From: Clostridia bacterium
GTDB taxonomy: Bacteria; Bacillota; Clostridia; Oscillospirales; CAG-272
DNA: 35,102 nt
Direction of reading: 5' to 3'
Assembly: GCA_017472305.1 (NCBI GenBank)
Contig: JAFUQP010000035.1
Coordinates: 1 to 35,102, forward strand
Position 1 is the first letter of the stretch. Each line of letters begins with the position of its first letter. Positions 1 through 35,102 of this stretch are shown here, piece by piece. A program made the translations under genes and the position numbers. The notes under the pieces were generated by a model. The model made no database searches. It had not been told where the DNA came from and worked only from the letters and a program-made list of their open reading frames with translations.

Positions 1-163
1 AGCTTTTGACATATCTCGCCTTTGGCGAGGAATGCAAAAGCATATCGAGTGCGTCAGCACATATCGAGTTTGTATATCTCGCCTTTGGCGAGGTATGCAA
101 ACCATATCGAAAATCCCGCGAGGGATTTATCTCGATGCGTGTTCTCCGTTAAGGATAACACGC
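1..163. repeat. Left-end hairpin repeat array
   Basis: This is a string of hairpins separated by the word ATATCGA (42-48, 61-67, 104-110). Units are: 2-20 with 24-41 (long stem, TTT loop, one mismatch and one bulge); 49-60 (GTGC, GTCA loop, GCAC); 68-83 with 87-102 (16 continuous pairs including two G-U, TTT loop); 111-117 with 122-128 (AAATCCC, GCGA loop, GGGATTT); and a looser GCGTGTT/AACACGC pair at about 137-163, just after the glycosyltransferase stop. Bases 1-110 are identical to 34993-35102. No protein is convincing here. It is best read as one end of a dispersed, modular, hairpin-forming intergenic repeat at which the assembly broke. Confidence 0.85.
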
Positions 164-165
164 TT

Positions 166-1401
166 TTAATTCGCTCCCTCGTGCTTAATTTGCTTCCACT
201 CAACCTTCTTGAAGAGCGCGACGAATGCCGCAGGAATGAAGGAGAAGATAAAGAGCGGGAAGGTGAATATGTAAAGTATCTTCTTTGCCGAGCTTGCTCT
301 GATTTTCTTCCAGTCGGAAATTGTAACCACAAGTCCGAATACAAACAGCGACATATACGCGCCGCCTATCATAGGAAGAACAGCCAAAAGCACGGTAAGG
401 GGGTGTGTACCGAGTATCAGAAGCACCGTGCAGGCAACGATGTTTATCGCTACCGCTGTGAGCGAAATAATGTATGCGGGAGCAAGGCACATCATCATAT
501 CGAAGCAGGCAAGGAACTTGCCTATCTTACCCGAGAAGAGGCCCTTGACAAGAGATGTGAAATACTTTCTGAATATCTGAAGACCGCCCTTGCACCAACG
601 CAGCTTCTGGTTCCACGAGGTCTTTCTGTCAACCGCCTGCTCGTCGTAGAACATAGCCGAGTTGCAGTATCCGCTCTTTGCGTCGTTTACCGCGTTATGG
701 AGAGTGAATTCTCCGTCCTCGGTAAGGGTATGGAAGGGCCAGCCGCCGTAGCGCTTGCAAATCTCGTTCGAGAAGAGGAAGCCCGTACCCGCAATGAAGG
801 TGTTACCGCCTATTCTGACTCTCGCAAGGTTGAGAACTCTCGCGTCGCGAAGGAAATACATTCCCTGACCTGCGGCTCTCCAGCCCCTGCCGTAGTTCGA
901 TGCGTTTCTGTAAGAGGAAACAACCTCGTAGCCCGCGGCAAACGCCTTGTTCATCTCGGTGAGGTAGTTCTTTTCCGCAACGTTATCGGCATCAAAGACT
1001 ATGAACGCGTCGTATGCGTCCTCGCCTCTGTCGCGCTGAATACTCTTTAAGAGAAAATCAACGGCATACCCCTTGCCGCGCTCGAGCTGATTCTGTCTTT
1101 CGTATACGATAGCCCCTGCCTCGCGCGCGACGGCGGCGGTGCTGTCGGTGCAGTTGTCGGCAACGACGAAAACGTCAAAGAACTCTCTCGGATAATCCTG
1201 CTCCATAAGCGAGCCTATGAGGTTTGCGATTACCCCCTCCTCGTTACGCGCCGCGATTATCACCGCAAGCTTACTTGGCGGTGCATCGGGGTATTTCTTA
1301 ATGCCCCCGACGTAGGCTATTACAAGATATATAAACTGATAGAAGTAACATAGCAAAAACACCGCACTGAGGCAAATATTGATAATGTTAAGCACCTGCA
1401 T
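166..1401 (-). CDS. Membrane-bound family 2 glycosyltransferase
   Basis: This 411-residue protein is a processive-type GT-A glycosyltransferase, expected to transfer a sugar from a nucleotide-sugar donor at the cytoplasmic face of the membrane. An N-terminal TM segment (about 5-32) is followed by the GT2 domain: IIAARNEE near 48-55, the DAD motif (137-139) for metal and nucleotide, the TED motif (227-229) with the catalytic base, and a QxxRW-type motif (Q265, R268, W269). About three TM helices fill residues 295-405. This order matches polysaccharide synthases and N-acetylglucosaminyltransferases, but the sugar cannot be named. AAGGAG lies 9 nt before the ATG. The gene is alone, with a divergent neighbour upstream and the end repeat just after its stop. 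Confidence 0.9.
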   Translation of the reverse strand: MQVLNIINICLSAVFLLCYFYQFIYLVIAYVGGIKKYPDAPPSKLAVIIAARNEEGVIANLIGSLMEQDYPREFFDVFVVADNCTDSTAAVAREAGAIVYERQNQLERGKGYAVDFLLKSIQRDRGEDAYDAFIVFDADNVAEKNYLTEMNKAFAAGYEVVSSYRNASNYGRGWRAAGQGMYFLRDARVLNLARVRIGGNTFIAGTGFLFSNEICKRYGGWPFHTLTEDGEFTLHNAVNDAKSGYCNSAMFYDEQAVDRKTSWNQKLRWCKGGLQIFRKYFTSLVKGLFSGKIGKFLACFDMMMCLAPAYIISLTAVAINIVACTVLLILGTHPLTVLLAVLPMIGGAYMSLFVFGLVVTISDWKKIRASSAKKILYIFTFPLFIFSFIPAAFVALFKKVEWKQIKHEGAN

Positions 1402-1476
1402 TGCTCTTTTCTCCTTGTTTATTTCCTAATTAACCGAGGGCGGCAAAAAAATGCTCCGTCCGTCAACGGCAGATAT

Positions 1477-1505
1477 ATTGTATCACAAATCCGTGAAAAA
1501 ATAAA
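1477..1505 (-). promoter_or_regulatory. Promoter of the glycosyltransferase gene
   Basis: Read on the minus strand there is TTTATT, a 17-nt spacer and TACAAT with a TGA extension (TGATACAAT). It lies about 80 nt before the start codon of the glycosyltransferase gene. The -35 is weak; the extended -10 supports the call. Confidence 0.55.
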
Positions 1506-1648
1506 GCCCTTTTTGACTTTTTACTTCTTTTTGTTGATTTTTAATAAAATCAATATACTGAAATTGTTCTTTGTATACCTGAATAAAAGATTTTTTGTTG
1601 CTAATAATTAAATATTATTAATTAATTTTTATTTTTTAAAAATTTCTA

Positions 1649-1677
1649 TTGCAAAAGACACCGAATTAGTGTAAAAT
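1649..1677 (+). promoter_or_regulatory. Sigma-A promoter of the HEPN-like gene
   Basis: TTGCAA (1649-1654), a 17-nt spacer and TAAAAT (1672-1677) sit about 40 nt before the start codon at 1719, giving a leader of roughly 35 nt. Confidence 0.7.
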
Positions 1678-1718
1678 GTATATAGCAACTCTACAAAAAC
1701 TGTATTTGCGAGGAAGAT

Positions 1719-2144
1719 ATGGGTAACCGACTCAACAGCGCGTTTTTAAGTGCATATATAGAGCTTGACAAGGTCTGCTGTCTTAAGTTCGGCGCCGCAA
1801 CGGGCGGTATAACCGAGTATATCAACAGGCTGATTACCGCAAGGTTCGCTCCCGACCGCGACGATGTTCTGCCGCGGCTTGTCAAGTACAGAAACATAAG
1901 AAACCGTATGGCGCACGAGGAAGGCGCGTTCGGTAAAATCGACGAGATTGCCAAGGCTGACGTTCGCTGGATACAGGGCTTCAAGAAGGCTATGCAGAAG
2001 AAGAGGGACCCGATTTCTCTCTACCTTCGTAAGACTCGTCGCTACGCACGCCGCAGAAGACTGCGCAAGGTGCTTATTATCGCGGCGCTCCTCATTCTGG
2101 TGCTTGGCGCGGCGGCGGCATTCATAATGTCTAAATTTATGTAA
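1719..2144 (+). CDS. Small tail-anchored protein with HEPN-like RNxxxH motif
   Basis: The 141-residue protein has a helical N-terminal part, a run of Lys/Arg at about 99-116, and one hydrophobic segment at about 117-137 at the extreme C terminus, so it is probably membrane-anchored with its domain in the cytoplasm. Residues 61-66 read RNRMAH, the R-N-x3-H pattern of HEPN-domain ribonucleases, in a helix that also carries YRNIRNRM. It resembles small conserved proteins of unknown function in Clostridia; I have no firm family name. GAGG lies 5 nt before the ATG. It has its own promoter and is followed by two terminator-like hairpins, so it is monocistronic. RNase activity is a hypothesis from the motif alone. 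Confidence 0.8.
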   Translation: MGNRLNSAFLSAYIELDKVCCLKFGAATGGITEYINRLITARFAPDRDDVLPRLVKYRNIRNRMAHEEGAFGKIDEIAKADVRWIQGFKKAMQKKRDPISLYLRKTRRYARRRRLRKVLIIAALLILVLGAAAAFIMSKFM

Positions 2145-2178
2145 ATACGGCTTCGGCATTTAGAAAACCCGAACGAAA

Positions 2179-2213
2179 AGAGCGGAGATACTTTCAAACG
2201 GTATCTTCGCTCT
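2179..2213. terminator. Terminator-like hairpin after the HEPN-like gene
   Basis: A 13-bp stem with one G-T pair: AGAGCGGAGATAC (2179-2191) with GTATCTTCGCTCT (2201-2213). It is followed by AT-rich sequence and preceded by a short A run, so it may work in both directions between convergent genes. Confidence 0.65.
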
Positions 2214-2239
2214 AAATTTATATTTATACTTTTTAGGTT

Positions 2240-2265
2240 GAAATTCTTTGAATTTCGCCTTTTTT
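2240..2265 (+). terminator. Intrinsic terminator
   Basis: GAAATTC (2240-2246), TTT loop, GAATTTC (2250-2256), then GCC and six T residues (2260-2265). It is a second, back-up terminator for rightward transcription before the convergent gene that ends at 2373. Confidence 0.65.
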
Positions 2266-2372
2266 CGTTCTGTTGCCATGTCCTCACTCACCGTACACCC
2301 GTACGCCTATCGCCCGTCAGCTGACGGCTTCCGGTCGGGCTCCCGCCCCCCTTGGGTCTTGGGCAAGCGTTG

Positions 2373-3356
2373 CTACCGGCGAAGCGCATCCAGCTCAAAG
2401 GAGTAAATTTTCTCGCCCTCGAGCTGGCGCGAATAAGCTCCGCCGACAGACGGACTTTCGGCAAAAGCATAGAGTTTTTCCCCATAAATGTAAACATCTC
2501 TTTGCATAGGCGGCATATTTATCCTCTTTTTTTCGGTTGAGGAGTCGAGGAAAAGGAGAGGAATTTTGTGCTGCCGCTCGCCGTCGGTGACCGTCACGGT
2601 GCTGCGCCTTTTCGTATCGAGGGTGTGATGCTCGAGCGAGGAGAACAGCTTCCCGTCAGAGCGGGAAATATACACGTCCTTGCCGTCAACGGCTAAGCCG
2701 CGAAGCGAGCTTCCCACCGATATGGCAGAGACGGGTGTAGGGATAATATAGCGCACAGCCCCCTTGCCGCGCTCGGTTGTCAGGCGGAACGAGGTTATAA
2801 GAGAGGTGCCCTCGTCGCCTGCGGGCGAGGTGAGATGGGTAGCGCAGCCGTCGCATCCCTCAGCGGGGTGATAGCCGCCAACGTACAGAAAATCGCCCGA
2901 TATAGAGAGCGAGGTCGCGACGGTGTACGCCTTTATTTTATCGTAGTAGATTACCCTCTCGTCAAAGCACTCAATGTCCTCGTAGTAATAGACGAGAATA
3001 TCGCCGTCGCAGCCGACGTATATGTATTTGTCAAAAACCGCAAGACCGCCAAGCCTGCCGCCAAGCGGCATCTCCTCTTCGTCGTAGAGGGTTATATAGG
3101 TAAGCTCCCCGTCGTCCTTGTATAGATAAAGCCGCGCCGCATTTCCGAATCTACCGAGTATAAGCCTGCCGTCGGGGCAGTCGGCATAGCCGGTAGGCGA
3201 AAAGCCCTCGGGCACTGGCGGATAGTCCTCGGGCTCCGAGAGAGTCAGCAGGTCACAGAGCGCGGTATATTTTTGCATAGTAAAGGCGCCTATAGCCAGC
3301 GTGACCAGCATTGCCGATAGCACCGCGGTAATCAAAAGTACCTTAAACGTTCTCAT
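2373..3356 (-). CDS. Exported or membrane-anchored protein of unknown function
   Basis: The 327-residue protein starts MRTFKVLL followed by a hydrophobic stretch to about residue 27, which is a signal peptide or N-terminal anchor. The rest is rich in Gly, Tyr and beta-strand patterns with recurring phrases such as YIYVGCDGD, FLYVGGYH, DVYISRSDGK and DVYIYGEKLYAF. These look like blades of a beta-propeller or PQQ-like repeat, though I cannot assign a family. The start codon is separated by one base from the stop of the upstream histidine phosphatase gene, so the two are translationally coupled. It is probably an extracytoplasmic sensor or binding protein; the function is unknown. Confidence 0.8.
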   Translation of the reverse strand: MRTFKVLLITAVLSAMLVTLAIGAFTMQKYTALCDLLTLSEPEDYPPVPEGFSPTGYADCPDGRLILGRFGNAARLYLYKDDGELTYITLYDEEEMPLGGRLGGLAVFDKYIYVGCDGDILVYYYEDIECFDERVIYYDKIKAYTVATSLSISGDFLYVGGYHPAEGCDGCATHLTSPAGDEGTSLITSFRLTTERGKGAVRYIIPTPVSAISVGSSLRGLAVDGKDVYISRSDGKLFSSLEHHTLDTKRRSTVTVTDGERQHKIPLLFLDSSTEKKRINMPPMQRDVYIYGEKLYAFAESPSVGGAYSRQLEGEKIYSFELDALRR

Positions 3357-3357
3357 A

Positions 3358-4002
3358 TCAGGTATTAACCTTGGTAATGCCGATATTCAAGAGGTGGGCG
3401 TCGTTGGAATAGCTCACGGGAGTAAAGCTGCCCTGCCCATACTCCATAACCGAGTATGACGCGTTTGATGGGAATTCAAGCGTTCCGACTATTTTCTCGG
3501 GAGCAATCCCCACAGCCCTCGCCCAGAAGGAGCGAATAACCGCCGCGTGCGCGGCAATAAGCACGGTCGAGCCCGCGTGCCGCTCTGCAATCCTCTCAAC
3601 CTCGGACATAAAGCGCTCGCCGGCCCGAGCTACAGCCTCGCCGCCGGGGAAGGTGAAGGTGCCGAAGCCTAAGTGCCAATCGCGCTCAAAGACCTCGCCC
3701 GAGGACGCAATAATTTCTTCAACCGAGCGCCCCTCCCATTCGCCGATATCCACCTCGCGAAGCTCTCGGGACGGTATAACGGTTATGTTGCGCCTCTCTG
3801 CGTGGGGACGCGCGGTATTCATAGCGCGGAGCAGGTCGCTCGAATATACGTAATCTATTTTTTCATCCGCGAGAGCCTCGGCGGTGGCAGCCGCCTGCAT
3901 ATAGCCCTTCTCGGAAAGGTCAAGGTCGGTGTGCCCGAGCATTACGCGTACGGCGTTGCCGAGGCTTTCTCCGTGCCTTACAAATATCAATTTTGTTTTC
4001 AT
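3358..4002 (-). CDS. Histidine phosphatase superfamily protein
   Basis: This 214-residue protein belongs to the phosphoglycerate mutase-like histidine phosphatase family. The catalytic phospho-accepting His is in FVRHGESLGN (RHGES at 9-13), an acidic residue lies in REVDIGEWEG, and the second active-site His is in LIAAHAAVIRSFW. Length is typical for stand-alone members such as CobC/GpmB-like phosphatases; the substrate cannot be told from sequence. It is the middle gene of a leftward group: a longer paralogue lies upstream (4132-5112) and the exported 327-residue protein follows after one base. Confidence 0.9.
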   Translation of the reverse strand: MKTKLIFVRHGESLGNAVRVMLGHTDLDLSEKGYMQAAATAEALADEKIDYVYSSDLLRAMNTARPHAERRNITVIPSRELREVDIGEWEGRSVEEIIASSGEVFERDWHLGFGTFTFPGGEAVARAGERFMSEVERIAERHAGSTVLIAAHAAVIRSFWARAVGIAPEKIVGTLEFPSNASYSVMEYGQGSFTPVSYSNDAHLLNIGITKVNT

Positions 4003-4131
4003 TCTGTCTCCATTTTATAGCTTGCGTTATTTAAGCAGGTGTCGCTCTAGAGAAATAAGCAAAACCCCAACTCTCGTGCCCTAGTTGCGGCTGCACTTGG
4101 CATCTATGCCCGAGCGGGAGAAGCAGAGCCG

Positions 4132-5112
4132 TCAGACCTCGGTGCGGGAGCGCTTGGTATCAAGGAAGCCTATCGACTCGATATGCGTGTAGTCGGAATA
4201 AACGAGAGGAATAAGCCTTCCCGCGCGGTAGAGAACGTAGGAGAACGACGCGTTAATAGCAAACGGCAGCTCTCTGCCCATATCAGCAGGCTTTATGCCG
4301 AGCATAAGCCCGAAGAAGGCGCGAAGCACGCCTGCGTGAGTACCGATAAGCAGTCTTTTGCCGAGGTTTTGCTCCGCAACCGACACGGCAGTGCGGTGAA
4401 AACGAAGCGCCGCGCCGATAACCGTTTCGCCAATTCCGCAAAAGACGGGGAATTTCCTTTCATACTCGGGTAAATAGGTTTCCTCTGACATAGGGATTGA
4501 CTCAAGAGAAGCAAGCGACACCTCACGGGTGTCCGCATATTCACGCGCCTCGCTTAAGGTTCTGTGCGGCTCTCCCGAAGGGTGAATATACCGAGAAGCC
4601 GCGGCAGCAGAGGCAACGTTATCAGAGGTGCCGTTCCTATGCTGCAAGGAATATATATATTCCTCGGGGACAGAAACGCTCTCGGGCAGAAGCGTTGAAT
4701 ATTCACCTCGGAAATCGTAGAGCGCGAAGCCGTCACCGAAGTAATAAAGGTAAAGCTCGCCGTATCTTTCTCTTGCACCGTCCTTTGGACGGCACTCCCA
4801 ATCGCCTACGTGAATTTCACGGAATCCTGCATTTTTATGCAAAGGCAGCCCTCTGAGGTCGGCGTGATATTTGGCGGTAGTCGAAGCCCTGACAAGGTCG
4901 CTTGCATAGACCGCGTCAAGAGGCTCTGAAGCAAAGGCGCGCGACGCGGTTTCTGCCTGGAGAACGCCGCGCTCGGTCAAGGGAACGTCGGTCTGTCCCG
5001 ACATAACGCCGTATCTGTTGCCGTAGCTCTCGCCGTGCCTTTGGAAAATCAAGAGGCATTCGTCCTCACGCAACGCACCCGGAATATCTGCACATTTAAC
5101 TAAACAGCTCAT
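4132..5112 (-). CDS. Histidine phosphatase with a large insertion
   Basis: This 326-residue protein has the same fold as its neighbour. RHGES is at 25-29, the acidic residue in REIHVGDWE at 98-106, GETVIGAALRF near 228-237, and the second catalytic His at 259 in IGTHAGVLRAF. Between the first and second halves is an extra segment of about 95 residues (roughly 130-225), with Tyr-rich and Ser/Ala-rich sequence, absent from the 214-residue paralogue. It probably forms a cap over the active site and changes substrate choice. The ATG at 5112 has no clear ribosome binding site (GAAGGTG lies about 22 nt upstream), so the start is less certain than the family. A strong promoter lies at 5186-5214. Confidence 0.85.
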   Translation of the reverse strand: MSCLVKCADIPGALREDECLLIFQRHGESYGNRYGVMSGQTDVPLTERGVLQAETASRAFASEPLDAVYASDLVRASTTAKYHADLRGLPLHKNAGFREIHVGDWECRPKDGARERYGELYLYYFGDGFALYDFRGEYSTLLPESVSVPEEYIYSLQHRNGTSDNVASAAAASRYIHPSGEPHRTLSEAREYADTREVSLASLESIPMSEETYLPEYERKFPVFCGIGETVIGAALRFHRTAVSVAEQNLGKRLLIGTHAGVLRAFFGLMLGIKPADMGRELPFAINASFSYVLYRAGRLIPLVYSDYTHIESIGFLDTKRSRTEV

Positions 5113-5185
5113 AATTTAAAACTTAAAAATATTGCACCTTCAAATTGTTAATATCAAGGCAAAACAGCCTTAAACCTATGATTAT

Positions 5186-5214
5186 AGTATACATAAAATA
5201 AGCGAATAAGTCAA
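5186..5214 (-). promoter_or_regulatory. Sigma-A promoter of the histidine phosphatase operon
   Basis: On the minus strand: TTGACT, exactly 17 nt, TATACT. The predicted transcript begins near 5180 and its leader of about 65 nt contains a small hairpin (AAGGC, TGTTTT, GCCTT). Confidence 0.75.
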
Positions 5215-6088
5215 GAGAATCCAAAAAAAACAGATTAACAAAATTCGGAAACGCTCCGAGAACGCGAAATCGGATTTTAGACAGCAGGCGAGCAAGAAAA
5301 CAGGCTGATACTCACCCGAATAGAAGTCCGAGAAAAAAGCCGCACCGACAAATTTCGCAGCAGCCAAACAACCGTATATTTATTCCCTGCTCGTCATATT
5401 TATGCATTAATATAATTCGCATAATTTACGAATTTAAAACGCCGGTTAAAGCACAAATCCCTAAATATAGCCGTTTTAGGCGCGTTATATCGTTGCGTTT
5501 GCAGCTCTATCTTAGACGCTTCGTAAAATTTACAACCGCTTTTTCAAAAAATATGCAAAAATCACGCATAAATCACCCGAGAGAGATAATCTCAATATAA
5601 AACTGTTAATATTTGGTAATTATAATGCTTTTTAATTGGATTAAAGTAAAGGGCAGCTCGTATGACTCATGAACTTCTAAATAGTACTCAACTGCTCAAA
5701 GCTCTCTGCATCTATAACCGAATTATAACAAAAACTCCGTTTTTAGTGCCCAAAAAGAGCTATATAAAGCATTTATAGGGTTAATTTGTGGGGAAAATCA
5801 GCAAAAAATGCACCAAAAACAGCATAAAAAGCCCAATTTGCCCGATGCCATTCGTTTTCCCTATTGCTACAGCTGATTTGCACTTATAGCCTTAGTACGC
5901 TTAAACCTATTATACCCTATATGAAACCTTCGGCTTCGAGTGTTCTTTGCTTATCGTAGTCTATACGCGCGGACTTTGCTCGTGCCTCTTGACTTCATTT
6001 ATTGATATCCGCGATATTCTCAACAATTTTACGCGATAGATAACACCTTATAAGCAATCAAAATCGCAAAAACTCGTTCAGCAGCTAA
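5215..6088. other. Gene-free AT-rich intergenic region
   Basis: About 870 bp between the histidine phosphatase promoter and the parS cluster. No reading frame with a plausible start, ribosome binding site or family resemblance was found on either strand, and no tRNA-like or known riboswitch-like pattern. No perfect TTATCCACA DnaA box was seen; the nearest resemblance, TGTGGGGAA near 5788, is poor. It may hold centromere-proximal spacing or an unrecognised small RNA. Confidence 0.5.
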
Positions 6089-6104
6089 TGTTTCACGTGA
6101 AACA
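6089..6104. promoter_or_regulatory. parS: parS site 1 (perfect)
   Basis: TGTTTCACGTGAAACA, identical to the Bacillota parS consensus bound by ParB/Spo0J. It is the first of four copies within 201 bp directly upstream of parA. Confidence 0.97.
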
Positions 6105-6148
6105 AGGGGGATTTAAGGCGGTGAGGCTCCAAACGATATCGAAACCAA

Positions 6149-6164
6149 TGTTTCACGTGAAACA
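6149..6164. promoter_or_regulatory. parS: parS site 2 (perfect)
   Basis: TGTTTCACGTGAAACA, again identical to the consensus, starting exactly 60 bp after site 1. It serves as a ParB loading site for the CTP-dependent sliding clamp. Confidence 0.97.
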
Positions 6165-6213
6165 AAAATGTGTTTCTAGTGGCGATAGTGCCAAAAGGCA
6201 ACTCTAAAAGCAA

Positions 6214-6229
6214 TGTTTCACGTGAAAAA
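6214..6229. promoter_or_regulatory. parS: parS site 3 (one mismatch)
   Basis: TGTTTCACGTGAAAAA differs from the consensus at position 15 (C to A). It starts 65 bp after site 2. It is probably a weaker ParB site. Confidence 0.9.
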
Positions 6230-6273
6230 ACGATTTAAAACATTCTGAACATTAACCACGGTCAAACAGCCAA

Positions 6274-6289
6274 CGTTTCACGTGAAACA
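6274..6289. promoter_or_regulatory. parS: parS site 4 (one mismatch)
   Basis: CGTTTCACGTGAAACA differs from the consensus at position 1 only (T to C). It starts 60 bp after site 3 and ends 28 bp before the -35 of the parA promoter, so ParB spreading could repress parA. Confidence 0.92.
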
Positions 6290-6317
6290 AAATTATTCGA
6301 TAAACGAGTAAAACGAA

Positions 6318-6346
6318 TTGACTTTTTGTATTATATATAGTATAAT
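6318..6346 (+). promoter_or_regulatory. Sigma-A promoter of parA
   Basis: TTGACT (6318-6323), 17-nt spacer, TATAAT (6341-6346). The predicted start near 6353 leaves an unusually long leader of about 205 nt before parA. Confidence 0.8.
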
Positions 6347-6352
6347 AATAAT

Positions 6353-6560
6353 ACACGAAGTTCGCGTCTGTCGGCTTGCCAGCAAGGGCGAACGACTGTA
6401 TTTCAAGGAATGTGCGAAAATCCTTGATTTTCGGCGTGGTGCCGCAAGGCAACACAGTTGATTTTGCCGAGCAGGCAAAAGCAACGTCACATATATTATA
6501 CTACGGTTTGTTTTTATATTCTTAGGGATAAACCGCAGAAAACCAGCAGAGGTAGAATAA
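6353..6560 (+). ncRNA. Hairpin-rich 5' leader of parA
   Basis: Successive inverted repeats fill the leader: GTTCGC 6360-6365 with GCGAAC 6388-6393; TCAAGGA 6403-6409 with TCCTTGA 6421-6427; 6436-6443 with 6448-6455 closed by a GCAA (GNRA) loop and holding one mismatch; TTTTGCC 6462-6468 with GGCAAAA 6474-6480. The last 20 nt hold AGAGG and the parA start. It matches no riboswitch I recognise. It could be a regulatory leader or an intergenic hairpin array that happens to be transcribed. Confidence 0.5.
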
Positions 6561-7325
6561 ATGGGAAAAATAGTATGCTTTTCTAATCAGAAGGGCGGTG
6601 TTGGTAAGACAACCTCTTGCGTCAACATCTCTGCTCAGATTGCAAACAAGGGCAACAAAAAGGTCTTGATGATTGATATGGACCCGCAGGGAAATGCCAC
6701 AAGCGGACTTGGTCTGCCCAAATCGAAGATAAAAAACACGATTTATGACGTTATTATTGGCAGATGTGACGTCAAAGACGCCATTATTAAGACAAAATTC
6801 AAGAATTTATCTGTTGTTCCTGCTAATATCGACCTTGCGGGAGCGGAGCTTGAGCTTTACGACCTCGAGGATACGACAGATTTCGCAAAGCTCGCGCTCG
6901 AGAGCGTTAAGGACGATTACGACTACATATTTATAGACTGCCCACCCTCGCTCGGTATGCTCACCGTCAAGGCACTATCTGTTTCGGACGGCGTTGTGAT
7001 ACCTATGCAGTGCGAATTTTATTCACTTGAGGGTATGTCGCAGCTCTTTAACACCATCAAAAAAATAAGAACTCTCTACAACCCGACTCTACAAATAGTA
7101 GGAATTCTCCTCACAATGTATAACGCAAGGCTCACTTTAACCGGTCAGGTGGTCGCAGAGCTTAAAAAATACTACGCAGACAAGCTCTTCAAGGTTCCGA
7201 TTTCAAGAACTGTCAGAATTTCCGAAGCTCCGGGATACGGCGAGCCAATATGCTACCACGACCCATACGGAAAGGGCTCGCTTGAATATGCTGCCGTCGC
7301 AAAAGAGCTGATGCTAAGAATATAA
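6561..7325 (+). CDS. parA: Chromosome partitioning ATPase ParA (Soj)
   Basis: ParA is a DNA-binding ATPase that forms a nucleoid-bound gradient, is stimulated by ParB, and in spore formers also acts on DnaA. The 254-residue protein has the deviant Walker A box KGGVGKTT (11-18), a Walker A' motif in VLMIDMDPQGN, and a Walker B-like FIDCPPSLG. The family ending with SEAPGYGEPICYHDPYGKG is well kept. Length is normal for Soj. The ATG follows AGAGG by about 8 nt. It lies just downstream of four parS sites, and parB follows after an unusually wide 322-bp gap. Confidence 0.97.
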   Translation: MGKIVCFSNQKGGVGKTTSCVNISAQIANKGNKKVLMIDMDPQGNATSGLGLPKSKIKNTIYDVIIGRCDVKDAIIKTKFKNLSVVPANIDLAGAELELYDLEDTTDFAKLALESVKDDYDYIFIDCPPSLGMLTVKALSVSDGVVIPMQCEFYSLEGMSQLFNTIKKIRTLYNPTLQIVGILLTMYNARLTLTGQVVAELKKYYADKLFKVPISRTVRISEAPGYGEPICYHDPYGKGSLEYAAVAKELMLRI

Positions 7326-7647
7326 GTTTTTACCGATTTACTTATACCAAGACCAGTCCGCAAGCTTTATTTACAATAATATCTTAAAGAACATTATAAA
7401 AGACGGTTACGACAACGTTCTATGTCGGAAGATTATATAAACTCGCTTGCATTAATTACCATTTATTGGTAATTATCAGGTGATTACAAAATTTCTTTTT
7501 GTAAGATTTTGTAGCGCCGACTTTGAGTGAGTTCCCCACCGCAAGTCTTTGTTTTGAACAGATTACAAAGACAAAGACCCATTTTCTTTTAGAATCTTAC
7601 AATAATTTCGGCATTATTCCCCACATTCATACAAAGGAGCAAATGAA
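7326..7647 (+). other. parA-parB intergenic region with hairpins
   Basis: This 322-bp gap separates two genes that are usually adjacent. It holds an ATTACC/GGTAAT hairpin (7456-7474), a TTACAAAA/TTTTGTAA inverted repeat (about 7485-7506) and a GTCTTTGT/ACAAAGAC 8-bp repeat (about 7544-7571). A weak promoter reading TTGCAT, 17 nt, TAATTA overlaps the first hairpin. No coding sequence is convincing. parB may therefore be transcribed separately from parA. Confidence 0.5.
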
Positions 7648-8532
7648 ATGGCAAAGAAAAACAGCGGCCTCGGCAGAGGCCTTGATGCAATATTTCTTGA
7701 CAACGCGCTTATAGAGAGCGAAAACGGCGGCGAGGACAAAATCGCTACGCTTAAGCTTTCACTTATCGACCCGAAGAGCGACCAGCCCAGAAAGTATTTT
7801 GATAAAGAGGCACTCGAGCAGCTCGCCTCGTCGATTCTGGAAAACGGACTTCTTCAGCCCATTCTCGTCAGGGAGTACGGCGACGGAAGATATCAGATAA
7901 TCGCAGGAGAGCGACGCTTCCGCGCCTCAAAGCTTGCAGGGCTATCGGAAATCCCCGCAATCGTGCTTGATAGGGACGACAGAAAGGCGGCAGAGATTGC
8001 CCTTATCGAGAACGTTCAGCGAGAGGACCTCAACCCACTCGAGGAAGCGCTTGGCTATAAGGCACTCGCCGAGGAATACGATATGACACAAGAGGAGCTC
8101 TCCCTTAAGGTCGGCAAGAGCCGCAGCGCGATAGCCAATACCTTAAGACTTCTCGACCTTCCCGACGAGGTGTTAACGCTCGTCGCCTCGAAGGAGCTTT
8201 CGGCAGGTCACGCCAGAACGCTCCTCGGTCTTAAGGAGCGCGACGAAATGATTCTTCTCGCGCAGATGTGCATTGAAAACGACCTCTCGGTAAGAGCTCT
8301 CGAGCTTGAGGTCAAGCGCCTCAACAAGCCGATTAAGGTAACTCCGCCGAAGGAAATCCCCTTTGTCGATTACTTCCGCGAGCTCGAGCTTAAGGTGCAG
8401 TCGCACCTCGGCAGACGCGTAAAAATCGAGGAAAAGGGCAAAAAGAAAACGATAACCCTCACCTATGAGAACAACGAGGACCTCGACGAAATTATCAAGC
8501 TCCTCTGCGGCGACAGCTTCCTCTCGGAGTAA
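7648..8532 (+). CDS. parB: Chromosome partitioning protein ParB (Spo0J)
   Basis: ParB is a parS-specific DNA-binding CTPase that loads at parS, slides along DNA as a clamp and recruits SMC. The 294-residue protein begins with the typical GLGRGLDAIF (7-16), then has the CTP-binding boxes GERRFRA (87-93) and ENVQREDLNPLE (121-132), and a helix-turn-helix region around 145-200 that reads TQEELSLKVGKSRSAIANTLRLL. The C-terminal 45 residues form the dimerisation part. AAAGGAG lies 8 nt before the ATG. All four cognate parS sites in this window lie 1.4-1.6 kb upstream. Confidence 0.97.
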   Translation: MAKKNSGLGRGLDAIFLDNALIESENGGEDKIATLKLSLIDPKSDQPRKYFDKEALEQLASSILENGLLQPILVREYGDGRYQIIAGERRFRASKLAGLSEIPAIVLDRDDRKAAEIALIENVQREDLNPLEEALGYKALAEEYDMTQEELSLKVGKSRSAIANTLRLLDLPDEVLTLVASKELSAGHARTLLGLKERDEMILLAQMCIENDLSVRALELEVKRLNKPIKVTPPKEIPFVDYFRELELKVQSHLGRRVKIEEKGKKKTITLTYENNEDLDEIIKLLCGDSFLSE

Positions 8533-8572
8533 TTTTCCGTGTCTGAAATACCGACAAGAGGGGGGTGACAGC

Positions 8573-8920
8573 TTGCAGCCGTATATCTACATACCGATAA
8601 TTCTATTATGGATTGTCATCTTTACGACCTTCCGTAGCCAACGAAGGGCAATAATCCTACGGAAAATCATTGAAAGAAAAAGAAAAGCGGAGAACACCGA
8701 AATGAAAGAGCTTGCAGAAAGATTTATTGGCAAGGAGTGCCTACTTTACACCTTTGACGGCGGCCGTCAGTACGAGGGAACAGTCAAAGAAGTAACCGAC
8801 GGCGCGCTTCTCATAGAAAAGGACGGGGCGGAAGAGGCAGTCAACCTCGATTTTATTATCCGTATTAGGGAATATCCAAAAAACAAAAAGGGTAAGAAAA
8901 AGTCGCTTGTGCTCGACTAA
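8573..8920 (+). CDS. Small membrane-anchored protein with Sm-like C-terminal domain
   Basis: The reading frame runs back into parB, but a TTG at 8573 just after the purine-rich AGAGGGGGGTGAC is the likely start, giving 115 residues. An N-terminal TM segment (PYIYIPIILLWIVIFTTF) is followed by a basic amphipathic stretch (RSQRRAIILRKIIERKRK) and then a compact domain of about 60 residues, with FIGKECLLYTFDGG, YEGTVKEVTDGALLIEK and NLDFIIRIREYPKNKKGKKK. The strand pattern looks like a small Sm/SH3-like barrel. It resembles a conserved uncharacterised family in Clostridia. It lies 40 bp after parB and probably shares its transcript. Function unknown. Confidence 0.75.
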   Translation: MQPYIYIPIILLWIVIFTTFRSQRRAIILRKIIERKRKAENTEMKELAERFIGKECLLYTFDGGRQYEGTVKEVTDGALLIEKDGAEEAVNLDFIIRIREYPKNKKGKKKSLVLD

Positions 8921-9035
8921 GCCCCTCGGCAGCAGAGCCAAAACATAAGCCCCACAGCGGAAAAATTCCGTCACGCCCCGGCGAAAAAACCCTAGCTTGT
9001 TCAATATTCGTTCAATAATTCTTTATATATTAGTA

Positions 9036-9064
9036 TTGAATTGAGCGCCTTTTGGCGGTATACT
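9036..9064 (+). promoter_or_regulatory. Promoter with inverted repeat in the spacer
   Basis: TTGAAT (9036-9041), 17 nt, TATACT (9059-9064). The spacer contains a CGCC-TTTT-GGCG inverted repeat centred between the two boxes, which could be an operator or a cruciform-forming element. It drives the gene starting at 9132. Confidence 0.65.
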
Positions 9065-9131
9065 ATATATAAGCTATGCCGTCGGGCAACCGAGGCGGCT
9101 TTGAATAACCGCACCGCTAAAAGGAACAGTT

Positions 9132-9689
9132 ATGAGTTTTGTAGAATACCTTGACAGGTTTATAAATCTGAACCTCAACGAATATCCGAATATCGGCATC
9201 AATCTTGAGATAAACAAGCTGATGCTATGCCTCTTTATCGGACTTGTGCTATCGACCGTGCTTGTCAGCTACTTCCGTAAGGGAATGGTAGACCTCGTGC
9301 GCTCGCTTTTGCGCCGAGAGGCAAGATGTGAGGAGAGCGCGAAAACGCTCGGCGAGCTGAGGTTAAGCTCGCTTGCCGTAAAATACGCCGTAACGAAAAA
9401 TTCGAGAATTCAGAAGATAGTCAAGCGAGTAGGCGCGCCCGAGTACAGCTACGAGGAGTACCGCGAGCTGATTAAAAGGAAGGGCTTCAAGGAAGAGAGG
9501 ATAGACCTTGAGTCTGCGAGGTTCTATATTCCCGAGGGTGCATCTGACGAGGCAAACCGCATCTATGAAAAGAACGAAATATCGCTTATTAACACGCTTC
9601 TATTCTGCGTGCTGCTCTTAATAATTTTCGTTTGCGTAGCACTCGTAATGCCCGAAATTCTGACGCTCGTTGATGCGGCGCTGGCTTAA
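9132..9689 (+). CDS. Two-TM membrane protein of unknown function
   Basis: The 185-residue protein has one TM segment at about 29-46 and another at about 150-172, with a charged domain of some 100 residues between them. That region contains YAVTKNSRIQKIVKRVG and YSYEEYRELIKRKGFKEE, with many Lys/Arg and Glu. By the positive-inside rule this middle part is cytoplasmic. I recognise no family; it looks like a conserved hypothetical protein of Clostridia. AAAAGGAA lies about 5 nt before the ATG. It has its own promoter and ends at a strong bidirectional terminator. Confidence 0.75.
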   Translation: MSFVEYLDRFINLNLNEYPNIGINLEINKLMLCLFIGLVLSTVLVSYFRKGMVDLVRSLLRREARCEESAKTLGELRLSSLAVKYAVTKNSRIQKIVKRVGAPEYSYEEYRELIKRKGFKEERIDLESARFYIPEGASDEANRIYEKNEISLINTLLFCVLLLIIFVCVALVMPEILTLVDAALA

Positions 9690-9720
9690 CGCCTTTATAA
9701 GAGCCTTTATAAAACAATAT

Positions 9721-9768
9721 AAAAAACACCGTTTTTGTAACGTTTGGTTTACAAATTCGGTGTTTTTT
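9721..9768. terminator. Bidirectional intrinsic terminator
   Basis: AAAAAACACCG plus TTTTTGTAA pairs with TTACAAATT plus CGGTGTTTTTT; the A tract on one side and T tract on the other serve both strands. It sits between convergent genes ending at 9689 (+) and 9828 (-). Confidence 0.9.
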
Positions 9769-9827
9769 AATTTTTTCTGCGAATCAGGAATTTATCGCTC
9801 GGCGATTTCATCCGCCAACGGTGGATT

Positions 9828-10679
9828 TCACACGTCTTTGACGGATTTGTCTATGTAACCTTCCGCCCGGGGCATCACACAAAGTGCCGCGGCGTAATTT
9901 CTGTCGCCAAAGGCGAACGAGGCGCAGGCTACACCCAGGCTCTTCTCGGAGAGTATTTCACCAAGCAAAGAATAGGCGGAAAAACCCCGTCCGTCAAGCT
10001 TAAGGAGTGCCTCTGCCGTCGCCCAAAGCTCGGTTTTATCAAGCTCACGACAAGTCGCAGAGCTCGGTGTAGCTATAGCTACAGCAAGGGAAGCGGCATC
10101 GCTACAAGGTGCGACACCGCTACAAGGTGCGACACCATGGGAAGCAATACCCCCGTCACGCGCCCCCGAAAGGAGCATCTCTCCCGAGCCTTCGGTCGGC
10201 AATCCTTCGGGATTTTGTGCGGTTTTTTTAAGAATTTTTTCCGCCGCCGTGGGGCTATCCTCTGTGAAGAGGCTGATTTTTTCTCTGTGGGGGACAATGC
10301 TCGCGGATAGCACAAACCGCTTGTCGAGTCGCTCTCCGAGAGCTGCCGATACCTCTTTCTGCAAATCTGCTCCCACTCTCACGCTATCGCTGACCGCAAC
10401 AAGGACAAGCTCTCCGCTATGCGAGATGCTGAAATCAATCGCCGACCGCACCCCGTCCTTATGCAGATACGGTCTGCCCCCCTCCTCAAATTCAAGAGCG
10501 AGGCTCTCGGGGTCGCAGCCGAAGTCCTTCCTAAGAATTTTAGAAAGCAGGCGGTAGGCGGTGTACCTTTCGAGCTTCACTTTGTCGCCCGAGAGCAGAA
10601 TATGCTCGACCGCCCCCGTCACAAGCCCCGAGAGAGGCCCTCTCCTTTTCCGTACCTTCTCAATTTTTACGGCTATCAT
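9828..10679 (-). CDS. 4'-phosphopantetheinyl transferase superfamily protein with insertion
   Basis: The enzyme family transfers phosphopantetheine from CoA to a carrier-protein serine, with Mg2+. Visible motifs are GRPYL (68-72), SISHSG (84-89), VGADLQ (Asp105 conserved, Gln107 where Sfp has Glu) and WATAEALLK (W219, E223) in place of the usual WxxKEA. Between the two halves lies about 90 extra residues (roughly 125-215), low in complexity, with GVAPCS twice in tandem (182-193). The start overlaps the rnj stop by ATGA, so the two are translationally coupled. Whether it acts on ACP, on a secondary-metabolism carrier, or is weakened by the Lys-to-Ala and Glu-to-Gln changes is open. Confidence 0.8.
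   Translation of the reverse strand: MIAVKIEKVRKRRGPLSGLVTGAVEHILLSGDKVKLERYTAYRLLSKILRKDFGCDPESLALEFEEGGRPYLHKDGVRSAIDFSISHSGELVLVAVSDSVRVGADLQKEVSAALGERLDKRFVLSASIVPHREKISLFTEDSPTAAEKILKKTAQNPEGLPTEGSGEMLLSGARDGGIASHGVAPCSGVAPCSDAASLAVAIATPSSATCRELDKTELWATAEALLKLDGRGFSAYSLLGEILSEKSLGVACASFAFGDRNYAAALCVMPRAEGYIDKSVKDV
10101..10136 (-). repeat. Perfect 18-bp tandem duplication inside the PPTase gene
   Basis: GCTACAAGGTGCGACACC occurs twice head to tail (10101-10118 and 10119-10136). It is in frame and encodes GVAPCS twice on the minus strand, in the non-conserved insertion. Confidence 0.95.
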
Positions 10680-12364
10680 ACGTTCATAATTACCGGCAAA
10701 ATCATAGGCTTGCGCTTGGTTTCCTTGAAGATAAACTTCGCAAGGTCGTCCTTGAGCTGAGCCTTGATATATGCGTAATCTCCCGAATGCTTTGCAAGCG
10801 ACTTTTCAAGAGATGCCTCGGATAGGCGCTTGGTTTCCTTCATAAGCTCCTCGGACTCCTTCACGTAGACAAATCCGCGCGACACGATATCGGGGCCTGA
10901 AATAATATAGCCGCCGTCCATATCAACCGTCGCGACAACAACCACAAGTCCGTCCTCAGAGAGGTGCTTTCTGTCGCGGAGAACAACGCTGCCGATATCG
11001 CCGACACCCGAGCCGTCAACAAGCACTCTGCCCGCGGGAACAGTTCCGTTGAAGCCTGCCGTTTTCTTGCCTATCTCGAGCACGCGTCCAAGCTCCGATA
11101 CGAAGATATTTTCCGAGGGAATTCCCATAAATTCCGCAAGGTCCTTGTTCGCATAGAGGTGGCGGTACTCGCCGTGTATGGGCATAAAATACTTAGGACG
11201 CGTCAGAGCCATCATAAGCTTAAGCTCCTCGCCGCGCGCGTGTCCCGAAACGTGTACGTCCTCGGTGGAGTCGTTCACAACCTTGACACCGCACCTGACG
11301 AGCGCGTTTATAATCTTGCCGACGAGCTTTTCGTTACCGGGAATTGCGCTTGAGGAGAGAATAACCACGTCGCGCGGAGAAATTCTCACCCTGTCGTGCT
11401 CGCCAAAGGCTATTCTGTAGAGTGCAGACATAGGCTCGCCCTGGCTTCCGGTAGTGATAAGCGTTACCTCCTCTGGCTTATAGCGCTTGATATCGTTAAC
11501 GTCGATAAGCACTCCGTCGGGAAGGTCCATATATCCAAGCTCCGCCGCAGCACCGATGACGTTTACCATACTTCTGCCGAGGACGGCAACCTTTCTTCCG
11601 TGGTTTGCCGAGGCGTTTATAATCTGCTGAACTCTGTGTACGTTCGAGGAGAAGGTCGCAATAATCAGCCTTCTGTCCTCGTATTGAGTAAATATTCTCT
11701 CAAGAGAAGAGCCTACCGTGCGCTCCGAGGGAGTATAGCCCGGGTGCTCGGCATTGGTTGACTCGCAGAGCAGAAGCTCCACGCCCGCCTTTCCAATCTC
11801 TCCGATTCTCGTCAAATCCATCATTTTTCCGTCTATCGGGGAGACGTCGAGCTTGAAGTCGCCGGTATGGAAAACAACGCCGACAGGTGTCTTTATTGAA
11901 ATCGCGCAGGCGTCGGCGATAGAGTGGTTCACGTGGATAAACTCCGCCTTGAAAACGCCGAGGTTAATTACGTCGCCCGCCTCGACAGTATATAATTCAG
12001 GCTCGAAGGGCGGGGGATTTTCGTCGAGCTTGCCCTCTATAATGCCGAGGGAGAGCCTCGTTCCGTAAATCGGAACGTTAATTGACTGGAGAACGTACGG
12101 CACAGCACCGATATGGTCCTCGTGGCCGTGGGTAATAAGTATTCCTCTGATTTTGTGCGCGTTCTTCACAAGATAGGTGATGTCGGGAATGACCAGGTCA
12201 ACACCGGGCATCTCCTCGTCGGGAAAGCCCATACCGCAGTCGATTACGACGATATCCTCGCCGTATTCAAGCACTGTCATATTCTTACCTATTTCCTGAA
12301 GACCGCCAAGAGAAATCACACGCAGCTTTCTGCCGTCGTCTCCCTTAATTCTTTCTTTCTTCAT
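10676..12364 (-). CDS. rnj: Ribonuclease J
   Basis: RNase J is a metallo-beta-lactamase/beta-CASP exo- and endoribonuclease central to mRNA decay and RNA 5'-end maturation in Bacillota. The 562-residue protein (normal length about 555) has the zinc motif HGHEDH (79-84), further metal ligands in HVNHS and HTGDFKLD, beta-CASP motifs in TFSSNVHRVQQI and TTGSQGE, and VHVSGHARGEEL and MPIHGEYRH near 390-420. The last 100 residues match the family's C-terminal domain. It starts 31 nt after a small tail-anchored protein gene and overlaps the PPTase start by 4 nt. Only one RNase J gene is visible, so J1 or J2 cannot be told. Confidence 0.97.
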   Translation of the reverse strand: MKKERIKGDDGRKLRVISLGGLQEIGKNMTVLEYGEDIVVIDCGMGFPDEEMPGVDLVIPDITYLVKNAHKIRGILITHGHEDHIGAVPYVLQSINVPIYGTRLSLGIIEGKLDENPPPFEPELYTVEAGDVINLGVFKAEFIHVNHSIADACAISIKTPVGVVFHTGDFKLDVSPIDGKMMDLTRIGEIGKAGVELLLCESTNAEHPGYTPSERTVGSSLERIFTQYEDRRLIIATFSSNVHRVQQIINASANHGRKVAVLGRSMVNVIGAAAELGYMDLPDGVLIDVNDIKRYKPEEVTLITTGSQGEPMSALYRIAFGEHDRVRISPRDVVILSSSAIPGNEKLVGKIINALVRCGVKVVNDSTEDVHVSGHARGEELKLMMALTRPKYFMPIHGEYRHLYANKDLAEFMGIPSENIFVSELGRVLEIGKKTAGFNGTVPAGRVLVDGSGVGDIGSVVLRDRKHLSEDGLVVVVATVDMDGGYIISGPDIVSRGFVYVKESEELMKETKRLSEASLEKSLAKHSGDYAYIKAQLKDDLAKFIFKETKRKPMILPVIMNV

Positions 12365-12395
12365 TCTTAATTCTTATATCTTTAATTACTTATTT

Positions 12396-12734
12396 TCAAA
12401 ACAAAAGGCTAATTAATATAGCCACCGATAAAGTCAGGACAACACCGAGTAAGAAAGGAAGGAGAAAACGTAAAAGCTTTCTTCTTTTTTCTCCTTTGTC
12501 GGTGCTATCTCGGGAAATACTCTCGTCGATAATTCTGTCTGCCTCAGAGAGCATATCCTTTATTTGAGCACGGGAATTATCTCTACCCTCGTTTACTATA
12601 AAATACGCCTCACTGAAAAGGCTGCTTCCCGTGTTTTTTAAATGTATTACCTTTTTTTCCGCTCCCCTCACGAACACTTCTCCAAACTTAAAATAATCAA
12701 GAGCTGTTCCGATGCCTGCTAAAGCGCACGGCAT
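12396..12734 (-). CDS. Small tail-anchored protein of unknown function
   Basis: The 112-residue protein has a soluble, mostly charged N-terminal part and ends in a single hydrophobic helix (about 91-112) preceded by KRRK, the pattern of a C-terminally anchored cytoplasmic protein. Residues 8-50 (TALDYFKFGEVFVRGAEKK and following) hint at a small alpha/beta unit; 55-75 look helical. No family is recognised. No good ribosome binding site stands in front of the ATG (GGTGAG is 13 nt away), so the start is uncertain. It lies 31 nt upstream of rnj, a likely shared transcript. Confidence 0.6.
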   Translation of the reverse strand: MPCALAGIGTALDYFKFGEVFVRGAEKKVIHLKNTGSSLFSEAYFIVNEGRDNSRAQIKDMLSEADRIIDESISRDSTDKGEKRRKLLRFLLPFLLGVVLTLSVAILISLLF

Positions 12735-12872
12735 TGTTATTCGTCAGCTCACCGCGACAGTTATCAATCACAGTCCGTCTGACAAAAAGATAGCCCTTGC
12801 CAAAAATTATTGACCTACAGAGAAGGGTTATTCACAAAAAGGATTTTTATTTTAGCTTGAGGGTTAAAGACG

Positions 12873-12948
12873 TGGCGAGGGGACTCTGGTATTCTATCCT
12901 CAATATACTTAAATAAAGTATAAAGAAATATAATTCTGCCCCTCGCCA
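12873..12948. other. Nested inverted repeat (possible structured RNA)
   Basis: A perfect 10-bp stem TGGCGAGGGG (12873-12882) with CCCCTCGCCA (12939-12948) encloses a second perfect 7-bp hairpin, TATACTT (12904-12910) with AAGTATA (12916-12922). It lies in the gap between the HTH protein gene and the tail-anchored gene. No U tract follows on either strand, so it is not a simple terminator. Confidence 0.5.
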
Positions 12949-13011
12949 AACCTAAAGATGCTTTAAATTTAATAGAATAAGCGCGTTTTTGTAAATATCA
13001 GTTTACAAATA

Positions 13012-13818
13012 TTACTTTCTTCCGAACCAGAGGAAGCCTCTCTTCTTCTTGCCATCGTCCTTTGCGGAGCTTCCTACCTGTACGGTTACAAGCTCGTCAA
13101 GCGAGTTAAGCTCGGGCTCATCCTCCTCATCGTCATCGTCGTCGCCTGCGAAGGAAAGTGCAGATGCTGCTGCGGGTGCGGGCTCTGCCTTAGGTGCTTC
13201 TGCTACAGGTGCTTCCTCTACTACAGGAGCTGCTTCTGCTACGGGTGCTTCCTCTACAACAGGTGCTGCCTCTGCTACAGGTGCTTCCTCTACTACAGGT
13301 GCTGCCTCTGCTACAGGTGCTGCTTCTGCTACAGGCGCTTCCTCGACAACAGGTGCTTCCTCTACAACGGGCGCGGGCTCTGCCTTAGGTGCCTCTTCTA
13401 CTACAGGAGCAGGAGCTGCCTTCTTAGGAGCCTTCTTTTCTGCCTTGGGTTCCTCTGCCTTGGGTGCTTCCTCTACTACGGGAGCAGCCTCTACTGCGGG
13501 AGCTTCAGCTGCAACGGGAGCTGCAACTGCTACAGGCTCTGCCTTGATTTCTGCTGCTACTGCGCCGTCCTCGGTCTTGGGCTTTCTCTTTCTCTTCTTC
13601 TTCTCGGGGCGGGGAACGTCGAATGAGTCGTCAAGAAGGTTGTCAATGGAGATACCGAGAAGCAGCTTCATCTCGAGAAGCTTCGGAACCTCGGGGTAGG
13701 ACTGGCCGCACTCCCACTTGTAGACCGCCTGACGCGATACGCCAACCGCGATAGCGAACTCCTCCTGGGTAAGGCCTTTGGTTTTTCTGAGAATAACGAG
13801 TTTTTCCTTGAATGTCAT
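13012..13818 (-). CDS. XRE-family HTH protein with Ala/Pro/Glu/Val repeat linker
   Basis: Residues 1-65 are a Cro/CI helix-turn-helix domain ([21 protein letters not shown] at 16-36, with helix 3 in [10 protein letters not shown]). A Lys/Arg patch (73-80) is followed by about 130 residues of low complexity made of [12 protein letters not shown] and APKAE units, then a run of Asp/Glu (about 222-236) and a basic aromatic end [12 protein letters not shown]. The repeats are close copies at the DNA level, so length is likely to vary between strains. The HTH is ordinary; the tail suggests a partner- or membrane-binding role, but this is inference. Ribosome binding site AAGGAGG is strong. The gene follows gyrA on the same strand. 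Confidence 0.88.
13190..13510 (-). repeat. Degenerate tandem repeat coding for Ala/Pro/Glu/Val units
   Basis: Copies of a unit close to GCTACAGGTGCTTCCTC recur, giving a 36-bp (12-residue) higher-order unit that spells [12 protein letters not shown]. The best-kept copies lie at about 13200-13390. Such sequence is prone to slippage and to assembly collapse. Confidence 0.85.
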
Positions 13819-13834
13819 GGTGTTAATCCTCCTT

Positions 13835-13857
13835 ACCGCCCGAAGGCGGTTTTTTTA
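13835..13857 (+). terminator. Hairpin with T tract, or UUCG hairpin before the HTH gene
   Basis: ACCGCC, CGAA, GGCGGT then seven T: on the plus strand this is a textbook terminator, although no plus-strand gene lies behind it. On the minus strand, that of the HTH gene, the loop is UUCG closed by C-G, and the stem directly abuts the AAGGAGG ribosome binding site, so it may instead shape translation. Confidence 0.6.
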
Positions 13858-13887
13858 TATAATTTTTAATTTTTTAAAATATATCAC

Positions 13888-16443
13888 TTAAAAGGATTGC
13901 TCCTCGGAATCAAGGGACACCCTCTCCTCCGCGTTACGGTTTTCTGTGGCGGTGCTCTCTATTTCCTTGTCAATCGCCTCGCTCTCCTTCTCAATATCCT
14001 CCGCACGCTCAAGTCGCGCAACGTTATTGATGTAAGAGCCCTCGTCAAGGCGCATTATAATTACGCCTGCCGCGGAGCGTGAGTAGACGTTAATGCCCGA
14101 AACAGAGGTTCTGATAATCGTTCCCTCGTTGGTTATAAGCATTATATCGTCGTCGTCAGAAACCGTGATAATAGATGCAAGCTTACCCGTCTTTTCGCTT
14201 ATCTTATGACAGGTTACGCCGTGACCGCCTCTGTTCTTCATCTGTCTGAAGTCGGAGAAGGGCGAGCGCTTACCCATACCCTTTTCGGTGACGGTAAGCA
14301 TAGTCTTTTCATCGTCAACGACACAAACGCCGACGACGTAGTCGCCCTCGGAGAGGGTAATTCCCTTAACTCCTCTTGCGGCTCTGCCCATCGAACGGAC
14401 GTTGTTCTCGTCAAATCTCGTGGCAAGTCCGTCACGGGTCGCAAGCACAAGGCTCTCGTTACCCGTCGTGTGTCTTACGAAGATAAGCTCGTCGTCCTCG
14501 TCGAGATTGATTGCAATCTTACCCGACTGCCTCTGATACTCGAACTCGGAAAGAAGCGTTCTCTTTATAATACCTCTGCGTGTTACCATAGTGAGGTATT
14601 CGCCCTCAACAAACTCGGTAATAGGAATTATTGCGGTTACGTATTCGCCCTCGGTGAGGTTAATTATGTTAACGAGGTTCGTGCCCTTTGCCGTTCTTCC
14701 CGCCTCGGGAATTCTGTACGCCTTCTTCGCGTAAACTCTTCCCATATTGGTAAAGAACATAAGGTGCGCGTGGCTGTTGGATACAAGAACGTCCTCGACG
14801 AAGTCGTCCTCCTTGGTAGTCATACCGATAATGCCCTTGCCGCCTCTGTTCTGAGCCGAGTAGACGTCGGCTCTCTGACGCTTGATGTAGCCTGTGTGGC
14901 TTACGGTAATAACGCAGGTGTGTCTTTCAATAAGGTCCTCAAGGTCAATCTCCTCGGAAGCCTCAACAAGCTCGGAGCGGCGTGTGTCGCCGAACTTTCT
15001 CTTTATTTCCTCAAGCTCTTCCTTAAGAATATCCTTAAGCTTTTCCTCGTCCTCGAGAATTTCTCTTAGCTCCTTGACAATACCCTCAAGCTTCAGAAGT
15101 CTTTCCTCAACCTTCTGTCTTTCAAGTCCCGAAAGCTTACCGAGAGTCATCTCTACGATAGCCTGCGCCTGAAGCTCGGAAAGACCGTATCTGTTCATAA
15201 GGTTTTCCTTTGCGGCTGGAATGGAGTCGCTGGTCTTGATAATCTTGATTATCTCGTCTATATTGTCGGTTGCTATCTTGTAGCCCTCGAGAATGTGCAT
15301 CTCGCGCAGTGCCTTGTCAAGGTCGAACTGCGTTCTCTTTTCTATAATGCTCTTCTGGAAGTCGATGTACTTGTCGAGCATCTCGGGAAGATTAAGGGTT
15401 TTCGGCTCGCCGTTGTCGATAACGAGCATATTGACCGAGCAGGTGTCCTGAAGTTGGGTATACTTGTAGAGCTGATTGAGTATTACCTCGGCGTTTGCGT
15501 CGCGCCTGTACTCAACGACAATTCTCATACCGCCTCTGCCAGACTCGTCACGCAGTGCCGTAATTCCTTCAATCTTCTTTTCCTTAACGAGGTTAGCCAT
15601 GCTCTCAATAAGCATTGCCTTGTTGACCATATAAGGAATTTCGGTGAATATAATTCTCTTGTGGTCGTCCTCTATATTTGCGCGGGCTCTGATGTAAACT
15701 CTGCCCTTACCGGTTTCATACGCCTCTCTGATACCTCTTGAGCCGTATATAATTGCCGCTGTGGGGAAGTCGGGGCCCTTTATAAACTCCATAAGCTCGT
15801 CAACCGAGCACTCGGGATTGTTTATTCTATAAACCGTTCCGTCTATAACCTCGGTGAGGTTGTGAGGGGGAATATTCGTCGCCATACCGACGGCAATTCC
15901 GACAGAGCCGTTAACGAGAAGGTTCGGGAAGCGCGAGGGAAGTACTATCGGCTCATCTCTCGTGTTATCGAAGTTTCTGGTCATAGGAACGACCTTCTTT
16001 TCGATATCTCCCATCATATAATCGGCTATCCTCGACATTCTCGCCTCGGTATAACGGTATGCGGCTGCGCCGTCGCCGTCAACGTTACCGAAGTTTCCGT
16101 GTCCCTCAACGAGAGGATAACGGAGCGAGAAGTCCTGCGCCATTCTTACCATAGTGCCGTAAACTGCCGCGTCACCGTGCGGGTGATATCTACCGAGCAC
16201 GTTACCGACCGTCGTTGCCGACTTACGGAAGGGCTTATCGTGGGTGAGGTTATCCTCGTACATCGCGTACATAATTCTTCTCTGTCCGGGCTTCATACCG
16301 TCCCTGACGTCGGGAAGCGCACGCGAGGTGATAACGCTCATTGAATATTCAATAAACGAGGTTCTTACCTCTTTTTCCATATCCCTCTCCTCAATTCTCT
16401 GGAGAGGAAATTCTATGTCGTTGCTTTTATATGTATGTTCCAT
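13888..16443 (-). CDS. gyrA: DNA gyrase subunit A
   Basis: GyrA forms the breakage-reunion part of gyrase (A2B2), which introduces negative supercoils. The 851-residue protein has the catalytic Tyr131 in RYTEARM, the winged-helix and tower domains, and a C-terminal beta-pinwheel containing the GyrA-box QNRGGKG, which marks it as gyrase rather than topoisomerase IV. At the quinolone-determining region GDAAVYG, the positions equal to E. coli Ser83 and Asp87 are Ala92 and Gly96. The tail (about 815-851) is acidic. AAGGAT precedes the ATG. It starts 50 bp after gyrB and is surely co-transcribed with it. Confidence 0.98.
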   Translation of the reverse strand: MEHTYKSNDIEFPLQRIEERDMEKEVRTSFIEYSMSVITSRALPDVRDGMKPGQRRIMYAMYEDNLTHDKPFRKSATTVGNVLGRYHPHGDAAVYGTMVRMAQDFSLRYPLVEGHGNFGNVDGDGAAAYRYTEARMSRIADYMMGDIEKKVVPMTRNFDNTRDEPIVLPSRFPNLLVNGSVGIAVGMATNIPPHNLTEVIDGTVYRINNPECSVDELMEFIKGPDFPTAAIIYGSRGIREAYETGKGRVYIRARANIEDDHKRIIFTEIPYMVNKAMLIESMANLVKEKKIEGITALRDESGRGGMRIVVEYRRDANAEVILNQLYKYTQLQDTCSVNMLVIDNGEPKTLNLPEMLDKYIDFQKSIIEKRTQFDLDKALREMHILEGYKIATDNIDEIIKIIKTSDSIPAAKENLMNRYGLSELQAQAIVEMTLGKLSGLERQKVEERLLKLEGIVKELREILEDEEKLKDILKEELEEIKRKFGDTRRSELVEASEEIDLEDLIERHTCVITVSHTGYIKRQRADVYSAQNRGGKGIIGMTTKEDDFVEDVLVSNSHAHLMFFTNMGRVYAKKAYRIPEAGRTAKGTNLVNIINLTEGEYVTAIIPITEFVEGEYLTMVTRRGIIKRTLLSEFEYQRQSGKIAINLDEDDELIFVRHTTGNESLVLATRDGLATRFDENNVRSMGRAARGVKGITLSEGDYVVGVCVVDDEKTMLTVTEKGMGKRSPFSDFRQMKNRGGHGVTCHKISEKTGKLASIITVSDDDDIMLITNEGTIIRTSVSGINVYSRSAAGVIIMRLDEGSYINNVARLERAEDIEKESEAIDKEIESTATENRNAEERVSLDSEEQSF

Positions 16444-16493
16444 TTTTATCCTTTCTTTTAAGTTATAAACATTACCTTGATAATATTCATTCC

Positions 16494-18437
<1,944 letters not shown>

Positions 18438-18535
18438 CTATCCTAACAAACAAAAAATTAACCAATAACCTTAAATCAATTAAAAATCAAGTCATAAGCA
18501 TTAATCAAAATAACAATTAATAGCTATATTATATA

Positions 18536-18563
18536 TTAAATGTAACCATAACTTTACATTTAA
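18536..18563. promoter_or_regulatory. Perfect 10-bp inverted repeat between remB and gyrB
   Basis: TTAAATGTAA (18536-18545) and TTACATTTAA (18554-18563), spaced by 8 bp, start at the base next to the remB stop codon. On the minus strand a TATAAT-like box follows directly. There is no T tract. It may be an operator for a dimeric regulator or a weak attenuator before gyrB. Confidence 0.45.
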
Positions 18564-18821
18564 TTATGTTTCCTTACCCTCAAATCTCAAAGAAAGACTG
18601 TGAGAGGATATTCTTGAAAGCTTTATTTTCTTAACCTCACCCTCATCGTAAAGAACAATCGAGCGCGGAAGGTCGTCGTCCTCGTATTCAACAAGCCCCT
18701 CCTTTTCCATTCTGCCGACAAAGCTCTTTCCCGACGGAGTAAGAGTTGCCGAGTCGAGGTCGAAAATACCTATTACGTTTCCTTTAGGTATGCTTTTCTT
18801 ATTTCCTATATGAAGAAACAT
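18564..18821 (-). CDS. remB: RemB-like (DUF370) small regulatory protein
   Basis: This 85-residue protein belongs to the RemA/RemB (YaaB, DUF370-type) family found between recF and gyrB in Bacillota; B. subtilis RemB is linked to biofilm matrix gene control. It opens MFLHIGNKKSIPKGNVIGIFDLDSAT, the family's usual start, and ends within SLSLRFEGKE. The ATG at 18821 is chosen over the in-frame GTG at 18830, because GGGGTGGAG fits as its ribosome binding site. It overlaps the 3' end of recF by 23 nt, which implies coupled translation. Confidence 0.88.
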   Translation of the reverse strand: MFLHIGNKKSIPKGNVIGIFDLDSATLTPSGKSFVGRMEKEGLVEYEDDDLPRSIVLYDEGEVKKIKLSRISSHSLSLRFEGKET

Positions 18822-19908
18822 ACTCTCCACCCCTCACGTCAATAATACAGTCTGCATATCCCATACATTCGTCGGCATCGCAGGAGGTTATTATATACTG
18901 CTTTCCAAATGAGCCTGAGAGAAGATATTTTTTTCTTTTTTCGTCAAGCTCACTCAGCACGTCGTCAAAGAGATATACAGGCTCCTCGCCGAATTTCTCC
19001 TTTATAACCGCACCCTCTGCAAGCTTCATTGAAAGAACAACCGAGCGCTGCTGCCCCTGAGATGCAAAGCTCTTTGCTTCCTTGCCGTTAATATAAATTT
19101 TTATATCCTCTCTGTGAGGACCGAATAGGGTAACACCCGCTGAAATTTCTCTGTCAAGAGAGGACGAGAGAATTTTTTTATATTCCTCGCGTATCTTTTC
19201 TCTGTTATTTGACTCTGTTTGAATATCCGAGTGATATTCAAAGGATAAAGACTCTCTGTCAGAGGAAATCTCCTTCATAATTTTCTCTGCCTCAAGGGAT
19301 ATTTTTTTAAGATACTCTATCCTCATAAGATAAACGTATGAGGCATAATCCGCCATAATCGACGACCAGCTGTCAAGCTCGAGTCTGTCTACAGGCATAC
19401 CCTTCTGCAAAAATTTAAGTATACAGCTTCTTTCGGTCAGAGCCTTCTTATAGTCAGAGTAATATTTTATATAAGATGGCTCACACTGCGATATAGCAAC
19501 GTCAAGAAAGCTTCTTCTTTCCTCAGGTCCACCCTTTACAAGAGAGAGGTTGTCGGGCTGAAAGAGAACCGAGCGGAAGGAGCCTATCATTTCAGCTACC
19601 CTTCCTATCTTATATCCGTTCTTCTTTCTCTGCCTTTCTCTGCCGAAAAGAGAATATTCAAGCCTTCCGTCCCCAAAAGAGTCGGAGTATTCAATAGAAA
19701 GAGAAAATCCCTCTTTTCCAAACCCTACAAGCTCAGAATCCTCTCTTGCCCTGAAGGATTTTCCTCTTGAAAAGAGATATATTCCCTCAATAACGTTGGT
19801 TTTACCCTCTGCGTTGTTGCCGTGAAGAAGATTAACTCCGGGAGAGAATTCTATCTCGCATTTATTAATGTTGCGAAAATCTCTCGCAGAAAATTTCTTT
19901 AAAATCAT
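18799..19908 (-). CDS. recF: DNA replication and repair protein RecF
   Basis: RecF is an SMC-like ATPase that, with RecO and RecR, loads RecA at single-strand gaps. The 369-residue protein (normal length) has Walker A GNNAEGKT (30-37), signature sequence near KSFASQGQQRSVVLSMKLAE and Walker B in PVYLFDDVLSELDEKR. Its ATG overlaps the dnaN stop by 4 nt (ATGA), giving the standard dnaN-recF coupling. Confidence 0.97.
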   Translation of the reverse strand: MILKKFSARDFRNINKCEIEFSPGVNLLHGNNAEGKTNVIEGIYLFSRGKSFRAREDSELVGFGKEGFSLSIEYSDSFGDGRLEYSLFGRERQRKKNGYKIGRVAEMIGSFRSVLFQPDNLSLVKGGPEERRSFLDVAISQCEPSYIKYYSDYKKALTERSCILKFLQKGMPVDRLELDSWSSIMADYASYVYLMRIEYLKKISLEAEKIMKEISSDRESLSFEYHSDIQTESNNREKIREEYKKILSSSLDREISAGVTLFGPHREDIKIYINGKEAKSFASQGQQRSVVLSMKLAEGAVIKEKFGEEPVYLFDDVLSELDEKRKKYLLSGSFGKQYIITSCDADECMGYADCIIDVRGGEYVSSYRK

Positions 19909-21062
19909 TGCTGGTCGTTCATACGAACGGGAAGAATCATATAGAAGTACTTGAACTCGTCGTCAGCCTCAACAGGCTCGATAGTTATAGCCTGAGTTGC
20001 GCTCTTAAGAGAAATCTTTATATTTTCTCCCTCTGCAACCTTCGTGCTGTTAATGAGATAACGGCAGTTGAAGCCTATATCAAGGTCACCGCCCTCGTGA
20101 ACACAGTCCATCTCGTCAAATACCCTGCCGTTAACCGATGCGGAGGTAACCGAGAGCGACTGCTCGTATACGGAAATCTTTACGTAGCTCTTACCGCTTG
20201 ACTTTATTTTTTCCTCTGCAACTATATTAGCTCTCTCAAGAGCATCAAGAAATCTCTCTCTGTCAACGGTAACGAATATATCGTTCTCCTTGGGAATAAT
20301 TCTCTCGTAATCTATGTACTCGCTGTCAATGGTTCTTGTGAAGAATACCGTATCTCCCTTAACTACAATAGCGTGCTTTCTGGAAATGAAGAACTTAACG
20401 TTCTCCTCCTCCCCCTCAGAGAGGCACTTTGAAAGCTCGCCGAGAGCGTGACCGGGAATAATAAAGGAGTAGGAAAGCTCACCGCTTGCCGCAAGGGAGC
20501 TTATATCGCACTTGACCGAGCAGCGCGAGAGAGTATAGCTGTCACAGGAAACAACCTCCATCTCACCCTCGCGGATTTTGAAGAACGCGCCGCAGAGCAT
20601 AGGTCTGTTATCCTGCTCGGCAATAGAGTGAGAAACCTTACCTATAATCATCTTAAGCTTCTCGGAGGAAATCTCAAATCCTCTGTCGGACTGAAGGTCG
20701 GGAAGGTTGGGGAAATCCTCGCCTCTCATAGCGAACATAGAGAAGGAAACCTTGTCGCAGGAGATAGTGCAGCTTAATTTATCATTGATATCAACCGTAA
20801 CCTCGTCGTCGGGAAGAACTCTTACTATCTGTAAAAATCTCTGGGCGTTAAGAATAAATCTTCCTTCTCTTACTATTTCGGTAGGAATAAAGGTTGTTCT
20901 GTATCCCTTATTCATATCGTAGGTAGAAAATCTTATTTCGCCCGAGGGAAGGGTTTCAATAAGAACACCCTCTATTGAGGTGATGGTATTTTTATTAGAA
21001 ACAGTTCCCATAGCAGGAGTTAGCTTATTTATGAGAGTTGACTTATGTACCGTGAATTTCAT
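19905..21062 (-). CDS. dnaN: DNA polymerase III beta subunit (sliding clamp)
   Basis: DnaN is the ring-shaped dimeric clamp that gives the replicative polymerase its processivity. The 385-residue protein shows the three-fold repeat of clamp domains: it begins MKFTVHKSTLINKLTPAM, has the central stretch SVSHSIAEQDNRPMLCGAFF, and ends DDEFKYFYMILPVRM, where the usual MPIRL-like C-terminal groove residues are MILPVRM. AAGGAA lies 5-6 nt before the ATG. The gap to dnaA holds the putative oriC. Confidence 0.97.
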   Translation of the reverse strand: MKFTVHKSTLINKLTPAMGTVSNKNTITSIEGVLIETLPSGEIRFSTYDMNKGYRTTFIPTEIVREGRFILNAQRFLQIVRVLPDDEVTVDINDKLSCTISCDKVSFSMFAMRGEDFPNLPDLQSDRGFEISSEKLKMIIGKVSHSIAEQDNRPMLCGAFFKIREGEMEVVSCDSYTLSRCSVKCDISSLAASGELSYSFIIPGHALGELSKCLSEGEEENVKFFISRKHAIVVKGDTVFFTRTIDSEYIDYERIIPKENDIFVTVDRERFLDALERANIVAEEKIKSSGKSYVKISVYEQSLSVTSASVNGRVFDEMDCVHEGGDLDIGFNCRYLINSTKVAEGENIKISLKSATQAITIEPVEADDEFKYFYMILPVRMNDQQ

Positions 21063-21350
21063 ATAATTCCTTTCCTTCGGTTTTTCGCTCTTGATTTTGG
21101 CGAAGCCCTTAATTAAATCATTCTTTTAATAGTTAATTATAATAATAGTAGTGTCTGTTGAAAGTGTTGAAAAGTCGAAATTTCCTTTAAATATTTCTGT
21201 TTTCAAGGCTTTTTTATCCACATTTTACTGTTGAAAGAAGCTTTGAAAAAAATACCTGAAGTTTTCAAAATAAATTCAAAAGAATATAAACATCTTTTAA
21301 ACAGCATTTTTTCAACATTTCAACACCGAAATTTGGAAAACTTTTTCTCT
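21063..21350. other. oriC: Putative oriC (dnaA-dnaN intergenic region)
   Basis: This 288-bp gap has an AT-rich stretch (about 21109-21150), then TAA-TAA-TAG-TAG (21140-21151), four bases, and two abutting 9-mers TGTTGAAAG (21156-21164) and TGTTGAAAA (21165-21173). A third copy lies at 21229-21236 and two inverted copies at 21310-21317 and 21318-21325. One perfect DnaA box, TTATCCACA, is at 21214-21222. The order of triplets followed by paired boxes is that of the DnaA-trio unwinding element known from B. subtilis. The TGTTGAAA copies would be diverged DnaA boxes (two mismatches to TGTGGATAA), which is inference. Confidence 0.75.
21214..21222. promoter_or_regulatory. Perfect DnaA box
   Basis: TTATCCACA, the consensus DnaA-binding 9-mer, inside the dnaA-dnaN gap; it anchors the oriC assignment. 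Confidence 0.9.
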
Positions 21351-22748
21351 TTAATTATTCTTTATATCCGAAATAAGCTTGTTAAGCTCGCTCTCGTAGT
21401 TCTTTACGGTCTTTATATTTAAAAGAATTTTATCTATAGAGGAGCTGACTGTCGAGTGGTCTCTGCCGAAAATTGCTCCTATTTCCTTTAACGTTAGTCC
21501 CGTAAGAGTTTTTATAATGTATATTGAGAGGTGACGTGCCTTTGAAATACTGTCTGTCCTCTTTTTGGATTTTATATCCTCGGTAGGTACGCCGTATTTT
21601 TTTGATATGGCAGCAATTATTCTCTCAACCATAACGTCGTTCGGAATGTTTCCCGGGTCAACCTTTGAGATAACGTCATCTATGAGAGTTTTGGTAACCT
21701 CTTCGCCGCTTAAGGAATTTATAGCCTCTATCTTCTTTAAGACTCCCTCTATCTGCCTTATGTTATTATTGAGTCTCTCTGCCATATAGTCGATAAGCTC
21801 GTTGGAAATCTTAAGTCCCATATCAGACGACTTTTTTCTTATAATAGCGGTTCTGAGCTCGTAGGAGGGCGGCTGAACGTCTGCAAGAAGTCCTCCCTCA
21901 AATCTTGTACGGAGTCTGTCAGAAAGAGGCTTTATCTCATTCGGGGGACGGTCAGAGGTCAAAATAATCTGCTTTTCGCTCTCGTAGAGTGCCGAGAAGG
22001 TATGGAAGAACTCCTCCTGCATTGCCTCTTTACCGGCTATAAACTGAATATCGTCGATAAGAAGAACGTCTGCTGAGCGATACTTTTCCTTAAAGGGGGC
22101 GGTCAGATGATTTGAAATTGCGTCTACCATCTCGTTTATAAAGTTCTCGCTCTTCTTATAAATGATGTTAAGTCCCGGGTGGTTTTTCCTCATATAATCC
22201 ATAACGGCGTAGAGAAGGTGAGTTTTACCGAGTCCAGACTGACCGTATATGAAAAGGGGATTATAATAGCAGGGGTCCTTCGCAACCGCAAGACAGGCAG
22301 CCTTTGCAAACTTATTTGACGAGCCCTCAATGAAGTTATCGAAGGTGTAATCGTCGAGAATAGAATGCTTCTCGGTATCCTTCTCGCGGAGAATATTGTC
22401 TATCTCGCGCTCCTTCTTCTCACTTTCCTCAATCTTCTTTGAGGAGAGGTCAACGACAACAGAGGGCTCCTCCTTTTCCTTATTGAAGCTTTCTGTTCCG
22501 AGAGAATTAATCTCAATAAAGACGTTAAAGCCTATTATTTCTGTGAGAGCCTCTTCTATCTGGCCGATATATTTGGTTAATAAAATTTTTCTTTTAAGAG
22601 CTGTGGGAGTTGAAAAGATTGCCCTATCCTCTGTCAGCGAGGTAAGTGTAAACTCACCGAACCATAAATCAAAGCTTATATCCGACAGAGCCGTTTTCTT
22701 GCGGAGTGATGACTTAAGCTCCTCGGAGATAGATGAGAGTTCGTCCAT
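21351..22748 (-). CDS. dnaA: Chromosomal replication initiator DnaA
   Basis: DnaA is the AAA+ initiator that binds DnaA boxes and opens oriC. The 465-residue protein has domain I (1-85), a charged linker (86-130), domain III with Walker A GQSGLGKTH (169-177) and Walker B LLIDDIQF, and domain IV ending in the DnaA signature FGRDHSTVSSSIDKI. AAAGGA lies 9 nt before the ATG. The promoter is at 22812-22840. It is upstream of dnaN on the same strand, as usual, but the gene upstream of it is spoVAE, not rpmH. Confidence 0.98.
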   Translation of the reverse strand: MDELSSISEELKSSLRKKTALSDISFDLWFGEFTLTSLTEDRAIFSTPTALKRKILLTKYIGQIEEALTEIIGFNVFIEINSLGTESFNKEKEEPSVVVDLSSKKIEESEKKEREIDNILREKDTEKHSILDDYTFDNFIEGSSNKFAKAACLAVAKDPCYYNPLFIYGQSGLGKTHLLYAVMDYMRKNHPGLNIIYKKSENFINEMVDAISNHLTAPFKEKYRSADVLLIDDIQFIAGKEAMQEEFFHTFSALYESEKQIILTSDRPPNEIKPLSDRLRTRFEGGLLADVQPPSYELRTAIIRKKSSDMGLKISNELIDYMAERLNNNIRQIEGVLKKIEAINSLSGEEVTKTLIDDVISKVDPGNIPNDVMVERIIAAISKKYGVPTEDIKSKKRTDSISKARHLSIYIIKTLTGLTLKEIGAIFGRDHSTVSSSIDKILLNIKTVKNYESELNKLISDIKNN

Positions 22749-22811
22749 TCTCTAACGTCCTTTCTTAAGATTATATTATATTAATATATAATAAATAAAT
22801 TAAACATTAGT

Positions 22812-22840
22812 ATTATAACATATTTATATAAAAAAATCAA
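22812..22840 (-). promoter_or_regulatory. Sigma-A promoter of dnaA
   Basis: On the minus strand: TTGATT, 17 nt, TATAAT. It lies 64 nt before the dnaA start in very AT-rich DNA. No perfect DnaA box overlaps it. Confidence 0.75.
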
Positions 22841-22895
22841 GATAAAGTGTAAAAAAATGTTGACAATTAAAATAAATTAAAAAGAAAATAAAGGT

Positions 22896-23267
22896 TTACA
22901 TTCTTTTTGAGCGGGTTTTGAATAAAATAGCGAAAATAAAACCGAGCAGAAGTGCCGCGGTTATACCGCTTGACGAGGCGGAAAGTCCTCCCGTCAGTAT
23001 TCCTATAGCGCCCTTTTCGTCTACCGCGCTCCTTACACCCTTGCCGATTGCAGCGCCAAAGCCGGTAAGAGGGACGGATATTCCGGCGCCGAACATATTA
23101 TAAAGAGGCTCGTAGACACCTATAGCGTAAAGAAGCACGCCAAGACATACCGTAAATACTAAAATTCTTGCGGGGGTTACTGCCGTCAAATCAATAAAAA
23201 GCTGCGCTATAAAAGAAATAAGTCCGCCGAAAACAAATACGGGAAGAAGAGTATAAATAATATCCAT
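22896..23267 (-). CDS. spoVAE: Stage V sporulation protein AE
   Basis: SpoVAE is a small inner-membrane protein of the channel that moves Ca2+-dipicolinic acid into the forespore and out at germination. The 123-residue protein has about four TM segments and the family phrase VPLTGFGAAIGKG (near 65-77) shared with SpoVAC. AAAAGGAG precedes the ATG. It follows spoVAD by 65 bp and is the last gene of the spoVACDE operon; dnaA comes next on the same strand with its own promoter. Confidence 0.95.
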   Translation of the reverse strand: MDIIYTLLPVFVFGGLISFIAQLFIDLTAVTPARILVFTVCLGVLLYAIGVYEPLYNMFGAGISVPLTGFGAAIGKGVRSAVDEKGAIGILTGGLSASSSGITAALLLGFIFAILFKTRSKRM

Positions 23268-23332
23268 AAAGGCTCCTTTTGAAAAAATTCTATAAAATAT
23301 AGAGTAATTTTTTCTGTAACGAAAAGCAATTA

Positions 23333-24355
23333 TTAATCGGGAGAGGTTAATTTTATTATAGGGGCAATTCCGAAGATATTCTGTCCTTGAAGAAGGCTTT
23401 GCGGGCTCATAAGAGCGCCTGTTGAGAGAAAGAGAATTTTATTTATTTTTTTAGACTCCAATAGAGGTAAAAAGTGAGATGCAAGGACAGAAGCCGACGT
23501 TCCGCAGCCCGAGGCGCCGCTGTGAGCGTCCTGAATTTCTCTGTCATAGAGAAGAAGTCCGCAGTCGGTATGAATATTTTCAGCCCCGGGAAGCTTCTCG
23601 CGTAAAATATCCTTCAGGATATCCGAGCCAACCTGACCCAGGTCCCCTGTGACAATATAGTCATAATCTCTGGGCCTCTCCTCACTCTCTGAAAAATAGT
23701 CAAGTATGCTTTCTGCCGCGGCAAATGCCATAGCTCCGCCCATATTGGAGCCGTCGGCGGTTGCGCCGTCTACTATTTTACCCGGCATAAAGGCTGAAAT
23801 CTTAGGCTTTTCTGACCACGGAGAATCAATTCCCGAGCGTCTGCCCAGAATAAACGCGCCTGCGGCAGTAGAGGTCCACTGCGCGCTTCTTGCCCTCTGT
23901 CCTCCGTACTCTATCGGCATTCTGAATTGTCTTTCTGCGGCGGAATTATGAGAGGTTGTGAGGGCTGCGCCGATTTTCAGTGCTTCAGAGGATTCCATAA
24001 ATGCCGAAAGAGTCATAAGCGACTCGGTGCAGGTTGAGCAGGCGCCGTAAACCCCGACGAAGGGAATACCGAAGCCCGAAAGTCCTATCGACGAGGCAAC
24101 ACACTGATTTTGTAAATCCCCTGCGACAAGAAGGTCTATATCACTGTGTGAGAGCTTCATTTTTGTAAGGGCGGTGTTGAGGGCAACCTTGCCCATCTCA
24201 CTCTCGGCAAGCTCCCAGGTGTCCTGACCGAAGCGGTCGGTCGGGTCGGAGAAGTCAAATTTTTCACCGAGGGGCCCTCGCCTCTCCTCATATCCGCCGA
24301 CTGCGGCGTAGGAAATAAATCTTATATCTGATTTTAAGACGGTTATTTTTTTCAT
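23333..24355 (-). CDS. spoVAD: Stage V sporulation protein AD
   Basis: SpoVAD is a thiolase-fold protein that binds dipicolinic acid and works with SpoVAC and SpoVAE in its transport. From the ATG at 24355 the product has 340 residues, close to the B. subtilis protein (338). Family phrases include GPLGEKFDFSDP, YGACSTCTESL, YDYIVTGDLGQVGSDI and HSGASGCGTSASVLASHFLPLL. The frame stays open to 24394, but that stretch holds a GTCGCC/GGCGAC hairpin (24371-24387) and does not resemble SpoVAD, so the inner ATG is preferred; an ATG at 24367 is the alternative. Confidence 0.95.
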   Translation of the reverse strand: MKKITVLKSDIRFISYAAVGGYEERRGPLGEKFDFSDPTDRFGQDTWELAESEMGKVALNTALTKMKLSHSDIDLLVAGDLQNQCVASSIGLSGFGIPFVGVYGACSTCTESLMTLSAFMESSEALKIGAALTTSHNSAAERQFRMPIEYGGQRARSAQWTSTAAGAFILGRRSGIDSPWSEKPKISAFMPGKIVDGATADGSNMGGAMAFAAAESILDYFSESEERPRDYDYIVTGDLGQVGSDILKDILREKLPGAENIHTDCGLLLYDREIQDAHSGASGCGTSASVLASHFLPLLESKKINKILFLSTGALMSPQSLLQGQNIFGIAPIIKLTSPD

Positions 24356-24370
24356 ATAAATTTCCATTCC

Positions 24371-24387
24371 GTCGCCTAAAAGGCGAC
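24371..24387. promoter_or_regulatory. Hairpin in the spoVAC-spoVAD junction
   Basis: GTCGCC (24371-24376), TAAAA loop, GGCGAC (24382-24387), 15 bp before the spoVAD start. It may set the relative translation of the two genes or act as an mRNA stabiliser. Confidence 0.5.
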
Positions 24388-24436
24388 CGCACAATAATGT
24401 TTTTAAAGAATACTAAAAAAGGATAAGGGTTGACAT

Positions 24437-24895
24437 TTAAAAGAAAGAGCCTCTTTGAATAAGAGTGTAGACGTAATAAATTATACCGTAGAGGACTCCC
24501 GAGAGAATTCCGTAGAGAATTACGGGACCCGCGACGTTGAAAATCTTAACGCCGATACCCGTGACGAGTCCCTCGCTTCGGGAGTCCATAGCCTCGCTTG
24601 TTACCGCGTTTGCAAATCCGGTAACAGGAACGAGAGTGCCCGCGCCTGAGTATCTTGCGATATTATCAAAAAATCCAAGAGCGGTAACGAGCGCACCGAG
24701 GAAAATAAGAGATACGGTAACGAGCATTCCGGACTTTTCAGAGTCAAATCCGATATAGGAATAAAGCATATAGAGAAGCTCACCGAGCGTGCATATAGCA
24801 CCGCCGAACAGGAAGGCAAGAGTACAGTCCCTCAATACTCTTGAGTGCGGCGTGTGCTTTTTTATCAGCTTCTTTTTATAGGATGTTTCCATCAT
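24437..24895 (-). CDS. spoVAC: Stage V sporulation protein AC
   Basis: SpoVAC is a polytopic membrane protein of the SpoVA channel; the B. subtilis protein behaves as a mechanosensitive channel in germination. The 152-residue product has about four TM segments and the conserved phrases GAGTLVPVTGFANAVTSEAMDSRSEG and GIGVKIFNVAGPVILYG. The ATG at 24895 is preferred over the in-frame GTG at 24901, which is itself part of the AGAGGTG ribosome binding site. It is the first gene of the operon; no convincing sigma-G promoter could be fixed upstream. Confidence 0.95.
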   Translation of the reverse strand: MMETSYKKKLIKKHTPHSRVLRDCTLAFLFGGAICTLGELLYMLYSYIGFDSEKSGMLVTVSLIFLGALVTALGFFDNIARYSGAGTLVPVTGFANAVTSEAMDSRSEGLVTGIGVKIFNVAGPVILYGILSGVLYGIIYYVYTLIQRGSFF

Positions 24896-24997
24896 AAACA
24901 CCTCTTTTTGAAAATTATAGTTTACATTTTAGAGTGAAACTGCCGTGTTTATTTCTTATTCTGCCACAGAAAAGAAAAAATATTACCAAGATAAAAC

Positions 24998-25027
24998 AAA
25001 AAAATCCTATGAAAAATCACAGGATTT
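24998..25027 (-). terminator. Intrinsic terminator after the DUF2752 gene
   Basis: On the minus strand AAATCCTGTG and CATAGGATTT pair (one mismatch) around an ATTTTT loop, followed by a run of T. It separates the DUF2752 gene from spoVAC. Confidence 0.7.
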
Positions 25028-25061
25028 TCAAAGAGAAAAACAGAGTTTAAAAATATATGTA

Positions 25062-25517
25062 TTATACTCCTCTGACAAGGATATCTCCTATATAATCAAT
25101 GCCGAAGAAGAGAAGAGCGTTTCTTATAACGAAGTTAAGCATTATTACAATAGGGATAACAAGGAGAATATTGAGCTTGAATTTTCTTACTGCCGTAAGG
25201 TCGTTCTTTATAAAGGAAATGAGTGCTCTTATATCAACGTCAATAAGAATAAGTGCCGACAGAGGGAGCGCGGGAAAATAAATAAATGATTTTAATAGGT
25301 CCAGCCGCATAAGGTAATACAGAGAGCGAGAGCCGCCGCAGCCCGGGCAGTAGAAGGGAAAAATGCTCTGGAAGGCACATTCAAATAATTTCTCTCCCGA
25401 TTCCTCGGCGCCGCCGATAAGGTAGGCGTATACTGCCGATACGGCGAGCAAAAGAAGGCTTGGAAGGAAGAAAACGAGGATAATATATTTTCTTTCGCGG
25501 CTGAAAATATTCTTCAT
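25062..25517 (-). CDS. DUF2752 family membrane protein
   Basis: The 151-residue protein has three TM segments and the hallmark of the DUF2752 family, CPGCGGSRSL, a short loop with two cysteines right after a hydrophobic helix. The role of this family is not established. The ATG at 25517 is chosen because AAAGGAG lies 8 nt before it; the frame stays open 42 nt further upstream without a good site. It has its own promoter (25592-25620) divergent from that of the next gene. Confidence 0.85.
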   Translation of the reverse strand: MKNIFSRERKYIILVFFLPSLLLLAVSAVYAYLIGGAEESGEKLFECAFQSIFPFYCPGCGGSRSLYYLMRLDLLKSFIYFPALPLSALILIDVDIRALISFIKNDLTAVRKFKLNILLVIPIVIMLNFVIRNALLFFGIDYIGDILVRGV

Positions 25518-25591
25518 TTTTCTCACTCCTTTGCTTTTATGTATCTTTTCAAGCCTCAAGGTTATTGTTAGAAAAAGAAGCCCGTAGATTT

Positions 25592-25620
25592 ATTTTATCA
25601 CAGAGTAAAACAATTTTCAA
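25592..25620 (-). promoter_or_regulatory. Promoter of the DUF2752 gene
   Basis: On the minus strand: TTGAAA, 17 nt, TAAAAT with TGA extension. It lies back to back with the promoter at 25629-25657; only 8 bp separate the two -35 boxes, so one bound regulator could control both. Confidence 0.7.
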
Positions 25621-25628
25621 GTAAGGTG

Positions 25629-25657
25629 TTGATTAATTAATAAAAATATGATAGAAT
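25629..25657 (+). promoter_or_regulatory. Promoter of the DUF4190-XRE pair
   Basis: TTGATT (25629-25634), 17 nt, TAGAAT (25652-25657) with TGA extension. Right after the expected start is a small hairpin AAGCC-GCAA-GGCTT (25665-25678) with a GNRA loop. Confidence 0.7.
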
Positions 25658-25781
25658 AAAATAAAAGCCGCAAGGCTTCGATAGTTAACAAACCCAAAGG
25701 CAAGAGAAAAAACTTTCCGGCAGAAAAAAGCTGCTTTAAATGATTTTTTCTTGTGAAGAACCACCCTCAAAGGAGAAAAAT

Positions 25782-26171
25782 ATGGATAACGGATGGCAGA
25801 ATAATAATCAACAGAACAACCAGAACGGCGATTTCATTTATAAGCAGATAATGGAAGATAAGCAGAAGAACCGCATTTGGTCGGTCGGCTCTCTCGTTAT
25901 CGGAATATTTTCGGTTTTGTGCTGCTGCTTTGAGTGGCCGGGACTTATTTTCGGTGTGCTTGCGATAGTTTTCGCTATTCTTTCGCGTAAGAACCTCGGT
26001 TACTTTGACGGACTCGCTATCGCGGGAGTAATTCTCGGCATCTTCGGCACAGTGTTCTCGGTATTTATGATACTCGGCGGCTACTTCATTGAGTCAAGCG
26101 AGTTCTACGACGAGTTTATCACCGAGTTCGAAAAGCAGTATGGCGATATGAACGACCCTAATTCCTTCTGA
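25782..26171 (+). CDS. DUF4190-like two-TM membrane protein
   Basis: The 129-residue protein has an Asn/Gln-rich N terminus (residues 1-20), then KNRIWSVGSLVIGIFSVLCCCFEWPGLIFGVLAIVFAILSRK, the typical first half of a DUF4190-type two-helix module, and a second TM helix (AIAGVILGIFGTVFSVFMIL). The C-terminal 25 residues are acidic and would lie outside the helices. Function is unknown. The ATG at 25782 follows AAAGGAG by 6 nt; an earlier in-frame start lacks a site. The XRE gene follows after 10 bp. Confidence 0.8.
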   Translation: MDNGWQNNNQQNNQNGDFIYKQIMEDKQKNRIWSVGSLVIGIFSVLCCCFEWPGLIFGVLAIVFAILSRKNLGYFDGLAIAGVILGIFGTVFSVFMILGGYFIESSEFYDEFITEFEKQYGDMNDPNSF

Positions 26172-26181
26172 AAAACATCTT

Positions 26182-26520
26182 ATGAGCGAAATTGCAAAGA
26201 TTTTAGGTAAGAGAATTCGAAACTATAGAACGGCAATGGGATTAAGTCAGGAAAAGCTTGCAGAGCTTTCGGGCTGCCATCATACTTATATAGGTCAGAT
26301 TGAGCGCGGCGAGAAGAATGCAACCGTTGAAAGCATAGAAAAGATATCCACAGCCCTCGGCGTTCCTCTCTCGAAGCTATTTGAAATGCTCGGTGTAACA
26401 GATAAGAGCGAAAGAAATATTCCGCTTGAATGCTACGAATTCCTTTCTGCCAAAACGAAAGAGGAGCAGGAACAAATTCTTCGTATTCTTCTCTGTATTG
26501 ATAAGTATAAGGAAAATTGA
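26182..26520 (+). CDS. XRE-family transcriptional regulator
   Basis: Residues 1-68 of this 112-residue protein are a Cro/CI-type HTH domain with LGKRIRNYRTAMGLSQEKLAE and HHTYIGQIERGEKNATVESIEKISTALGVPLSKLFE; helix 3 is HTYIGQIERG. The remaining 40 residues are mostly helical and probably dimerise. It is similar in layout to SinR- or SlrR-like small regulators. No ribosome binding site is seen and the gap to the membrane protein gene is 10 bp, so translation is probably coupled. Its target may be its own divergent promoter region (25592-25657), which is a guess. Confidence 0.88.
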   Translation: MSEIAKILGKRIRNYRTAMGLSQEKLAELSGCHHTYIGQIERGEKNATVESIEKISTALGVPLSKLFEMLGVTDKSERNIPLECYEFLSAKTKEEQEQILRILLCIDKYKEN

Positions 26521-26527
26521 AAAATTA

Positions 26528-26585
26528 AAGGGTGCATACTCTGCAAAAACATCTTGCATTGTATACACCCTTATGTTTTTTATTT
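26528..26585. terminator. Bidirectional terminator
   Basis: AAGGGTGCATAC (26528-26539) pairs with GTATACACCCTT (26561-26572), one mismatch; an inner GCAA/TTGC adds to the stem. T-rich sequence follows on both strands. It separates the convergent XRE and hydrolase genes. Confidence 0.8.
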
Positions 26586-26590
26586 TTGTT

Positions 26591-27289
26591 TTAGGAAAGC
26601 TCGGTAGGCTTATAGGGCTCGAGGATAATCGCGTCCTCGAAGTCGAAGCTTTTGGGGTCAACCTCGTCAAACAGTCCGTAATGCATAGGAATTGCGGCGC
26701 CTGCGCCAAGCTCGTAGGCGAAGTCGGCGGCGTCCTTTGCGTTCATATTGTTGCCCTTGCCGTTAATCGGCAGGAAGGCATAGTCAACTCCGTCCTCAAC
26801 GAGGTCAAGCACGTCGTCAAGCACGTCGTAGTTGTAGAGAGTGTCGCCGCTGTGGTAGTAGGTTTTATTGCCGTCGTCGATAATGAAGCCGACAGCGCTC
26901 CTGTCGCTATGCTCTGCGCGCACCGCGTAGAAGGTTATACCGCCCTCGCTCCATACCGAGTGGGCAGTGAGAAGAACTATATTATGCTTATCCCCGTATT
27001 TTCCGAGTGCCTTTATGGCAGAGAAAGAGGACTCCGAGCAGAGAATAGTAATATTCTCGAACCTATCAAGAACAGGAAGGAGAGTTTCGAGGTTAAGATG
27101 GTCCTCGTGAGCGTGGGTAATTAAAATTACGTCGGGACGGGTGGCGAGCGCCGAAAGGTCGGCGGGAATTCTTCTCCTCTTACCCTGACACTTTTCTCCG
27201 AGAGAGTCGGAAAGATATGGGTCGATAAGAATTCTCATTTTCCCGTTTTCGAAAAGATAGCCTGCCTGAGTGAGCCACGTAACCTTCAT
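26591..27289 (-). CDS. Metallo-beta-lactamase-fold hydrolase (UlaG-like)
   Basis: The 232-residue protein has the zinc motif HAHEDH (in LITHAHEDHLNLE), a further His in AEHSDRSAVGF, the DT pair in YYHSGDTL and a C-terminal His in AIPMHYGLFDEVDP. The compact size and the opening phrase MKVTWLTQAGYLFENGKMRILIDPYLSDS fit the UlaG-type branch that includes L-ascorbate-6-phosphate lactonase and many uncharacterised hydrolases; the substrate is unknown. The ATG at 27289 with GGAG 7 nt upstream is taken instead of the longer frame. A TGCCGC/GCGGCA hairpin (27303-27317) lies just before. Confidence 0.9.
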   Translation of the reverse strand: MKVTWLTQAGYLFENGKMRILIDPYLSDSLGEKCQGKRRRIPADLSALATRPDVILITHAHEDHLNLETLLPVLDRFENITILCSESSFSAIKALGKYGDKHNIVLLTAHSVWSEGGITFYAVRAEHSDRSAVGFIIDDGNKTYYHSGDTLYNYDVLDDVLDLVEDGVDYAFLPINGKGNNMNAKDAADFAYELGAGAAIPMHYGLFDEVDPKSFDFEDAIILEPYKPTELS

Positions 27290-27407
27290 AACTGTACTCC
27301 AATCTGCCGCGCTGCGGCACAAAATTTTTCATAGCGCACCTCTTTGAGGATTTATGCCGAGGTGTCAGTACATTTCAAAAGAAAAACTATTAAATCAGAA
27401 CGATAAA

Positions 27408-27896
27408 TCAGAACGGCGAGAGAATAAGCACGCCAAGCACTCCGCACACAGCACCCGTTACAGCACCGGCGGCAACGTCCCTTATAAAGTGTATGCCGAG
27501 AAGCACTCGCGTCACACATATTATTATACCGAGCGCGAGTAAAATTGCGCCCATCACCGGATAAATAAACATCGAAACCGACGCAATCGCGAACACCGAG
27601 TATGCGTGGCGAGAGGGGAAGGAGTGTCCTGTGCCGCCTCTTGGCTTATGCTCGTAGAAATCGTAGAGCTCGTAGGGACGCGGCGCGTTGACGTAGGCGC
27701 GAAGAACCGTAACCAAAAGAAGGGGTGAGGCTGTAATGATTATGACCTTAACGCAGGATACCCAACAGATAAGAAAGGCGCCCCAAAGAAGCGGTATAAA
27801 CGAGAGAGCCGTGACTATCACCGCCGCGTGAGAAAGAAGCGACATATATCCGTAGAGTCTTGGCTTCGAGTATATTTTTTTAAGCAAATTGTACAT
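27408..27896 (-). CDS. PAP2-family phosphatase
   Basis: This 162-residue integral membrane protein carries the three phosphatase motifs of the PAP2 superfamily: RAYVNAPRP (66-74, with Arg in place of the usual Lys), PSRH (94-97) and RxxxxxHxxxD (R130, H136, D140). It has about five TM segments. Members dephosphorylate phosphatidic acid, undecaprenyl pyrophosphate or phosphatidylglycerol phosphate; which one is not decided by sequence. The ATG lacks a good ribosome binding site (GAGGAAA is about 12 nt away). Confidence 0.9.
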   Translation of the reverse strand: MYNLLKKIYSKPRLYGYMSLLSHAAVIVTALSFIPLLWGAFLICWVSCVKVIIITASPLLLVTVLRAYVNAPRPYELYDFYEHKPRGGTGHSFPSRHAYSVFAIASVSMFIYPVMGAILLALGIIICVTRVLLGIHFIRDVAAGAVTGAVCGVLGVLILSPF

Positions 27897-27986
27897 AATA
27901 CTTTACATTTTCCTCGCTTTCGGTGGGTTTTTAATGTTGCTTCGGTAATAGAGCGCCAAATAAATGCGTGCCTTGTCCTTTTAAAA

Positions 27987-28880
27987 TCAGCCGAGGCGGC
28001 GCTCGTAAAGTGTCATAAAGTTCTCCTCGGATATGCCCGAGCGATTTTCGGGGCAGGCGTACGCGTCGCCGAGATGAGTGAGTCCTCCGAGTATTCCCGA
28101 GTGGTCGGAGCCGCCCATTTTATAGAGTCCGCGCTCGTCGCAGAGAGCCTCGAAGAACTCGTGCTCCTCGTCGGTTACCGAGGGGAATCGAGTTTCAAAG
28201 CCCATAACTCCCATATCGAGATATTCGTTTACGTATTTAATATGACCGTGAGGGTGGGCGATAACCGGAACGCCGCCTGCCTCGATAATGATTTTCACCA
28301 CGTCGGCGGTATTGACGTTTTTGTAGGAGCGGCCTGTTGCTTCGATAATTTTCTCCTCGAGCCCGAGACTGTGCGAGAAGTTCGGCTTCATAAAGTGCTC
28401 GTCGTACTCCTCTGCCGAGTAAATTCCGCGCGCCTTGTAAACCTCAAATACCTGGTTGTTACAGAGATAGTCGTTATAGGGGTAAGCGTCGCGAACGTCC
28501 TGCCAGGTAACGCCCTCGCGGAGCGTTCCGCGCTCAAGTCCCCACTTGAACATAAGCTCAGAGCGCGCGGTCTGAACAGACGAGCCGTATTCAAGCAGCT
28601 CCTTCATTTTCCTGTTGTCGGGATTGAAGTCAAAGCCGAGAAGATGCACTCCGACGCCGTGATTGTAGGTAGAGAACTCGCAGCCGAGCAGTGTCTTCAT
28701 TCCGATCCGCCTTGCCGCCTTGTTTGCAAAATAGGTTGCCTTGACGGTGTCGTGGTCGGTGATAATTATACCACCGTGGCCGAGCGAATGAGCTATTTCT
28801 ACCAGCCTCTCGGGAGAATACTCCGCATCGGAGAAGTTCGAGTGATTGTGACAGCTTGCGTAAATCTTGATTTCCTTCAT
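27987..28880 (-). CDS. PHP-domain phosphoesterase
   Basis: The 297-residue protein has the metal-binding signatures of the PHP family: HNHSNFSDAE near the N terminus, ITDHDTV, GCEFST, VIAHPHGH and GGSDHSG near the C terminus. These place it among stand-alone PHP phosphoesterases such as the RNase AM/nucleoside bisphosphatase group (TrpH-like), though a middle segment of about 100 residues (YGSSVQTARSELMFKWGLERG onward) is longer than in TrpH. The ATG at 28880 follows AGAGGTG by 7 nt. It is divergent from the P-type ATPase gene. Confidence 0.9.
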   Translation of the reverse strand: MKEIKIYASCHNHSNFSDAEYSPERLVEIAHSLGHGGIIITDHDTVKATYFANKAARRIGMKTLLGCEFSTYNHGVGVHLLGFDFNPDNRKMKELLEYGSSVQTARSELMFKWGLERGTLREGVTWQDVRDAYPYNDYLCNNQVFEVYKARGIYSAEEYDEHFMKPNFSHSLGLEEKIIEATGRSYKNVNTADVVKIIIEAGGVPVIAHPHGHIKYVNEYLDMGVMGFETRFPSVTDEEHEFFEALCDERGLYKMGGSDHSGILGGLTHLGDAYACPENRSGISEENFMTLYERRLG

Positions 28881-28961
28881 TTCAAAACACCTCTCATCAA
28901 AAGCTTGTGCCAAAAGAGCCTGCCTGTCTTGATAAACAGACCCCTCTCGGCGCTTGCTTTC

Positions 28962-28972
28962 ATTTTAGCACA
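28962..28972 (-). promoter_or_regulatory. Extended -10 promoter of the PHP gene
   Basis: On the minus strand TGTGC TAAAAT, a TGn-extended -10 with no good -35. It shares the word GTGCTA with the -10 region of the divergent P-type ATPase promoter. Confidence 0.5.
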
Positions 28973-29054
28973 TCTAAGTGTTATAAAACAGAACAAAAAT
29001 GCCGTAATATAGAACGAAAGTGCTGAAATGGAAATTCGCGACTGTTTTAGCTTT

Positions 29055-29078
29055 GTGCTATCAGTTTAGCACTTTTTT
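29055..29078 (+). terminator. Intrinsic terminator without an obvious upstream gene
   Basis: GTGCTA (29055-29060), TCAGTT, TAGCAC (29067-29072), then six T. It is oriented rightward, upstream of the P-type ATPase promoter, and the nearest rightward gene ends 2.5 kb before it. It could end a small RNA, or the repeat arms could be operator half-sites. Confidence 0.55.
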
Positions 29079-29131
29079 CCCGATTTGTCAATTGATTTAT
29101 TAAAGTTTAGCCGTATTTTAACCTATGATTA

Positions 29132-29160
29132 TTGACTTTGTTTAAAAACTGTGCTATATT
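29132..29160 (+). promoter_or_regulatory. Sigma-A promoter of the P-type ATPase gene
   Basis: TTGACT (29132-29137), 17 nt, TATATT (29155-29160) preceded by TGC. It lies 34 nt before the start codon. Confidence 0.8.
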
Positions 29161-29193
29161 AATAAAAGAATATAATTTTTTGGAGTGACTGCT

Positions 29194-31644
29194 ATGGAAA
29201 AAACAGAAATCGCCGCCGCAAGGCAGAGCGAAAACGGGGTGCTCGGCCTCACTACCGAGGAGGTAGAAAGAGAAAGAGCGCTCGGTCACGTCAACGTCAG
29301 CCGCGAGAAGGTGGGAAAGAGCACGGGAAGGATTATTTGCGAGAACCTTCTGACCTTCTTCAACCTTGTGTGGGCTATAGTTGCGGTAGTGCTTATCTCG
29401 ATAGGAAGCTTTACAAACCTTACCTTCCTCTTCATTATCATACCCAACGTTCTTATTGCTATTATCCAGGAGATAAGAGCGAAGAAAACCGTTGAGAAGC
29501 TGTCGGTTACCACCGACCCGAAGGCGGAGGTTATCCGTAACGGAGAGCTTATTGAGATTGCCGTCGAGGACATAGTCCTCGGTGACGTTATGAGAATAGA
29601 AATGGGTAAGCAGGTGCTCTCCGACGGTATAGTTCTATCGGGACTTGCAGAGGCTAACGAGAGTATGCTTACGGGTGAGTCCGACGCGATAAAGAAGACC
29701 GAGGGCGACACGGTTCTCGCGGGCAGCTATCTTGTCAGCGGCAGTATTCTCGTCAAGGTTATAAGAGTCGGCGAGGACAACTACGTTCACAAGATTGAGA
29801 AGGCGGCAAAGGGCTTTAAGAAGCCTGCATCAAACCTCTTCCGCGATATGAACAGGCTTATCAAGTACATAGGTATTATGCTCATTCCTATGGCGATAAT
29901 CTGCTTTATCTCGAACTACTTCTTCTATCTCGGAGAGGGCGAGAGCATGAAGGTTGTTATAGAAAAGACCTGCGGCTCGGTTATAGGTATGATTCCCGCG
30001 GGAATTTACCTTCTCGTAACGATTACCCTTACCCTTTCGGTAATTTCCCTCTCGAAGAAGCGCACCCTCGTCCAGGATATGTATTCTATCGAGATGCTTG
30101 CCTCGGCTGACGTCGTCTGCCTCGACAAGACGGGAACCATCACCGACGGCACTATGTGCGTAACCTCGTTCCGTACCCTCGACGGTACTCCCGAGGACGA
30201 GGTAAGAAAAATTATGGCTGCTATCGAGGGCGCTGAAAACAGCATCAACAACACCTCGAGGGCTCTTATAGACTGTTTCGGCAGGGAAGAGCGCGAGGTT
30301 TCCGACAAGATGCCCTTCTCCTCGGAGAGAAAGTACTCGGCGGTAGCCTTCTCTGACGGAGGAGTATACGCTATCGGCGCGCCTCACTTCGTGCCCTGTC
30401 CCGTAAGCGATGAGGTTGAGCGCGAAATCAAGCGCCACGCAAAGGAAGGCGAGAGAGTTCTTCTTCTTGCAAGGCTTGATTCGCTCGACTCGAAAGGCTC
30501 TGCGGTAGCGCTAATTGCAATCTCCGACAGAATAAGACCCAACGCGAAGGAAACAATAGAAAAGTTCCAGTCGCAGGGCGTTACCGTGAAGATTATCTCG
30601 GGCGACCACGCGGCAACCGTTTCGACGATAGCACAGAGAGTCGGCGTCAAGAACGCCGAGAGATATATCTCCTGCGAGAGCCTTTCCGACGAGGAGCTAA
30701 TCAAGGCTGCCGACAAGTACGCAATCTTCGGCAGAGTTACCCCCGAGCAGAAGGTTCTGCTCGTCAAGACCCTTAAGGCAAACGGTCATACCGTCGCTAT
30801 GACGGGTGACGGTGTAAACGATACCCTCGCGCTGAAGGAATCGAACTGCGCTATCGCTATGGCTGACGGCAGCGAGATGGCAAGAAAGGTATCGCAGATA
30901 GTTCTCCTTGACTCCGACTTCGGCACTCTTCCCGACGTCGTAAGAGAGGGAAGGCGCTGCATTAACAACGTGCGTATGTCGGCGGTGCTCTTCCTTATGA
31001 AGACTGTGTTCACCATCTGCCTTTCGCTCTTCGTTGTATTCGCGGGAACGGGCTATCCCTTCGAGCCGAAGCAGTTCCTGCTCCTTGAGCTGTTCGTTAT
31101 AGGTATCGCCTCGGTGCTTCTGGCACTCGAGCCGAACAACAAGCGTATAGAGGGCGACTTCCTCAAGACGGTGCTTGTCAAGAGCGTGCCTAACGCGCTG
31201 GTTATGTTCTTACCCGTGCTGCTTATACTTCTTATAGGCGGCTCGCGCTTCGGTATCGACTCGGCAAGCCGTAACTCTATCGCAACCGTCGTAGTAACGC
31301 TTATCGGTTATATCAACCTCGTCGCGCTTTGTATTCCCTATACCAAGTGGCGTCGCGGCGTTGTAATCTTTATCGGCGGCGCAATAGTCGCGGTGTCGGG
31401 CATCAGCCTTCTTCTCGGCTTTATCAGCCCCGCGCTTTACGACCTTCTTATGCTTGTGCCCGCGGTTGACAACCTTCTCTTCTTCCTCGGTATGGTGGGA
31501 GTTTCGGTAGCGCTTTCGCTGCTTCTTCAGCTCTTCCGTCCTCAGATGGAAAAGGGAATATTCAAGCTCGTGGATAAGTGCGAGCAGCTCTTCTCGGGCA
31601 TTCGCGAAAAGCTCGCAGAGAGAAAAAATAACAAGAAAGCATAA
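29194..31644 (+). CDS. CtpE-like P-type cation ATPase
   Basis: This 816-residue pump couples ATP hydrolysis to cation transport. Motifs: TGES (160-163, actuator), DKTGT (311-315, phosphorylated Asp), TGDGVND (537-543, hinge), about ten TM segments. The M4 phrase MIPAGIYLLVTITLTLS and the link RTLVQDMYSIEMLA resemble the CtpE branch, in which the mycobacterial member is a calcium transporter; the ion here is inferred, not shown. No heavy-metal CPx motif is present. The ATG at 29194 is preferred to a GTG nine bases earlier that is part of the TTGGAGTG ribosome binding site. It is monocistronic, with its own promoter. Confidence 0.93.
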   Translation: MEKTEIAAARQSENGVLGLTTEEVERERALGHVNVSREKVGKSTGRIICENLLTFFNLVWAIVAVVLISIGSFTNLTFLFIIIPNVLIAIIQEIRAKKTVEKLSVTTDPKAEVIRNGELIEIAVEDIVLGDVMRIEMGKQVLSDGIVLSGLAEANESMLTGESDAIKKTEGDTVLAGSYLVSGSILVKVIRVGEDNYVHKIEKAAKGFKKPASNLFRDMNRLIKYIGIMLIPMAIICFISNYFFYLGEGESMKVVIEKTCGSVIGMIPAGIYLLVTITLTLSVISLSKKRTLVQDMYSIEMLASADVVCLDKTGTITDGTMCVTSFRTLDGTPEDEVRKIMAAIEGAENSINNTSRALIDCFGREEREVSDKMPFSSERKYSAVAFSDGGVYAIGAPHFVPCPVSDEVEREIKRHAKEGERVLLLARLDSLDSKGSAVALIAISDRIRPNAKETIEKFQSQGVTVKIISGDHAATVSTIAQRVGVKNAERYISCESLSDEELIKAADKYAIFGRVTPEQKVLLVKTLKANGHTVAMTGDGVNDTLALKESNCAIAMADGSEMARKVSQIVLLDSDFGTLPDVVREGRRCINNVRMSAVLFLMKTVFTICLSLFVVFAGTGYPFEPKQFLLLELFVIGIASVLLALEPNNKRIEGDFLKTVLVKSVPNALVMFLPVLLILLIGGSRFGIDSASRNSIATVVVTLIGYINLVALCIPYTKWRRGVVIFIGGAIVAVSGISLLLGFISPALYDLLMLVPAVDNLLFFLGMVGVSVALSLLLQLFRPQMEKGIFKLVDKCEQLFSGIREKLAERKNNKKA

Positions 31645-31672
31645 AAAATCGGGGCTGCGTTCGACAGCCCCG
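31643..31672 (-). terminator. GC-rich hairpin with T tract on the minus strand
   Basis: CGGGGCTG (31650-31657) pairs with CAGCCCCG (31665-31672). The run of six bases (31643-31648) is A on the plus strand, so a U tract follows the hairpin only in leftward RNA. It may still mark the 3' end of the ATPase mRNA. Confidence 0.6.
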
Positions 31673-31683
31673 AGCCAATCTTA

Positions 31684-31753
31684 TGCAAGAGAGGACGGCA
31701 GTGCCCGCCTTGATTACGAGCCGTCGGTGCTTTTTGGAACGGTCGCTCTTGCA
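31684..31753 (+). ncRNA. Structured leader of map
   Basis: A perfect 8-bp outer stem TGCAAGAG (31684-31691) with CTCTTGCA (31746-31753) encloses a 6-bp stem GACGGC (31694-31699) with GCCGTC (31720-31725). The element ends 20 nt before the methionine aminopeptidase start, so opening and closing it could affect ribosome access. It matches no riboswitch class I know. Confidence 0.5.
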
Positions 31754-31773
31754 GGCTTTAAGGAAATTGCCTT

Positions 31774-32616
31774 ATGACAAACAGTAATACGGCACCGCAC
31801 CCGGGCGAGAGCTTCTCCGAGTACAGAGAGAGGCTGCGCGCCTTAGGTGTGAAGATGCCTACCGAAAAAATGATAAAAACCCCGAAGGAGATTGAGGGCT
31901 GCCGCGAGGCGGGACGGATTAATTCTCTCGTGCTTGACAGGGTTGAGAGGGAAATTTCGGTCGGAATGTCCACCGCCGATATCGATGCAATAGTGGTAAG
32001 TGAGCTTTCTGCTCTCGGCGCTACCAGCGCAACGCTCGGCTACGAGGGCTTTCCCGCCTCGGTATGCACCTCTGTAAACTCGGTAATATGCCACGGAATT
32101 CCCTCGAGAAATGAAATTCTTCGCGAGGGCGATATAATCAACGTTGACTGCACCTCGGTCTATGGGGGCTACTTTGGCGACGCGTCGCGTATGTTCTCCT
32201 TCGGTAAAATAAGCGACAGCGCAAGACGGCTTATAGGGGTCACGCGCGAGGCGGTGGAGATGTGCGTTGCGGCAATCAAGCCCTATGAAACACGTCTTGG
32301 CGATATCGGGCACATTATAAATTCCCACGCAAAGAAAAACGGCTTCTCGGTCGTTCGAGAGATAGGCGGCCACGGTGTCGGACTCGCTATGCACGAGGAC
32401 CCCTTCGTCTGCCATACAGGGCTTCCCGGCAGAGGGCTTCTCTTGGTTCCGGGTATGATATTTACGGTTGAGCCTATGATAAACGAGGGCCGCGCGAGGT
32501 TCTATATAGACCAAAAGGACGGCTGGACCGTCAGAACGCTCGACGGCAAGCTCTCGGCGCAGATAGAGTACGAGCTGCTCGTTACAGAGTCGGGCGTTGA
32601 GATACTTTCTAAATAG
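31774..32616 (+). CDS. map: Type I methionine aminopeptidase
   Basis: The enzyme removes the initiator Met from new proteins. The 280-residue protein has an N-terminal extension of about 33 residues (HPGESFSEYRERLRALGVKMP region) before the pita-bread catalytic domain. Substrate His107 (CHGIP) and the five metal ligands Asp125, Asp136, His200, Glu233 and Glu265 are all present. Glu265 lies in AQIEYELLV where most members have AQFEHT. AAGGA precedes the ATG by 9 nt. The standard map site in the ribosomal-protein operon is not in view, so this may be a second, accessory copy. Confidence 0.95.
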   Translation: MTNSNTAPHPGESFSEYRERLRALGVKMPTEKMIKTPKEIEGCREAGRINSLVLDRVEREISVGMSTADIDAIVVSELSALGATSATLGYEGFPASVCTSVNSVICHGIPSRNEILREGDIINVDCTSVYGGYFGDASRMFSFGKISDSARRLIGVTREAVEMCVAAIKPYETRLGDIGHIINSHAKKNGFSVVREIGGHGVGLAMHEDPFVCHTGLPGRGLLLVPGMIFTVEPMINEGRARFYIDQKDGWTVRTLDGKLSAQIEYELLVTESGVEILSK

Positions 32617-32699
32617 CTTCATATAAACAGAGCCCTCTTGACTAAAGGCGGAGTAGCTTTTGGTGAGCGCGGCTCTCGGATTTACGGAAAGGAGCGCAA

Positions 32700-34763
32700 A
32701 TGCAAAAAATACCTTTCGAAAAATATAAAATAGATTTCCTCGGTGAAACGATAGAGGCAAGAGTGCCGTTCAGCGTTCATTCGGCGCTCCTTGCAGAGGG
32801 ACTCACCGTGCCGAAGAGCGCGGCAGAGGAGAGAAAATCCCTCGGAGAGCTTAAGATTTCAGCACAGCTCTTTGCCGACGGGGCGTTTCTGTCTTCGGAA
32901 TATCTGTATCTTCGCGTGTCGGGACTCACTCTCGGCTGTAGGCTCTTCCTTAACGGACAGGCTCTCGGCTATGCCGACTCAAGGAGCAGCCTTTCGTCCT
33001 TCTCGGTTAAGGAAAAGGCGACACTCGGAGAGAACAACCTCGAGCTTGTTTTCACAGGCACCGAGTCGGAGCTTCTTTATGCGGGGCTCGTCGGAAAAAT
33101 CGAGCTTGTGAGATTTAACAGCGCGATAATAGACAACGTATCGGTGACCGAAAGGCTTGACGGCACGTCAGTCACCCTCGAGATTAAAACCGACTTTATA
33201 GGCTCGATTGACGGCGTGCGCGCCGTGGCAACCCTCGTTTCGGGCTCGGGACAGATTTACTACGGCGGCTTGACGAAGGGAAGGGGAAAAATCACAGTCC
33301 CCGACCCGCTTCTATGGTGGCCGAGAGGTCTTGGAATACAGAATTTATATAAGCTGACGGTAAACCTCTACGGCGATATGGAGATTGAGGACACCGTCGA
33401 AATGCGAATTGGACTTTGCTCCTATGCAACCGCGGTTGACCAAAGGTCGGCGACTGTCGAGATAAACGGCGTGCCTATGCTTCCTATGGGCGCGGTATAC
33501 AGAGAAATCCCCGAGCCCTGTCCTGCCGTAAGGCGGCAGCGCACCGAGGCGGTTGTCGCTTCTGCCGCGATAGCAGGCTTCAACACCCTCGTAATTCCTG
33601 CGGGGGCGCCGCTTCCTGCCGAGGACTTTTACTCGCTTTGCGACCTTTACGGCATAGCCGTAATTCACGAGATAAAAACGCTGACACCCGAGATATGCGA
33701 CCTGCTTCTCCGTCGCTCGCATCACCCCTCGGTGAGGCTCTTTGACCTCTATACCTACGGCGAGTCGGTTGACGAGGTATGCGAGAAAATCCGCGCCCTT
33801 TACGGTGACGCTGAGCTATCCTTCTTTGAGAAGCTGCCGGAGTACCCCGCGTTTTCCTCGCTCGCGACCGAGAGCACCCTTGAGGAGCAGCTCACGCACC
33901 CCCTGCCGAATCCCTATTCGCGCGCGGCAGAGGCACTTATACCGAATATCGGCGGCGCGGTAAGCGCGCTTTCGGGCGAGTACCCATACCCCTCGTGCCT
34001 CTCGGACGTTGCCTATCTATCGCAGCTCCGTGCGGCGAGCGGTCTTGAAGGCGAAATGCTCACGAGGCGGCTTCGTGCGGGGGCAGGCGGCAGGGCGGTC
34101 TTTGACGGCATAGCGCCCATTGCAGAGGCAAGCAGCTCCGCCGTGCTCGACGGCAGCCTAAGATATAAGGCGCAGCTCTACAGAGCGAAAAGCTTCTTCT
34201 CCCCCGTGGTGCTCACCGCCTCGAGAGAGGGCGCGTCGGTCGCCTTCTCGGTTGTGAATTCGAGGAGAAGCGGACTTTCGGGAGAGATTGAATTCTCGGT
34301 GATAGATAATTCGAATAATAAGGTCTACTCGGGCAGAGAAAACTGTACTGTCGGCGAGGGAGAGGCAAGGCGGTTGTTCGTTGCCGACCTCTCGGAGTTC
34401 GTGTCGGGGTATGAGTCCGAAAGATACCTTGAGTATATTCTGCGCGAGGGCAGCACCGTGCTTTCGCGAGGTGTGCTTCTCTTCGTTCCCGCAAAGCACT
34501 TTGATTTTAAAAATCCTGCTATAAGACACGAAATAAGCGGCTCGCAGAGAAGGTATTCGATAACCCTCTCGGCAGAGAGCTTTGCCTATATGACCGAGGT
34601 GTCGTTCGGCTCGCTGCCGGTAAGGCTCTCTGATAACTATGTCGCCCTCACCTCGCGCTCGCCTCTGAAGCTTTCATTTGAAACCCCCGGCAAGGACCTC
34701 TCGCTCTCCGAACTCGAGGCGGCTCTCAAAATCAGATGCATCTACGACGTAATTAACCCATAA
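32700..34763 (+). CDS. GH2 beta-mannosidase-like protein, probably catalytically degenerate
   Basis: The 687-residue protein follows the GH2 beta-mannosidase layout: a sugar-binding-like jelly roll (1-140), an Ig-like domain ending in PDPLLWWPRGLGIQNLY (201-217), the barrel entry INGVPMLPMGAVY (255-267), DFYSLCDLYGIAVIHE (309-324), and C-terminal RYKAQLYRAKSFFSPV before further Ig-like domains. The catalytic regions are altered: after HHPSV (341-345) the usual LWCGNNE acid/base motif reads LFDLYTYGE, and the SEFG nucleophile motif appears as FEKL only about 22 residues later, whereas family members have about 100 residues between. There is no signal peptide. AAAGGAG lies 5 nt before the ATG. 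The gene lies 83 bp after map. Confidence 0.8.
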   Translation: MQKIPFEKYKIDFLGETIEARVPFSVHSALLAEGLTVPKSAAEERKSLGELKISAQLFADGAFLSSEYLYLRVSGLTLGCRLFLNGQALGYADSRSSLSSFSVKEKATLGENNLELVFTGTESELLYAGLVGKIELVRFNSAIIDNVSVTERLDGTSVTLEIKTDFIGSIDGVRAVATLVSGSGQIYYGGLTKGRGKITVPDPLLWWPRGLGIQNLYKLTVNLYGDMEIEDTVEMRIGLCSYATAVDQRSATVEINGVPMLPMGAVYREIPEPCPAVRRQRTEAVVASAAIAGFNTLVIPAGAPLPAEDFYSLCDLYGIAVIHEIKTLTPEICDLLLRRSHHPSVRLFDLYTYGESVDEVCEKIRALYGDAELSFFEKLPEYPAFSSLATESTLEEQLTHPLPNPYSRAAEALIPNIGGAVSALSGEYPYPSCLSDVAYLSQLRAASGLEGEMLTRRLRAGAGGRAVFDGIAPIAEASSSAVLDGSLRYKAQLYRAKSFFSPVVLTASREGASVAFSVVNSRRSGLSGEIEFSVIDNSNNKVYSGRENCTVGEGEARRLFVADLSEFVSGYESERYLEYILREGSTVLSRGVLLFVPAKHFDFKNPAIRHEISGSQRRYSITLSAESFAYMTEVSFGSLPVRLSDNYVALTSRSPLKLSFETPGKDLSLSELEAALKIRCIYDVINP

Positions 34764-34818
34764 GCTGTGTTATAAACCGCACTTTTGTAAACAAAAGGTT
34801 ACATAAACAGGTAAAAAC

Positions 34819-34872
34819 AGAGCAAGCGCAAAAGGAGAAAAAGTCCTTTTGTTCTTGCTCTTGTTTTTCTTT
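34819..34872 (+). terminator. Intrinsic terminator after the GH2-like gene
   Basis: AGAGCAAG (34819-34826) pairs with CTTGCTCT (34854-34861), extended by AAAAGGA/TCCTTTT inside; a T-rich tract follows. It closes the map/GH2 transcript. Confidence 0.9.
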
Positions 34873-34875
34873 CTG

Positions 34876-35102
34876 TCGATATATTCACTTTCGTGAAATA
34901 TGTTCACGAAAGATGAATTCGATATGTTCTCGCTTTGCTCGAACTCGATATATTGTCGCTACGCGCCAATTCGATATGAGATAAATCCCTCGAGCTTTTG
35001 ACATATCTCGCCTTTGGCGAGGAATGCAAAAGCATATCGAGTGCGTCAGCACATATCGAGTTTGTATATCTCGCCTTTGGCGAGGTATGCAAACCATATC
35101 GA
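34876..35102. repeat. Right-end hairpin repeat array
   Basis: TCGATAT occurs at 34876-34882, 34919-34925, 34945-34951 and 34971-34977, and its reverse complement ATATCGA at 35034-35040, 35053-35059 and 35096-35102. Between them lie hairpins such as TTCAC-TTTC-GTGAA, ATTGTCGC-TAC-GCGCCAAT (one mismatch), and the same long stems as at the left end. Bases 34993-35102 are identical to 1-110. GAGATAAATCCCTCG (34978-34992) is the exact reverse complement of 119-133, so the two ends look like the left and right halves of one symmetric element. Confidence 0.88.

Follow-up and report, generated by a model that had tools for sequence, protein, structure and literature searches.

A putative BUS-type origin between dnaA and dnaN

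The 288-bp gap between dnaA and dnaN in this uncultured gut Clostridia bacterium is very probably the chromosome origin, with positions 21134-21173 serving as a basal unwinding system (BUS) that would work by docking and base capture. Judged from its sequence and that of its relatives, the gap is a BUS-type oriC, an element of a known kind with lineage-specific DnaA boxes. Our direct observations are of its anatomy, its conservation, its 9-9-4-(3×6) layout, the box consensus of the family and the conserved base-capture residues of DnaA. The main points of interest are the six-trio length and the co-variation of a DnaA residue with a trio base in relatives, not the window itself (by the window we mean the whole 35,102-nucleotide stretch that was analysed, to which all coordinates refer).

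The gap (21063-21350, minus strand) has a GC content of 26.7%. On one side is dnaA (21351-22748, minus strand, 465 aa), identified by alignment and by Pfam matches to Bac_DnaA (6e-64) and Bac_DnaA_C (5e-23), and on the other is dnaN, the sliding clamp gene (19905-21062, minus strand, 385 aa), with Pfam matches to DNA_pol3_beta, _2 and _3. The gene order is dnaA-gap-dnaN-recF-gyrB, then gyrA, with recF called from an SMC_N match and its position and gyrA called from the ORF by eye; parA/parB and four parS-like sites are also present in the window. Cumulative GC skew is lowest at ∼21-25 kb, as calculated over this 35-kb contig, which is one of 42 in the assembly.

Read in the dnaA direction, the core of the gap is TTTTCAACA-CTTTCAACA-GACA-CTA CTA TTA TTA TAA TTA. 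Box 1, the trio-distal box (21165-21173, minus strand; TGTTGAAAA on the plus strand), directly abuts the trio-proximal box 2 (21156-21164, minus strand; TGTTGAAAG on the plus strand), which is followed by the 4-nt spacer GACA (21152-21155, minus strand; TGTC on the plus strand) and by six in-phase trios (21134-21151, minus strand). On the plus strand, the putative bound strand, these trios read 3'-GAT-GAT-AAT-AAT-ATT-AAT-5'. A stretch of 68% AT, defined by composition and assigned to neither strand, extends from the trios to dnaN (21063-21133) and may be the DNA that is opened further. On the other side of the box pair, the gap contains a perfect consensus DnaA box, TTATCCACA (21214-21222, plus strand), a DnaA-box-like site, TTTCAACA (21229-21236, minus strand; TGTTGAAA on the plus strand), and two abutting copies of TTTCAACA in the opposite orientation (21310-21317 and 21318-21325, both plus strand), which together form TTTCAACATTTCAACA at 21310-21325. 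The coordinates given for these elements in a first-pass annotation, including TAATAATAGTAG at 21140-21151, all proved exact. The four triplets claimed there are present, but six can be read in phase in the dnaA orientation, of which the fifth (TAA) is off-pattern.

Binding, unwinding, strand and direction are modelled on work in B. subtilis. By this analogy, domain IV would anchor two DnaA molecules on TTTTCAACA and CTTTCAACA, which abut, and more DnaA-ATP would extend from the boxes across the spacer and capture trio bases, over six trios, on the bound plus strand. This would open the AT-rich region on the dnaN side and lead to helicase loading; an auxiliary or regulatory role would fall to the sites at 21214, 21229, 21310 and 21318.

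A BUS has been described as a pair of DnaA boxes in the same orientation, followed by a short spacer and DnaA-trios of the 3'-GAT/AAT-5' type (PMC8287927). The search rule given in the same source takes a box pair in which the better box has at most two mismatches from the standard motif and the other at most four, with at least three trios of the form 3'-NAN-5' located at most 16 bp from a box (PMC8287927). In the window, the two boxes share the minus strand; TTTTCAACA differs from TTATCCACA at two positions and CTTTCAACA, as counted by inspection, at three. Trios 1-4 and 6 fit the trio form, and the array is separated from box 2 by 4 nt and from box 1 by 13 nt. At the positions of the base-capture residues (N187, R202, E228, I190, I193 or alike), the window DnaA has N187, K202, E228, V190 and I193; it also has E183 and the arginine finger R264.

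We take the B. subtilis BUS (DnaA-box#6/#7 and the DnaA-trios) to be located in the dnaA-dnaN gap as well. The window resembles it in having two co-oriented boxes, a short spacer, six 3'-GAT-5'-type trios and AT-rich DNA beyond, and in a DnaA whose base-capture residues are kept or conservatively changed (R202 to Lys, I190 to Val). It differs from the B. subtilis BUS in that its boxes are TTTTCAACA and CTTTCAACA and abut directly, and in that P423, T435 and H439 of domain IV are changed.

The box-box-spacer-trio module is conserved in relatives

Searches for DnaA gave matches in 58 of 60 genomes of the genus (66 of 69 in a second search) and in 132 of 146 genomes of the family, of which the family matches were fetched in part. 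Together with eight outside loci, taken from named records (L004-L011), these made up 189 loci, 177 of them with a recognisable dnaN; the 12 loci without a dnaN match were excluded, as were L002 and L003, whose DnaA is identical to that of L083 and L088. The module was modelled as box-box-4 nt-three trios, with five-fold cross-validation and a threshold at the 99% level of shuffled sequences. We find that the order and spacing expected of a BUS are conserved, since 159 of the 177 held-out gaps exceed the threshold, compared to 5 of 177 when the reverse strand is scored. The window itself reaches 33.3, and the largest null score is 17.0. With fixed spacing 18 of the 177 gaps fall below the threshold, and when a 3-nt spacer is allowed 14 do, some of them without a recognisable module. 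If spacers of either 3 or 4 nt are allowed, the module is found in 163 gaps, with 150 using 4 nt and 13 using 3 nt. The usual spacer in the family is NCCC, and the window's GACA is less GC-rich. One genome (G026) supplied two loci, L142 and L162, the latter without the module.

The idea that the gap is oriC-like DNA, with DnaA-trios and paired DnaA boxes side by side and arranged as in B. subtilis, had been put forward in the first-pass annotation, where a lack of conservation of the triplets or 9-mers in close relatives was named as a finding that would speak against it. This comparison was run, and because the module is kept in relatives, the objection falls away and the idea stands.

The scoring model contains only three trios, leaving trios 4-6 outside it. 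In the 159 gaps, the frequency of C as the first base is 0.91, 0.74, 0.72, 0.77, 0.75 and 0.75 at trios 1-6, and 0.33, 0.15 and 0.12 at the three positions beyond, and the frequency of CTA falls from 0.37 at trio 6 to 0.08 at trio 7. In the window's close clade (DnaA identity of at least 54.5%, 32 loci with the module), CTA occupies trio 6 in 21 loci and CC comes next in 23; the window is not among these. In the B. subtilis complex described by cryo-EM, six trios engage seven DnaA molecules (PMC10721633), and the sharp stop at six trios across the 159 gaps fits such a complex.

The octamer TTTCAACA, which was picked after the fact, occurs in 5 copies in the gap. First-order shuffling of the gap, repeated 5000 times, gave no copy in 4740 cases, one in 249, two in 11 and three or more in none; some octamer was present at least five times in 1019 of the 5000 shuffles (20%), because the DNA of the gap is AT-rich. 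In the whole window there are 6 copies versus 0.89 expected, a number reached in none of 100 shuffles, and the sole site beyond the gap is at 16508. Conservation in relatives is stronger evidence than this count and, as a matter of sequence statistics, settles the question of whether the sites exceed chance. In the 177 dnaA-dnaN gaps (81.5 kb), TTTCCACA occurs 361 times versus 6.0 expected and TTTCAACA occurs 190 times versus 12.6 expected.

The TTTCAACA sites could in principle be bound by some other regulator that controls dnaA or dnaN, in which case the origin would be located elsewhere. Considered as 9-mers, the TTTCAACA sites are indeed two or three mismatches from the DnaA box consensus (counted partly by inspection), but the same slot in the modules of relatives, 4 (sometimes 3) nt ahead of the trios, is occupied by TTTTCCACA, TTATCCACA or TTTTCAACA, and the density of TTT(C/T)(C/A)ACA is 7.70 per kb in the 177 gaps compared to 0.63 per kb upstream of dnaA (181 loci), 12-fold lower. 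We consider a separate regulator most improbable.

The difference in density also bears on a bipartite organization similar to that of C. difficile, in which the gap would supply only the unwinding half of the origin and a further cluster of boxes, upstream of dnaA, would be required. The report on C. difficile describes in vitro unwinding that needed both regions (PMC7561715). The window and C. difficile oriC2 are alike in coming from Clostridia, in having a trio downstream of the boxes and in the use of the region after dnaA; unlike the window, C. difficile is described as having the E. coli contact residues, TTWTNCACA boxes and an upstream oriC1 (PMC7561715). Upstream of dnaA in the window, 600 bp of sequence contain 0 sites of the form TTT(C/T)(C/A)ACA, compared to 5 in the gap, although more degenerate boxes would escape this count. 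A bipartite organization is thus rather improbable, and we prefer the gap as a BUS-type oriC.

The family uses its own DnaA box spelling

The ordinary DnaA box of the family is TTTTC(C/A)ACA, with the A6 and C6 spellings occurring side by side, and thus the boxes of the window, which had at first been called non-canonical, are a lineage spelling. For origin prediction in the family, TTTTC(C/A)ACA should serve as the search motif. Our literature search found no paper that pairs TTTTCAACA with ‘DnaA box’. The Epsilonproteobacterial boxes (core TTCAC) are a similar case of a lineage-specific box and have been proposed to go with domain IV changes at 435 and 438-439; in that account position 5 is a strict T, whereas in the window's family positions 3 (T) and 6 (C/A) depart from the consensus (PMC5043019).

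The residues reported to contact the box in E. coli are R399, P423, D433, H434, T435 and H439 (PMC7561715). Based on our own alignment of these positions, the set is not fully kept in the window DnaA, which has R, K, D, H, S and S (P423 to K, T435 to S and H439 to S). Its domain IV helix-turn-helix reads ...TLKEIGAIFGRDHSTVSSSIDK, with one residue fewer before GRDH than in B. subtilis, and the same shortening is found in the solved DnaA chain 3PVP. Across the 189 loci, the residue at 439 is S 111 times, A 35 times and H twice.

A tree-corrected scan of A6 versus C6 over 399 columns found no domain IV contact residue that tracks the box change. The best of the 14 watched domain IV columns, V437, ranks 6 of 399 (LR 7.6), H439 ranks 33 and P423 ranks 115; the top column, 35 (LR 16.0), is outside domain IV. 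In an uncorrected comparison of A6 and C6, B. subtilis positions 404 and 403 (E. coli P423) had ranked 3 and 11 of 376, but with the tree they fall to ranks 72 and 115 of 399, and we therefore dropped the claim that box and helix co-evolve. Of the earlier proposal of a lineage-specific DnaA recognition sequence, the box spelling is indeed lineage-specific, but co-evolution of DnaA with A6 does not go beyond a suggestion in the tree-corrected scan. The A3 spelling was also more frequent with DnaA proteins that keep H439 (15 of 35 boxes from 18 genomes versus 92 of 599 from 199 genomes), a comparison that ignores the tree and was not used.

Possible other spellings were noted in two groups of loci. 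In three species labelled as the same genus as the window (L165, L166 and L169), DnaA has Cys432, Asn or Arg433 and Asn436 (GCNHSNV, GCNHANV and SCRHSNV), and the gaps contain no TCCACA or TCAACA; L166 has five copies of TTGACA. These loci possibly use a further box spelling. In the named Clostridia records (L004-L011), DnaA has GGRHYSTI, TTTTAACA occurs 9 times in 7 of the 8 gaps versus 0.97 expected, and the family box is rare.

The trio middle base varies with DnaA residue 187

In several Clostridia lineages the trio code has probably evolved with DnaA: Asn187 is replaced by Asp, Glu, Ala, Ser, Thr, Gln or Ile, and on the bound strand the middle base of the trio appears relaxed, or switched from A to T, with Glu228 and the 3-bp spacing kept. 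This pattern suggests that one DnaA residue and one trio base change together in evolution; we do not claim the co-variation as unpublished. The window is on the ordinary side, with Asn187 and CTA/TTA trios.

How DnaA selects the DNA that is to be opened is a long-standing question. According to the cryo-EM work, the choice made by B. subtilis DnaA comes down to Asn187 and one base (PMC10721633). The trio middle A is reported to be held by Asn187 and Glu183; C is tolerated in its place, T and G are less effective, and a severe growth defect results when residue 187 is alanine (PMC10721633). When CTA becomes CAA on the dnaA strand, T replaces the middle A of the bound strand, and our counts of middle-A trios refer to the dnaA strand.

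A nine-species subclade of the window's genus has Asp (5), Glu (2) or Ala (2) at residue 187, and its arrays hold in-phase CAA, for example TTA TAA CAA CAA CAA TTA in L092 and CTA CAA CAA TAA TAA CAA in L100; the weakest, L095, has one CAA. When the scan ignored the middle base, at least three middle-A trios were found in 8 of 14 non-N187 loci versus 1 of 148 N187 loci (Fisher p 2.6e-9, ignoring the tree and leaving out L206, which has no residue 187). The eight include L183 (Thr187, CAA CAA CAA CTA CAA CAA), the one genome of another genus of the family.

The order sample consisted of 60 dnaA loci from other families, two of which (L293 and L294) were chosen for a CAA pattern beside dnaA and eight as family f19. 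Sampling was guided by outcome for L293 and L294 and for the rest of f19, which was fetched after two f19 cases and was followed by family f20. Ten of the 12 f19 genomes have a DnaA match. All five Ser187 species, from one genus, carry CAA-type arrays (CAA CAA CCA in L317 and two or three consecutive CAA in the others), as does the single Ile187 species; the four Asn187 species are not CAA-type, though two of these score below the threshold. In f20 (30 loci, from 58 genomes with a match; 15 of the 30 are in the final set), the Gln187 species have middle-A-rich arrays, and the six Ile187 loci divide into three with CTA runs and three without a recognisable module. A CAA-trio pattern scan of 197 order genomes was too unspecific, with a match somewhere in 100 of them; at least two of its cases adjoin dnaA, L293 and L294, and both are N187, which counts against simple co-variation.

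After 15 loci with identical DnaA were dropped, the final set held 254 gaps; 37 of these lacked a module or residue 187, and 217 were kept. At least three middle-A trios are present in 16 of 27 non-N187 loci versus 3 of 190 N187 loci, guided loci included, and one of the three N187 exceptions, L216, looks misregistered. Glu228, the contact of the first trio base, is present in all 217 loci and hence in all 27 non-N187 loci; residue 183 is acidic in 27 of 27 non-N187 loci.

The association is also found when the tree is considered. In a phylogenetic regression over 202 loci, column 187 ranks first of 406 DnaA columns (LR 56.4; next, 13.5). The middle base is A at 0.48 and T at 0.48 in non-N187 loci, compared to T at 0.82 and A at 0.09 in N187 loci, and the first base is C at 0.78 in both groups. 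Without the guided loci it is first both in the 160 loci of the genus and family searches (LR 35.5; next, 11.2) and in the 186 loci obtained when the order sample is added (LR 44.0; next, 13.7). Parsimony gives 11 changes for each trait, residue 187 and the middle base, over the 217 loci (guided loci included). A model of dependent traits beats one of independent traits (LR 25.7, 4 df, p ∼4e-5), as fitted with a simple optimiser and with the guided loci included.

Shared ancestry or base drift could produce such an association without a change of read-out. The nine-species subclade supplies much of the residue-187 signal, and when both it and the six f19 cases are left out column 187 drops to rank 2 of 410 (LR 23.5), behind column 46 (25.4). 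Column 187 also ranks 4 of 399 (LR 7.9) for A6 in the boxes, where no read-out is expected, a hint of a general drift toward A. Exceptions occur in both directions, with CAA arrays in N187 genomes (L141, L293 and, in part, L294) and mostly CTA arrays in non-N187 loci (L156, L168, L187, L244, L308 and f20 species with I187). However, column 187 keeps rank 1 if only the subclade (LR 46.8) or only the f19 cases (37.7) are removed, as it does in the sets chosen regardless of outcome, and its signal is weak or absent for the first trio base (rank 133 for A, 385 for C), the third base (rank 43, LR 3.4) and the following 9 nt (rank 45, LR 3.2). We regard ancestry or drift as unlikely to be the explanation, and prefer evolution of the trio code with DnaA.

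The simplest account of this evolution is permissive, in that loss of Asn187 would leave the middle base free to be A or T. By our own chemical reasoning, the carboxylate of Asp187 or Glu187 might accept a hydrogen bond from thymine N3-H and so favour T; the other residues may simply no longer check for adenine. Natural lineages with joint changes of residue and base would provide independent evidence for the Asn187 contact, and the natural 187/trio pairs are ready-made material for swap experiments. If the co-variation is true, published trio searches that require a middle A could miss such origins, and it might explain some origins in which trio searches find nothing.

Other features of the window

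Four parS-like sites are located at 6089-6289, just upstream of parA/parB (6561-8532). Two are perfect matches to TGTTTCACGTGAAACA, which we take to be the parS consensus, and two have one mismatch; the spacing is near-regular, at 60-65 bp, and 0.07 such sites are expected. In many Firmicutes rpmH is in place upstream of dnaA; here the region directly upstream of dnaA (22896-24901) has matches to SpoVAC/SpoVAEB, SpoVAD and again SpoVAC/SpoVAEB. Finally, positions 13012-13818 encode an HTH_3 protein, the second half of which is a long repeat run.
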